In this document: piece after piece, positions 1 to 64,000 of the stretch
Layout: each line of letters starts with the position of its first letter
Position numbering within the stretch: position 1 is the first letter of the stretch
NCBI GenBank assembly: GCA_028278405.1
Contig: JANQEK010000006.1
Location: 1 to 64,000 of the forward strand
DNA from: Nitrospinaceae bacterium
GTDB taxonomy: Bacteria > Nitrospinota > Nitrospinia > Nitrospinales > Nitrospinaceae
DNA length: 64,000 bases
Direction of reading: 5' to 3'
Position numbers and translations under genes: made by a program
The notes under the pieces: model-generated
Databases searched by the model: none
What the model was told of the DNA's origin: nothing
What the model saw: the letters and a program-made list of their open reading frames with translations, nothing else

Positions 1-168
1 GCCCGCTGGCGACCGGTCCATTCTACCCTTGGGCGGTGCGACTCCGGGTAACCTGAAGTCCGCCTCCAAGCCAGTGGATGAACGGCTGTCGATGAGATAG
101 AATCTATTTCATCACTTGATCTAGTATCATGGGCAAGGGAACCTTCGGGTTCCCTTGCTTTTTTTTTG
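1..168 (+). ncRNA. 3' part of an unidentified structured RNA (left-truncated), ending in a strong intrinsic terminator
   Basis: No ORF. Several complementary segments: CTGGC/GCCAG, TACCC/GGGTA, GGGCGG/CCGCCT, and hairpin GATGAGATAG-AATC-CTATTTCATC overlap region. A GC-rich terminator with T-run follows. GGATGAACGGCTGTCG loosely resembles the 3' region of bacterial RNase P RNA, but the canonical ACAGAAnCCGGCTTA is not present. Confidence 0.3.
133..168 (+). terminator. Rho-independent terminator
   Basis: Perfect 11-bp stem GCAAGGGAACC-TTCG-GGTTCCCTTGC followed by TTTTTTTTT. Confidence 0.9.
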
Positions 169-290
169 GAAATAGGTCTTACTCATGGAATTTATTGAGA
201 TTTTTCAGAGTATTCTGTTGGTGCAACTTTGGCCATTTTAAGCTATCATTTTCTTGTAGAGCCGAGCGGTTGACCCTCCCGTAGAACGTC

Positions 291-1535
291 TTGAAAATTT
301 CAAAAGCCATGTGGAAAGCAATAAGAAACGCATTGATTTTATTAATACTATTGTTGTCATGGACGACGGTCGCTGTGGGTGCTTCCTTGAAGAGCGGGGA
401 GATGAGCTCCCTGGCCAGTCAGGGGCGTCCTCTGTTTCTCCATTATTGCGCTGCCTGCCACGGTGTAACCGGTGATGGGGATGGATACAATGCGGAGCAA
501 TTGGACAAGGAACCGGCTGAGTTGTCCAGCAGGAAATTCATTGCCAAGAAGAAGGACAGCCAAATCTACCGGGTGATTAAACTGGGGGGGCATGGGGTCA
601 AGAAGTCTCATTTAATGCCGGTATTCGGCCATACATTGTCTGAGAAGGAGATATGGTCTCTGGTCGCATATGTCCGCTATCTGGCCGGAGATTGGGATCA
701 TCCGATTACCCTTCCCGATAATGTCTCCAGTACCCGGCCCGCCAGTCCACCGCTGGAGCATGATTCATTAAAGGTCTTCAGGAACTGGTATTCCAAGAAG
801 GGCAAGGATCAATCCCTCATCGATCAGGGAGAAAAATTATTCCGGAAAAAGAAAAGCTGTTTCGCCTGTCATCAACTCGAGGACGAAGGCGGGCTGGTGG
901 GGCCGGATCTTTCGCGTGCAGGCTTTTCATACACTCCCGAATGGATTTTTACCTGGATCGGGAACCCTCAAAGCATCAAACCGAAATCCAAAATGCCCAA
1001 TTTGGGATTGAACAATAAAGAATGCCGAAAGATAACGGCTTTTTTGGCCAGCCTCAAAGGCGAGGGAATAAAAAAGAAGTGGCGTGATTATCTGGGCTCT
1101 TCCGGCGATCCAATTCAAGGAAAGAAGCTGTTTTTCGATTCAGACGGAAAGGCCAACTGTGGAAAATGCCATACAGTCAATGGGCAGGGAGGAAAGGTCG
1201 GGCCTCAATTAAGTTTTGTGGGTACCAGCCGTACGAAGGAATTTATGTTGGAATCCATTTTAAATCCAAAGGCGGTCATCACTTCCGGTTATTCCTCCAT
1301 ATTGATCCTTACCAAAAAGGGAAAGTTTATTACCGGTGTGAAGAGAAATGAAGACGATTCTTCAATTGACCTGGTCAATAAGGAAGGAAACGTCCTGCAC
1401 ATTTCCAAAGATGAGATCAAGAAATATAAAACTCAGAAAATATCCATCATGCCCGGAAACTTTAAGGATATTCTCACTAAAGATGAAGTCCGCCATCTGC
1501 TGGCATACCTGGGTACCCTCAAAATTTCCAACTGA
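291..1535 (+). CDS. Periplasmic triheme c-type cytochrome; C-terminal domain resembles the 'putative heme-binding domain' cytochromes
   Basis: TTG start at 291 (ATG alternative at 309), signal peptide, three CxxCH motifs (CAACH, CFACH, CGKCH). Confidence 0.85.
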   Translation: MKISKAMWKAIRNALILLILLLSWTTVAVGASLKSGEMSSLASQGRPLFLHYCAACHGVTGDGDGYNAEQLDKEPAELSSRKFIAKKKDSQIYRVIKLGGHGVKKSHLMPVFGHTLSEKEIWSLVAYVRYLAGDWDHPITLPDNVSSTRPASPPLEHDSLKVFRNWYSKKGKDQSLIDQGEKLFRKKKSCFACHQLEDEGGLVGPDLSRAGFSYTPEWIFTWIGNPQSIKPKSKMPNLGLNNKECRKITAFLASLKGEGIKKKWRDYLGSSGDPIQGKKLFFDSDGKANCGKCHTVNGQGGKVGPQLSFVGTSRTKEFMLESILNPKAVITSGYSSILILTKKGKFITGVKRNEDDSSIDLVNKEGNVLHISKDEIKKYKTQKISIMPGNFKDILTKDEVRHLLAYLGTLKISN

Positions 1536-1540
1536 TTTAA

Positions 1541-3538
1541 CTATTTCAGAGTCATCTTGTACCAAGTAGAAATCGACTTCTTGGTTCCCGTCTCCTTGAC
1601 GTTTCCATCCCAGGCATTGATGGCAATGAGTACCGTCGCGCCTGCCTCAAATTGAACGTCATTGCTCTTGTCCGAAGTGTTCAGCGTCCGCTTCATGATC
1701 AGTTGATATTGGCCGTACTTGAAGACAACTTTAGAGTGTACGAGTTGGCTGCCGGGTCGGTGTTCGCCCTGTTGTTCGAGGCCTTGAGCATATCTTTCGA
1801 TCGTTTTGTTGGAGCCGCTGGTCCATTGCCATAGGTTCACTGGATGATCTTTGTCGCCATTTAAAAAATAGGGTAAAGATCCATCCTTTGATTTGCCGGC
1901 CGGAAATTGAATGGCGATGGCATCAGGAAACTTCTGTGGCTTTGGATCTTCTGCAGGTTTTTCCGCTTCCGCGTCACCCGGTTCCGGTTGTAATTCAGGG
2001 GGCAGCGGGGGAGGGGGTGATTCTTGTACTTCCGCGGTGGTTTTCAAAATGGGATCGAAAGTGGGATCATCCCATCGTAATTTAAAGGCAATTTCATCCC
2101 CATTGTGGATTGCCTGCAGCCAGACATTATCAACAGTGGGATAAAAGTTTTTCTCTGCTTCAAGGATTTGGCCCCCCAGTGGAATGAAATAAGAGGGGGC
2201 GGCTTCCCAGGCACGTGCTTCCAGGTTCAAGGTTATCGGCTCTTCGACCTTTACAGACCTGATGTTCCTGGCAACAGAAGGATTCAGAAGTTCCGAGTCT
2301 GGGGGGATGTCGATTTCAAAAATAGTTTCTTCGACTCCGAATAAAGTCCTCAGGTAGTACACAATGTCCCAAATATCCCTGTCCTTGTAAATCCGCTCGG
2401 AATGCCGCGGCATCGCAGTTGTGGACAATCCCGTGCGGATCGTGAGGAAAAGGTCTTTTGGAGTACTTCCTCTTCTGAACATCCAGGGTTTGGTGAGGTT
2501 TCTCGGCCGGATTGCATCCGATTCGATATCGACATTGCGTTTGGTTGATTCTCCATCGCTCCGACCTTCCAGTCCGTGGCAGCCAGAGCAGGTTGCATTG
2601 AAAAACTTTTTTCCTCGTTCGAGACTTTGCTGATCGAACGGGGGCGGGGATTCAACCCGGGTAATTTTGTGTGTTTTTTTTCTTTTTTGAAACTTGGCGA
2701 ATTTTTTGGAAAGTGTCTTTAGGTAAAGTACGAGACTTTTTAAATCGACTTCTGGGAAATGCTTCCAGGAAGGCATGGTGGTGCCGGGCATGCCTCGAAC
2801 CAGCATTTGGTACAAATCGTCATCGGTTGGAATTTTTCCAAAAGGAGTAGTTCGGAATTTGTATTGTCCTTTGATGAAATTTCGCGGTCGGGGACTGGAG
2901 TAAAAAGCTGAAATTCCTTTCCCGCTCCCATCTTCCGCGTGGCAGTAAACACATTTTTCCATATAAACGAGCTTGCCTCGCTCGACAGAAGGTTCGGCGG
3001 GAGGGTCGGGAACTGCTGGATGCTTCACGTTTTCGAAGATAAACAAGATAACTTTCCACGCGTCATCCGCCGAAAGAGTTTCCTCCCATGCAGGCATGGC
3101 CGATTCCCAGGGATGAAGTTTCTGAGGCAATCCTTTTCCACCTTTCATGATTCTCCAGAAAAAATAGGCCTCCGATTTTCCCTGGGCAATTGCTTTATGG
3201 AAATCGACTGGTGGTGGAGAAAATCGCTTGCCAAACAGGCCGCGACCGTCCATCAAATCTCCATGACATAAAAAACAATGTTTAAAATAATTTTCGCCAC
3301 CATCTTTAATGTGTTTCTTTAGGTTTTCTGAGTCTTGGCGAAAGGGGTTTGCCAGGTTTTTCAGTTGGACTTTCTGGTCCTTGACTTGGATTGCATCCGG
3401 CAGGTCGGAAGCCTTGGGTGAGTTGAATGCAAGGAGGGAAGATATGGGGGACACGCCGCAGATCAAACCCGCGATGAGGAATATCTTCAACGATTTTCGG
3501 ATAAGCAATCCTGTGTTGACTGTTTCTATGATCCGCAC
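1541..3538 (-). CDS. Triheme cytochrome c with C-terminal ethylbenzene-dehydrogenase/DMSO-reductase-family gamma-subunit-like heme-binding domain
   Basis: Signal peptide; CFLCH, CVYCH, CSGCH motifs; C-terminal ~240 aa (ARAWEAAPSYFIPLGGQ...VFKYGQYQLIMKRTLNT...AINAWDGN) has EB_dh-like features. Confidence 0.8.
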   Translation of the reverse strand: MRIIETVNTGLLIRKSLKIFLIAGLICGVSPISSLLAFNSPKASDLPDAIQVKDQKVQLKNLANPFRQDSENLKKHIKDGGENYFKHCFLCHGDLMDGRGLFGKRFSPPPVDFHKAIAQGKSEAYFFWRIMKGGKGLPQKLHPWESAMPAWEETLSADDAWKVILFIFENVKHPAVPDPPAEPSVERGKLVYMEKCVYCHAEDGSGKGISAFYSSPRPRNFIKGQYKFRTTPFGKIPTDDDLYQMLVRGMPGTTMPSWKHFPEVDLKSLVLYLKTLSKKFAKFQKRKKTHKITRVESPPPFDQQSLERGKKFFNATCSGCHGLEGRSDGESTKRNVDIESDAIRPRNLTKPWMFRRGSTPKDLFLTIRTGLSTTAMPRHSERIYKDRDIWDIVYYLRTLFGVEETIFEIDIPPDSELLNPSVARNIRSVKVEEPITLNLEARAWEAAPSYFIPLGGQILEAEKNFYPTVDNVWLQAIHNGDEIAFKLRWDDPTFDPILKTTAEVQESPPPPLPPELQPEPGDAEAEKPAEDPKPQKFPDAIAIQFPAGKSKDGSLPYFLNGDKDHPVNLWQWTSGSNKTIERYAQGLEQQGEHRPGSQLVHSKVVFKYGQYQLIMKRTLNTSDKSNDVQFEAGATVLIAINAWDGNVKETGTKKSISTWYKMTLK

Positions 3539-3553
3539 GGAGACAAGTAGCGT

Positions 3554-4393
3554 TTAATGGATACTTCCCGGAACCCGGGCGTCCTTCTTAATTCGTCCGG
3601 ATTTGATCGTTTCGTAAAAGGGCCGGATAACGGCATCACCGTCAAATTCGAAATCCAGGTTGATCGTTTCACCTGCAGAAACCGTAATTTGTTTGGATTG
3701 AGAAGGCATCAGAAAATGCCACGCGGTGATCTTGTATTCACCGGGAGGGATGTTGTCTATTTTATAGTTTCCGTCGACTTTCGTTTGAAAGTAATAAGGG
3801 TTTTGAACCCTATAACCCCAGGTTTGCATAAACTCGTGCATACCGCAAATCATCTGAAAGATTTTATATCTCTTTTTGAAAACTACTTTACCCTCGGAAA
3901 TTTCTTCCGCCGGGATGGGGATGTTCAGAAGGATTTTGCCCTGTTTTTTCTGGTAAACCTGGCTGTTGTGCATGACCGCATCCTGATTATCGACAAAGAA
4001 CGTTCCCCCCTGCGGTATCACATTGACTACCGGAGTGAATTTACAATTTTCGGAGAGAATATTGATTGGTTTTTGAGGGAAAGGTTTGCCGGCATCTACA
4101 TGTTCCAAAGTCACCACAACGTCCTTCATGCCTCGTTGATCATCCGTAATAAAATCGAACAGGACGCGATTCATATTATCGTCAGTATCGACTTCGGCAC
4201 ACATGTCAAGGTTGGGGAACAAGACCAGATGATACACCCGGGGTTGAGGGGTATCCCCTTTTAAAGTAGTCTTTCCCTGTATTGTTCCGCCGTTTTTAAC
4301 TTCTATCTCCTGATAGGCCCAAACCTGTGTGCTCAGGACGCATATGATCAAGAAAGTCAGTGCTAATTGAATAAACAGTTTGGGCTTTTGCAT
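3554..4393 (-). CDS. Cupredoxin-like protein with C-terminal carboxypeptidase-regulatory-like domain
   Basis: Signal peptide; His (MHNSQVY) plus C-x2-H-x2-M (CGMHEFM); GNYKIDNIPPGEYKITAWH regulatory-like domain. Confidence 0.75.
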   Translation of the reverse strand: MQKPKLFIQLALTFLIICVLSTQVWAYQEIEVKNGGTIQGKTTLKGDTPQPRVYHLVLFPNLDMCAEVDTDDNMNRVLFDFITDDQRGMKDVVVTLEHVDAGKPFPQKPINILSENCKFTPVVNVIPQGGTFFVDNQDAVMHNSQVYQKKQGKILLNIPIPAEEISEGKVVFKKRYKIFQMICGMHEFMQTWGYRVQNPYYFQTKVDGNYKIDNIPPGEYKITAWHFLMPSQSKQITVSAGETINLDFEFDGDAVIRPFYETIKSGRIKKDARVPGSIH

Positions 4394-4431
4394 GTTATTT
4401 ACTCCCTAATCATTAAGATTGGTGTCGCCAT

Positions 4432-5124
4432 CTATTTTTGTGATACTTGATTTGCCAATTCCAGGAAATTAAAGTCTTCGCGGGTGACATCTTCCCCGAC
4501 TTCGATTTTTCGGGATTCCTCACCCAGTGATTCATGCCATATTTTGAGTGTGTATTTTCCCGGCGGCACGTTTTTGATTTCAAAAGAGCCGTTGCTCTCA
4601 GTGATCGCAAAATAAGAATGAGGCGTAACCACAATGTAGGCTACCATCCAGCTATGAAGATCGCAGGAAACCTTGATGACCTCCGGCTCCTCCATTTCCT
4701 GAGTATAATCCTGATTCGGTAAAAACATGATATTAATCGGGTCATTATCAAACGAATACGTATGAATATTATGGTTGATCGGGTCACTGGTCAAAATTTT
4801 CAACTCAGAGCCTTGTGGCATGGCCAGAACATGGGGAGAATAGGAGCATTTTTTCTGGTCGATCGTATAGGTCCCCGGTTCGCTTTTTAGTTTTTTCGCC
4901 TGTTTGCCTTCCAGCCACACCACCACATTCTTAACTTTTTGATTTTCAAGTATTAATGATTCGCCTTGGATTTCCGGTCCACACACTTTTTTGAACTTCC
5001 CTGTTTTGTGCATGACCGGAGGCGGGGCTTTTCCGGTGAACTTGACTTCTCCCTTAATGGTTCCTGCATGAACTGGAAAGGTCATAACCAGGAGCGAAAA
5101 TGTGGCAAAAATCAATTTAAACAT
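4432..5124 (-). CDS. Cupredoxin-like protein with carboxypeptidase-regulatory-like domain (paralog of 3554..4393)
   Basis: Signal peptide; INHNIHTY and CDLHSWM copper-site-like motifs; GSFEIKNVPPGKYTLKIWH. Confidence 0.75.
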   Translation of the reverse strand: MFKLIFATFSLLVMTFPVHAGTIKGEVKFTGKAPPPVMHKTGKFKKVCGPEIQGESLILENQKVKNVVVWLEGKQAKKLKSEPGTYTIDQKKCSYSPHVLAMPQGSELKILTSDPINHNIHTYSFDNDPINIMFLPNQDYTQEMEEPEVIKVSCDLHSWMVAYIVVTPHSYFAITESNGSFEIKNVPPGKYTLKIWHESLGEESRKIEVGEDVTREDFNFLELANQVSQK

Positions 5125-5159
5125 CTCAATAATTAAAAGGTTTAGAGATTTCTGCGGGA

Positions 5160-5188
5160 ATCATATATCAAACCGGTTCCAAGTTCAA
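5160..5188 (-). promoter_or_regulatory. Candidate sigma70-type promoter for the 5124->1541 redox operon
   Basis: On the minus strand TTGAAC-17 bp-TATGAT, about 36 bp upstream of the start codon; AACCGGTT palindrome in the spacer. Confidence 0.4.
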
Positions 5189-5431
5189 GTGAGACTTAAA
5201 CCGTTAAAAGTGGAGTATCAGGCTAAATCTCTCACCTCAATTAATTAGATTTTAACCACTTCTACTGTAGTGCTCCCAGATGAATTTCCGATTAACGGGA
5301 AATGAAAAAAGGTTAATCAATCGGTTGGCATATTTAGCTTTCCAAAGCTATCTGCCTATTTTAAAATAAGCAGGAATTACCTTATTTTAGACCTCGATAT
5401 TTGAGGTTTTATTCCCCAAAAGAGGCCCGGA

Positions 5432-5917
5432 ATGAGAAAAATTATCCCCCTTTTCCTGATCACCATTCTTCTGGTTCATCCAGTGTGGGCGGCGAGCCCG
5501 AAGCCGGGCGATTCAGCTCCCGATTTTTCTTTGACCGCCATTACTGGCGGGAAGCACACGTTGAGCGATTTAAAGGGCAAAGTGGTTTTGGTGGGCATGT
5601 TTCATATTTGTGTGCCTTGCATGAACCAGGCAATGGAATTTGAAAAGGTTCGAATGTCACTCAAAACAGATAAGCTGGTCATTCTTGGAATCAATACCAG
5701 TGGTGATTCCAAGAAAGCGGTCGAGGACTACCTGGCAGGTTTTCCCAAGTCCGTGAAGTTTCCATACTTGCTGGACCCAGACCAGACTGTTCATAAAGCC
5801 TATACCCAGAGGGATATGCCCACTGTTTTGATTATTGATTCAAAAGGGATTCTCAGAGCCCGAAGTCCTTCGGTCGGGGCCGATCAGTTGGTTCCCTATC
5901 TCAAAAAATTACTCTAA
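5432..5917 (+). CDS. Secreted TlpA/AhpC-TSA-type thioredoxin-fold protein
   Basis: Signal peptide; PGDSAPDFSLTAITGGKHTLSDLKGKVVLVGMFHICVPCMNQ with CxxC; thioredoxin-fold C-terminus. Confidence 0.85.
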   Translation: MRKIIPLFLITILLVHPVWAASPKPGDSAPDFSLTAITGGKHTLSDLKGKVVLVGMFHICVPCMNQAMEFEKVRMSLKTDKLVILGINTSGDSKKAVEDYLAGFPKSVKFPYLLDPDQTVHKAYTQRDMPTVLIIDSKGILRARSPSVGADQLVPYLKKLL

Positions 5918-6008
5918 GTTTTATCCTCAAGTTGTGCAGACTGTGTAAAAAAGCGGTTTAGAAACCGTATATCCTTTTGTCCTTTCCAAAGTATTTCTTC
6001 AAGAGTCC

Positions 6009-7181
6009 ATGAAAGTTTTTTATCTCGCCAGGATCAATACGGCCACCGAAGACGCCAGCACCCGTCATGTTTTTGAGTTTTGTCGGCAATTCGCACGAAT
6101 GGGACACGAGGTGGTTCTATTTGTTCCTGATTTGGGTGAGAAACGGGAACTCGAAGGCGTTCGGTTCGTCCATGTGCCGGTGATTATTAAAAAGTCTGCG
6201 GTGACTTTCATATCTTTTTATTTGAGTCTGGTCTTTGTTTTGTTGTGGCATTGTTTGAAATCCCGTCCGGATGTTCTCTATACCCGACTCCAGACGATGG
6301 AATGGTTGGCTGCTTTGCTGAAGTGCATATTCCGGTTCAAGTATGTCGTCGAAGTCAACGGATTGGCGCCGGTGGAAATGAAAATTAATTCCGTGCCAAA
6401 AGTATGGATTGCTTTTGTGACTATCATGGAGCGGGTCATTTACAAGTTATCGGATCAGTTAGTGGTGCCTTCTATCTTGATTCGTGATTATTTGTGCCGT
6501 AATTATGGTGTGAAGGAAGATAGCGTTTTGGTGGTGAGTAACGGCGCCAACCCGGAATATTCCCGCCCCATGGACAAACTGGAGTGCCGAAAGCAATTGG
6601 GATTATCTCCTGATGGAAATTATCTGGTGTTCGTCGGTTCTTTGAAGAAGTGGCATGGGATTGACCGGTTGCTTCCTTTGATGCCCGCTCTGGTGCAGGA
6701 TGATCCCGACCTTCACCTATTGATTGTCGGCGACGGCGAAAAAAAGGAGGGATTGCAGCAGTGGATCAATGAAAAACAAATGAGCCGACATATTGTGCTG
6801 GCGGGACGCGTTCCTTATGAGACCGTTCCTGTCTATATCAATGCCGGGGATATTTGCCTGGCGCCTTATTTTGAAGCAGGGTTAAACGAGACCGGTATTT
6901 CTCCTCTCAAGATATTTGAGTACATGGCTTGCGGACGGCCCATCATTACCAATCCCGTGGGGGGTCTGGATAGTCTGTTCCGCCTGCACGACATTGGGGT
7001 GACAATCCAGTCTATGGATCCGGCTGATTGGGAAGCGCCGATAAAAGCATTGCTCAAGAGTCCGGAAAAAATGAAAACTCTGGGTGACAATGGCTACCGG
7101 GCGGTGCAGTCTCATTATAGTTGGGAGGTTATTTGTAAGAATATCGAGAACACCCTCGAGCGAATCGTTTCTTCCAGATGA
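6009..7181 (+). CDS. Glycosyltransferase family 4 protein
   Basis: GT-B fold motifs; HVFEFCRQFARMGHEVVLFVPD, VFVGSLKKWHGIDRLL, SPLKIFEYMACGRPIITNPVGG. Confidence 0.85.
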   Translation: MKVFYLARINTATEDASTRHVFEFCRQFARMGHEVVLFVPDLGEKRELEGVRFVHVPVIIKKSAVTFISFYLSLVFVLLWHCLKSRPDVLYTRLQTMEWLAALLKCIFRFKYVVEVNGLAPVEMKINSVPKVWIAFVTIMERVIYKLSDQLVVPSILIRDYLCRNYGVKEDSVLVVSNGANPEYSRPMDKLECRKQLGLSPDGNYLVFVGSLKKWHGIDRLLPLMPALVQDDPDLHLLIVGDGEKKEGLQQWINEKQMSRHIVLAGRVPYETVPVYINAGDICLAPYFEAGLNETGISPLKIFEYMACGRPIITNPVGGLDSLFRLHDIGVTIQSMDPADWEAPIKALLKSPEKMKTLGDNGYRAVQSHYSWEVICKNIENTLERIVSSR

Positions 7182-8311
7182 AAGCGCTGCTTTATCTCTC
7201 CGGCCTGCTGCTGGTGTGGCTGCCCAATTCCCTGTGGGCATTCGACTGGCAATACGAAGGACGTTATCGCGCCAGTTCCCAGGTTTTGTTCGATCCTCCA
7301 CCTTCTGAGCTGAATCGATTTGATCATGAATTGGAATTGAGAAACGGTCTGGTCGGCACTCTTTATGAGAAAGATGGCCATATTTTCGATTACGAAGTGG
7401 TCGGTGACCTTCTTTATACCGGGGGCGTACGGGAAGAAATCGGTTTGGTGGAAGAATATGATGCCGAACTGTTTCGCGGTTGGGTTCGATATGAGAAGGG
7501 TAATTTCAAAATCCGCGGAGGACGCCAGCAGATTCTTTTCGGTGCCGCTGCTTTGTTTCGCCCTCTGGGATTTTTCGACACTCGAATTATCTCGGGAATT
7601 ATCCCGCTCACGCGCGGGGTTGACAGTTTGCGCTCAACCTATTTTCTAAGCGATACTTCGTCGATTCAGGGATGGGCCGTGAACGCCAAGAGTGGGCAGC
7701 GGGCGATTGTGGGTCTGCGCGGAGAAGCAAATTTTGGTCCTATCGAGGCAGGTGCAGTTTTACAATATCATCCTAAAACAGACCTTCCTTTTCTCGCCGA
7801 CTTTAATCTGGAAATGTTTCAGTTGGGTTATCATCTCAAAGGCGAGCATGTCATCGGTTATTGGAACGAAACCCGGTTGGATTTTCAGCAGGACCAACCC
7901 GGAGATCCTATGAGGTTTGATACCGTCTTCGGTGTCGATTACACCTTTGATGTCGGCCAGGGGCTCCACGTTTTACTGGAATATTTTTTCAGGACGCAAG
8001 AGCCGGGTTTTACGAATATCGATCCGAAGCAAGAAAGAACTCTTCAAGTCATGGGTTTGCAATTGGATCAGCCTGTGGGTATTGATATTGTCTGGCGAGC
8101 GTTTTTCTTCGTTGATCTGGTCGACGGCAGTTTTCAATTCGCTCCGCAAATCGAATACAATATATGGGGTCAGGTGTATTTGTATGCTCAAGCTCAAGTC
8201 GGAGGCAGTATAGACGGCAACAACAGGACCGGTCGTTTGTTTCGTGAATCACCCGTGTCCTTTACCGGAACTGAGTCTCGTGCCGGGCTCACGTTAATCG
8301 CATTTTACTGA
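7178..8311 (+). CDS. Predicted outer-membrane beta-barrel protein of unknown function
   Basis: Signal peptide; alternating amphipathic strands; terminal aromatic residues (LTLIAFY). ATGA overlap with the upstream GT4 gene. Confidence 0.6.
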   Translation: MKALLYLSGLLLVWLPNSLWAFDWQYEGRYRASSQVLFDPPPSELNRFDHELELRNGLVGTLYEKDGHIFDYEVVGDLLYTGGVREEIGLVEEYDAELFRGWVRYEKGNFKIRGGRQQILFGAAALFRPLGFFDTRIISGIIPLTRGVDSLRSTYFLSDTSSIQGWAVNAKSGQRAIVGLRGEANFGPIEAGAVLQYHPKTDLPFLADFNLEMFQLGYHLKGEHVIGYWNETRLDFQQDQPGDPMRFDTVFGVDYTFDVGQGLHVLLEYFFRTQEPGFTNIDPKQERTLQVMGLQLDQPVGIDIVWRAFFFVDLVDGSFQFAPQIEYNIWGQVYLYAQAQVGGSIDGNNRTGRLFRESPVSFTGTESRAGLTLIAFY

Positions 8312-8319
8312 TCAGTGCT

Positions 8320-9018
8320 ATGGTAACTATCGATCATGTATCTAAAGTGTACCGTGTCGGCGGGCAGGATTTTACCGCGCTCCATGATATTACTCTTGAG
8401 ATCGATGAAGGGGCGTTCATGTCGTTTGTCGGTCCGTCGGGATCCGGAAAGACAACTTTGTTGAATCTGGTTGGCGGACTGGATCAACCCACCTCTGGTA
8501 AGATTCTTTTCAATGGCAAGCCTCTGGATCAAATGAGCCGCGACGAGTTAGCCGCCTATCGGAGGAAAAATGTCGGTTTCATTTTTCAATCCTACAACCT
8601 GCTTCCGGTTTATACCGTTTATGAGAATGTGTTGTTTCCGCTGTTGCTCAACGATGCCGAAGAATCGGCTGTCCGGGATAAAGTTAGATCTCTGGTCGAT
8701 TTGGTTGGACTGACTCCTGAAATCAACAAGCGTCCTACGGAGCTTTCCGGCGGGCAGTGTCAGCGTGTGGCGATTGCCCGTGCCCTGGTCAAGGACCCGG
8801 CGCTGATATTGGCTGATGAGCCGACAGCCAATCTCGATGCTGAAAATTCCTACCATATTTTGGAGCTGATGTTGAAGCTCAACCGTGATTTCAAGGCCGC
8901 GTTCGTATTTTGCACACATGATGAAAAAGTAACCAAATACGTTCGACGGGAAGTGCGTCTCGATGATGGGTTCGTGCAGTGGGACAAGACCAAGCAGCCC
9001 GATGGAGAATTGAAATGA
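8320..9018 (+). CDS. ABC transporter ATP-binding protein, LolD/MacB type
   Basis: Walker A GPSGSGKTT; LSGGQCQRVAIARAL signature; Walker B LILADEPTANLD. Confidence 0.92.
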   Translation: MVTIDHVSKVYRVGGQDFTALHDITLEIDEGAFMSFVGPSGSGKTTLLNLVGGLDQPTSGKILFNGKPLDQMSRDELAAYRRKNVGFIFQSYNLLPVYTVYENVLFPLLLNDAEESAVRDKVRSLVDLVGLTPEINKRPTELSGGQCQRVAIARALVKDPALILADEPTANLDAENSYHILELMLKLNRDFKAAFVFCTHDEKVTKYVRREVRLDDGFVQWDKTKQPDGELK

Positions 9019-10184
9019 TTTTCCGGATGGCTCTGAAAAATTTCCTGAGACAGGGAATGCGGTCTTTTTTGAACGTCCTGGTGACTGCACTTGCCATGGT
9101 GGCAGTGGTTTTCAACCTTTCCCTGTACAACGGGTTTCAGGATCAGGCGGTTCGCAATATGGTATCGACCGATGTCGCTGGAGGCCATTACCGGATGCCC
9201 GGGTTTGATCTCCTTTCGCCTATGGAGTGGGAGGATCAAACGTTCAAGGTTCCTGATTCCTTTTCCAGCCTGTCGTCATCGGATAAAGCAGAAGTGTTGG
9301 TTTTGCAGGGACAGATTTTCCCCAACCGCCGTTTGTTTCCGGTGCAGCTGCGCGGAGTGGAAATGCAGCAGACGTTACTGGATCTTCCTTTTTACAAACT
9401 GAAAGAATGGCAAATGCCGGTGGATGACATCATTCCAATTATTATTGGAAAGAAGATGGCCGGAAAATCTCATCTTCATATTGGAGATGGAGTGGTTCTG
9501 AGATGGCGGGACCGCTTCGGAGCGGTGGACGCATTGGATGCCAGGGTGGTGGATGTCGTTCCTTTGATCAACCCGCGTATTGACGAGGGCGTGGTGTGGA
9601 TGCGCCTTGACCATTTGCGCCAAATCACCCATCGCGAAAATGAGGTCTCCTGGGTGGCGGTGAAAGAGTCCCGGGGAACCATCGCTCCGACAGAGTTTCA
9701 AGAACCCGAGATACTGCTTAAGGATATTCTCGAGCTTATCCGGCAGGACAGGAAGTATGCGGTCATCATCTGGGTCATCCTCATATTTCTTGCGGGAATC
9801 AGCGTATTCAACACGCAGTTTCTAAGTATTTTCAAGCGCCAGCGGGAAATCGGTACGTTAATGGCCTTCGGCATGCCGCCGAAGCGGGTTGTTCGTTTGT
9901 TTGCGTTGGAAGGTAGCCTGGCGGCGTTCTCGGCAGTGCTGGTGGCTTTGGTTCTTGGAGCCATTATTTTGGGCTGGTTCCAAAGTGTGGGGCTGGATGT
10001 TTCCCACTTGGCGGAATCTCAAATTCCTATTCGCGAAAACATTTTTCTCAAAATTAAACCGGTTGAAGTTGTGGCCTCCATTGTCGTCATCGTCGTCATT
10101 ATGATCCTGGTTGCCTGGGCTCCGGTCCGGAAAATCTCAAAGGTAGATCCCACCCAGGCATTGAGGGGGAGGGCGATTACATGA
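9015..10184 (+). CDS. ABC transporter permease, FtsX/LolC-E-like
   Basis: ATGA overlap with the ATPase gene; N-terminal TM, periplasmic domain, three C-terminal TMs with IFKRQREIGTLMAFGMPPKRVVRLFALEG. Start chosen at ATG 9015. Confidence 0.88.
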   Translation: MIFRMALKNFLRQGMRSFLNVLVTALAMVAVVFNLSLYNGFQDQAVRNMVSTDVAGGHYRMPGFDLLSPMEWEDQTFKVPDSFSSLSSSDKAEVLVLQGQIFPNRRLFPVQLRGVEMQQTLLDLPFYKLKEWQMPVDDIIPIIIGKKMAGKSHLHIGDGVVLRWRDRFGAVDALDARVVDVVPLINPRIDEGVVWMRLDHLRQITHRENEVSWVAVKESRGTIAPTEFQEPEILLKDILELIRQDRKYAVIIWVILIFLAGISVFNTQFLSIFKRQREIGTLMAFGMPPKRVVRLFALEGSLAAFSAVLVALVLGAIILGWFQSVGLDVSHLAESQIPIRENIFLKIKPVEVVASIVVIVVIMILVAWAPVRKISKVDPTQALRGRAIT

Positions 10185-11482
10185 TTCGATGGATTCTAAA
10201 AGGAATCTGGCGGGACAAAACGCGGTCTCTGTTTCCGTTTCTGGTAATCTCGGTCGGCGTGACCTTATTGATTTATCTGCTGGGATTCATGGAGGGAACC
10301 TTTGCCGGAATGATCGATATCTCGGCCCACCTGGACACCGGACACCTCAGGTTTGTCAACAAGCCCTTTTATGATGAAGAGCATTTGCATCCCCTCGACC
10401 GGGCACTGGCAGGTCAAAAGGAAACACTACAGTGGCTGCAGCAAAACGGCGATCCGCGGATTGAATGGTCACCTCGAATCCGTTGGGGAGCCATCATGGA
10501 TGTTCCCGATGAAAAAGGAGAGACCAAAAGTCAGACGCCGGTGATCGGTATGGCGATTGAGATGCTGGATGTAAATTCGGCCGAGCGAGAGCGTTTGAAT
10601 CTGGAGCAATCTGTGATTGAAGGAACCGTTCCCTCTCATCCCAAGGAAATGCTGGTGGGGTACAAATTGGCGGAGGCATTGGAAATAAATTTGGGCGATC
10701 AGGTTACTTTGATGGGACAGAATTTTGATGGAGGGCTGGCAACCGATAATTACCGGGTGGTCGGTTTTGTACGGTTTGGTCTGGCGGCCATGGACAAGAA
10801 AATGGCATTGATCAACCTGGCTGATGCTCAGCAAACATTCTATATGGAAGACATGGTCACCGATTTCCTGGGGTTCCTTCCCATGAATGTCGGGTATTTG
10901 AAATACGATAGACTCAAACAAAATATAATGGATCATCTTCCGGCATTGCAGCAAACTCCACCCAAAGATTGGGCTAAAGATGACGAGCCTCTGATTCTGT
11001 CTGTGTTGGACCAAAGGAATCTGCGAGAGCTGTCCATAAAGTTCGAGTTGGTCGATGATGTCGTGATTGGTGTGTTTACCTTTTTGATGGTACTCGTGCT
11101 GTGGAACGCGGGACTCTTAAATGGGGTGCACCGTTATGGTGAAATGGGTTTGCTGCTTGCCCTGGGCGAAACTCATAAAAAATTAATCCTGCTCATGGCG
11201 TTGGAAGCCCTGGTGATTGGTATACTGGGTTCTATCGCGGGTTGTTTGGTTGGCGGAGGTCTGGTGTACTATCTGCAGGAAGTGGGCATCAGCACCCATG
11301 GAATTTTTGAGACCTCAGGGCTCATGATGAGTGATACCATTCGCGCCCGGGTCAGCCTGAATGCTTTTGTGTTTGCCGTGATCCCCGGGATCACTGCCAG
11401 CGTGCTGGGCAACCTGATCGCCAACCTTGCCATCTTCCAACGTTCGGAAGCCAATCTGTTCCGCGAAATGGAGGCCGGATGA
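10181..11482 (+). CDS. ABC transporter permease, FtsX/LolC-E-like (second subunit)
   Basis: ATGA overlap; same topology; RYGEMGLLLALGETHKKLILLMALEAL. Confidence 0.86.
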   Translation: MIRWILKGIWRDKTRSLFPFLVISVGVTLLIYLLGFMEGTFAGMIDISAHLDTGHLRFVNKPFYDEEHLHPLDRALAGQKETLQWLQQNGDPRIEWSPRIRWGAIMDVPDEKGETKSQTPVIGMAIEMLDVNSAERERLNLEQSVIEGTVPSHPKEMLVGYKLAEALEINLGDQVTLMGQNFDGGLATDNYRVVGFVRFGLAAMDKKMALINLADAQQTFYMEDMVTDFLGFLPMNVGYLKYDRLKQNIMDHLPALQQTPPKDWAKDDEPLILSVLDQRNLRELSIKFELVDDVVIGVFTFLMVLVLWNAGLLNGVHRYGEMGLLLALGETHKKLILLMALEALVIGILGSIAGCLVGGGLVYYLQEVGISTHGIFETSGLMMSDTIRARVSLNAFVFAVIPGITASVLGNLIANLAIFQRSEANLFREMEAG

Positions 11483-12252
11483 CGCAATTTTGTTCTAAAA
11501 AAATGAGATTGAGATTCTTGTTTCTCACCCTTGTCTGGGGATTGATATTGCCTGGATCGGGTTGGGCGGAGGATGCCCGGGCTCAACGTTTGTTGGTTGA
11601 GGTCGACAAAAACTTGTGGGCCACTACGAAATATATCGATGGCCGGTTGATCATCGACAACGGCAGACGGGTCAGAACGCTCTCGATGGAAAGCTGGATG
11701 GAGGGAAGACACAAGTCATACAGTTATTACAAAGCGCCCGCGAGAGAACGTGGAACCAAGATGCTGAAACTGGACAGAAAATTGTGGATGTATACGCCCC
11801 ATACCGACCGCAAAATTTTGATTGCCGGCCACCTGTTACGGCAATCGATGATGGGCAGCGATCTTTCCTATGAAGATATGATGGAAGATGAAAAAATCAG
11901 CGAAGCCTACGCCGGAACCATAGATGGAGAGGAAAAGATGGAAGGGGTCCAGACATTTGTCATGACCCTTAAAGCCAGAAGAAAAACCAAAACCTACCAG
12001 ACTTTAAAAATTTGGGTCGATCCGGTCAAGAATACTGTGCTGAAGGAAGAGGCTTATGCTAAAAGTGGAAAGTTGCTCAAGCTCATTTTCTTCAAGGAGT
12101 ACCGGAAAATTGGCCATCGGTTGTTTCCACGCAAAATGGTTTTCCGCGATATGCTCAAGGAAAATACAAAAACCACCTATATGTTTGACAAAATTCAGTT
12201 CGATGTCGATATCCCCGCAAAATATTTTTCCCAGCGTATTTTAAAGCGCTGA
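11479..12252 (+). CDS. LolA-like outer membrane lipoprotein-sorting protein
   Basis: ATGA overlap; signal peptide; LKLDRKLWMYTPHTDRKILIAGHLLRQSMMGSDLSYEDM typical of LolA-like proteins accompanying ABC/RND systems. Confidence 0.75.
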   Translation: MTQFCSKKMRLRFLFLTLVWGLILPGSGWAEDARAQRLLVEVDKNLWATTKYIDGRLIIDNGRRVRTLSMESWMEGRHKSYSYYKAPARERGTKMLKLDRKLWMYTPHTDRKILIAGHLLRQSMMGSDLSYEDMMEDEKISEAYAGTIDGEEKMEGVQTFVMTLKARRKTKTYQTLKIWVDPVKNTVLKEEAYAKSGKLLKLIFFKEYRKIGHRLFPRKMVFRDMLKENTKTTYMFDKIQFDVDIPAKYFSQRILKR

Positions 12253-12351
12253 AATCCGTGTTTTTTCCCGTGTATTTATTATTTCCAAGGATTTTTTTGC
12301 CTTTATACTGAATGAAAGGATTAATCGCCCGCTTCAGTCGTGAGGAGGCGT

Positions 12352-12765
12352 ATGAGAGTTGCAGTATTTCATTCAGTTCGTAATGAGCGAGGTAAAGTCG
12401 CCGTATGGTTTTTTGCGAGTATGGTTGTTCTCGCGTTTTTGCTCCATCCGAAGACGAGCCCGTTTGCGGAACATTATTACAACTTCAAAGCGGAAACCCA
12501 GTTAACGCAATTGTACGACAGTTGTAAGCTGGTGTGGGCCGCTGGCGGACAGCACAATACATCGTCTGCTAACAAGAATAAAATGAACTCGGCAACGGAA
12601 TGCGATCTGGCAACGGCGGTTCTGTCTCCCTATAATTTTCTTCACGATAGAAATATTGAAATCAAAATTGTGGACGGAACTCAAAGTGGATTCTCTGCCA
12701 CGGCAAAGCACAAAGAAGGAACCAAGACGCTGAAAATCAATGCTGCCGGAGAAAGCATTTCCTAA
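12352..12765 (+). CDS. Pilin-like small membrane-anchored protein, tandem copy 1
   Basis: Strong SD GAGGAGG 3 nt before ATG 12352; N-terminal TM then YYNFKAETQLTQLYDSCKLVW; C-terminal GFSATAKHKEGTKTLKINAAGES resembles type IV pilin C-termini. Paralogous to 12798..13208. Confidence 0.65.
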   Translation: MRVAVFHSVRNERGKVAVWFFASMVVLAFLLHPKTSPFAEHYYNFKAETQLTQLYDSCKLVWAAGGQHNTSSANKNKMNSATECDLATAVLSPYNFLHDRNIEIKIVDGTQSGFSATAKHKEGTKTLKINAAGESIS

Positions 12766-12797
12766 ACGGCCAAGAAAAATTTATTGAAGAGGTTTAT

Positions 12798-13208
12798 ATG
12801 AGCATGAGTTTTAAAGCATTAAGAAATGAAAGTGGAAAAACAGCCGTAGTGATTTTGATTATTGTTGCTGTAATTGCTTACCTGGTATATCCGGGAACCA
12901 GCCCTTTCAAGGCAGATTATTACAATCTCAAAGCGGAAGGGAACTTGAAGGATCTGCATCGGGCGTGCAACCGCTACTGGGCGGATGGCATTGCGCAAAG
13001 AATGGTTTCCAAGGCGACCGGAATACAACGCGTGGCCGGACCCTGCAAACTCGATGTGGTTAAAAAGGATCCCTATAATTTCAAGATTCTGGAAGGAATG
13101 AAGATCGAGATTGTCGACGGTACCAAAACCGGTTTTAAAGCGACCGGCATTCATGCCGAGGGAGATGCCCTGCTCAAGGTCAATGCCCAGGGAAAGATTG
13201 AATCCTGA
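12798..13208 (+). CDS. Pilin-like small membrane-anchored protein, tandem copy 2
   Basis: NESGKTAVVILIIVAVIAYLVYPGTSPFKADYYNLKAEGNLKDLHRACNRYW; C-terminal GFKATGIHAEGDALLKVNAQGKI. Confidence 0.65.
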   Translation: MSMSFKALRNESGKTAVVILIIVAVIAYLVYPGTSPFKADYYNLKAEGNLKDLHRACNRYWADGIAQRMVSKATGIQRVAGPCKLDVVKKDPYNFKILEGMKIEIVDGTKTGFKATGIHAEGDALLKVNAQGKIES

Positions 13209-13214
13209 ACGGCA

Positions 13215-13778
13215 TCAGCTGGTTTGAAAAACGTTTTTTGCCAACCAATGAAAAGCCTCTTCCGGATTTTTCACGATAGGAACCTGAGCATCGTTGAATT
13301 CATCCCATTCATGATCAGGATTAAGGATCAACAAAGGCTTGTTATACTCCAGCGCCAGTTGGATTTCGGAGCGTGTTCCCGCACCTCCGGGAAAAGCGAT
13401 GATCACATCCGAAGATAAAATAATAATATGATTACGGCTGGCAAGCTCCTTTCCCGAAACGCCTGATAGTGGAAGATGCGTATAGATGGGAATATCGATC
13501 CAGGCGTTGGGGTAGCCTTTGGGAGACGTGTAAGTCGACCGCATTTCTGGAGATTCGCAGGAGCCGGAAGCGGGAATGATACCGATGACGTTTCCTTTTC
13601 GGCCGGAAACTTCTGCGAAGGATTGAGATACAGCTTCCATCACACCTCCGCCGCCGCCGTTGATTAAATCGCAATCTTGTTTGGCAAGCCATTGTCCCAG
13701 AGGTTTGCTGAGGGTTGAATATTTTTCAGTCCCCGATCCGATGATCCCTATCCGGGATCTTTTTTTTGATGCAGGCAT
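13215..13778 (-). CDS. LOG/SLOG-family Rossmann protein (TIGR00725-like)
   Basis: RIGIIGSGTEKY...LINGGGGGVMEAVS and AFPGGAGTRSEIQLALEYNKPLLIL. Confidence 0.8.
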   Translation of the reverse strand: MPASKKRSRIGIIGSGTEKYSTLSKPLGQWLAKQDCDLINGGGGGVMEAVSQSFAEVSGRKGNVIGIIPASGSCESPEMRSTYTSPKGYPNAWIDIPIYTHLPLSGVSGKELASRNHIIILSSDVIIAFPGGAGTRSEIQLALEYNKPLLILNPDHEWDEFNDAQVPIVKNPEEAFHWLAKNVFQTS

Positions 13779-13785
13779 ATTTGGA

Positions 13786-14760
13786 TTATTTTTGGTCTTC
13801 GTATCCGACCGCCGCCAGATATTTCAGGATATGTTCCAAGTGGGTTTCGGAATTACCGGAAGGAGTTTGCATTTCGGGAGTTTTCAGGCACACCTCGTCT
13901 CCCCGTCGAATCAGATGATACGCCAGCGAAGCTGTTTCTGTCACGCGGTTTTCGAGTGTCTCCGGTTTGACCATGATATTGGTTTGAGGATCGACAATAT
14001 TGAGGAACAGCGTGTAACTGTGTAATCCACCCTTGGAGAATTCCTTGACCCGCAGGGTTCCTGTTTTGGCACTCGACTTCCAGTGAACCGAGGCCATGGG
14101 ATCCCCCGGCTGGTATTCTCTTATTGAATACAAATCGTCTCCGGCAAGGCCTATAGTGCCTTCTCCTTCTTCAGAATATTCAGTGGGGGGAGGAAGAGCC
14201 ACGTTTTTAATCACGGGAAAGATGAGGGTTTCCGCTGTTATCGGCAGTCTCTTGGTCTTAACAAAAAAACCGAAGGGAAAACTGGTTTTCAAATGAACCG
14301 TGTCCAAATGCGCCGGTCCCCGCTTGACCCCTACAAACATCAGACTCTTGTCCACGGACGACTGGGGAGAAATCTGGTACATATATGCTGTTTGCTCAAT
14401 GCGGTAGCGTCCCATCGGATCCAGTGGGAACTCTACGTACAGAGAATAAGAAGGAATCGTCTTTTTGGAATTGGAAATCTTCAAGTGCAAGGGATAGGAG
14501 TCATCAGGGTATACCGTTTTAGGCAGTGAAACTTCGATGGAGATTCCCTTCAGAGTTTGCTCGGACAGTACTCCAGAGACGACAATAAAGCTGCAGCACA
14601 TGGCGAGCACCAGGTACAGTAGGTTGTTCCCGGTGTTGATAGCGCCGATACCTACCCCGAACAGTAGAAAAATAAATCCTCCGCCTTCGCGCGTAACCTG
14701 TAGGGTGCGGTTGAAATAGGAAAGAGTGAATACCGGTTTGTAGTCGAGTTTTTTTTTCAA
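13786..14760 (-). CDS. DUF58 domain-containing protein
   Basis: Two N-terminal TMs; DDLYSIREYQPGDPMASVHWKSSAKTGTLRVKEF signature; adjacent to a MoxR ATPase. Confidence 0.88.
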   Translation of the reverse strand: MKKKLDYKPVFTLSYFNRTLQVTREGGGFIFLLFGVGIGAINTGNNLLYLVLAMCCSFIVVSGVLSEQTLKGISIEVSLPKTVYPDDSYPLHLKISNSKKTIPSYSLYVEFPLDPMGRYRIEQTAYMYQISPQSSVDKSLMFVGVKRGPAHLDTVHLKTSFPFGFFVKTKRLPITAETLIFPVIKNVALPPPTEYSEEGEGTIGLAGDDLYSIREYQPGDPMASVHWKSSAKTGTLRVKEFSKGGLHSYTLFLNIVDPQTNIMVKPETLENRVTETASLAYHLIRRGDEVCLKTPEMQTPSGNSETHLEHILKYLAAVGYEDQK

Positions 14761-14788
14761 AGTGCCCCGGAGGCTGAAAGATTAAAAG

Positions 14789-15733
14789 CTAAACGGGGAT
14801 TTCCATACGTTCGACAATTTCACTGATGATGGCAGAAGTATCGGACACCGTCCGTTTGTGGGTACCGTGGTGCGATTCTGGAATAACCCGGTGACAGAGC
14901 ACAGGTACAGCCAGTTGTTTGATATCGTCAGGAATACAGTAGTCGCGGCCATAGACCAGTGCGCGGGCGCGGGCCGCCTGTTGCAGAATGATGCCTCCCC
15001 GTGGACTGACACCCAACGCCAGATGCGATGACTCCCGGGTGGCGGTGACAACGTTCAAAATGAAATCAGTGAGGACAGGTTCGATCGTGACAGTTTCGGC
15101 TTTGCGCTGCAGTTCCAAAACATCGTTTTTGTCCAGTACGGCCCGGATATCTCGAATATTTTGAATGGGTGAAGTCTGGGTCAGCAAATGGCGTTCATCG
15201 TCGGGTTCGGGGTAGCCCATGGAGATATACATCATGAATCGGTCGAGTTGCGATTCCGGCAAAGGGTGCGCCCCGTGGCTTTCAATCGGATTTTGTGTGG
15301 CGATAACCATAAACGGGTCTTCCAGATGATAAGTCTGGTTGTCCACCGTGACCTGCTTTTCGTTCATGGCTTCCAGCAGGGCGCTCTGGGTCCGGGGTGA
15401 TGAGCGGTTGATTTCATCCGCCAGCACGAGATGAGCAAAGATGGGTCCTTTGTTAAAGTGAAAAGTCCCTTCTTTTTGATTGTAAATCGAGACCCCGACA
15501 ATGTCCGAAGGGAGGATGTCGTTGGTGAACTGGATGCGCCGGAAATCAAGATTGACGGAGTGAGCAAGGCAATAGGCCAGTGAACTTTTGCCGACACCCG
15601 GGACGTCCTCGATAAGCAGATGGCCTTTGGCGATCAAAGTAATGATGGCCTGTTCAATGACCTCCGGTTTACCGACGATCACCGAGCCAATGTTGTTTTT
15701 TAGCCGTTTGATGGCGTCCTGAGCCTGGTTCAT
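14789..15733 (-). CDS. MoxR-family AAA+ ATPase
   Basis: IEDVPGVGKSSLAY Walker A; VLADEINRSSPRTQSALLEAMNEKQVTVD; VIATQNPIESHGAHPLPESQLDRF. Confidence 0.93.
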   Translation of the reverse strand: MNQAQDAIKRLKNNIGSVIVGKPEVIEQAIITLIAKGHLLIEDVPGVGKSSLAYCLAHSVNLDFRRIQFTNDILPSDIVGVSIYNQKEGTFHFNKGPIFAHLVLADEINRSSPRTQSALLEAMNEKQVTVDNQTYHLEDPFMVIATQNPIESHGAHPLPESQLDRFMMYISMGYPEPDDERHLLTQTSPIQNIRDIRAVLDKNDVLELQRKAETVTIEPVLTDFILNVVTATRESSHLALGVSPRGGIILQQAARARALVYGRDYCIPDDIKQLAVPVLCHRVIPESHHGTHKRTVSDTSAIISEIVERMEIPV

Positions 15734-16509
15734 GCCTTCAGAATCTCCATGACTTTCTGCATATCATCGTACACAGCTTGCCGATTTTCCTTAGTGTAAG
15801 CACGGAGCAGGTAAGCCGGGTGATAGGTCAGCATCAGTTTCATTCCCTCGAATTCATGCCAGGTTCCGCGTTCTTTGGTGATGGGAACGGTTCGGCCCAA
15901 CAGGGTGCTCGCCGCAGGTTTACCCAGAGCCACAATTACTTTAGGACGGATGGCTTTCAGCTGTTTGATGAGAAACGGTTTGCAGGCGTCCACTTCATCT
16001 TTTTCGGGGTCGCGGTTGCCCGGCGGACGGCATTTGACGATATTGCAGATATAAGTATCCTTTTCCCGGTTGAGCAGCATGCCCTTTTCGATGATTTCAG
16101 TCAGTTTCCTGCCGGCACGGCCGACAAAGGGGAGACCCTGGGCATCCTCATCGGCTCCAGGGCCTTCGCCGACAAACACCAGGTCGGCGTCGGGATTGCC
16201 CGACCCGAAGACAATGGTCTTTCGGGTTTCACACAACTTGCAACGTTGGCAATCGCCCAATTCTTCGCGGACGTCAGTCAGGTCGCCAGAAGGTTCGTGG
16301 TCATCGTTTGATTCTGTAGGTATCAGGGTCATTTGGGTTTCCAAAGGTTGAGAGGAGCTGCCGCGAAAAGTCCCCGATGGGACAGGCATGACGGGTAATT
16401 CGCTCAACTCGCTGTTCAGGGGAGCATGGGTGTGTCCCGATTCCTTTAGAAACAACAGGTAGTTCTTCAGCTGTCGCAGTAAAAGTGAGCGTTCGGTTTC
16501 AGGTACCAT
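15730..16509 (-). CDS. Uracil-DNA glycosylase, 4Fe-4S type (family 4/5-like)
   Basis: [59 protein letters not shown]. Confidence 0.92.
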
Positions 16510-16769
16510 GTCACTTAGAATAACAGATGACGATGTTCCGTCAATCCCCTATAACTGGTTGATAATAAAGGACAAAATATCCAATTGTTGCTTGTTCCGA
16601 ATCTCGTCCAAAGTTGCTCTTAAAGCAGAAAAAGGGTGCCAAGTATACCAATCCCGGATACAAAGAGGAATGAGGAAAATCAGGGACGCAAGCGGAACTG
16701 CAGCTATCTTTTGGTTTGTCTGGGTTTGGTGGTTCGTTTATAATCACTTCAAACAAATGGAGCAAAAAG

Positions 16770-17081
16770 ATGTCCGGTTTGAAAAGTGCATGGGAAATCA
16801 GTATGGAAAAGTCCGACAAACTGGTTCCTGAGGTGCAAAAGCAAAAAAAACTGACTGCAAAGCAAAAAGAACAGATTGCCGAGGTTCGCAAGGAATTCAA
16901 AGCCAAAATCGCGGACAAGGATGTTACCCTTCAGCATAAGTTGAACCGCCTTGTAGAACGGACCCCGCCGGAGCAGTTGGAAATGGAATCGGAAAAATTG
17001 AAACAGGAATTTGTAGAAGAAAAAGAACAATTGGAAAAAGAGATGGAAGCGCAAATCGAAGCCATCCGTAAGCCATCCTGA
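16770..17081 (+). CDS. Small coiled-coil protein of unknown function
   Basis: ATG 16770 preceded by GGAG; highly charged heptad-like sequence. Confidence 0.6.
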   Translation: MSGLKSAWEISMEKSDKLVPEVQKQKKLTAKQKEQIAEVRKEFKAKIADKDVTLQHKLNRLVERTPPEQLEMESEKLKQEFVEEKEQLEKEMEAQIEAIRKPS

Positions 17082-17172
17082 CAATCCTTTCTCTTGAATT
17101 CTCTATTCTGAAGCCCTCACCCGGTTAGTTTTTAATAAAAACCACGAATCTACTGTCTGATAGATTGGACTA

Positions 17173-18837
17173 ATGAAAGAAACAGTAAAAAAACAAATCG
17201 TCAGCGCGTTGTCCCAGGCAAAAAAGAACGGTGATCTGAATTTGCCGGAGATGCCTGAAATTATCGTCGAAGAACCCAAGGATGAAAAGCTGGGCGATTT
17301 TGCAACCACTTTAGCCATGCAGTTGGCCCGCTCGGAAAGGAAAAACCCCAAGATGATCGCCGAGACGATATGCGGTTACCTGAACAGCGGGGCGGATTCC
17401 ATCGATTCGGCTGAAGTGGCGGGTCCGGGTTTTATCAACATAAGAATGACCGCAGATTTTTTTCGAAACCGCCTGAAGCAGGCGATTCTCCAAGAGCGTG
17501 AGTTTGGTCGAACGGATGTCGGTCAGAACAAGAAGGTCTTGCTGGAATTTGTTAGTGCCAATCCTACCGGTCCACTCCATGTTGGACATGGTCGTGGCGC
17601 AGCGGTCGGACATGCTTTGTCCTGTCTCTTGAAGAAAGCCGGTTTCGATGTTTCAACCGAGTACTACATCAACGACGTGGGTAATCAGATGAACAATCTC
17701 GGGCGCTCCACCTGGATGCGATATCAGGAGTTATTGAAGAAGAAGGTGGAATTTCCCGAAGACGGTTACAAAGGGGATTACATCAAGGATATCGCGCAGG
17801 AGATTATCGAAAAGGACGGTTCCAGCCATCTCGATAAGAAAGATGAAGATGCATTGACCTTTTTTCGGCAGTTTTCCAAGGACTCTATTCTGGAGGGGAT
17901 ACGAAGCGATCTTAAGGAATTCCGGGTGGAATTCGACCGCTGGTTCAGCGAGGCGAGTCTGGATGAGGATGACTCAGTCAACCAGGCGATCAACTGGCTT
18001 CGGGATAAAGGCTTTGTTTACGAAAAAGACGGCGCGACCTGGATCAAGACCTCCCAGTTCAAAGACGATGCTGACCGGGTGATTATCAAACAGGGCGGCG
18101 AGAGAACCTACTTCTGTTCGGATATTGCTTATCACAAGAACAAAGTCGACCGCGGTTACGACCTCATTCTTGATTTGTGGGGGGCGGATCATCACGGTTA
18201 TGTGCCGCGCATGCAGTCGGTGCTGCAGGCCATGGGTTATGATGAGGAAGTATTCAAGGTTTTGCTGGTGCAGTTTGTCAGCCTGAAACGAGGAGGTCAG
18301 AAGGTTTCGATGTCCACCCGGTCGGGTGAATTCGAAACCCTGGCTGACGTGGTGGCGGAAGTGGGAGTCGATGCCACCCGGTTCTTTTTCCTGATGCGCA
18401 GTTCGGACAGCCATCTCGACTTCGATCTGGATTTGGCCAAAAAGGAATCTCCGGAAAATCCCGTGTACTATATCCAGTATGCCCATGCCCGAATATGCAG
18501 TGTGTTCCGCACCGCGGAAGAACAAGGGGTTCCCATGCCGGATTTGGCCTCCACCGATCTTTCTTTGCTGAATGAGGAGGAAGAGTTTGCGCTGATTAAA
18601 AAAATTCTGACTTATCCCGCGTGTGTAGGGAAAAGCGCTCTGTCGTTGGAGATTCATCGCATCGCTTTTTACCTGCAGGAACTGGTTGCCATTTTTCACA
18701 GTTACTACAAACAGCACCGCATTGTCACCGAGAATCGGGAATTGACGCTGGCCCGGCTGTTGCTTTTAGATTGTCTGAGAAATGTGATTGCCAGTGGCCT
18801 GGGTATTTTGGGTGTCTCCGCTCCCGAAAAAATGTGA
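17173..18837 (+). CDS. argS: Arginyl-tRNA synthetase
   Basis: EFVSANPTGPLHVGHGRGA (HIGH motif); VSMSTRSGEF (KMSKS-like); full length. Confidence 0.97.
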   Translation: MKETVKKQIVSALSQAKKNGDLNLPEMPEIIVEEPKDEKLGDFATTLAMQLARSERKNPKMIAETICGYLNSGADSIDSAEVAGPGFINIRMTADFFRNRLKQAILQEREFGRTDVGQNKKVLLEFVSANPTGPLHVGHGRGAAVGHALSCLLKKAGFDVSTEYYINDVGNQMNNLGRSTWMRYQELLKKKVEFPEDGYKGDYIKDIAQEIIEKDGSSHLDKKDEDALTFFRQFSKDSILEGIRSDLKEFRVEFDRWFSEASLDEDDSVNQAINWLRDKGFVYEKDGATWIKTSQFKDDADRVIIKQGGERTYFCSDIAYHKNKVDRGYDLILDLWGADHHGYVPRMQSVLQAMGYDEEVFKVLLVQFVSLKRGGQKVSMSTRSGEFETLADVVAEVGVDATRFFFLMRSSDSHLDFDLDLAKKESPENPVYYIQYAHARICSVFRTAEEQGVPMPDLASTDLSLLNEEEEFALIKKILTYPACVGKSALSLEIHRIAFYLQELVAIFHSYYKQHRIVTENRELTLARLLLLDCLRNVIASGLGILGVSAPEKM

Positions 18838-18853
18838 AGGATATCCGACCTTT

Positions 18854-18880
18854 ACCCGGACTCCTCCGGGTTTTCTCTCC
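18854..18880 (+). terminator. Intrinsic terminator downstream of argS
   Basis: ACCCGGA-CTCC-TCCGGGT followed by TTTCTCTCC. Confidence 0.65.
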
Positions 18881-18988
18881 AATTAAAAAAAATCCTATAA
18901 ACTATTGAATAATTTGGTATAATTTCATTACCAATTTCTCTCTCGGTAGTGTTGAGAGACCAAATTCGAGTTTATTTCGGGTGCAGTC

Positions 18989-19753
18989 ATGAATTTTCTG
19001 AAAAAGGTTTTTGTATTGGGGTTGGTCGGTCTGGCGGGGTGGGGCCTTTATTCTGCCGGTCAGAATGATTTGTTCTCGTTTCTGAGCAGTACGTCCGAAG
19101 ACAAGGTCCAGATGGTAAAAAAGGACCGCGCGGTCAAACCCAAGTCCTTTTTCAAGCAAGTGAAAGACGTGATGCCTGCTCCGGTCAAGAGATATGACTA
19201 CACTTTTTTTGAAACCTTGGAAGATGTGAATCTGGAACGCTATGTTGATTTGGATGGCAAGGTGAAAGTCATGAAGAAAACCGTTCATTCCTGGGTGGAT
19301 GAAGTAGGGAAAGTTATCCACGAACCACGTATCCTTCTGGCGGCTTACAAAGAGCCGGATGAAGGTTCAGAGAAATCTTCCTCTTCTTATGAGGATATCA
19401 TTAATAAACTGGATGCCCTGATGAAGGAGAAGCCCAAGAAAGCGGCGACTCCTCCTGTAGCCCCTGCGGGTTCAGCCAAGCGGGCGGCGACTCCGTCATC
19501 GGCTTCCGGTAAATCTTACTTGATTCAAGTCAGTTCCTTCCGCAAGTTAAGTCATGCCCGCTCTTTGGAATCCAAGCTTCAGAAAAAAGGGTATTCCGCT
19601 TTTGTGAAAGGCGTAGAGGTATCTAAAGCGAAGGGCACCTGGTACCGGGTATTTTTAGGAAAATACCAGACCGAAGCCAGCGCACGCGCCGCCGCTCAAA
19701 AAGCGCAACGTCTGCACAATTTGAAAACCATTGTGCTCAAATCCAGCCAGTAA
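18989..19753 (+). CDS. SPOR-domain-containing secreted/membrane protein
   Basis: N-terminal TM/signal; C-terminal SYLIQVSSFRKLSHARSLESKLQKKGYSAFVKGVE...YRVFLGKYQTEASARAAAQK. Confidence 0.85.
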   Translation: MNFLKKVFVLGLVGLAGWGLYSAGQNDLFSFLSSTSEDKVQMVKKDRAVKPKSFFKQVKDVMPAPVKRYDYTFFETLEDVNLERYVDLDGKVKVMKKTVHSWVDEVGKVIHEPRILLAAYKEPDEGSEKSSSSYEDIINKLDALMKEKPKKAATPPVAPAGSAKRAATPSSASGKSYLIQVSSFRKLSHARSLESKLQKKGYSAFVKGVEVSKAKGTWYRVFLGKYQTEASARAAAQKAQRLHNLKTIVLKSSQ

Positions 19754-19799
19754 TATATCTTCGGATAGATTAAATAGTGTGGAATTGAGGGGTAGAGGG

Positions 19800-21194
19800 C
19801 TAGAAGGGCTTTAAGTCCCCAATGTAGCGTTCTGAGTTGTCAAAGTGTTGTAGAACTTCCACCGGATCGTCAATCCTGGGCCCACCGTAAAATTTTTCAT
19901 TACTGTCAAACCAGGTATTGAATCGATACCCCTTGGTATCGTCGTGGTAGAGTTTTCGCCGAGCGTCTTCTCCTCTGAACGTAAAATTGAATTGTGTCGT
20001 TTTCCCCGCTTCGATCGTGATGGTTCCTCGTTGTATCGGAACGAAGGGGTGCCAGGCGGTCACTTCGTAAGTTCCGGGCGGTATGTTTTCAATATTGAAG
20101 TTTCCTTCAGCATCACTGATCACAAAATAAGGGTTGTCGATAATATAGCCTCGGGTTTGGAGAAAAGGGTGCAAGTTGCATTTCAATATAAACTCTGGCG
20201 CACCTGGTTTTATGAAAGCGGAGCGGACCTGCGAATTGACCGCCAAGACGCTTTTATTGCTGGTCTGGTTCCTGTGGGAACCGTAAATTTCATAGGTGGC
20301 AATTTCATGTTTGATGGGATCGGTATTTTCAATCAGAATGTCTTCCCCGTTCTTGATGCCGATCACATATTTGTCCACGTGGCACCGCTTGAGTTGTAAA
20401 GATTGCATTTTGCGCGGAAAGGGTTTCCCTTTTTTGACACCCTGGATAGCGATAATCGTGTCTTGCAATCCACCTTTCTTCGAGACGGTAAAATCATACA
20501 AAATCCGATGGCCCTTGCCGTCCGACATCCGGGAGCAGAACTCGATATTCGGGGCGTGAATCAGGTGGAACGCTCTCGCTTTAGGCACCAAGCCGGTCAG
20601 GTTAACGCGGCCGGTCAGCGTTCCCCCTTGGTCGACAGACATGATTTTATAATCGAGCGGAACCTGGTCATGAAGTTGCTTTGCCAGTTTGTAATTTCTT
20701 TTATACAGTTTGTCGACCTGATCGCGGGCCTTTTGATCCCTGCCCAGCTGATGGTAAATCAGTCCCAGATCGTAATCGGCGTGAACCATACGTGAATCTT
20801 TTTTGAGAGCGGTTTCGATTTCCTGTGCAGCGTCTTTCAGGAGGTTGATTTTGGCGAGAGAAAGACCGCGAAAGTACCGGAAATTGGCGCTGTCATAGCC
20901 CATTTCCAAAGCCTTCTGGAATGCGAGAAGGGCTTCCTTGTGACGATTGACCCGGCTGAGAGCTACCCCCATATTGGCCTGAGCTACGGAATCATCGGGT
21001 TTTTCCTGCAGGGCTTTTTCAAATTCAAGAATTGCTCCATTCCAGTCTCCCTTTTGGCTCAGAATTTTGGCTTGGTGGAGAGCTTCCCCGGCAGTCCCCG
21101 CAATGGAAGTAACGGGGGTGCTGATCGCAAACCATGCAGCCCAAAAAACAACGGAGAGCGTGCCACATTTGACAATTTTATTGGAAATATACAT
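19800..21194 (-). CDS. TPR protein fused to cupredoxin-like and carboxypeptidase-regulatory-like domains
   Basis: TPR repeats in aa ~35-165, then GGTLTGRVNLTG..., IKHEIATY, CNLHPFL, GNFNIENIPPGTYEVTAWH; homologous to the 3554 and 4432 genes. Confidence 0.75.
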   Translation of the reverse strand: MYISNKIVKCGTLSVVFWAAWFAISTPVTSIAGTAGEALHQAKILSQKGDWNGAILEFEKALQEKPDDSVAQANMGVALSRVNRHKEALLAFQKALEMGYDSANFRYFRGLSLAKINLLKDAAQEIETALKKDSRMVHADYDLGLIYHQLGRDQKARDQVDKLYKRNYKLAKQLHDQVPLDYKIMSVDQGGTLTGRVNLTGLVPKARAFHLIHAPNIEFCSRMSDGKGHRILYDFTVSKKGGLQDTIIAIQGVKKGKPFPRKMQSLQLKRCHVDKYVIGIKNGEDILIENTDPIKHEIATYEIYGSHRNQTSNKSVLAVNSQVRSAFIKPGAPEFILKCNLHPFLQTRGYIIDNPYFVISDAEGNFNIENIPPGTYEVTAWHPFVPIQRGTITIEAGKTTQFNFTFRGEDARRKLYHDDTKGYRFNTWFDSNEKFYGGPRIDDPVEVLQHFDNSERYIGDLKPF

Positions 21195-21434
21195 AAAGTT
21201 AAAATTCCCTTAGGACGATGAAGTCAATCTATCAATTAGGGGGAGACCAGTCAAGAGCCTTTAAAATATGGGAAAACGCCATTTTTGTTGCCGTGGCACC
21301 CGAAAAAAAAGTAATCTATTGTCTGTGATATCGCACCTTCTATAGATACGATCGCGAGTCATTTATTTCAATTCTTCGCGTTTAAATAGCTAATAATCTT
21401 GGGCCAATTCGATCTTGGTCGCACATCAATCCCT

Positions 21435-22412
21435 ATGGCCGGTTTTGATTACAGTTTTAATCCCCATCCTTTGGTGCGGGGACCGATTGCGCAAACCATT
21501 TTCGGTTCTCAATTTACCGGCAAGCCTCAGCTTCCCGGAAGAATCCAGCATCGGATTCCGCTGGACGAAAAAAATCTGTTGTTGATGTATGAATTGAAAA
21601 CAAAAAATTCCTCTGCGCCCGTTGTGCTTTTGGGGCATGGCATGGGCGGATGCAGTGAATCCGGTTATATGCGTCGGATATCCGCCAAGCTTTTCCATGA
21701 AGGTTTTGGAGTCTTTATGATGAATCATCGGGGCAGCGGTCCCGGTATCGGGCTTTGCGATCGGCTCTGGAACGGTGGTTCGAGCGATGATTTTGCTCGG
21801 ATGGTCCAGTTTATTGTGGATCTGTATCCGGATCGAAAATTGCTTCTGATGGGATTTTCTCTGACAGGAAACATTCTCCTGAAATATCTGGGGGAGGGCA
21901 GGGTAATTCCTTCCAACGTTCATTCCGCTCTGGCGGTGAATCCTCCCATCGACCTCAAAGTGGCCAGCCGGCAAATATCAGAGGGGCCCTGGTCCGGAAC
22001 TTTTAACAAATATTACCTCAACCTGATGAACCGACAGGTGGAAGCGATGGTGGAATGCCATCCCGATGCCTTTCGGCCCACAACAGTTCCCAGCACCATC
22101 TGGGAATTTGACGTGGCGTATACCGCTCCCGCTTTCGGTTATCCTCATGTGGAAGCCTATTATGAAGAATGCAGCGCCAAGCAGTTTTTGGAACACACCC
22201 CCGTCCCCACCACCATTCTCTGTTCCCAAGATGATCCTTTCATTCCTCCGGAAACCTTCCAAAATGCGCGGATGAACCAACGGATCGATTTCATAAATCC
22301 GGAATTCGGCGGTCACATGGGTTATATCTCCCGTTCCCGCAACGCTTTAGGCGACCGTCGCTGGATGGATTTTATTTGTGTCCAATGGGCGAAAACCCTT
22401 TATCCTGAATAG
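21435..22412 (+). CDS. Alpha/beta hydrolase, YheT-like
   Basis: LLGHGMGGCSESGYMRRISAKLFHEGFGVFMMNHRGSG; LLMGFSLTGNILLKYLG. ATG 21435 chosen; ORF opens at TTG 21399. Confidence 0.85.
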   Translation: MAGFDYSFNPHPLVRGPIAQTIFGSQFTGKPQLPGRIQHRIPLDEKNLLLMYELKTKNSSAPVVLLGHGMGGCSESGYMRRISAKLFHEGFGVFMMNHRGSGPGIGLCDRLWNGGSSDDFARMVQFIVDLYPDRKLLLMGFSLTGNILLKYLGEGRVIPSNVHSALAVNPPIDLKVASRQISEGPWSGTFNKYYLNLMNRQVEAMVECHPDAFRPTTVPSTIWEFDVAYTAPAFGYPHVEAYYEECSAKQFLEHTPVPTTILCSQDDPFIPPETFQNARMNQRIDFINPEFGGHMGYISRSRNALGDRRWMDFICVQWAKTLYPE

Positions 22413-22441
22413 ATAGAAAACTTCCAATCTCATCCGTATTT

Positions 22442-24148
22442 TTGCGAGTCGATTTCATGCTGGCGATGAACGACACCTATAAGCTTTTTCGAGTTCGATG
22501 GGTGTTTATAAAAAATCATTTTACTCATCCGGCCCCCGATAAATGGACCCGGTGGGTTTTGATCGGTATCCTCGGAAGCCTCTTTTTTGTTGCCAACTAT
22601 GCGTTCTTTTACCGGATGATCCGGTATCTGGATGAACTGCCTTTTAGAGTTGGGGAAGAATTAATTTTCCAATTGCTCAATGTGATCTTTCTCACCCTGT
22701 TCGTGATGGTTTTGTTTTCCGCCATTATCGCTTCGTTGTCCATTTACTATATTTCATCAGACCTGGATTTCCTGCACTCGCAGCCGATCAGTAAGGATTC
22801 CATCATTCGTGTGCGTTTTGTCCAAACCCTTATCAATGCATCCTGGGTGGTGCTGATTTTTGCCTTTCCGATCTTTCTGGCCTACGGGTATTACTTCGAG
22901 GTGGATTTGGGATATTATTTTTATCTTCTGGCAAGCTTACCGCCTTTTGTGATTATTCCAACCCTATTAGGCATCATCGGGATTATGGCGTTAATGAGGC
23001 TGTTTCCGACGGACAAGGCCTATCAAATCCTCTCCTTTATGGGATTGTTCTTTCTGGCCGGGATGATCATGTTTTTCCGTTTTTTATCGCCGGAAAAATT
23101 CTTTGATAAAGAAGTTTCCGACGAGGCGATCATGGCTTTCGTTGAAAGTCTCAAAATGCCGGAATTCGGTTTTCATCCCAGCAGTTGGATGACCATCGGG
23201 GTTTCCAGTTGGTCCGAGCATCAAATCGGCACCGCCTTATGGCAATTGGTTTACCTGTATGCGGCTGCCGTGGTGTTGAGCGGAGTTTTCTGGTGGATCA
23301 GCCGGAAAATCTATTTCGCCAGTTGGCGTTCCTATCAGGAGGTGAAAAGCGCTCCCCGGGACAAAGTACGCAAGCAAGGTCTCCACAAACCTTTTTGGTT
23401 GAGGATGTTGCCCTTCTCGCCGGAGCAGAAGGGTTTGTTCCACAAAGATATGATCGTATTTTCCCGGGACCCTTCTTATTGGTCGCAATTGTTTATCCTG
23501 GCGGCCCTGGTGGCGGTTTATATTTTCAATATCGTCAACCTGCCCCTGGATAACCTGGTCTTGAAAAATGTGATCTCCGTTTTGAATGTGGGTTTGATCG
23601 GGTTTGTTCTTTCGGCTCTTGCTTCCCGGTTTGTGTTCTGTACGACCAGCCTGGAAGGCAATAAGATGTGGACGGTTTACACCTCGCCGCTGCGAATGGA
23701 AAATTTTCTGATCGGTAAGTTTTTGATGTACTTTCCCCCGCTTTTGCTCATCGGCGAATTCCTGGTGATTATTTCTAACCTTCTCCTTCAGGTGGACGCC
23801 TATGTCATGCGGGTTTCCGTTATCGGTGTTTTGTTTATAACAATCGGCGTCGTGGGAATGGCAGTGGGAATGGGCGCCATGTACCCCAAGTTTGACTATG
23901 AAAATGTTTCGGAAATTTCCAGTGGAACGGGCAGTATTCTTTTTATCATTTCCAGCCTGATCTATATAGGAGTGGTGCTGGTCTTGGGAGCGCGTCCCAT
24001 GTACCTCCACTTCAAGCATAAATTTGCAGGAGGAGCGATGGATATGGAGCCCATGGGATTTTACATTCTTATCATCATCCTTTCCCTATATGTTGCCATC
24101 GAACCCATGCGACGGGGAATCCGCGCTCTAAAAATAAGGGATTTTTAG
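22442..24148 (+). CDS. Polytopic membrane protein, ABC-2-type exporter permease-like
   Basis: Multiple TMs; YYISSDLDFLHSQPISKDSI and FCTTSLEGNKMWTVYTSPLRMENFLIGKF resemble the ABC_tran_2-type permease family. Confidence 0.65.
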   Translation: MRVDFMLAMNDTYKLFRVRWVFIKNHFTHPAPDKWTRWVLIGILGSLFFVANYAFFYRMIRYLDELPFRVGEELIFQLLNVIFLTLFVMVLFSAIIASLSIYYISSDLDFLHSQPISKDSIIRVRFVQTLINASWVVLIFAFPIFLAYGYYFEVDLGYYFYLLASLPPFVIIPTLLGIIGIMALMRLFPTDKAYQILSFMGLFFLAGMIMFFRFLSPEKFFDKEVSDEAIMAFVESLKMPEFGFHPSSWMTIGVSSWSEHQIGTALWQLVYLYAAAVVLSGVFWWISRKIYFASWRSYQEVKSAPRDKVRKQGLHKPFWLRMLPFSPEQKGLFHKDMIVFSRDPSYWSQLFILAALVAVYIFNIVNLPLDNLVLKNVISVLNVGLIGFVLSALASRFVFCTTSLEGNKMWTVYTSPLRMENFLIGKFLMYFPPLLLIGEFLVIISNLLLQVDAYVMRVSVIGVLFITIGVVGMAVGMGAMYPKFDYENVSEISSGTGSILFIISSLIYIGVVLVLGARPMYLHFKHKFAGGAMDMEPMGFYILIIILSLYVAIEPMRRGIRALKIRDF

Positions 24149-24188
24149 AATTCTTGGGGATTCCGCCATTGTTTGATATAAAAAAGGC

Positions 24189-25469
24189 ATGATGGAGTTA
24201 TTCCCGGAATATGAAAAATCAACGGACGCCCCACCGCCTCCTTTGGCCGATCGCTTAAGGCCGGAATCCTGGGAGGACCTGCTTGGCCACGAGCACCTGA
24301 TCGGCGACAAAAGTCCATTACGCCGGTTGATTGAAAAGGATGCCGGTCTATCTTTTATCTTGTGGGGACCTCCGGGAGCTGGCAAAACCACCATCGCCCG
24401 CATTGTGGCCCGGGTCACGCAAAGCGAATTTCATGAAATCAGCGCTGTCAACGCCGGTGTCGCGGATATCCGGAAAATCATCGAACGCGCCAAACGCAAC
24501 TGGTCGCAATCCAAACGCCGGACGATTCTGTTTATTGACGAAATTCACCGTTTCAACAAATCCCAGCAGGACGCGGTGCTGCCGTATGTCGAAAACGGGA
24601 CAATTCGCCTCATCGGTTCAACCACCGAAAATCCTTCCTTTGAGGTGATTCCTGCGTTGCGTTCCCGGTGCCAGGTATTTCGTCTGGGATACCTTACCGC
24701 CGATCACATTCGTCACATCATCGAACGTGCATTAAAGGACGAGACTCGAGGTCTCGGTGCCGTGCCGATTGCCTTTGATGATGCGGCACTGGATTTGATC
24801 ATCAGCCATGCCAATGGCGATGCCCGCCGTGCCCTCAACGTGTTGGAAGCGGCGGCAACGTATCAAAAAGAACTGAAAACAGAAAATCCTCCACCGGTGG
24901 GATTGTCGGTGATTGAGGGGATCATCCAGCGCACGGCTGTTTTGTATGACAAAGGCGGGACCGAGCACTACGATCACGCTTCGGCGTTTCAAAAAAGCAT
25001 GCGGGGGTCGGATGCCGACGCCGCCATTTACTGGCTGGCCAAAATGATTGCCGGAGGCGAGGACCCCCGATTCATCGCACGCCGTCTGGTAGTTACAGCG
25101 GCGGAGGATGTGGGGTTGGCTGATCCCATGGCGCTGGTGATTGCCAATGCAGCAGCGGATGCAGTGGAGCGTATTGGGCTACCCGAAGCGAGAATCCCGT
25201 TGGCGCAGGCGGTGATCTATGTCGCCCGGGCGCCGAAAGATAACTCGGCTATTTGCGCCATTGATTCGGCGATGAGTGACATCGAAAAGAAAGGGCAGTC
25301 GTTTCCGGTTCCCGATCATCTCAAGGATGCCCACTATAAGGACGCTAAAAAATATGGTTATGGTACCGACTACAAATATCCCCATGATTATCCGGAGCAC
25401 CATGTGGAGCAGGAATACCTTCCTTCAGAGTTGAAGGGTAAAAAATATGTGCCCCGGGATGACAAATAA
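24189..25469 (+). CDS. rarA: Replication-associated recombination protein A (MgsA/RarA AAA+ ATPase)
   Basis: [61 protein letters not shown]. Confidence 0.96.
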
Positions 25470-25573
25470 TCGATACGAAGGTTCTCAGGTTTATATATTA
25501 AAATGGTGGTCCCTAAAAACATTTGTGAACCTTATTATATGCAGCCCTTGATTTTTTCTATTCGAGGTGTCCA

Positions 25574-26395
25574 ATGAAGAAATTAATTCGCTTTATCCAT
25601 CCCATACTGTTTCTTTTGATCGTTACTCCTGTTTATGCAGATGACTTGCCTGATCAAAATGCCACTGAGTTACTCAGGCAGTTGGAGGATTTAGAGGGGA
25701 AGGAGGTAAAGAAACATAGTTTTCAGGATGGAATGGATGCCTACCTTCAAAAGGATTACTGGGCCGCTTTCAAAACATTCCATTCATTGGCTGATCAGGG
25801 TCACGCAATGGCCCAATTGCAATTGGGTGAATTGTATGAATTGGGCTGGGGTGTGTCTCAGGACTATGTACAGGCTGCGAAGTGGTACCGCAAGGCATCG
25901 GAGCAGGGTGAGTTTCGCGCCTCGGAACAGTTGTTCAAGATGTATCATCAAGGCCGGGGTGTGGCGAAGGATGAGGCCGAAGCTCAAAAATGGGCCCAAA
26001 AGGCAAACGAGCAGAAAAATGATCGTGCGGTGATGCTACTTCGCCGGGAAGCAGAGCAGGGAAAAGCCTACGCTCAATTCAAACTGGGTGAGATGTATGC
26101 AAATGGAAAGGGTGTTCCGCAGAATCATCTGGAAGCAGTGAATTGGTATCGGAAAGCGGCTGAGCAGGGGCATGGTTCGGCACAAAATAATCTCGGTGTG
26201 AAATATTCTCAAGGTCAAGATGTTCCACAGGATTATGTGGAAGCTCACAAATGGTTCAGCCTTGCCGGATCAAAGGGAATAGCAGCCGGCCGCAAAAATA
26301 GAGATGAGATAGAAAAGGTTATGACCCCGGAACAAATTGCGGAAGCACAAAAACGGGCCGGGGATTGGAAGCCTAAAATCGATAAAACTAAATGA
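25574..26395 (+). CDS. Secreted Sel1-like repeat protein
   Basis: Signal peptide; repeats such as AMAQLQLGELYELGWGVSQDYVQAAKWYRKASEQG and AYAQFKLGEMYANGKGVPQNHLEAVNWYRKAAEQG. Confidence 0.93.
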   Translation: MKKLIRFIHPILFLLIVTPVYADDLPDQNATELLRQLEDLEGKEVKKHSFQDGMDAYLQKDYWAAFKTFHSLADQGHAMAQLQLGELYELGWGVSQDYVQAAKWYRKASEQGEFRASEQLFKMYHQGRGVAKDEAEAQKWAQKANEQKNDRAVMLLRREAEQGKAYAQFKLGEMYANGKGVPQNHLEAVNWYRKAAEQGHGSAQNNLGVKYSQGQDVPQDYVEAHKWFSLAGSKGIAAGRKNRDEIEKVMTPEQIAEAQKRAGDWKPKIDKTK

Positions 26396-26532
26396 GCTTA
26401 ATAGTCCTCAATATCCACAGATTTATTTTTGAAAAGCATATGCCTCAAGGTCACAAACAATTGATATGTACCGGACGCCTAACTATTAGCAAAACAATGA
26501 GTTAATTTTTTCAAACAGTCGGTAAATTATCG

Positions 26533-26565
26533 CCCCGCCTGGGTGGACCCGGTGTGGGGTTTTTT
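26533..26565 (+). terminator. Intrinsic terminator
   Basis: GC-rich dyad CCCC..GGGTGGACCC..GGGG followed by TTTTTT. Confidence 0.55.
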
Positions 26566-26624
26566 CGCTTGTAAGATGGGGATTATAAAAGTTTAATTGA
26601 GTCGTTATTGACAGGAGAACGAAT

Positions 26625-27290
26625 GTGAAAATTATTAGTCGCATTCTCATCTTTGCCATACTTCACTTGTGTTGGTTCTCCTCTTTCGGCTACGCGGAGA
26701 CAATAACAACCGAATCCTCCCTCCAATTCCAAACAGATACCCAAACCGACCGGCAACGTTTACTCGACCTGTTGGACCGTCAAGAAGTGATAGGTGAATT
26801 GGAGAAGTACGGTATCTCCAAAGTAGAGGCAACGGTTCGCATCAACAGTCTCACGGATGAAGAAGTAATTGAGATTGCAGGTAAGTTAGATGAGTTACCG
26901 GCGGGTGGGAACTGGTTGAAAATCATTCTTTCCGGTATATTTTTTGTGCCAGTCGTTTTGATTGATTTTTGTATATGCTTTATTCCAATGATGGTTTTTC
27001 GGATGGACTGCTTTCCATACCTGACTCGCATCATCTTCCCAGGAGGAGGAAAAACAAGTGCGCCTTCTATCAAATATAAGGCAGACTGCGATTCGGAAAA
27101 GGAATCCTGCGATTATTGTACTTCTGGTTGTGCCTCCCAATATGTTGCATGTGCAAATAGATTCGATAATAGGATTCAGGAGCATCAATCAGACAACCTT
27201 GATAGAGAATCTTTCATTTTGCAATGCAATAAAGAATGGTCCGTTTGCCTTGAAAACTGTAAAGGTTCTGTGGAAGAAAATTCTGAATAG
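26625..27290 (+). CDS. PA2779-family-like protein with a cysteine-rich C-terminal extension
   Basis: GTG start with AGGAG SD; DRQRLLDLLDRQEVIGELEKYGISKVEATVRINSLTDEEVIEIAGKLDELPAGG then TM, then a Cys-rich tail. Confidence 0.7.
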   Translation: MKIISRILIFAILHLCWFSSFGYAETITTESSLQFQTDTQTDRQRLLDLLDRQEVIGELEKYGISKVEATVRINSLTDEEVIEIAGKLDELPAGGNWLKIILSGIFFVPVVLIDFCICFIPMMVFRMDCFPYLTRIIFPGGGKTSAPSIKYKADCDSEKESCDYCTSGCASQYVACANRFDNRIQEHQSDNLDRESFILQCNKEWSVCLENCKGSVEENSE

Positions 27291-27480
27291 AATCCACAGT
27301 TCTCACGGACCGAAGAAGAATGCGACCCGGAAATGGAATCCCACAATTGATGAAATTGACGTCAGGGTGGAGCTTTTTGTGCTTGTAAGGGTATTAAAAA
27401 AAGTATTGCTCCAAAAGATTGAGAATTATTGATACAATCCCCCCTTTTTGGAACCTTCCTTTCAGGTAAGACAATCAATA

Positions 27481-27936
27481 ATGACACAAAGAGCAGAATT
27501 TACGGATGTTGAATCGATTTTTGAGGGAAGGTTGCGCGGCAATCAGGCCATGTTGAGCGGATTGGGATTGACGGTTGAAGAAGCCAGGCTGCTCTGGCAG
27601 GCACCGCGCATGAAGGAAGTGAGTTGGCTGGACCTGGACGATAATCAGCTGGGCGACACAGGACTCGCTGAACTGGCGGAGTGCGAGCTTTTGGAAAACG
27701 TTCAATACCTCAACCTCAACAAAAACGGCATTACCGATGCCGGTCTAAAGAAGCTGGCCCAATCGAAGTGCCTTCCTAAACTGAAGCGCCTGCACCTGAA
27801 GCACAACCCAATTGATGGACCCGGAGTTATTGCATTGTTCGAGTCGCAGACATTGGACGGTCTCTCCACGTTTCAGGTTAACGAAGGCTGGACCTGTAGA
27901 AAACGCGAAGGCTGGCGTTACAATCCCCAGTTCTAA
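27481..27936 (+). CDS. Leucine-rich-repeat (RNase-inhibitor-type) protein
   Basis: LDLDDNQLGDTGLAELAEC, LNLNKNGITDAGLKKLAQS, LHLKHNPIDGPGV. Confidence 0.75.
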   Translation: MTQRAEFTDVESIFEGRLRGNQAMLSGLGLTVEEARLLWQAPRMKEVSWLDLDDNQLGDTGLAELAECELLENVQYLNLNKNGITDAGLKKLAQSKCLPKLKRLHLKHNPIDGPGVIALFESQTLDGLSTFQVNEGWTCRKREGWRYNPQF

Positions 27937-28037
27937 CCGGGCAAGGCCCGGAGCAAATTTGGCTGAGGGGTTGTAGCGAAAATGTAAAATTACTTTCGGG
28001 AACTTTGAATCCAGCGTCACGCTGGCCCCAGTTCTAA
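27925..28037. repeat. 12-bp direct repeats (CCCCAGTTCTAA) flanking an 89-bp segment with a perfect hairpin at each end
   Basis: CCCCAGTTCTAA at 27925-27936 and 28026-28037; CCGGGC-AAG-GCCCGG at 27937-27951; CCAGCG-TCA-CGCTGG at 28011-28025. Confidence 0.6.
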
Positions 28038-28040
28038 TTC

Positions 28041-29261
28041 ATGGATTCTCCTACTTTACAAGTTCATGTTCATATTGCCGGGTCGGACCGGCCGGGTATT
28101 TTGGCCGAAGCGCTGGCTACTCTCGTGCGCCACGAATGTCTGGTGGTCGACATCAAACAGTTCGTTTTTAACGGACTTTTGAACTTGTCCATTTTGCTGG
28201 AGTGTGGTGATCCAATCGTACTGGAGGACCTTCAACAGGAACTGAAGAACTATGAGGCCGAAACCGGGATGAGGGCAACCGTTTACCTGTGGGATCGGGA
28301 GCATCGTCCCGAAGCGCCCTACAAACACCGATTGGTGGTTACTATCCTGGGTAAGGAGATCGGGCCGATTGCTCTCCAGGAGCTCACCCGTATTCTGGCG
28401 GACCTGGATATCAACATTGTGCGCATCGAGCAGCTGGATTATGAGGACCACCACGTTATTGAAATCGTGATCGGGGCCAAACAGGTAATGACCAATGTCG
28501 ATATTCTGACCGCCTTATTGCAATACAAGGAGCATTTTGAAGTCGATATTGCGGTCCAGGAGGACACCCTGTTCCGCCGCAACAAGCGATTGATCGTGCT
28601 GGATGCCGATATGACCTTTCTGCAATGCGAAGTGATTGATGAACTGGGCAAGCTCGCGGGCGTGGGGGACAAATTAGCGAAAATTACCGATAGGGCCATG
28701 GATGGGAAAATCAAGTTCACCACAGCTCTCAAACAGCGAGTGGCGCTGTTGAAGGGACTCAAGGTCGCTCAACTGGAGCAGGTTTACGATAATCTTCCCT
28801 TGACTCCGGGTGCGGAGGAGCTGGTACGTATCCTGCAGCATTTGAACTACAAAATCGCGATCATCAGCGGCGGGTTTCAGTTCTTCATCTCCAGACTCAA
28901 GGAAAAGTACCAGTTGGATTATGGTTTTGCCAATCAACTGCAGATTAAATATGGAAAAGTCACCGGCAAGGTGGAAGGAGATATCATCGACGCTCCGGCC
29001 AAGGGAGAGATACTTGCCTCGCTGGCTGAGCAGGAGGGATTTTCCCTGCAGCAGGTCGTGGCGGTGGGAGATGGCGCCAACGATATCCACATGCTCGCCA
29101 AGGCTGGTTTGGGGATTGCCTTCAACGCCAAACCCATCGTCCAGCAACACGCCCAAGCCTCGATCAGCATTTATAACCTAGAATTAATTCTTTATTTTTT
29201 GGGTATTTCTGGGAAGGAACTTAAGGAGTTACGTAAGACTATGAAACAGCCGGGCTCGTAA
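28041..29261 (+). CDS. serB: Phosphoserine phosphatase with N-terminal ACT domains
   Basis: VHIAGSDRPGILAEALATL (ACT); LDADMTFLQCEVIDEL; GDGANDIHMLAKAGLGIAFNAKP. Confidence 0.95.
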   Translation: MDSPTLQVHVHIAGSDRPGILAEALATLVRHECLVVDIKQFVFNGLLNLSILLECGDPIVLEDLQQELKNYEAETGMRATVYLWDREHRPEAPYKHRLVVTILGKEIGPIALQELTRILADLDINIVRIEQLDYEDHHVIEIVIGAKQVMTNVDILTALLQYKEHFEVDIAVQEDTLFRRNKRLIVLDADMTFLQCEVIDELGKLAGVGDKLAKITDRAMDGKIKFTTALKQRVALLKGLKVAQLEQVYDNLPLTPGAEELVRILQHLNYKIAIISGGFQFFISRLKEKYQLDYGFANQLQIKYGKVTGKVEGDIIDAPAKGEILASLAEQEGFSLQQVVAVGDGANDIHMLAKAGLGIAFNAKPIVQQHAQASISIYNLELILYFLGISGKELKELRKTMKQPGS

Positions 29262-30423
29262 AGATTTCCCGCTTCAGTTCCCATCCGCGGCGGGTGATTT
29301 CCTGGTCGAACATTTTTCCCCTCAGTGCCAGCTCTACCGGTACGGCTCCCTTGGGAAGTTTGTCCTGGGCGGCGATGATGGCGACGATGGATGCGTGCCA
29401 GCCGGTGATTTGCTCCATGGCGGTGAACCCGGTTTTGATATCGTAGGTCTCCAGAAAGTCGAGAGTGCAGGAGGAATGCGACCCGTTCAGGCGTCCGACC
29501 GCCTGGGCACGAATGAGGCAGAGATCGTAGACCGGCGGTTCCGGAGTGAGTTTCGGGGTCAGCAGATCGTTAAGCAATTCCCGCGGCACGAAACTGTGAC
29601 CGTTGATCTTTCTTTCTTCCAATTCAAACAATCCCAGGCTCTGAAACGCCTTGAACTGATCCCAGTGGCCGGGATAGCGCAGGGTTTTGTTTTCCATCCG
29701 GCGAAGCTTGTTCTGGAAAGTCCACGGTGCCGTGGAAAGGCCTCCAGAGGTTACCGCGGCCTCCATCACTCCCAAGGGCTGGGGAAAATCCAAAGTTTCG
29801 ATTTCCGTCAGGCAGGGTATCGGAGTGGGTTTTCCTCCCCGCAAAAACCAGGCATCGCCGTAGTATTCGTTGATCAGTCCGTTGACATTGAAGGTGAGGT
29901 AGTAGTTCCAGGGCTCTTGCGGGTTTTGCGGAAGACCACCATCCCAGATATAAACATCTTCCGGCTCATCCAGATAATCCATGGCCCGGACACCCATATT
30001 GATGTTGAGGCCGGGACCCATGCCACAATCCGGTGTGATGGTGGTGCCCACGGCTTTCGCTTTATCCCCCATTGCCAATTGTTGGCGGACGGTTTCGGTG
30101 TGTCCGCCCAGATCGCAGATATTGGAGCGGGCTTCAATCGCCGCTTCGGTAATCTTTAGATTGAGTTTGTAGGGAACAGCACTGATGGTTGAATGAACGC
30201 CTCTGAGGGCGGAAACGAGTGCCGCATGGTTGCTGACGTCCAGTGCCTGGCCCTGGACGATTTGGGTTTGGAGGAGTTTGTTGACTTTCTCCGCCCCTTG
30301 AGTCGCGGCATCCGCGTCAAGATCGAATAGGCGGACCTCTTTCGCATCTCCCAGACGAGCGAGATCGTAAGCGGCGGCTACTCCCTGTCTTCCGGCACCT
30401 AAGACGGCATATTTTAAGCTCAT
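29239..30423 (-). CDS. Saccharopine dehydrogenase-like NAD(P)-binding protein
   Basis: AVLGAGRQGVAAAYDLARLG; STISAVPYKLNLKITEAAIEARSNICDLGGHT; TPDCGMGPGLNINMG. Confidence 0.87.
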   Translation of the reverse strand: MSLKYAVLGAGRQGVAAAYDLARLGDAKEVRLFDLDADAATQGAEKVNKLLQTQIVQGQALDVSNHAALVSALRGVHSTISAVPYKLNLKITEAAIEARSNICDLGGHTETVRQQLAMGDKAKAVGTTITPDCGMGPGLNINMGVRAMDYLDEPEDVYIWDGGLPQNPQEPWNYYLTFNVNGLINEYYGDAWFLRGGKPTPIPCLTEIETLDFPQPLGVMEAAVTSGGLSTAPWTFQNKLRRMENKTLRYPGHWDQFKAFQSLGLFELEERKINGHSFVPRELLNDLLTPKLTPEPPVYDLCLIRAQAVGRLNGSHSSCTLDFLETYDIKTGFTAMEQITGWHASIVAIIAAQDKLPKGAVPVELALRGKMFDQEITRRGWELKREIFTSPAVS

Positions 30424-30570
30424 ATGTTATTCAGGTTAAAGTATTGTAAGAATGTAGTAAAGGACTTCTCGAGAGGACAATTATTTAGTTGCTAAAAATC
30501 AAAGCATTTATTAAGGTTTTTCATAGGGAGTGCAATGTAAATGTTACAGGTATGAAAATGATGGGATTGC

Positions 30571-31296
30571 ATGAATTTTCCATATAAAGCGGTATTGTTC
30601 GACTGGGCCTACACTCTGGTCGATCTGGTTAATGAAGAAGACCGGACAGCCTTAAAGAAGGTATATGATCATCTTGAGGGGCAGGGATTCATCCTTCCCG
30701 GTTTTCAGCAGTGGTATGACACGTATCACCGGTTGTTTTTCGGAATGATCGAGATTTCCCGGCCCACTCACCGGGAGGCCCGGTTCGATCATGTGCTCAA
30801 TTTTCTCCTGATGCAGAATAATATCCATCTGAACGGAAAAGCCCGTTTCGAGGACTTGTTGAAAATTTACTATGATCAAATTTATTCCTACCGGAAAGTT
30901 TATCCGGAGATGATCGAGACGCTTACCGCATTTCAAAAAGCCGGAATACGCATGGGGATCATTTCCAATACCACCAATCCCGGTTTTATGAAAGATTATG
31001 AACAAAAGTTGATGGGATTGGATCCTTATTTCGAATTTTCCATCTATTCCTCGGAAGTTCCCTACCGCAAACCACACCCTTCCATTTTTCAACTGGCCCT
31101 GTCGCGATTGAAGTTGGATCCATCGGAAGTTTTATTTGTCGGGGACAACTTGAATGCGGATGTTGTCGGCGCACAAAGTGTGGGCATGTCTACCGCTTGG
31201 TTGAATAGGAAAGGAAAGGCCTTGCCCTCGGATGTGAATCCAGATTACGAAATCAAAACCACAACGGAACTTTTAACGCTTTCCTCCCAATCCTGA
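30571..31296 (+). CDS. HAD-superfamily hydrolase
   Basis: AVLFDWAYTLVD; GIISNTTNP; KPHPSIFQLAL; VLFVGDNLNADVVGAQSVGM. Confidence 0.9.
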   Translation: MNFPYKAVLFDWAYTLVDLVNEEDRTALKKVYDHLEGQGFILPGFQQWYDTYHRLFFGMIEISRPTHREARFDHVLNFLLMQNNIHLNGKARFEDLLKIYYDQIYSYRKVYPEMIETLTAFQKAGIRMGIISNTTNPGFMKDYEQKLMGLDPYFEFSIYSSEVPYRKPHPSIFQLALSRLKLDPSEVLFVGDNLNADVVGAQSVGMSTAWLNRKGKALPSDVNPDYEIKTTTELLTLSSQS

Positions 31297-31301
31297 TCGC
31301 T

Positions 31302-32039
31302 ATGCCCCGCTTCTTCGTTACTTCAGAAGGATTTTCCGAAAATGCGGTGACTCTTAAGGGATCGGATGTGAATCACATCCGCACGGTTCTAAGAATGAAA
31401 CCCGGTGATCGGATCGAAGTGATCGATCCTCAGGGGTTTCAGTATGAGGTTGTCCTTGCGGAAGTGGATCGAGATTGCGTTCGAGGAGAAATTCTATCCA
31501 GAATCGAAATGGAAACCGAATCTCCGGTGAATATTTGGATGGGGCAGGCTTTGATCAAAGGCAATGCCTTTGACCTCTTGGTGAGGAAGGCTACGGAGTT
31601 GGGAGTTCATTCCATAGGGGCTCTCCGAACCCAGCGTTGTGTGGCGCGTCTAGCAAAAGAGGCTGAACGCTACCGGACCCAGCGCTGGCAGCGCATCGCC
31701 GAGGAAGCCTCCAAACAATGCGGGCGATCCCGAATTCCTCAAGTCAATCCATCGGTTTTGTCTCTGGAGGCGTTTTGTCAGCAATCGGCTGACTGCGACC
31801 TGAAACTGGTTTTCTGGGAAGGTGAGAACACGACCCGGTTGCAAGATGTATCCGCTCCGGACTCAGTATCTTCCATCGCTTGTCTTACCGGACCGGAAGG
31901 CGGTTGGGCTGCGGAAGAGATCAGCTTTCTAAAAGAGCAGGAATTTCAAACCGTGTCCCTGGGCCCGCGGCTGCTGAAAGCCGACTCGGTTTCACTGATT
32001 ATCCTGTCTCTCCTCCAGCACCGCTGGGGAGATTTATAA
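31302..32039 (+). CDS. rsmE: 16S rRNA (uracil1498-N3)-methyltransferase
   Basis: VNHIRTVLRMKPGDRIEVID; ALIKGNAFDLLVRKATELGV; LTGPEGGWAAEEISFL; LGPRLLKADSVSL (knotted SPOUT). Confidence 0.93.
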   Translation: MPRFFVTSEGFSENAVTLKGSDVNHIRTVLRMKPGDRIEVIDPQGFQYEVVLAEVDRDCVRGEILSRIEMETESPVNIWMGQALIKGNAFDLLVRKATELGVHSIGALRTQRCVARLAKEAERYRTQRWQRIAEEASKQCGRSRIPQVNPSVLSLEAFCQQSADCDLKLVFWEGENTTRLQDVSAPDSVSSIACLTGPEGGWAAEEISFLKEQEFQTVSLGPRLLKADSVSLIILSLLQHRWGDL

Positions 32040-32116
32040 AGGGGTTGGCGTGATAGTGGATTGATGGTACATTGCTCGCAGCAACGCTTTTGAAACCCTC
32101 CTTGTGGAACCCGCCC

Positions 32117-32905
32117 ATGGCGTATCAACTCAAACTCGACATATTTGAAGGACCGCTTGATCTGCTTCTGCATTTGATCAAGGAGCAGAAAATGGATATT
32201 AACGATATCCCCGTCGCTGAAATCTCTCGTCAGTATCTGGCTTATATGGAACTGATGAGTGAACTGAACTTGGAAGTTGCCGGCGAATATCTGGTGATGG
32301 CCGCTGAGCTTACCCGTCTCAAGTCGAAAATGCTCCTGCCTTCTCATGGTGAAGACGAGGACGGCGAAGACGGCGTTGATCCGAGAGACGAATTGACCCG
32401 CAGGCTTCTGGAATACCAGCGGTACAAAAGCGCTGCCGGAAACCTCCGTGACCTGGAATATGAGCGACAGCAACTGTTTTCACGCGGTGGTGAAATCCAG
32501 GTTGAAGAAGGGGAGGAGGAAGTGGTTGTCGACGCCACGGTGTTCGATTTGTTCAGCGCCTTCAAGCAGGTCCTGAGCCGCAGGACTTTTAAAGAAGATA
32601 TCGAAATCAAGATCACGACCCTGTCCGTATCCGAGCGGGTCAATCGAGTGTTGGACACTCTGAACGAACATGAAAGCGTTACATTTGAGTCTTTGTTTGC
32701 CGAGAGTCTGTCCAAACAGGAGGTTATCGTGACTTTCCTGGCACTCCTGGAGTTAATGCGCATGTCTCTCATTCGCGTACAGCAGGGGAGTCAGTTTGAG
32801 ACCATTCGTGTCTACCGCACCGCCGACCGGGAAACTCAGGAAGAGGCGCTCAAGGATTACATCGAATCAGAGGTCGATACTGAGCTCAACCCTGAAACCT
32901 CCTGA
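32117..32905 (+). CDS. scpA: Segregation and condensation protein A
   Basis: YQLKLDIFEGPLDLLLHLIKEQKMDINDIPVAEISRQYLAYM. Confidence 0.95.
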   Translation: MAYQLKLDIFEGPLDLLLHLIKEQKMDINDIPVAEISRQYLAYMELMSELNLEVAGEYLVMAAELTRLKSKMLLPSHGEDEDGEDGVDPRDELTRRLLEYQRYKSAAGNLRDLEYERQQLFSRGGEIQVEEGEEEVVVDATVFDLFSAFKQVLSRRTFKEDIEIKITTLSVSERVNRVLDTLNEHESVTFESLFAESLSKQEVIVTFLALLELMRMSLIRVQQGSQFETIRVYRTADRETQEEALKDYIESEVDTELNPETS

Positions 32906-32941
32906 AGAACACTCCTTGAAGCCTTATATTCCATTTATTGC

Positions 32942-32968
32942 CCCAGAACGCGTTTTTCTGGGTTTTTT
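32942..32968 (+). terminator. Intrinsic terminator downstream of scpA
   Basis: CCCAGAA-loop-TTCTGGG followed by TTTTTT. Confidence 0.8.
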
Positions 32969-33043
32969 ATTGCCCATTGCCCCCGCTGGAGGGATATAAT
33001 ACAATTCTACAAGCACTTCCCAATTATTTGAGATTTAGAAGCG

Positions 33044-33772
33044 ATGTTTGAGCAATTAAAAGAAGATATTAACGAAGCCATGAAAAAGGACCCGGCCGCC
33101 CGCCATTTCTGGGAGGTCTTGATCTGTTACCCCGGTGTGCATGCTTTGATCGCCTACCGTTTCAACCATTGGCTCTGGAATCATAAGATGAAGTTGATTG
33201 CCCGGCTGTTGTCGTATTTGGTTCGATGGCTGACCGGGATTGAAATTCATCCCGCTGCGAAAATTGGTCGAAGGTTTTTTATCGACCATGGCATGGGTGT
33301 GGTGATCGGGGAAACGTCGGAGATCGGCGATAACGTTTTTATGTATCATGGCGCTACTCTGGGCGGACTCAGCATGAAAAAAGGCAAGCGGCACCCGACC
33401 ATTCGCGACAACGTCGTTATTGGCGCCGGTGCGCAGGTACTGGGACCGGTAACGGTCGGCAACAACAGCAAAATAGGATCCGGGTCGGTGGTGGTGCAAT
33501 CGGTGCCCGAATACTCCACCGTTATCGGAGTTCCGGGACGCGTTGTCTTTTCCGGAGTTTCGGCCGATTTCGAAGACCTCGAAGAGACGTTTTCCGATCC
33601 CATGGCGCAAGCCATCGAAGTGGTTTTGGATCGCCTTCCGCAAATGGAAAAAGATATTCGTTTACTTAAAGATGCGGTGGAATTGGATTCTACGGAAGAG
33701 GCCACGCCCCCACCCCCTGAGCCGGTTCCTCTCAAAAAGACCGGCATGAAAAAAGCCTCCAACGACAATTGA
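33044..33772 (+). CDS. cysE: Serine O-acetyltransferase
   Basis: [50 protein letters not shown] hexapeptide repeats. Confidence 0.95.
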
Positions 33773-33817
33773 TCTTTATTCCTTCCGGTTTGGAATAACC
33801 CGTTTTTGAAAAGAATT

Positions 33818-34993
33818 ATGCGGCAGATATATTTGGATCATAATGCCACCACTCCTGTGGACGATGCAGTGTTGGAAGCCATGCTTCCCAATTTCCGGGA
33901 AACATTTGGCAACCCCTCCAGCGTTCATGCTCTGGGTCGGGCGGCCCGCGTTTGTTTGGATCTGGCCCGCGAGCAGGTTGCTGCATTGATCGGGGCGCAC
34001 CCCGCCGAGATTACGTTCACCAGCGGAGGAACGGAGTCAGATAATCTGGCGATTACCGGAACTGCCCGGGCTCTCAAGAATAAGGGGAATCGAATCATCA
34101 CCAGCCGCGTGGAGCATCCGGCGGTTTTAAACACCTGTGAAGAATTGCGGAAAGAGGGTTTTGTCATCGACTACGTTCCGGTAGATGGTTATGGGCGAAT
34201 CGATTGTGCCGCGTTGGCTGACATGATTACCGATGAAACACTTTTGATATCCCTCCAGCATGGCAACAGCGAAGTAGGGACCTTACAACCCATCGAGCAA
34301 ATTGGAGCACTGGCCAGAGACCGGGGTGTGTTGTTTCATACCGATGCCGTCCAAACCGTAGGGAAAATCGAAGTGGATACTCAAAGCCTGCCTGTCGATT
34401 TACTATCTCTTTCGGCGCACAAGATGTACGGCCCCAAGGGAGTGGGAGCTCTTTACATTCGCCGGGGGACATTGCCATTGGTTCCCTTGCTTTCTGGCGG
34501 TGGTCAGGAAAAGAAAAGAAGGGGAGGAACAGAAAATGTTCCGGGCATCGTGGGTTTGGGAAAGGCCGCGGAAATCGCCCGGTCCCGTCTAGAGTCCGAC
34601 CGGTCCCATGTTTTACTGCTTCGCAATGATCTGCGCCGTCAAATTGAATCCCGTATCCCTGGTGCGAAATTTTACGGTCATCCAGATTTTTATCTTCCCA
34701 ATACCCTTTATTTGGGATTCGAAGGGGTCGATGGACAGACTTTAATGATTCATTTGGATTTGGCGGGTATTTTTGTCTCCACCGGAACGGCCTGCAGTTC
34801 AGGATCGATTTTGCCTTCGGAAGTGCTGGGCGCCATGAGGGTTCCGGAGCAGGAAATGACCCGAACTATTAGAGTCAGCCTGGGCCGTGGGAATCATCCG
34901 GAAGAAGTGGAGCGAGTAGTGGGTGCTCTGGAGAAGGCGGTTTTAGAAATTCGCTCAAAAACCGGATTTTCTGCAGAGCCCACACCCAAGTGA
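33818..34993 (+). CDS. Cysteine desulfurase (NifS/IscS family)
   Basis: IYLDHNATTPVDD; FTSGGTESDNLAI; DLLSLSAHKMYGPKGVGALY (PLP Lys); STGTACSSGS. Confidence 0.94.
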   Translation: MRQIYLDHNATTPVDDAVLEAMLPNFRETFGNPSSVHALGRAARVCLDLAREQVAALIGAHPAEITFTSGGTESDNLAITGTARALKNKGNRIITSRVEHPAVLNTCEELRKEGFVIDYVPVDGYGRIDCAALADMITDETLLISLQHGNSEVGTLQPIEQIGALARDRGVLFHTDAVQTVGKIEVDTQSLPVDLLSLSAHKMYGPKGVGALYIRRGTLPLVPLLSGGGQEKKRRGGTENVPGIVGLGKAAEIARSRLESDRSHVLLLRNDLRRQIESRIPGAKFYGHPDFYLPNTLYLGFEGVDGQTLMIHLDLAGIFVSTGTACSSGSILPSEVLGAMRVPEQEMTRTIRVSLGRGNHPEEVERVVGALEKAVLEIRSKTGFSAEPTPK

Positions 34994-35110
34994 TTGTATA
35001 AATCTGCATTAATTGTTACAATTTTGGAGATTTTGCCGATAAGGCAACAAAATTCGTAGTTTCGGACGGGGTTAAAACAGAAGGTCCTTTTCCAAATTCT
35101 GGGGGAAGTC

Positions 35111-36262
35111 ATGTCGTTTTTAAAGAGTAGTTGCAAGTTTGTATCCGTATCCATTTTCATCGCTTCGCTGGCTCTCTCGGGGTGCAGTTATTTGCCTTGG
35201 GTCAATGATGAAGAGCAAGACGAGGATTTATTTTTTGAAGAGGATTTCGGGAGCGAATTCGAGTCCGAGTTTAAAGATGCGCCTTCAGACCAAAAAGGTC
35301 AAGCGCAGAAAGAGGAAGACGATTTTTTCAAAGACGACAACCAGGTGGCCCAATCCAGACCGGAAAAAAATATTGAATCAGACCCTTTTCCTATTTCCCC
35401 GGACGAAGAAGACCTCTTTTTTGAAGATGAACAGAAAGCTCAACCGACTCCCAGGCCTGCACCCAGACCTAGAGCGAGACCTCAGCCGGCTGAAACTATG
35501 AAACCGGAAAGCAGTACCTTTGGTGGTGGCGGTGGTTTCGCCAGTGTGGATCAGAAAGTGGATAAAGAAGAGCTCAAAGTGGATGTTGCGGCTCTTCAGA
35601 GCCAGCAGGAAGAGTTACTGTTTCGAGTGCAGGAGCTTCAGAAAATCGTAAGCAATCTGGAGCCGCGTCTGGCTGCGACTCAGGAGCAGGTGGATGCCTC
35701 CCTGTCTACCGGAGCCGGGTCTCCAAAGGTCGATGCAGAGATTCAAACCCTGAAAGCGGAAATCACCAGGTTGAACCAGGAGATTGCAACTCTTAAAAAA
35801 GCGCCTACTCTCAAAAAATCCGGCGTTTCTTCGAAGCGGACCCAAGTAGCGCGTAAATCTTCGACCACAAGACGGCACTTGAAACGCTCCCGAACACCTA
35901 AAGAATATGATCGAGCATTGGCCGCGTATAGGGCCGGCAAGTATGATGAATCCATTCTGCTGTTTCAGGAGGTAGGCCTGAACAATCCTCCGGAGAGTCT
36001 TAAGGATAATATTGTTTTTTGGATCGGCAGCAATTATTTGAAACTGGAAATGCATGATGATGCCATCAAGCAATTTCAAACGGTACTGACCCAATTTCCG
36101 GACGGCAACAAAGTCCATGATGCGCGTTACATGCTGGGGGTCAGCTATCAGAAGAAAGGCGATACGGGAAGAGCTTTAGATGCTCTGGAAGTAGCGTTGA
36201 AAAGCAATCCTCCTTCTGAGGTCCGTCAGAAGATCGAAAAGCAGTTGATGGAAATCAAGTAA
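35111..36262 (+). CDS. CpoB/YbgF-like TPR lipoprotein
   Basis: Lipobox LSGC; coiled coil; C-terminal YDRALAAYRAGKYDESILLFQEV...YLKLEMHDDAIKQFQTVLTQFPDGNKVHDARYMLGVSYQKKGD. Confidence 0.85.
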   Translation: MSFLKSSCKFVSVSIFIASLALSGCSYLPWVNDEEQDEDLFFEEDFGSEFESEFKDAPSDQKGQAQKEEDDFFKDDNQVAQSRPEKNIESDPFPISPDEEDLFFEDEQKAQPTPRPAPRPRARPQPAETMKPESSTFGGGGGFASVDQKVDKEELKVDVAALQSQQEELLFRVQELQKIVSNLEPRLAATQEQVDASLSTGAGSPKVDAEIQTLKAEITRLNQEIATLKKAPTLKKSGVSSKRTQVARKSSTTRRHLKRSRTPKEYDRALAAYRAGKYDESILLFQEVGLNNPPESLKDNIVFWIGSNYLKLEMHDDAIKQFQTVLTQFPDGNKVHDARYMLGVSYQKKGDTGRALDALEVALKSNPPSEVRQKIEKQLMEIK

Positions 36263-36268
36263 CTCCGA

Positions 36269-37054
36269 ATGCCTACTGAGTCCAGAGTAGTTGCAATTAT
36301 CCCCGCCCGTTGGGCATCAACCCGTTTTCCCGGCAAGCCTCTGGCCCAAATCAAAAATAAGCCCATGATCCAATGGGTTGTTGAGCAGGCCCGAAAGGCT
36401 TCCCGAATTTCCGAAGTTATTGTGGCGACGGATGATGATCGGATTTTGGATGCTGTGATCGGATTCGGCGGTAAAGCGGTTATGACCTCTCAGGACCATG
36501 TTAGTGGGTCAGACCGTATTGCGGAGGTGGCATCCGGGATGAATTGTGATATTGTAGTCAATATTCAGGGAGATGAGCCTCTTATTCCTCCTGAAAATAT
36601 TGATCAGGTGGTTGGCTGTCTCGATAGGAACCCCACTCTGAACGTAGCGACGCTGATGATGCCTGTTCATGAATCGGATGAAATCACCGATCCCAATGTG
36701 GTCAAAGTAGTGGCTGATCAAAAGGGAAGAGCGCTTTATTTCTCCCGGTCAGCAATTCCCTTTCATCGTGACGAGTGGAAGATCGGGGAGAATGTTTCCA
36801 AAGTCAAAATAGAAAGCGCGAAACGGGTTTTCAAGCATATTGGGCTTTACGCCTATACCCGATCGTTTTTGCTGGAATACACCCGCATGAGCCCCACGCC
36901 CATCGAGCAGTTGGAACAGTTGGAACAACTTCGAATTCTTGAGCATGGATATCCTATTCAAGTAGAGGTTACTGAAAAACTATCCATGGGTGTTGATCGG
37001 GTTGAAGACCTGGAAAAAATAGAACGGTTTCTTGAAAAACAGAATCCAAGTTAG
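36269..37054 (+). CDS. kdsB: 3-deoxy-manno-octulosonate cytidylyltransferase
   Basis: VAIIPARWASTRFPGKPLAQI; IVATDDDRI; VNIQGDEPLIPPE; HIGLYAYTRSFLLEY. Confidence 0.97.
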   Translation: MPTESRVVAIIPARWASTRFPGKPLAQIKNKPMIQWVVEQARKASRISEVIVATDDDRILDAVIGFGGKAVMTSQDHVSGSDRIAEVASGMNCDIVVNIQGDEPLIPPENIDQVVGCLDRNPTLNVATLMMPVHESDEITDPNVVKVVADQKGRALYFSRSAIPFHRDEWKIGENVSKVKIESAKRVFKHIGLYAYTRSFLLEYTRMSPTPIEQLEQLEQLRILEHGYPIQVEVTEKLSMGVDRVEDLEKIERFLEKQNPS

Positions 37055-37071
37055 ATTTTAACGGCTGGTAA

Positions 37072-39818
<2,747 letters not shown>

Positions 39819-39925
39819 GGCGACACCTCCTTAGTTTTTCATAGGGAGATTTCTAAAGCGCGCCTATAGCTCACTTATATCTGAGTTTTTTCAAAAATGA
39901 AAGCCCAAATTGATCTCCGAAAAGA

Positions 39926-40378
39926 TCAACCCTGCGCCAAACCCTTGATGATATCCAGCTTACCGATTATTCCCACAATTTTTTTATCGTCCACAACCGG
40001 AATTGAATGAACGCTTTTGTCGGCCATCAGGGAGCCGATTTCATCGAGACCAGTATCCGGAGAAACCGTTATCACCTTCGAGGTGTAAATATCGTTGACG
40101 CGCGTGGCATTGAACCGCTTCACTTCCTCTTCGAATTTTTTACCGCTCTCCAGGTAAATCACAGCATCGAATAAGGCGATTACGGTAGGAATATGAAGGT
40201 TCTTGTTTTGTTCGATCAAGTTTTTTTCCGTGACAATCCCGATCAGTTGATCGTCCTCATCCACCACCGGAAAACCATTGACTTTGTGTTCAATGAACAA
40301 ATCTGCCAATGTTTTGATGGGGGTGTCTTTTGTAACTGTAATGACCTCCTTGGTCATGATTTCCTTGGCTGTTAGCAT
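39926..40378 (-). CDS. CBS-domain pair protein
   Basis: TAKEIMTKEVITVTKDTPIKTLADLFIEHKVNGFPVVDEDDQLIGIVTEKNLI; second CBS at C-terminus. Confidence 0.93.
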   Translation of the reverse strand: MLTAKEIMTKEVITVTKDTPIKTLADLFIEHKVNGFPVVDEDDQLIGIVTEKNLIEQNKNLHIPTVIALFDAVIYLESGKKFEEEVKRFNATRVNDIYTSKVITVSPDTGLDEIGSLMADKSVHSIPVVDDKKIVGIIGKLDIIKGLAQG

Positions 40379-40386
40379 TTAGGGCC

Positions 40387-41607
40387 TCAATCTGAGTTTC
40401 TGGAATGGTTGCTTGTCTTTGAATGAATTTCGGCGTGACCGAATTTTTTCAGCAGATATTCCCAAATCAGGGTAAACCATCCATAAATTTTGTTAAATGT
40501 TCTAAATGGAATCTCTCTTTGGGTTTTATATCCTACGTATATGGCAACAATCAACAAGACAATGTTTGGAACCCACATTGAGAAATAAGGGTTGATTAAT
40601 CCGCTACGACCGAAGTTCTGAAGGAGAATCAGGCCAACATAATACATCAGGACGATTAAAATAGCATAAATCAGTCCTCCGGATTTTCCTGAGCGTCTGG
40701 AAGTAATGCCGAGAGGAACTCCGATTAAACCGAAAAGAATACAGGTTACTGGTATCGAGAATCGTTTGCTTATTTCAACCTTTTCCAGGTTGTCCGAGCG
40801 ATTGACTTTGCTTTTTTCTCTGATTCGTCTTTTCAGTTCAGAAATAGACATCTCTCTGGGTTTCAGGATCTGCTTTTTTTTCATTTCGTCAGTTCCTGGA
40901 ATATCCAGAGTCAAATCGTATCGATCAAACCTCATGATTTGATAGTCCTCCCCCTGTTTGGCAAGGTCATGGATGGATCCGTTTCTTAATTGTAATTGGA
41001 TTCTGAGATTCGCCGGATCACTCATGATATAGCCCTCTTCGGAGAGAATGATTTTGGTCGATCCCTTATATGAACTATCCGCAATGAAAATATCTTTAAA
41101 ACTGTTCTGACCGTTTTTTTCTTTGACCAGTAACACCATATTGTCAAAATCGCGGTTGAATACGTTGGGCTTGATATCGATGTTGGCTCGAGATTTGACG
41201 ATATTAAAAATCATCTGCTTCAAGGCCTGGTTGCCTAAGGGAAGCGCATAAAAAATAATAGAAGCTGTCGCTATGCTGGCAATTAACGAAAATATAACAA
41301 TTGGGCGGAGAAGATACATAAAACTCCAACCACAGGATTTCATGACAACGAACTCATTTTCAGCCGAGAACTGATTGAAAGTCACTGCTGATGCGATCAG
41401 GATGCTAACCGGAATAGTGATCGACAAGAAAATCGGTGAAATAAACAATGCCATCTGGCACACTTCGAGCATTGTTAAACCACGATTGAGAATAAGGTCT
41501 GTCATGAAAGTTGCCTTTTCAAGAAACATGACCATGGTCAGAAACATGGTGCAGAGAACAAAAACCTTAAGTGTTTCTGTGAAAATATAGCGGTGGATGA
41601 TTTTCAT
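40387..41607 (-). CDS. lptF: LPS export permease, LptF/LptG (YjgP/YjgQ) family
   Basis: MKIIHRYIFTETLKVFVLCTMFLTMVMF; IPVTCILFGLIGVPLGITSRRSGKSGG. Start chosen at ATG 41607. Confidence 0.85.
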   Translation of the reverse strand: MKIIHRYIFTETLKVFVLCTMFLTMVMFLEKATFMTDLILNRGLTMLEVCQMALFISPIFLSITIPVSILIASAVTFNQFSAENEFVVMKSCGWSFMYLLRPIVIFSLIASIATASIIFYALPLGNQALKQMIFNIVKSRANIDIKPNVFNRDFDNMVLLVKEKNGQNSFKDIFIADSSYKGSTKIILSEEGYIMSDPANLRIQLQLRNGSIHDLAKQGEDYQIMRFDRYDLTLDIPGTDEMKKKQILKPREMSISELKRRIREKSKVNRSDNLEKVEISKRFSIPVTCILFGLIGVPLGITSRRSGKSGGLIYAILIVLMYYVGLILLQNFGRSGLINPYFSMWVPNIVLLIVAIYVGYKTQREIPFRTFNKIYGWFTLIWEYLLKKFGHAEIHSKTSNHSRNSD

Positions 41608-41727
41608 GAATACTGGTAGAATTCCGGTGGTTGGAACCCCTGCGTCCCGTTTAGGGGCGGGTTTTAAGTCCATCTAATCGATTTGTCGAATTATTATACT
41701 ATTTATTCATCTGGTCTGTTCGGGAAA

Positions 41728-42618
41728 ATGATATCAAAGAAAGCTCCGATCTCACCCGATCCTCATAGTCGGCTCCCTGACTGGTTAAAGACGTCTTTAC
41801 CCTCCGGAGATAAATTTTTCGACCTGCGCTCTTTGGTTAAGAAGCATCAACTGCATACTGTATGCGAATCGGCTTCGTGCCCCAATATCGGCGAATGCTG
41901 GGGAAAAGGTACTTTGACTTTGATGATTTTGGGGGATCATTGTTCCCGGGCTTGCCGCTTTTGCGATGTTCCGACCGGACAACTGTTGCCTCCCGATGTC
42001 AACGAACCCCGGCAGGTTGCTGAAATGCTTTCTCGGCTGAGCCTGAACTATGTCGTTATCACTTCTGTGGACCGGGATGACTTGCCGGATGGTGGGACCG
42101 GTCATTGGGCGCAAACTCTTCAGCAGATCCATGATTTGTGCCCGGAGCTCGGGATAGAAGTTTTGGTGCCTGATTTTAAATCAGACGCGTCATTGGTAGA
42201 AACCGTCTGTACCGCCCAGCCGGATGTGTTTGCGCACAACATCGAAACGGTAGAATCTTTACAGAAACGCGTGCGTCCGCAATGTCGTTATGATTGGTCT
42301 CTGGAAACTCTGAGTCTTGCCGCCCAACGGTTTGGAATGGTTACCAAGAGCAGTATGATGCTCGGCCATGGTGAAACCCGCGAGGAAGTGATCCAAACCA
42401 TGACCGATCTTCGTCAAACCGGGTGCCGGATGCTGTCTATCGGCCAGTACCTGCAGCCTTCACGATCCCATCTCCGGGTCAGGGAATATGTTCACCCGGA
42501 CGTGTTTGCTGAGTACAAGCAGATCGGCGAAAGCCTGGGGTTTGATCACGTTGAATCCGGTCCTCTGGTGCGAAGTTCATTCCGTGCGGATCAACAGGCG
42601 CGGGCAGCTAATATATAG
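41728..42618 (+). CDS. lipA: Lipoyl synthase
   Basis: CESASCPNIGECW and CSRACRFCDV clusters; SSMMLGHGETREEV; QYLQPSRSHLRV. Confidence 0.96.
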   Translation: MISKKAPISPDPHSRLPDWLKTSLPSGDKFFDLRSLVKKHQLHTVCESASCPNIGECWGKGTLTLMILGDHCSRACRFCDVPTGQLLPPDVNEPRQVAEMLSRLSLNYVVITSVDRDDLPDGGTGHWAQTLQQIHDLCPELGIEVLVPDFKSDASLVETVCTAQPDVFAHNIETVESLQKRVRPQCRYDWSLETLSLAAQRFGMVTKSSMMLGHGETREEVIQTMTDLRQTGCRMLSIGQYLQPSRSHLRVREYVHPDVFAEYKQIGESLGFDHVESGPLVRSSFRADQQARAANI

Positions 42619-42636
42619 TTTCTTTGCGGATTCTAT

Positions 42637-43782
42637 TCAATCCTTTTGGCCGTTTTTGAGGGAGGATAGAACCTTTTCATAAAACCGGCCCTTCCAATCG
42701 AAGATAAATCGCTTTTTTTCTTTTTGCGTGGCGTTCAGCAGTTTTGAGTAATACTCTTTGTCGTTCATCAGCCGCTCAATTTTTTCAGCCAATACCGCCG
42801 GCTGGTCTACCGGGAAGTGTTGCTCGGCATCGGAAATAACATTTACATTTTCCGGTATGGAGCTGACCAGGCAAGGCAGTTGGCAGGTTGTGGCTTCCAG
42901 CAAAGATTCCGCCATTCCTTCGGCGAATGAGGGAAATGCAAAAACATCCGTGCCTTGGACCAGGTCTGTGACATCTTTTCTGTATCCTGTAAATATAATT
43001 TGATCAGCCACTCCCATGGTTTCTGCCATGGCTTGAAGTTCTTGACGCCGTAACCCGTCTCCTATAATGAATAAAACTGCCCGTGATCCTTTTAAATGTG
43101 TCATGGCCTGAATGAGGCAATCGTGATTTTTACGCTTGAGTAGAACACCCGAATTTGAAACCAAAAACCGGTCATCTGGGAGAGAAAACTCCTTTAAAAT
43201 TTTGTCGCGCTGCTCCTGCTTGTTGAAAGGATATTCCTCAACATTATTGGGAAAAACATCTATAGGGATATGAGGGTAAACTTTTTTCCAGGCCTCCTGC
43301 GCTCCCCATGAATTCGCCAGTAGAAGGTCAGACCATCGGAGCCCTAATCTATCCATTAGTGCTTCGGTTTTTGCATAAAGGGTATTGTCGAAGCGCCATT
43401 GGGAAACGGAATGGGGAGTGATGAATATAAAAGTGATTAAGGGAACCCGGGTGATCCACTTAGTAATTCCCGAGAGACAGGCGTATATGGGAGAACCCAC
43501 CGACAACAGGTCCACCCGGTGTCTCAGACCGACCCACAGCAGATGCCAGGGTGAGATAGAGAAAAAATAAATCCAGAAGGCCAGGCTTTCGCGGCTCTTC
43601 ATGGGAGTGGGCATGATATGGGGAATCAGATTTTCATGCTCAAAAGGATAGGGTTCTACAGCTATGTAATGAACCTGACACCCTTTCTCCAAATAAGCCT
43701 CGATCATTAATCGGAATCGCTTGCAAAAGCCATCAGGCTTAAATTTATAGTAGATGGTGAGTATTTTTTTGGGTGGCTTCAT
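42637..43782 (-). CDS. Glycosyltransferase family 4 protein
   Basis: VSNSGVLLKRKNHDCLIQAM; ADQIIFTGYRKDVTDLVQGTDVFAFPSFAEGMAESLLEATTCQLP. Start chosen at ATG 43782. Confidence 0.83.
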   Translation of the reverse strand: MKPPKKILTIYYKFKPDGFCKRFRLMIEAYLEKGCQVHYIAVEPYPFEHENLIPHIMPTPMKSRESLAFWIYFFSISPWHLLWVGLRHRVDLLSVGSPIYACLSGITKWITRVPLITFIFITPHSVSQWRFDNTLYAKTEALMDRLGLRWSDLLLANSWGAQEAWKKVYPHIPIDVFPNNVEEYPFNKQEQRDKILKEFSLPDDRFLVSNSGVLLKRKNHDCLIQAMTHLKGSRAVLFIIGDGLRRQELQAMAETMGVADQIIFTGYRKDVTDLVQGTDVFAFPSFAEGMAESLLEATTCQLPCLVSSIPENVNVISDAEQHFPVDQPAVLAEKIERLMNDKEYYSKLLNATQKEKKRFIFDWKGRFYEKVLSSLKNGQKD

Positions 43783-43798
43783 GTAAACTTGTAATTGT

Positions 43799-44671
43799 TC
43801 AAGATTTTGAAAATTTGCCCAATCCAAAAGTTTCCCGCACGAGGCTCTTAAGGACAAAGAGTATGTTTTCTTTTCTTTCCGCCAGGCGCCTCAGTGTGTA
43901 AGGCAGCCAGGCCTTTCCGTAAGGAACGTATATCCGAACCTGATACCCCTTGCCCAGGAGAGCCTGCTGGATGTCTCGCCTGACTCCGTAAAGCAATTCA
44001 AAGTAAAAGGAGTCATGGGAAATATTTTCTTTTTCGATGAAGCGGCTGATTTGTTCAATCAGGATTTCATCGTGGGTAGCGATGGCCGGCAGGTGCCCTT
44101 CCTTCAAGAGACGAAAAGCCTGCTTCAGAAAGTTTTCACGGATTTGATCCATGGATTGATATGCGATGGTTTCCGGCTCCTTGTAGGCGCCTTTACATAG
44201 CCGTGTGGAAACCCCCTGATTGATTACCGACTGAACATCCTCCCCGGTTCGGCGCAGGTAGGCCTGCAATACGACTCCCAGGTTTCGATGGTTTTTCTGG
44301 AGTTCAAGGCCCAGCTTTAAGGTACGTTCGGTCAAATCCGACCCTTCCATATCGAATCGAACAGTGTGGTGGCGCACCGCATCGATCAATTCTTCCACGT
44401 TTTTTTTACAAAGGTCGTAGCTGATATCCATCCCCAAAGCGCTGACTTTAGCCGAGAGGTCAACAGGACGATGAAATGTCTCGATGTCTTTCAGTAGATT
44501 CAAATATTCGTTTTTTGCCGCAACGGCCTGATCCTCTGTGTGCACACTTTCACCTAGAACATCCACCGTGCAAAGAAAGCCCTGCTCGTACAGGGACTTG
44601 ATGTTTTTGAGCGCCGTTTGCCGGTCTTCCCCTGCAATGAATCGTTTGGCAAAAGGGTATAGGATGCGCAT
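43799..44671 (-). CDS. Proline dehydrogenase (monofunctional)
   Basis: TVDVLGESVHTEDQA; VRFDMEGSDLTERTL; GVVLQAYLRRTGEDV; RLCKGAYKEPETIAY; YVPYGKAWLPYTLRRLAER. Confidence 0.93.
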   Translation of the reverse strand: MRILYPFAKRFIAGEDRQTALKNIKSLYEQGFLCTVDVLGESVHTEDQAVAAKNEYLNLLKDIETFHRPVDLSAKVSALGMDISYDLCKKNVEELIDAVRHHTVRFDMEGSDLTERTLKLGLELQKNHRNLGVVLQAYLRRTGEDVQSVINQGVSTRLCKGAYKEPETIAYQSMDQIRENFLKQAFRLLKEGHLPAIATHDEILIEQISRFIEKENISHDSFYFELLYGVRRDIQQALLGKGYQVRIYVPYGKAWLPYTLRRLAERKENILFVLKSLVRETFGLGKFSKS

Positions 44672-44768
44672 CGTTCGTTAATCCAGACCGTGGTATCCGA
44701 GCGGCCTATTTCCTAGACTGAAGGAAATGAGGCAATGATGGAAAAAACTGATAAAATTCTGATACTTA

Positions 44769-44774
44769 TATAAT
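44769..44774 (+). promoter_or_regulatory. Candidate -10 element upstream of the 30-aa ORF
   Basis: Consensus TATAAT 45 bp upstream of ATG 44819; no convincing -35. Confidence 0.3.
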
Positions 44775-44818
44775 ATAAACGATTCGAAAGAACGGAGCAA
44801 AAGTTTAGAAGGAGTGAT

Positions 44819-44911
44819 ATGAATTTACAGTGTCTGGTTTTTATTGCCCTGGGCTTCCTCGCGGCATTCGCATTGCTTTTCTATTTTTTAGTTGGCAGCA
44901 AGTCGGACTGA
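44819..44911 (+). CDS. Candidate 30-aa single-TM microprotein MNLQCLVFIALGFLAAFALLFYFLVGSKSD
   Basis: AGAAGGAGTGATATG: strong SD with good spacing; hydrophobic helix with charged C-terminus; sits wholly in the gap between two genes. Confidence 0.55.
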   Translation: MNLQCLVFIALGFLAAFALLFYFLVGSKSD

Positions 44912-44937
44912 TTGCCCGTAATGCTCCAAGTGCAGTT

Positions 44938-46947
44938 CTAATCCACTGCATGGCACGCCACAAACGAGTTTCCTTTGGATCTTTTTTCTGGATACTCGTT
45001 CCGGCATTTTTGGTGTAACGGAGACCCCTGCGGTTCCTGCATTAAGATAGGGCAACGGGGATGAAAGTGGCATCCTGCAGGTGGATCGAGCGGAGAAGGG
45101 ACATCCCCCATTACAGGCTCAAACGGTTTGCGGTCGCCCAGCGAGGGCACGGCTTTGAGCAGCGATTGCGTATAAGGATGCCTGGGGTTTTTGAATAATT
45201 CCTTCGCGGCGGCGTATTCCACAATACGCCCGAGGTACATGATGGCCACTTCATCTGAAATATATTGAACCACATTCAGGTTGTGGGTGATGAACAGATA
45301 AGTGAGAGTGCGTTTGGACTGCAATTCCTTCAGCAGGTTGAGTACTTGCGCCTGAACTGAAACATCCAGGGCGCTGGTGGGTTCATCGAGTACCAGAAAC
45401 TCCGGTTCCAGAATCAATGCCCGGGCAATACTGATGCGCTGTCGTTGGCCGCCGGAAAACTCGTGCGGGTATCGATCCGCCACAGAGGGATCCATCCCAA
45501 CCTCTCTTAGAACTTTAGAGATTTTTTCATCGGTTTCATCCGGATCCAGATCGGGAAAATGAACCGTCAAGCCTTCGCCGATGATTTCCCGTACTCTCAA
45601 ACGGGGTGATAGAGAACCAAAAGGATCCTGAAAGATGATCTGCATATGCCGCCGAATCTGCTTCAGTTCGCTCGTTTGCAGATTCATTACGTCAATTTGT
45701 TGAAATTGGACCGTCCCTTGAACTTCCCGGTTGAGTCGCAGGATCGATTCTCCCAAGGTGGTTTTACCGCAACCGGATTCTCCGACCAGGGCGACCGTTG
45801 AACCTTTGATCAATTCGAGGTCCACACGATCAACCGCTTTAACATAGTTGGCTATACGCCGGAAAATTCCCTTGCGTACAGGGAACCAGGTTTTCAATCC
45901 CCGAACGGTAATCAAGGGTTCCGTTCCCATCGGTTTTTTGGGGGCCGGGATCTTGGGCTCTTTCTGTGTGGCCGCCTGGGTCATTCCGTCTTCAAACAAA
46001 TGACAGCGCACCGAATGGCCCTTTTCAATTGAATGAACTTTACTATCATGGATGCGGCATACATCCATCGTGTGGGCGCACCGGTCGGCGAACAGGCACC
46101 CTTCACCGTAGTCAGTTGCAGGTGGTACCAGTCCGGGAATGGTGTTGAGTTCATACGATTCGTCGCCGGGTTTGGGAATGGATTCAAACAGCCGTCGGGT
46201 GTACGGGTGCATCATGTTTCCGAAAATCTGTTCGCGGCTTCCCTGCTCCACGATTTTCCCGGCGTACATGATAGAGACATCGTCCGCCATTTGGTTGACG
46301 ATGCCCATGTCGTGGGTAATTAACAAAATTGCCATGCCCGTTTCTTTTTGAAGGTCCGCCATCAATCGCAGCACTTGGGCCTGAATCGTCACGTCCAGCG
46401 CCGTGGTGGGTTCGTCCGCGATCAGCAGTTTGGGTTCACAAGCCAGGGCCATGGCGATCATGACTCTTTGCTTCATGCCGCCGGACAATTGATGCGGATA
46501 ATCGTCGATGCGCTTGTCAGGGTCGGGGATACCGACATGATCCAGCAACTCAATCGCACGTTGCCGGGCAGGACCTGTTTGCAGCATGCGGTGCATGCGA
46601 AGCGGTTCCTCCAATTGATTCCCGATTCGGTAGAGAGGATTGAGCGAGGTCATCGGTTCCTGGAAAATCATGGCAATGTCGTTGCCGCGAATCCGGCGCA
46701 TTTCCTCTTCAGATTTTTCGGAAAGGTTTTCCCGGTCGAACAGAATCTTGCCGGAAGGATGATACCCGTTTTCGGCAATGAGACGGATGATGGAAAAAGC
46801 CGTCTGCGACTTGCCGCACCCGGATTCCCCCACCAGTGCCAGGGTTTTCCCCTGGTCCAATTGAAAGGAAAGACCATCGACGGCTTTCGCAACCTGAGTC
46901 AGTCCCACTCGGAAATAAGTTCTTAAATTATCGACTTCGAGCAACAT
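44938..46947 (-). CDS. yejF: Peptide ABC transporter, fused dual ATP-binding protein (YejF-like)
   Basis: Two complete ABC domains ([13 protein letters not shown] / [13 protein letters not shown]) with oligopeptide-type C-terminal regions. Confidence 0.93.
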
Positions 46948-48249
46948 TCAGTTGGCCGCCTTTCTCGGATCAAAGGCATTGCGGATGCCGTCGCCGACAA
47001 AGGTCAGCAGGGTCAAGGCTCCGGTCAACACGACAAAAGTGGGCACCAATATCCAGATCGCTTGAAGATTGGTTTTGCCCTGTGACAACAATTCGCCGAT
47101 GCTCGGGGCGGGACTGGGAACCCCCAGATTAAGAAAATCAAGACTCACCAGGGCCAGAATGCCGGCGGTCACTTCAAACGGAAAAAAAGTGATCACCGGC
47201 GTCAGGGAATTCGGCAGGATATGTTTTCCCATGATGCGGAAATTGGAGACTCCCAGCGCCTTGGCGGCTTTGACATACTCGAGATTGCGTCCCTTTAAAA
47301 ACTCGGCACGGATATAGGCGGCCATTCCCATCCAGGCCGTCAGGTTTAAAATCCCGAACAACAGCCAAGCCGAAGGTGTGAGCAGGGCGCTTAGGATAAT
47401 CAGAATATACAGGCGTGGAATGGACCCCCAGATTTCGGTCAAGCGTTGGCCGATCAGGTCGACCCATCCGCCGAAAAATCCCTGTATGCCGCCCAGCAGA
47501 CATCCAAGGAGTGTGCCCGTTACTGCGAGGGACAGGCCAAAAATCATGGAAATGCGAAAACCGTAAATCAAACGCGCCAGTACATCGCGACCGCGGTCGT
47601 CGGTTCCCAGATAATGTCCGTCCTGCCAGGACGAGGGGATTATCCGGCTTTTATCGGGAGATGGTGTTTCGTAAGGGGCCGCGAGGGCAACTCGGCCGGT
47701 CTTGCTGGTGCTGGGGATGTACTTGTAGTCATATCGCACCGGAGGCCAAAGCATCCAGTAATCGCGAATTTCCGCCGGGGTCGCGGGAACATCCGGGGCA
47801 ATTTCCTTTGGGGTTTCTGGAATGGAAGTGAGCGATTCATCTTCTTCGAAATCATCTAAAGTCAAAACCAGGGGGGTGGATGAGACCCCTTCCTCTTCTT
47901 CATCAAAATCCCCCAGTCCCAGAGACAGTTCATTGCCCTCATCAAAATCACTCATATCCAGATCCGCTGAAACATCCGCCGATTCGCCTTTTAAAATTCT
48001 TAAAAACCGCTCCGATTTGTAATCGGGTTCCGAGAGTAATGGACCGCCAAAGTCCTGCTCGCTGTAGGTGAACAGAATGGGGAAGTGCAGTTTGCTGTCT
48101 ACCACCAGAAGAATTGGACGGACATTACATAGAAACTCGGCGGGTAGAGTCAGGAAAAAAACCGCCATTAATACGATCAGGCTATAGCGGGCCCGTTTGT
48201 CGCTCTTGAATTTTTGAAATTTGACCTGCAGGTCTTTGTTTAACTTCAT
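46948..48249 (-). CDS. yejE: Peptide ABC transporter permease (YejE-like) with an acidic insertion
   Basis: YSEQDFGGPL; YLGTDDRGRDVLARLIYGFRIS; C-terminal permease domain; start chosen at ATG 48249. Confidence 0.92.
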   Translation of the reverse strand: MKLNKDLQVKFQKFKSDKRARYSLIVLMAVFFLTLPAEFLCNVRPILLVVDSKLHFPILFTYSEQDFGGPLLSEPDYKSERFLRILKGESADVSADLDMSDFDEGNELSLGLGDFDEEEEGVSSTPLVLTLDDFEEDESLTSIPETPKEIAPDVPATPAEIRDYWMLWPPVRYDYKYIPSTSKTGRVALAAPYETPSPDKSRIIPSSWQDGHYLGTDDRGRDVLARLIYGFRISMIFGLSLAVTGTLLGCLLGGIQGFFGGWVDLIGQRLTEIWGSIPRLYILIILSALLTPSAWLLFGILNLTAWMGMAAYIRAEFLKGRNLEYVKAAKALGVSNFRIMGKHILPNSLTPVITFFPFEVTAGILALVSLDFLNLGVPSPAPSIGELLSQGKTNLQAIWILVPTFVVLTGALTLLTFVGDGIRNAFDPRKAAN

Positions 48250-48253
48250 ATTG

Positions 48254-49396
48254 CTATCCCTGCGATTCTTCAAATGAAATCCGGCGGTCGATGATCACGT
48301 ACGAAATGTCTGTCAGTAATTGTCCAATTAGCGCCAGCAAGGCAAATATAAACAGGCTGCCCAATACGATGGGATAATCCCTCTGGATCACCGCTTGATA
48401 AGACAAGAGACCCAAGCCGTCCAACGTGAAAATCTGCTCGATCAACAACGACCCGGTAAAGAACATGGTTAGAAAAGCGATTGGAAAACCGGTGATCAGG
48501 GGAATCAATGAGTTTTTTAAAATATGTTTGTAAAGGATGGTGTTTTCGGTCAACCCTTTGGCCCGTGCGGTGAGCACGTATTGTTTGCGCATCTCTTCGA
48601 TGATGGAATTTTTGGTCAACATGGTGAGGGTTGCAAAACCGCCGATGACGTAACAGGTCAATGGCGCCGCGAGGTGATGCAGGTAATCGACAAATTTTTG
48701 CCAGAAGGTCCACTCCTCATAACCGGGTGTGCCCACCGAGGTGAGTCCGGCAATGGGTATCATGTGAGCGATCGCGCGGTCACCCGGGCCAAAAAAAACG
48801 ATGAGCAGGAGTGCCAGGACAAAACCCGGTGTGCTGTAACCGATCAATACAATAATGCTGGAGGCGGTATCGAAACGGGAGCCGCTTTTTACAGCCTTGG
48901 CAACTCCCAGGGTGATGCAGATGATATAGGTCATAAAGAAACTGATGACGCCGAGGGAGGCCGAAACAGGAAGTTTCTCAATGATCAATTCCAGCACCGA
49001 TTTGTTCCGGTAAAACGAGTTGCCGAATTTAAATAGAAGAAACCCGTCCCAGTTGTCCCGGTTGAAGAAGCGCTCGGTGAACGGGCGGCTCATGTCCTTC
49101 GGTGAATACCAGATAAAGGTACGAAGGTAACGCTCCCAGACCGGACGGTCCAGGTGATAGGTTTTTTTCAGTTCCTCCAGATATTTTGGATCCATCTCCT
49201 GAGCCTTTAGACCCTGGGCTCCTCCAAGACCTCCGCCGCCGGCTTCTCCCAGTACACCGGCATGACCTCTCAGGAGTGATTTCATTTGATCGATGGGACC
49301 GCCGGGGACAAACTGAATAACAATAAACGTGATCGTTAGAATGCCGATCAGGGTGGGAAACATCAACAACAGGCGGCGGATGATGTAAGTAATCAT
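48254..49396 (-). CDS. yejB: Peptide ABC transporter permease (YejB-like)
   Basis: YIIRRLLLMFPTLIGILTITFIVIQFVPGGPIDQM; TARAKGLTENTILYKHILKNSLIPLITGFP. Confidence 0.93.
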   Translation of the reverse strand: MITYIIRRLLLMFPTLIGILTITFIVIQFVPGGPIDQMKSLLRGHAGVLGEAGGGGLGGAQGLKAQEMDPKYLEELKKTYHLDRPVWERYLRTFIWYSPKDMSRPFTERFFNRDNWDGFLLFKFGNSFYRNKSVLELIIEKLPVSASLGVISFFMTYIICITLGVAKAVKSGSRFDTASSIIVLIGYSTPGFVLALLLIVFFGPGDRAIAHMIPIAGLTSVGTPGYEEWTFWQKFVDYLHHLAAPLTCYVIGGFATLTMLTKNSIIEEMRKQYVLTARAKGLTENTILYKHILKNSLIPLITGFPIAFLTMFFTGSLLIEQIFTLDGLGLLSYQAVIQRDYPIVLGSLFIFALLALIGQLLTDISYVIIDRRISFEESQG

Positions 49397-49414
49397 AGTG
49401 CTTTCTGGATGGAG

Positions 49415-51295
49415 TTACTTGAGCGATTTACCAGAGGACATGGCGTTTTTCAATTTCTTCGCCTTGGCTTCATCATACCACCACCACTCCATAAAATGGG
49501 CCAGCCGGCTCGAGGCGGTGGGGATGTTTTTTGGATGTGAAAACTTGTTCCAATACACCATGCGGTCGTACCCGATATACCAGTGAGGAACGATGTAAAA
49601 CTGCTGGGTTAGAATGCGGTCCATCGCTTGAATGGCGTTCACTAGTTCTTTGCGCGTCCGGGCCTTGATGATGATGTCAACCAGCTCATCAATCGCCGGA
49701 TTTTCTATACCCATGTAGTTTCGGGATCCCGGGACCTTGACCGCTGCGCTGGTCCACATGCTGCGTTGCTCGTTACCAGGCGAGCGGGATTGAGGAAAAC
49801 TGGCCACCACCATGTCGAATTTGAATTCCCGCAGACGCTCTTCGTATTGTGCGACTTGAACCAGTTTGTCGGTAAGCTTCACTCCGATTTTTTTCAAATT
49901 GTTCTTAAAGGGTTCGACAATTCTTTGAAAAAGGGGACTGACCAGCAAGACCTTGAACTCCAGGCGTTGGCCTTTCTTCTGGCGAAATCCGTCTTTTCCC
50001 CGTTTCCAGCCTTCCGAGTCCAACAGTTTGTTGGCCAGCGCAATATTTTTTTCAATGGGAATACCCTGGCCGGGCGCTCCGACGGATTTCGTGAAGACCG
50101 TTTTAGGAACAAATATTTTCCCGTGTTTTTTCCTAAGGTTGAGCAGTATTTCTTTTATCTCTCCCTGAGGTTGGTCTTTGGCCTTCATTTCCGGATTGTT
50201 GTCAAAATAACAATCATTGCGCGTGTATTGGTTGTAAAACAGATTCCGGTTACTCCAGTCGAAGTCCATGACCATGGCGATGGCGGCGCGCACTTTACGG
50301 GATTTGAAAATAGGGTTCCGCATGTTCATGGCAAAGCCCTGCATGCCGGATACCCGGGTATGTGGAAGTTCCTTCCTTAAGTAATATCCTTTCTTAACGA
50401 AATTACCCTTGTAGTCCAACGCCCAGTCTCGCGAACTGTTGACCAAATTGAAGTCATATTCGCCGCCCTTGAACGCTTCCCGCATCGCTACAGGGTCCAG
50501 GTAGATTTTGACGGTTATCTCATCGTAATTGTAACGCCCTTGATTGATGGCCAGATCCTTGCCCCACCAGTTGGGATTTCGTTTGTAAATGATGTATTTG
50601 CCGAACTCGTATTTCTTGACGGTATACGGGCCACTGCCAACGGCAAGGTCGTCAAAATCCGAACCGAACTTTTTACCTTTCTGACCGTAAATGTGTTTGG
50701 GAAGAATGGTCATCTGCCCCACAATCAATGGAAGCTCTTGGTTATAGAAGTTGAAGGTGTACTTCACTTTGTAACGACCCAGCTTTTCGGCTTTTTTGAT
50801 ATCCGCAAAATAGTGTTTGTAAAAGGGGTGAAATTCAGGGTCTTTGATCAAGTTGAACGAGAATACAAAATCGTCCGCCGTCACCGGGTGCCCGTCGGAA
50901 AACTTGGCATTCTTATAGATGTGGTAAACCATGCTGAGCCGGTCATCGGCCAGCTCTACTTTTTCGATCAGTTTGCCGTACTGGGAGAAATGTTCGTCAT
51001 CATCTGCCGAGCCATCCATAGGAGATTGAAACACCAGCAAATCGATAAAAGAGGCGGGGACCCCTTTTAAGGACAGAGGGTTCAATTTGGTAAAAGCGCC
51101 AAAGGCGCTCAAAACCAAGTGGCCCCCTTTGGGAGCATTTGGATTAGCGTAATCGTAGGGTTCGCCGGGTTTGTACTTGAGATCCTGAGGACCATACAGA
51201 GACAGACCATGCGAGGTTTTTCCTGCAAAACCGGAAGATACGATGAGCAGGGAGAGCGCAGCCAAGAGGCTGAGGAACAGCGTGTATTTTTTCAT
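49415..51295 (-). CDS. yejA: Extracellular peptide-binding protein (YejA-like, SBP family 5)
   Basis: Signal peptide; HGLSLYGPQDLKYKPGEPYDYANPNAPKGGHLVLSAFGAFTKLNPLSLKG. Confidence 0.93.
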   Translation of the reverse strand: MKKYTLFLSLLAALSLLIVSSGFAGKTSHGLSLYGPQDLKYKPGEPYDYANPNAPKGGHLVLSAFGAFTKLNPLSLKGVPASFIDLLVFQSPMDGSADDDEHFSQYGKLIEKVELADDRLSMVYHIYKNAKFSDGHPVTADDFVFSFNLIKDPEFHPFYKHYFADIKKAEKLGRYKVKYTFNFYNQELPLIVGQMTILPKHIYGQKGKKFGSDFDDLAVGSGPYTVKKYEFGKYIIYKRNPNWWGKDLAINQGRYNYDEITVKIYLDPVAMREAFKGGEYDFNLVNSSRDWALDYKGNFVKKGYYLRKELPHTRVSGMQGFAMNMRNPIFKSRKVRAAIAMVMDFDWSNRNLFYNQYTRNDCYFDNNPEMKAKDQPQGEIKEILLNLRKKHGKIFVPKTVFTKSVGAPGQGIPIEKNIALANKLLDSEGWKRGKDGFRQKKGQRLEFKVLLVSPLFQRIVEPFKNNLKKIGVKLTDKLVQVAQYEERLREFKFDMVVASFPQSRSPGNEQRSMWTSAAVKVPGSRNYMGIENPAIDELVDIIIKARTRKELVNAIQAMDRILTQQFYIVPHWYIGYDRMVYWNKFSHPKNIPTASSRLAHFMEWWWYDEAKAKKLKNAMSSGKSLK

Positions 51296-51563
51296 GAGTG
51301 TGCCTTTAAGGTGAATCTCTTGTTCCGGGGGTTATCTTAAACTCGATTGAAGAATATGCAGGTGATGCCGGGAAAGTCAACCGCCAATGCCAGTAGACAA
51401 CTATAAATCAAAAGCTTTATGATTCCAAGACGGCAACCTGGGGTAAAATGGATGCTGGAGTTTCCGAATCTTGAGGATTCGATTGAGAACCCCGTGTGTT
51501 TCTGATAACCTTTTGATATTACTTGTCCATTGCTCACCAACCCTTTAAAGAAAGAACCCAGTT

Positions 51564-52724
51564 GTGAATTCCCCAATCCAACCCCGTAAAACCCGAAAGA
51601 TCCGTGTCGGTTCCCTGACAATCGGAGGCGACTCTCCAATAGCCGTACAAAGTATGACGGCTACCCGGACTGTGGATATTGACGCCACAGCCCGGCAAAT
51701 CCAGATTCTTGAAAAGGCCGGAGCCGATATCATCCGCATTGCTGTCGACAGTAAAGAAGATGTTGAGGCTCTCAAAACCCTCCGGCAGGCTTCCAAAGCG
51801 GTGTTCTCCGTAGACATTCAGGAAAACTACCGTCTGGCTCCGCTGGTGGCGCCTTATGTGAACAAAATTCGGTATAACCCCGGTCACCTCTATCATCTCG
51901 ACAAACATTTGAGCATTCCGGAAAAGGTTGAATTTATCGTGAAAGCCGCACGTGAAAACGATTGTGCGATTCGTATTGGTGTCAATTGCGGGTCCGTGGA
52001 CCCGGATTACAAGGCCAAGTATCCCGACGATCCTTTAGAGGCCATGGTCCGGTGTGCGGTGGATCATTGTGAGTTGCTGGACGACCTCGGATTCGAGAAT
52101 TATTGTGTGTCTCTCAAGGATTCGGATTGCAAAGAGGTGATTGAGGCCAACAAGCGGTTCGCAGCGGAGAGGCCGGATGTGCCCCTGCATCTGGGAGTCA
52201 CCGAAGCGGGGATGCCGCCCGAGGGAGTGATCAAAACCCGGATCGCGTTTGAGCAATTAATTCCGGCAGGAATCGGCGATACCATCCGGGTATCCCTGAC
52301 TGTGCCTGACGATGATAAAGGCGAGGAAATTGCCGTAGGACGCTCCATACTGCAAGATATTGAGGATGGGAGGTTTAGGTCCGTTCCGGAGAACTTCCTG
52401 GAGGGTTTGAACATAATCGCCTGCCCCAGCTGTTCCCGGGTCGAAAATGGAAAATTTGTGGATTTAGCGCAGGATGTGCGTAAAATGACCGAATACGCCG
52501 AGAAATACAAGATCACCATCGCGGTCATGGGGTGCCGGGTGAACGGCCCCGGTGAAACCGACGACGCCGATCTCGGTCTCTGGTGCGGTCCGGCCCACGT
52601 CAATCTCAAAAAGGGTCCGGAGGAGGTCGGCGCATTCAGCTACGATGAAATTCTGGGGAAACTCAGGGAGGAACTCGACAAACTGATCGAAGAAAAATAC
52701 GGCGCGCAGGTGGTCCCCGATTAA
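51564..52724 (+). CDS. ispG: 4-hydroxy-3-methylbut-2-en-1-yl diphosphate synthase
   Basis: [45 protein letters not shown]. Confidence 0.96.
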
Positions 52725-52746
52725 TTTATTTTTCACGAGACGATTT

Positions 52747-54135
52747 ATGGAATTCAAGGTTGAAGAGCTGGAAGGGGTCCGGCGCAAGCTGGATATTGAA
52801 ATACCAGGCGATGTGGTGGCGAAACGGATCACCCACGCGTACAAGGAAATCAACAAGCAAGTCAAAATGCCCGGCTTTCGTCCGGGTAAAATTCCCCAAC
52901 ACATTCTCGAAAAACAGGTGCCTCTGGAATCGATGTCGCAGTTGTGGCAGGAGCTGATGCAGGAGTATTACGACAAAGCTCTTGCGGAAACCGGCATCAC
53001 CCCAGCCGGGCCACCGGAAATCGACCACTCCGCAATCAATGAAATCAAAAGGGACAAACCCTTCTCGTTTTCGGTAATGCTGGACATCAAACCCGAAGTC
53101 AAATTCAAAAACTACAAGGGTCTGAAATTCAAAAAAACATTGTTTGAAGTAATGGATGATGAGGTGGAAACTTCCATTCGCAGCCATTTGGAGCCGTTTG
53201 GAACTTTCGAAATCTATCGCGAAGGTCATGAAGTGCAGTTGAACGATTATTTGCTGTTGGATTTTGAAGGTTATCTTGATGGCGAACCTCTTGAAAACGG
53301 AGACGCGAAGGATTATCCGGTTCGCGTGGGCGAAAAGAAAATGATCGCCGGATTCGAAGATCAGTTGATTGGACATAAAGTTGGAGAGGAGTTCGAGGTT
53401 AAAGTGACCCTTCCGCTGGACTGGAACAAGAAGCTACGTCGAGTGAGTATGCCAATTCCGGGTGGTGCCAATGAAAAAGAACCCGATGATCTGGCGACAT
53501 TTCATGTACGCATCAAGGAAATCAAAAAACAGAACCTGCCGCAGTTGACCGATGAGTTTGTTCGTCAGCAGGGAGAAGAATCGGTCGATGCTTTCCGTCG
53601 CAAAGTGAAGTCCGGCATTCAGGGAATGAAGGAACAGGCGGAGGAGATGCGCATTAAACAGGATATTTTCAATTATCTGGTAAAGGAACATGATGTTGAT
53701 CCGCCGGAGTCGCTGGTCAAACAGGAATTGAAGTTCATGATTGATGGAATGAAGTTTCAGATCGAGCAGTCCGGCATGAAGCTGGAGGACTCGGGGTTCG
53801 ATCCCGAGCAGGCGGAAAAGGAATGGCGCGAGCGGGCGGAGTTCAACACCAAGGGGTATGTCATTCTGGAGGGCATCGCCAAGGCCGAGAACCTTCACGT
53901 GGCGCAGTCGGACATGGAGGCGGAATACAAGCGTCTCGCCGAAGAAACCAAAAGATCAGTGGAAGAAGTGAAGCAGTCCCTGTTCTCGAATCAGGACTAC
54001 ATGACCCAGACGAGCAACCGTATCCTGGGGCAGAAAGGGCTGAACCTGATTTATTCGCACTGTGAGTTTGAATATCTGTCAGAAGCGGATATGAAAAAAG
54101 AACTGGCAAATAAATCGCAGGAATCCAGTCAATAG
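52747..54135 (+). CDS. tig: Trigger factor
   Basis: VKMPGFRPGKIPQHILEK ribosome-binding signature; PPIase and C-terminal chaperone regions. Confidence 0.94.
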   Translation: MEFKVEELEGVRRKLDIEIPGDVVAKRITHAYKEINKQVKMPGFRPGKIPQHILEKQVPLESMSQLWQELMQEYYDKALAETGITPAGPPEIDHSAINEIKRDKPFSFSVMLDIKPEVKFKNYKGLKFKKTLFEVMDDEVETSIRSHLEPFGTFEIYREGHEVQLNDYLLLDFEGYLDGEPLENGDAKDYPVRVGEKKMIAGFEDQLIGHKVGEEFEVKVTLPLDWNKKLRRVSMPIPGGANEKEPDDLATFHVRIKEIKKQNLPQLTDEFVRQQGEESVDAFRRKVKSGIQGMKEQAEEMRIKQDIFNYLVKEHDVDPPESLVKQELKFMIDGMKFQIEQSGMKLEDSGFDPEQAEKEWRERAEFNTKGYVILEGIAKAENLHVAQSDMEAEYKRLAEETKRSVEEVKQSLFSNQDYMTQTSNRILGQKGLNLIYSHCEFEYLSEADMKKELANKSQESSQ

Positions 54136-54183
54136 AAATGATCCTTTCGGCTTTTGTTGGCCGAATGAATATAACAGGTTGTC

Positions 54184-54609
54184 ATGCTGAAATACGTCAA
54201 GGTCATGGATGAGGAGGAATTGCCGCCCGGCAAATCCGCAATCATATCCGCGGGGGATGAAGAAATTGCCCTGTTCAACTACAAGGGCAAGTACTTTGCC
54301 GTAGCCAACAAGTGCCTGCACAAGGGCTCGCCGTTAGGAGAAGGACGGATTGAAGAAGGCGTCATTATCTGTCCCAACCACGAATGGCGGTATGATCTGG
54401 AAACCGGATACTGCCGGCAGAATCCTTTCATGAAAACCAAAATCTATCCGGTGCGCCTGCATAAGGGGAAGATCCGCATCGGTCTCGAAGTCGTAGAAAA
54501 GGATGCTCATCTGAAGGCGGTGGGCAAGGGCGCTCACAAACCGCCGAAAGCTCTCAAATTTAAAATTCCCACGATCCAGAAGCCCATCAATCCCGACGAA
54601 ACACTTTAA
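54184..54609 (+). CDS. Rieske [2Fe-2S] domain protein
   Basis: NKCLHKGSPLGEG and ICPNHEWRYDLETG. Confidence 0.9.
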   Translation: MLKYVKVMDEEELPPGKSAIISAGDEEIALFNYKGKYFAVANKCLHKGSPLGEGRIEEGVIICPNHEWRYDLETGYCRQNPFMKTKIYPVRLHKGKIRIGLEVVEKDAHLKAVGKGAHKPPKALKFKIPTIQKPINPDETL

Positions 54610-54615
54610 AGAATC

Positions 54616-55476
54616 TCAAGGCGATTCCTCTGTTTTCGTTTTCTTCCTTTTCTTGCTCCAAGTCCATATCTTCAATTGTGAACCGAAATTGTAGGCCTGA
54701 TCCACAAGGGTTTCGCCATCCATGGCTTCCCAGCTTCCGGCTTGTTTCTGGGTCAGTATTTCATAAATGGGAGTTTTGATGGATGTGTGAAACAATTCCA
54801 GATCTTCATGGCTGACAGGCTTATGCAGAATCACCTTGATGGCGATGTCGTCGATTTCATACTGTTCCTTAAGAGATTTGAGAACCTCCTCAAGCGATTC
54901 GCCGTTGTGAGTTTTCTTTTCGATTTCCTCTTCGATGGCTTTGTTGCGTTTAGCAAAGGGGTATTGCGTTTGGTCGAGCTGGGTCCCAATGAGAAAATCC
55001 AAATGCGGAAAAAATAAATAAGTCCAATCGCCGAAATCGATTTCTCCTCCTCCTGCAAACGTGAACTCATTTGCTTCATCAGAGGATTCTTGAACCATTT
55101 GATTGTAATGCCTGATGAACCGGTTCATGCAGTCGTAGGTCAAGGCATAGTAATAGGAATTCATTCGGTACCATTGCTTGCCCTCGTTATGTCCGGCAAC
55201 CAGTTTCTTCAGCATTAACGTGAGGGTCTTGTCATCCGCGAAGTAATGAGATAGCGGAAACGCCTGCTCCAGGAAGTGTTCCTTGCTTTCGCCGTTTTTC
55301 CTGAGTCGCTGAAGATTTTCCTGGAGTTCGTTTTTGGCATGTTTCAGGGAGTGATAGACAATGCGGACGTGGTTCAGCTTCCGCTGGTAGTTCATGTAAT
55401 TCTTGAGCTCAGGATTTTTACCCTCTTCGCGATGGCTCGGTTGGCTCTGGGTGATGTCTTTGGCGAAGGCTAACAT
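54616..55476 (-). CDS. Hypothetical protein
   Basis: Full-length 286-aa ORF in an otherwise empty interval; no motif recognised. Confidence 0.65.
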   Translation of the reverse strand: MLAFAKDITQSQPSHREEGKNPELKNYMNYQRKLNHVRIVYHSLKHAKNELQENLQRLRKNGESKEHFLEQAFPLSHYFADDKTLTLMLKKLVAGHNEGKQWYRMNSYYYALTYDCMNRFIRHYNQMVQESSDEANEFTFAGGGEIDFGDWTYLFFPHLDFLIGTQLDQTQYPFAKRNKAIEEEIEKKTHNGESLEEVLKSLKEQYEIDDIAIKVILHKPVSHEDLELFHTSIKTPIYEILTQKQAGSWEAMDGETLVDQAYNFGSQLKIWTWSKKRKKTKTEESP

Positions 55477-55723
55477 GGTTTTTCAGAGGGTCGAGAGTTC
55501 CAGACGTGCCCCACTCCATTTTCCTAAATATAAGTGTGTGTAGGTAAAATTCGGATCAATTATAGGATATTTCCTATATAATGCAAGCCACCGTATCCCT
55601 GTAGAAATAGCAGTTCTATAATCGGGCCAGACCGAGTGGATAGGCCTTTGATGGGGTAAGCAGGGGTGGTTTGGAAAGTGTTTTGCAGGGTTCATCCATC
55701 ATTTTGAAATCTGCCCTGCGCCA

Positions 55724-56809
55724 ATGGAGTCAGTATTCTCAATGAATATAATTTTAAATAGCTATTGTAATTTGAAGTGTAATTACTGCTTCGCGGATGA
55801 ATACATGGAGGAGACCGTACGGTCACCGGGGAAGTCCATGGATTATGATTTTTTCACCGGGGAGATGTTGCCGCGGGTCAAGAACGTTACGCTCATCAAT
55901 TTCATGGGCGGAGAGCCGACCCTTCATCCCCGGTTCAACGATATTCTTTCAAGTACCCTGCAGACCATGCAGCCTTTCACTTATCTCGGGGTTTTTACCA
56001 ACGGATTGATGCCGGACAAGACTCTCGACCTGCTATTAAAAACGGTCGGGCCGGGAGGCAGTATCGAGCGCAATATTCAGTTTTCGATCCTCCTGAACTG
56101 GCAGACCATGGAGAATATCAGCGAGCGGAATCATCAGCGTTGCCGGGAAGTCGCGGAAGCGATTCTTGGGGAAAACGGCTACAGCCTCATGTTCAGCCTT
56201 AATTTGTATTCGGTTGAGCAGGACCTCGAAACCCAGTGCCGCGAAATCGATGCTATCTATCAGGACCTGGGGTTGCCGGAAGGACAGAATTATAAGGTTC
56301 GGGTCAGTCCCGCCTTTCCCATTGTAGGAGAGGAGGAAAATGTTACGTTGCCGATCAAGGATTATCCAAGGATGGGACGTAAGATGATCGACCTGCTTAA
56401 AGAATTTCCGCAATTGACGTTTCGGTTTGACTGTTCATTTCCACCTTGCCTGTTGGACAATATTTCTGAAGATGAATATCCGCTGGTGGAGCGGTTTTTT
56501 TATCATGCCAATCAGCCGGTTCCGAATATCACGGAGTGGAAAGACCAGGATTTATATCTTGGGTGCGCCGATGACAGTCCGATGGATGTCGATCCCAAGG
56601 GAGATTGTTTCAATTGTTTCCCGTTTCATGGATTTAAACTGGGAAATGTTCAGGACTTCAAGGAGGTCAACGATATCGCTGTGAAGAAAATGCATACGAA
56701 GTTCCTCGGCCACGTTTTTGAAGACACACAACCCAAAGAACCCTGTAAAAGCTGTCCGCATTATATGGTGCGTTGTACCAGCGGATGCTTCGCTTATAAC
56801 TTTATCTGA
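55724..56809 (+). CDS. Radical SAM protein with SPASM-like C-terminal cysteine cluster
   Basis: CNLKCNYC (CxxxCxxC); FMGGEPTLHP; C-terminal CKSCPHYMVRCTSGC (C-x2-C-x5-C-x3-C). Confidence 0.85.
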   Translation: MESVFSMNIILNSYCNLKCNYCFADEYMEETVRSPGKSMDYDFFTGEMLPRVKNVTLINFMGGEPTLHPRFNDILSSTLQTMQPFTYLGVFTNGLMPDKTLDLLLKTVGPGGSIERNIQFSILLNWQTMENISERNHQRCREVAEAILGENGYSLMFSLNLYSVEQDLETQCREIDAIYQDLGLPEGQNYKVRVSPAFPIVGEEENVTLPIKDYPRMGRKMIDLLKEFPQLTFRFDCSFPPCLLDNISEDEYPLVERFFYHANQPVPNITEWKDQDLYLGCADDSPMDVDPKGDCFNCFPFHGFKLGNVQDFKEVNDIAVKKMHTKFLGHVFEDTQPKEPCKSCPHYMVRCTSGCFAYNFI

Positions 56810-56813
56810 AGAG

Positions 56814-58223
56814 CTAATTTCTAGGACTTTCCAGCAGGAAGTAAAGGACGTTGTCGGTAAAGGCAGGATTCTTGGTGAGTCCCAGATGATCGGAAAAAAC
56901 AAAGTGCACCTGACTCCATTGAATTGGTGAGACCAGACGGCGGTTGAGTTGGTCGGACATACGCTCGTCCATCAGGGCGCTGCTGCGCAACACGGTGCCA
57001 TCCCCGGGACCGAAGTCCACTATTTTTATTCCTCCATCCAGATTGATTTGAGCTGTTTTTTTGGTGTCTTCTGCATCTCCCGCAATCAATAGCAATTTGA
57101 GAGAATCGGGAGGTTGGGCCGGGGTATCCATTGCAGCTGCAAACTGGCGGGCGCGACGTAAGGCCTTGGCCTGATGATCCAACGCGATCTCGCGTCGCTC
57201 GTCTGGGCTCTCAATGTCCGGCAATAGCAGCTTAAGGATAGGGTCCTGCTTGGGATCCGCCAATCCCCATTGCTGACTTTTCCAAAGTTCGGGATCCAGC
57301 AGATCGGCCACCGGTTGCCCGTCAGCCTTTATCAAAGGGAGATGTCGTGCCCTGGGGAGCAGCTCATACATGGAAGGCAAGGTGCTCAACACGGCTGCAG
57401 GATAATGAGGCAGCAACGAATCAATGGTGGCTCCATGAATGAGGTCCTCCAGGGAAGTCATCGATCCGGCATTTGGAGTTCCTATGATGACTAGGTGATC
57501 GACATGCTCAGCGCCGGCCCAGGTGACCTTCGGAAGGCTGCCGTCTTCCGGAAGATCTGCCGTGCCGTATCGGAGATAATAGCGGGCAACCAGTCCGCCC
57601 ATGGAATGAGCGACCAGGTCAAACTTCACTTTTTCCAGTTTTACTCCAAAGCGCTTTTCTGTTTCCATCTGGACATATTGCGCTCTTGTTTTGATGAAAT
57701 GGTCCAGCCGCTTGGCACTTTCGACAATATCCCGGCGCCAGTCGTAATCGAATTGGAAACACGTGTAGTGGTCTTCTCCGTAATCGACAGCGCCCGCTTC
57801 ACCCAGTGCCTCATCACGAAATCCCCCCACACCCAGGGTTTGTAAAATATTGTAGTAGGCGTTGAGTTCGAGAGGGATTCCCAGAAAGTTGACAACCACG
57901 CGATCCAGCGCGCCATCGGGTTTTACGTTGTCCTGCAACTCCTTTAGGCGTTTGCCTTTTTCCATTGGGAGGGCAAATTGTCGAGCGCCGGTCGGTGTGT
58001 TGGGATCGACTTGACCGTACCCAAAAGTTCCCCAAACATTTTCGCCTGTATCCCGGTCCACCAGCTTGGAGCCCAGAAGACCCGGGATCACAATAACGGG
58101 ATTGCGGTGAGGATCCTCGTGCATCGCAAGTTCATTGTAGATATCGCCCAGATCAGGAACAGGTTCTTTGGAAATGCAGGCTGAAGCAAAAAGAAGGAGA
58201 AGGATCGTGAAGGATTTACGCAT
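56814..58223 (-). CDS. LCAT-like alpha/beta hydrolase lipoprotein
   Basis: Lipobox-like FASAC; PVIVIPGLLGSKLVDRDTGENVWG; AHSMGGLVARYYLRYG. Confidence 0.85.
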   Translation of the reverse strand: MRKSFTILLLLFASACISKEPVPDLGDIYNELAMHEDPHRNPVIVIPGLLGSKLVDRDTGENVWGTFGYGQVDPNTPTGARQFALPMEKGKRLKELQDNVKPDGALDRVVVNFLGIPLELNAYYNILQTLGVGGFRDEALGEAGAVDYGEDHYTCFQFDYDWRRDIVESAKRLDHFIKTRAQYVQMETEKRFGVKLEKVKFDLVAHSMGGLVARYYLRYGTADLPEDGSLPKVTWAGAEHVDHLVIIGTPNAGSMTSLEDLIHGATIDSLLPHYPAAVLSTLPSMYELLPRARHLPLIKADGQPVADLLDPELWKSQQWGLADPKQDPILKLLLPDIESPDERREIALDHQAKALRRARQFAAAMDTPAQPPDSLKLLLIAGDAEDTKKTAQINLDGGIKIVDFGPGDGTVLRSSALMDERMSDQLNRRLVSPIQWSQVHFVFSDHLGLTKNPAFTDNVLYFLLESPRN

Positions 58224-58274
58224 CTAAGCCTCAAGGGCATTACAGCCGCCAGAATCACTAATGAACGGAAGTGT

Positions 58275-58709
58275 TCAGATCAAATCATCGTCCGGAATTT
58301 CGACCCATTTTGGATCGCCGTGGGTTTTGTAATTCTCTGTGCCTGCGAAGGTCCCTTCATAATAAATATTGACCTTGAATTTTCCGCCACCGTATTTCTC
58401 AGTGATGTAGGGTACGGGATCTTCAAGGTGAATCAGGTCCTTGGTGTCATATTTGCCAATCAGTTTGAATTCCATTCCCATACCCACAGGGACCAGTGCA
58501 TAGAATTTCAACCTGGTTTCGTGGAGGAACGTCAGCATGTCGTCATGCATATCCTGCTTGGTATAGTCGGGACCTAGTTTTTGCCGTGCCCGTCGTTTCA
58601 AATGATCCTCCAATAAATTGAAGAACCACCAGTTTTTACCCTTTCGTTCGTCATGCAGAAAGGGGTATTCGACAAATCCGTATTTGTTGATGAAGGGTTT
58701 TTTCGCCAT
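58275..58709 (-). CDS. Hypothetical protein
   Basis: 144-aa ORF filling the interval between flanking genes; no recognised domain. Confidence 0.65.
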   Translation of the reverse strand: MAKKPFINKYGFVEYPFLHDERKGKNWWFFNLLEDHLKRRARQKLGPDYTKQDMHDDMLTFLHETRLKFYALVPVGMGMEFKLIGKYDTKDLIHLEDPVPYITEKYGGGKFKVNIYYEGTFAGTENYKTHGDPKWVEIPDDDLI

Positions 58710-58729
58710 ATAATAGAACTCCAGATTTA

Positions 58730-59515
58730 ATGCTCCATTATATGGACTTTGACAGTGCCGAACAAGACGGGGAATCGATTATTTTTTCATATATTTACAA
58801 GAGATATTGGGAGATCGGGTTCAAGACCCGGCTCTATGACGGGCTGTCTCCCGAGGCTTACCTCGAGTCTCTCCAGCGCGTTGCAGATTCCATCAAGTTG
58901 GAATCGGGGGAATGGGTTCTGGATGCGGGATGCGGCTCGGGACTTTTGCTTTCTTTTTTAGCGGATCAACTGGCAAGGGGAGGGAGGTATCTGGGGATGG
59001 ATATTCTTCCGTTGGGTCTCGCTTCTTTGAAATCGAAAATGAACCGGCGGAACCTCAATCGTTCCGTTTTTGGGATGCAGGCTGATTTATCCGGGAATCT
59101 CCCTTTGAAGGATAGCTCTATTGCCTGTGTAGTGGCGCATTTTTCCATTTATACGTTGCCGGGGGTGAACTACCGGAGGCAGGTGTTTCGGGAGTTCGCG
59201 AGAGTTCTGAAACCCGGAGGAATATTAATTACTTCCAATCCAACGCACGACTATGATGCTATACAGGTCATACGTTCCAGCTTAAAGCGATTGCAAGACC
59301 AGGGGAAGCCCTGGGTTGTCAAAAAATGTCTGGTGTATCCGTTGACCCTGCATCTGGGGTTAAAACATATCGAGAGGCAATTGAAGTCCGGTCTATGGCA
59401 CGGTTATCGGCCGGAGGAACTACAGGGTGAAGTTGCTCAGGCGGGCTTTTCCATCGAGCACACCGAATCTGTATATGGAGAGAGCGGATTTCTGGTTATC
59501 GGAAAGAAACAATGA
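58730..59515 (+). CDS. Class I SAM-dependent methyltransferase
   Basis: VLDAGCGSGLLLSFLADQLARGGRYLGMDI; FREFARVLKPGGILITSNP. Confidence 0.9.
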   Translation: MLHYMDFDSAEQDGESIIFSYIYKRYWEIGFKTRLYDGLSPEAYLESLQRVADSIKLESGEWVLDAGCGSGLLLSFLADQLARGGRYLGMDILPLGLASLKSKMNRRNLNRSVFGMQADLSGNLPLKDSSIACVVAHFSIYTLPGVNYRRQVFREFARVLKPGGILITSNPTHDYDAIQVIRSSLKRLQDQGKPWVVKKCLVYPLTLHLGLKHIERQLKSGLWHGYRPEELQGEVAQAGFSIEHTESVYGESGFLVIGKKQ

Positions 59516-59519
59516 TTTT

Positions 59520-60203
59520 TCAGGAATGACTTTTACGAAAATCGTTGACCCGGATATGGGCAAGGCGGGTAGGTTCTGGAATCCGGTAGCGTGTCGTGCA
59601 TTTCAGGGTCCAACGAACCGCCGTTTCCAGATCGATTTGATGTCCCACCGAAATGAATACCGGTTTGCAGTTCTCACGCGTTCGAAGAACAGTTCCCAGG
59701 GTCTTATTCTCTTGGTCAACCAGACGAGAGCGGCATCTCTTCTTTAATCCCGGTTCGCGATAAGTCCCCGTCAGCCGGCTCTTGGCACACCCGATAGTGG
59801 GACAATTGAGGAACAGCCCGAGGTGCGAGGCCAAACCCAGTTTGCGTGGATGGGCGACTCCTTGACCGTCGAAAAAAACCAGTTGAGGCGCAGGAGAAAC
59901 TTTTTTGAAGAGTTTTAACAGTAAGGGAGCCTCGCGAAAGGAGAGCAGACCGGGGATGTAAGGAAATTCAATTTTTCCTTTAATGAAATATTCATCCGCG
60001 ATTTCAAGAGTACGCGCGTTTAGAACTACGATGCCCGCAAATGCTTCTTTACTGTTAGCCGTCAGGCTGATATCGGCGCCTGCGATCCACTGAGGGTCCG
60101 TGCAAAGACGGTTTTCCCGGCTTACCCGGCTGGTCAGTTCTTTTTGGATATTTAATGCTTGTTGCGGTTTAACCTTCCAGGAATGGAGGGAGAGGGTTTT
60201 CAT
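59520..60203 (-). CDS. nfi: Endonuclease V
   Basis: IAGADISL; YIPGLLSFREAPLLL; FFDGQGVAHPRKLGLASHLGLFL; GCAKSRLTG. Confidence 0.95.
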   Translation of the reverse strand: MKTLSLHSWKVKPQQALNIQKELTSRVSRENRLCTDPQWIAGADISLTANSKEAFAGIVVLNARTLEIADEYFIKGKIEFPYIPGLLSFREAPLLLKLFKKVSPAPQLVFFDGQGVAHPRKLGLASHLGLFLNCPTIGCAKSRLTGTYREPGLKKRCRSRLVDQENKTLGTVLRTRENCKPVFISVGHQIDLETAVRWTLKCTTRYRIPEPTRLAHIRVNDFRKSHS

Positions 60204-60219
60204 TGGAATACGGCGGGGA

Positions 60220-61272
60220 TTAACCGGGAGGGATGGTTATGCGTTCCCCATCACTATTAAAACTTTCATTCACCGCTTGGATGAATTTCATATATTCCAC
60301 TCCGGTGGTGAATGTGGTGTATTCAATCTCCTCGAAACCACGGATAGTATTTATAAATTCTTCTTCGACCCGCCATTTCCCGGCTTGCTCGGGTGGTATT
60401 TGTACTTCAGTCAGTTCCTGCGAAGCGCCGGTCGAATGATAGAGCTTGCCTTCCATTTCAAAATCCAAGTGGAAAAACCCATTATCGCCATATATTTTGA
60501 TAGAAGAACTGGCGGGGCGGGTGCTGAGCTCATGAAGGAACAGAGATCCCATAATGCCATTGGTCATTTTCATCTGAACCGATAAGTAATCCGGAACTTC
60601 GACCTCCACTTCTTTTTGGGTTTCGGGGTCCACCGCGCGGTTGTTGATGACCTCGGCATGAGCATTCACCCATTCGGCGGAACCAAACCAGCGGAGGAGT
60701 GATTCATAAATAATCCCCAGGACCATGATGTTAGAACCGTTGTATCTTTTATCCCGTCTCCAATGCAGCTTTTCTCCTGGCGACACTAAGGGAGGTGCCT
60801 GGTATTCGAAACGAAAAAACCGTGGGGTTCCTATTTCGCCCTCATCGAGCATTTTGAGCAGAGTTAGATCGACGTGTAGCGTAAACGGTGAAGGAACGAT
60901 TTGCACGACACAAACAGGATCCTGGTAAGAAGCCTGGAGCATGGTGCGCGCTTCGGCTTCGTCCATGGCCATTCTCGCTTCACAAAGGACATGCTTGCCC
61001 GCTTGCAAAGCCAGGCAAGTGGCCTCGCAATGCAGATTGGGCCAGGTTCCTATGACGATGGCGTCAACTTCCTTGGATTCGATTACTTCCTTCCAATGTT
61101 GACGCACAGTGGGAATTTGGAATTCGTCGGCAACTTTTTGGGCGGATGCCGTCGTTCTATTCGCAACTTCAACAATCTCGACGCCTTCGATCGCCTGAAG
61201 TTTGGGGATGTGCATTTTTCGGGTATTGGAACCCGCTCCAATAATACCGATGCGAATTGATTCAGCTGCCAT
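60220..61272 (-). CDS. Gfo/Idh/MocA-family oxidoreductase
   Basis: IRIGIIGAGSNTRKMHIPKLQAIEGVEIVEVANRT; GKHVLCEARMAMDEAEARTML. Confidence 0.92.
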   Translation of the reverse strand: MAAESIRIGIIGAGSNTRKMHIPKLQAIEGVEIVEVANRTTASAQKVADEFQIPTVRQHWKEVIESKEVDAIVIGTWPNLHCEATCLALQAGKHVLCEARMAMDEAEARTMLQASYQDPVCVVQIVPSPFTLHVDLTLLKMLDEGEIGTPRFFRFEYQAPPLVSPGEKLHWRRDKRYNGSNIMVLGIIYESLLRWFGSAEWVNAHAEVINNRAVDPETQKEVEVEVPDYLSVQMKMTNGIMGSLFLHELSTRPASSSIKIYGDNGFFHLDFEMEGKLYHSTGASQELTEVQIPPEQAGKWRVEEEFINTIRGFEEIEYTTFTTGVEYMKFIQAVNESFNSDGERITIPPG

Positions 61273-61380
61273 ATAAAACCTTTCTCAATGTAAGATAAAG
61301 GCTGCCCAATTAAATCAGAATCCTGTATGTGCAGCAACTCATTCTTGGCATTTTTTCGGTCCTCTTTTTTTAAAAATCAT

Positions 61381-62541
61381 CTATAAGCCTGCAGATTTTT
61401 TCAATTTAGCCGCTTTGTCGGTTTGTTCCCAAGTGAAACCTTTTTCCTTTCTGCCGAAATGACCGTAGGCTGCTGTTTGCTTGAATCGGGGTTTTCTCAG
61501 GTCCAATGATTTCATAATTCCGGCAGGTTTCAGCTCAAAGTGATCCCGAATCAGGCCCTCGATATTTTTGGGATTGATGTGGTGCGTGTTGAAGGTATCC
61601 ACGAAAATGGAAACAGGATCGGCGACACCGATGGCATAGGCCAATTGCACTTCACAGCGGTCGGCAATTTTTGCGGCTACCAGGTTTTTGGCGATGTACC
61701 GGGCCATATAGGCGGCGGAACGATCCACCTTGGTTGAATCCTTGCCGGAGAACGCACCTCCTCCGTGACGGGCGAATCCTCCATAGGTGTCGACAATGAT
61801 TTTGCGCCCTGTCAAGCCGCAATCTCCCTGCGGGCCTCCAATGACAAAACGTCCGGTGGGATTGATGTGGATTTTCATTTTTTTTGCCTGAAAACTTTTC
61901 GGGATAACTTGATTGATAACTTCTTTAATAATCCCCGAGCGAATTTTCTTGTTGGAAGCGTCAGGATCATGCTGGGAAGAGATGACGACGGTTTCGATGC
62001 ATACCGGTTTGCCTTTTTCATAGCGTACTGAAACTTGTGATTTACTGTCCGGTCGAAGAAAAGGCAACGTGCCATTTTTGCGAACGTCGGCCAGTTTCTT
62101 GACCAGCTTATGGGCATACACGATGGGAGCGGGCATCAATTCTTTGGTTTCGTTGGAAGCATAACCGAACATCATGCCCTGATCTCCAGCACCCTGCTCG
62201 TGCTGATCATCATCCACGCCCTGCGCGATATCCTGTGATTGTTCATCGAGTGTGACCATCACTCCACAGGTTTCATAATCGAATCCCATATCGGAATGAG
62301 TGTATCCAATTTCCTTGATGGTCTGCCGGGCAATTTTAGGAATTTCAATTTTTGCCTTGGTCGTTACTTCACCGGATATGACGACAAGTCCAGTAGTCAC
62401 TAAGGTTTCACAAGCGACCCGGGACTGGGGATCTTTTTTTAAGAGTGCGTCCAGAATAGAATCCGAGATTTGATCCGAGATTTTATCAGGATGGCCTTCG
62501 GAAACGGATTCAGAGGTAAATAAATAATTACTTGAGCTCAT
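61381..62541 (-). CDS. metK: S-adenosylmethionine synthetase
   Basis: [60 protein letters not shown]. Confidence 0.97.
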
Positions 62542-62639
62542 AGAAGAATACCTTGTTTGAGGGTGAAAAAATCAAAGTTTATTCAGAATTTGCATAAATT
62601 GAAAGAAAAGTTTCAAGCCGGGCAGGTTGATCCGGTTCG

Positions 62640-64000
62640 TTATTCCTTTTTCTCGTCAAAAGCCAGGTCTCGATCGAAATCGGAAGGAAAACGGCTCCGC
62701 ATTTCATTGTTGATGAACCGGTTGATTTCCTCAGATGTGGACAGGCTTAAGGCGTGATCGGCTAACTTACGGGCTTCTTTCAAAGTTATCTTTCTTAGAA
62801 TTTTTTTTACTTTGGGTATGGAGTGAGGTTCCATGCTCAATTCATGTACTTTGCCCAAGCCCAACAGTAAAAAAGTGGCGATGGGATCGCCCCCCAGTTC
62901 GCCACAAATGGAGACGGGTTTTCCCATATTCTCGGCAATCACGAAAATTTCTTTCAAAATTTTCAGAACCGAGGGATGAAAAGGCTGATAGAGGTGGGCT
63001 ACATTCTCATTGATGCGGTCCACCGCTAAAACGTATTGTATCAAATCATTGGTGCCGATACTTACATAGTCCACCAATTCCAGGATGCGATCCACAATGA
63101 GAGCCGCGGCCGGAGTTTCGATCATGGCTCCCACCAGGATGTCCTCCTGAAAGGGAATCTGGGAGTTTCTCAATTCCTCTTTGGCTTTTTCCAGATAATC
63201 GTTGGCTTCAACGATTTCCTCCACACTGGAGACCATAGGATATAGGATTTTAATTTTTCCGTAAAGACTTGCCCGCAAGATTCCCTTTAATTGGCTCATT
63301 AAAAGATCCGGCTGAGCCAGGGAAAGACGAATGCCTCTCAAACCCAGTGCAGGATTGTCCTCGGGTGAGTTGTTGATTTTTGAAAGTTGTTTGTCGGCCC
63401 CGATATCCAGAGTTCGGATCACCACGGGGTAGGGCTCCATGGTTTGCACCACTTTTTTAAAGTTGCTATACAAATCATTCTCTGTAGGCAGTGAGTTGGA
63501 TGCCAGATACAAGAATTCCGTCCGGTAGAGACCGATGCCTTCGCCACCGTATTTACGTATGGATTTTGCCTCATGGATAGTTTCAATATTGGCCATTAAC
63601 TGGACCTTTTCCCCATCCAGCGTCTCTGCCTCCAGGCCGATGTCCTTTAATAAGGTTTTTTCATACCGTTGATAGTTTTTCTGCTTTTTTTGGTAATGGT
63701 TTAATTGTTCTTTATCGGGATCAACGATGATCTCGCCTTGGATTCCATCAACAATCACCCTGTCTCCGGAATTGACAAATTGGGTAAGACTGCCCAAGCC
63801 GACAACGGCTGGTATTCCAAGAGCTGAAGCGAAAATGCCAACGTGGGAGGTTTTGCCGCCAACTTCGGTCGCCATTCCAAGGATATGGTTTTTGGGCATA
63901 ATGATGGTGTCCGAAGGGCTTAACTCATGTGTTATGACGATGACCGGTTCGTCGATATCCTCCAGGCTTTCTTGATGATGGCCGATCAGGTTCTTGATGA
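62640..64000 (-). CDS. ptsI: Phosphoenolpyruvate-protein phosphotransferase (PTS enzyme I), truncated by the window edge
   Basis: Reading frame continues past ATG 63899 to the window edge as IKNLIGHHQESLEDIDEPVIVITHELSPSDTIIMPKNHILGMATEVGGKTSHVGI; SICGELGGDP active site. PtsI versus PtsP is not resolved. Confidence 0.9.
   Translation of the reverse strand, partial: IKNLIGHHQESLEDIDEPVIVITHELSPSDTIIMPKNHILGMATEVGGKTSHVGIFASALGIPAVVGLGSLTQFVNSGDRVIVDGIQGEIIVDPDKEQLNHYQKKQKNYQRYEKTLLKDIGLEAETLDGEKVQLMANIETIHEAKSIRKYGGEGIGLYRTEFLYLASNSLPTENDLYSNFKKVVQTMEPYPVVIRTLDIGADKQLSKINNSPEDNPALGLRGIRLSLAQPDLLMSQLKGILRASLYGKIKILYPMVSSVEEIVEANDYLEKAKEELRNSQIPFQEDILVGAMIETPAAALIVDRILELVDYVSIGTNDLIQYVLAVDRINENVAHLYQPFHPSVLKILKEIFVIAENMGKPVSICGELGGDPIATFLLLGLGKVHELSMEPHSIPKVKKILRKITLKEARKLADHALSLSTSEEINRFINNEMRSRFPSDFDRDLAFDEKKE

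Follow-up and report, generated by a model that had tools for sequence, protein, structure and literature searches.

In a Nitrospinales genome of 3.16 Mb, we find a block of four genes, cupA-cupB-triEB-cytA, that encodes two predicted type-1 copper proteins and two triheme c-type cytochromes, and whose linkage recurs throughout the order. One of the products, triEB, is best read, from alignment, as two adjacent subunits of a bd-like oxidase cluster that have been fused into one protein and have lost both membrane anchors. We consider it probable, though by no means certain, that this block serves as a soluble, high-potential relay from NXR toward a bd-like oxidase complex.

The block opens contig C1, at the start of the window, by which we mean the whole stretch of 64,000 nucleotides that was analysed. 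The exported triheme cytochrome cytA (positions 291 to 1535, plus strand) has 414 aa and three CxxCH motifs, and all of its hemes are predicted to be His/Met-ligated. Its gene converges, over a gap of 5 bp, with the minus-strand gene triEB (1541 to 3538), which encodes an exported protein of 665 aa whose three class-I heme-c domains (His/Met) are followed by an EB_dh domain at the C-terminus. On the same strand, 15 bp separate triEB from cupB (3554 to 4393), the gene for an exported protein of 279 aa with cupredoxin-type ligands and a C-terminal carboxypeptidase-regulatory-like beta domain, and 38 bp separate cupB from cupA (4432 to 5124), whose exported product of 230 aa is type-1 copper-like by its ligand set and its amicyanin/plastocyanin-like predicted fold, and also ends in a beta domain. 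The four reading frames, their strands, the three gaps and the three CxxCH motifs of each cytochrome agree to the base with the original prediction, which had been made from the letters of the sequence. Divergently from the block lies a gene for a TlpA/ResA-type thiol-disulfide redoxin with a CVPC motif (5432 to 5917, plus strand), which is a possible maturation factor. Rfam and tRNA scans gave no match within or close to the four genes. Promoter and terminator scans over positions 1 to 6000 gave counts near the shuffled expectation, with a terminator-like hairpin at 131 to 160 as their sole standout, so that we build no claim about transcription units on them. Contig C25 carries a gene for NXR-alpha, accompanied by an EB_dh gene of its own, which makes the host organism very probably a nitrite oxidiser; nxrAB does not lie beside the block.

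The conservation of this arrangement was counted in 32 other Nitrospinales loci that contain triEB. In 29 of them cupB is directly upstream of triEB on the same strand, cupA is present in 16, and wherever cytA is found (20 loci out of 20) it is on the opposite strand and convergent with triEB, so that the synteny search that had been proposed returned an arrangement that is not due to chance. The redoxin gene is a neighbour in 27 of the 32. The most constant feature is the pairing of cupB with triEB, cytA and cupA being less strictly conserved. Of the three loci that lack cupB, two are at contig ends, but the single-contig genome G054 has triEB without cupB; this, together with the absence of cupA and cytA from the locus in several genera, means that the block does not behave as an obligate four-gene unit. 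With stringent cut-offs, triEB and cupB were found in 28 of 28 good-quality Nitrospinales genomes, versus none of the 13 other genomes of the class. The orthologues of NXR-alpha are 89-100% identical across most of the order, with one exception, a 56% match in genome G046. NxrA orthologues are likewise confined to Nitrospinales, but they are often missing from MAGs, the absence of nxr from MAGs being a known binning problem (PMC10839748). As the Nitrospinales are one clade, the co-occurrence of the block with NXR is supportive but not independent evidence of function. A tblastn search of plasmids with triEB returned partial matches only, all below 60% identity and none covering 80%.

The two copper proteins are homologous to each other (26%, E=1.4e-15). 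Both start with a hydrophobic, signal-like segment and both carry the pattern His...Cys-x2-His-x2-Met, the amicyanin-type type-1 copper set, which bears out the earlier description of two exported cupredoxin-like proteins. The ligands are H118, C154, H157 and M160 in cupA, invariant in 25 sequences out of 25, and H142, C183, H186 and M189 in cupB, invariant in 39 out of 39; in the same sequences one Cys pair never varies in either protein (C65/C117 in cupB). Type-1 copper binding is predicted for both. The original prediction had staked its case on co-conservation and on copper binding, and at the level of sequence neither was contradicted, the linkage being order-wide and the copper-ligand residues invariant.

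Pfam gave no cupredoxin match in cupA or cupB and recognised only the C-terminal carboxypeptidase-regulatory-like domain. The predicted structure of cupA (pLDDT 87.6) was matched by Foldseek to amicyanin, CuA and purple cupredoxin at E~1e-6, and the model shows the cupredoxin beta-sandwich, with E=1.3e-6 and a TMt of 0.71 against amicyanin. The model of cupB is of moderate quality (pLDDT 77.7); it resembles amicyanin and 5fc9 with a TMt of ~0.6 but at E~0.02, and it has no PDB match at E<=0.001. The Cys-x2-His-x2-Met ligand loop of the two proteins is shared with amicyanin, and the predicted beta-sandwich of cupA with both amicyanin and the purple cupredoxin of Nitrosopumilus (5fc9), whereas the added C-terminal beta domain and the invariant Cys pair set cupA and cupB apart from these. 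The amicyanin-like loop also brought to mind a methylamine-dehydrogenase system, but the gene list of the window contained nothing recognisable as one.

Residues ~442-655 of triEB match the NXR-gamma-like EB_dh domain (PF09459, E=9.5e-19), which is why we call the protein an 'alternative NxrC'; its score against TIGR03477, 97.8 bits, lies under the cut-off of 169.9. The protein had been described as a triheme cytochrome, which is right for its three hemes but misses this domain. Every CxxCH and the distal Met of each heme are invariant in 38 sequences. The relatives that bear on its origin are encoded on contig C16 of the same genome, where a CydA-like oxidase is accompanied by two membrane cytochromes, one diheme and the other monoheme, and by a diheme alt-NxrC that has a C-terminal anchor. 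With its residues 47-166 triEB aligns to the monoheme membrane cytochrome (36%, E=4e-26) and with its residues 177-664 to the adjacent diheme alt-NxrC (E=4e-43), this pair being downstream of the CydA-like oxidase. In Chloroflexi and Chromatiales MAGs the same oxidase-cytochrome-EB_dh order is found, with the split gene pair downstream of a CydA-like gene, and in the Chloroflexi MAGs it is followed by a cupA-like gene, with COX2-COX1 also in one MAG. The homologues of C16, Chloroflexi and Chromatiales run on into a hydrophobic helix; triEB terminates at the EB_dh domain. Its gene is not beside the CydA-like oxidase gene, unlike those of its Chloroflexi and Chromatiales homologues. The alignment to two neighbouring proteins of C16, and the split pair elsewhere, lead us to read triEB as their fused, anchor-less relative. 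In a tree, moderate support (83/89) sets triEB, the bd-cluster proteins and those of Chloroflexi and Chromatiales apart from the remaining diheme-EB_dh paralogues; the same tree does not fix the exact sister of triEB.

The EB_dh domain itself appears to have changed. In the Kuenenia NXR-C, heme b is ligated by Met155 and Lys305 (PMC8387239). The alignment places Asn560 at the equivalent of Met155 in all 38 of the 38 Nitrospinales triEB, and K, R or M at the equivalent of Lys305. The NxrC of this genome and four other EB_dh paralogues retain both the Met and the Lys; the C16 alt-NxrC is likewise without the heme-b Met. From these residues we infer that triEB does not hold a heme b in its EB_dh domain in the way that NXR does.

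These features distinguish triEB from its described relatives. NxrC (Kuenenia 7b04_C) and ethylbenzene dehydrogenase gamma (2ivf_C) belong with it to the EB_dh fold family, but triEB has no adjacent nxrAB, has extra c-hemes and lacks the canonical heme-b Met. The best solved match of its residues 185-401 is a diheme cytochrome of Kuenenia, chain B of 6h5l (E=2e-38), but the resemblance to this chain of 226 aa is confined to the diheme module, and the chain has no EB_dh. The alt_NxrC of Nitrospina gracilis (PMC3578206) and the alt_NxrC_2 of Nitrospira moscoviensis, which comes with a bd-like oxidase (PMC6606698), also combine heme-c with EB_dh in a nitrite oxidiser. The published alt-NxrC of the bd cluster is membrane-bound and diheme, whereas triEB is a three-heme fusion without an anchor, linked to two type-1 copper genes and with Asn at the place of the heme-b Met. 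It probably corresponds to a soluble alt_NxrC of the N. gracilis set (PMC3578206).

The other cytochrome, cytA, matches TIGR02603 in a profile search (140 bits), and its residues 230-413 align to residues 116-316 of 7zs0, the structure of Kustd1711 (E=2.7e-42), over the heme domain and the nose domain. The anammox nxr cluster holds the gene for Kustd1711, a cytochrome with a potential of +350 mV, along with genes for blue copper proteins, and the Ca2+ site at the heme propionates of this type of cytochrome is built from main-chain carbonyls (PMC11791136). The homology takes in the C-terminal ~180 aa of cytA, but Kustd1711 is diheme, and cytA is longer, with a third heme domain at its N-terminus; its three CxxCH are invariant in 21 of 21 sequences, as is the distal Met of each heme, so that cytA is not of the two-heme-domain form. 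The SoxX model also scores above its cut-off, but we adopt neither the SoxX nor the TIGR02603 label for cytA. Around the block no gene of a Sox system was recognised, and the heme domains of Kustd1711 are themselves described as SoxX-like (PMC11791136), so this score reflects a fold and not a Sox function.

How these proteins would work together is suggested by the nitrite-oxidiser context, the order-wide linkage and the invariant copper and heme ligands, by the homology of triEB to bd-cluster subunits and the oxidase gene order in Chloroflexi and Chromatiales, and by the match of cytA to Kustd1711. It is also suggested by the oxidases of this genome, in which no heme-copper oxidase (COX1) was detected and the bd-like family was the only one found. 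Electrons from nitrite would exit NXR at the heme b of NxrC and would then pass to cupA and cupB and to the trio of c-hemes in triEB, while cytA would act in parallel or further downstream. The electrons would end at the bd-like (CydA-type) oxidase complex, whose genes lie on another contig. In triEB the EB_dh domain, without its canonical heme-b ligand, would have a docking role and not be a redox step. In this scheme we infer the copper and heme occupancy, the partners, the direction and the docking role. The six predicted His/Met c-hemes and the two predicted type-1 copper sites suggest a fit with the high potential of nitrite oxidation. The dedicated electron-transfer module of the original prediction is supported by the linkage and the ligands, but the EB_dh domain, the nitrite-oxidiser context and the homologies to the bd-like cluster and to Kustd1711 had escaped it. 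The wider claim, which we advance only tentatively, is that the dominant marine nitrite oxidisers have a dedicated soluble copper-heme relay, which arose when two membrane subunits of the bd-like-oxidase complex were fused and an NXR-gamma domain minus its heme b was reused for docking, and which joins periplasmic NXR to a cytochrome-bd-like oxidase.

The main rival is reverse electron transport, in which electrons from NXR or cytochrome c would serve CO2 fixation by way of a bd-like complex that is complex-III-like or reduces quinone, and would not go to O2. This has been proposed for bd-like clusters (PMC3578206; PMC6606698), and the homology of triEB to bd-cluster subunits speaks for it. 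We nevertheless find it rather unlikely, since hemes that are all His/Met and type-1 copper suggest high potentials suited to nitrite oxidation and to carriers on the O2 side, and since the genome yielded no oxidase homologue other than the bd-like one, even if the direction of flow cannot be read from sequence.

Alternatively, the block might form a side branch that deals with nitrite/NO or oxidative stress, its electrons going to another periplasmic acceptor such as the Cu nitrite reductase NirK, a multicopper oxidase or a cytochrome peroxidase. Cupredoxins are the classic donors of NirK, and nirK is present in Nitrospina (PMC3578206), but none of these acceptors was recognised beside the block in the listed loci, whose neighbours were not exhaustively annotated, and the Chloroflexi relatives sit with oxidases; we judge this improbable. 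Still harder to credit is that cupA and cupB are storage, delivery or assembly factors that supply copper, with the TlpA-like redoxin, to another copper enzyme, the cytochromes being unrelated neighbours. TlpA/Sco proteins do load CuA sites, and the divergent CVPC redoxin does adjoin most of the loci. However, cupA and cupB have the full Cys/His/His/Met type-1 set of electron carriers and not chaperone motifs, the most constant partner of cupB is triEB, and the genome has no COX1-type oxidase. Our preferred reading remains a relay that leads from NXR to the complex of the bd-like oxidase.

Some parts of this system have been described. In N. gracilis, alternative NxrCs that have 1-3 heme-c sites belong, together with two cupredoxin-like proteins, to a conserved NXR-related gene set (PMC3578206), and the bd-like/alt-NxrC cluster has been reported as well (PMC6606698; PMC8026999). 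The original prediction recognised no named system here; we did not find the linked block in the literature cited here, but its parts already bear the names 'alternative NxrC' and 'cupredoxin-like' (PMC3578206). Nor did we find in that literature the order-wide linkage, the origin of triEB by fusion, the Asn at the place of the heme-b Met or the link of cytA to Kustd1711. The parts resemble known nitrite-oxidation proteins, but the block and the architecture of triEB look new. The Kuenenia NXR structure leaves the electron acceptor unidentified (PMC8387239), and in Nitrospina and Nitrospira the composition of NXR and the role of alt-NxrC are unsettled (PMC3578206; PMC6606698). The block provides four concrete, order-wide conserved candidates for the electron path from NXR to the oxidase. 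If a dedicated copper-heme relay does exist, copper would be an unrecognised requirement of marine nitrite oxidation. A fold-based survey of N. gracilis counted only three copper genes, two nirK and one oxidase (PMC4585252); if the block is also present in this species, such surveys miss cupA and cupB, and estimates of how much copper marine nitrite oxidation needs may be too low.

The block of cytochrome and cupredoxin-like genes is flanked by a TlpA/ResA-like redoxin with a CVPC motif (5432-5917, plus strand), which is divergent from the cupredoxin-like gene cupA and whose adjacency to the block is conserved; it is possibly a copper or heme maturation factor. Relatives of cupB, the second cupredoxin-like gene, are found both in the window and elsewhere in the same genome. 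The first is a 464-aa TPR protein (19800-21194, minus strand) with a carboxypeptidase-regulatory-like domain and 32% identity to cupB, in which a simple scan found no C-x2-H-x2-M motif. This motif is present in the cupB-like proteins of contigs C32 (locus L101, 8455-9782), where a monoheme cytochrome c gene adjoins the copy, and C47 (L102, 286-1101).

The genome also encodes, on contigs C14 and C37 (L084-L086), three additional diheme-EB_dh proteins that retain the heme-b Met and Lys. A single contig of a Methyloligella MAG (L050) carries two separate diheme-EB_dh genes, with monoheme cytochromes close by. In another genome, G042, the matched stretch of the orthologue of triEB, the triheme EB_dh gene of the block, contains one in-frame TAA (G042:C37:455668-457581), reflecting either an assembly error or a broken gene.

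At the very start of the contig, a strong terminator-like hairpin (131-160; 13 pairs and a T-run) follows bases that could be a structured RNA tail (1-130); these have no Rfam match. Outside the block, the window also encodes a 370-aa protein with predicted export and two CxxCH motifs (38706-39818, minus strand).
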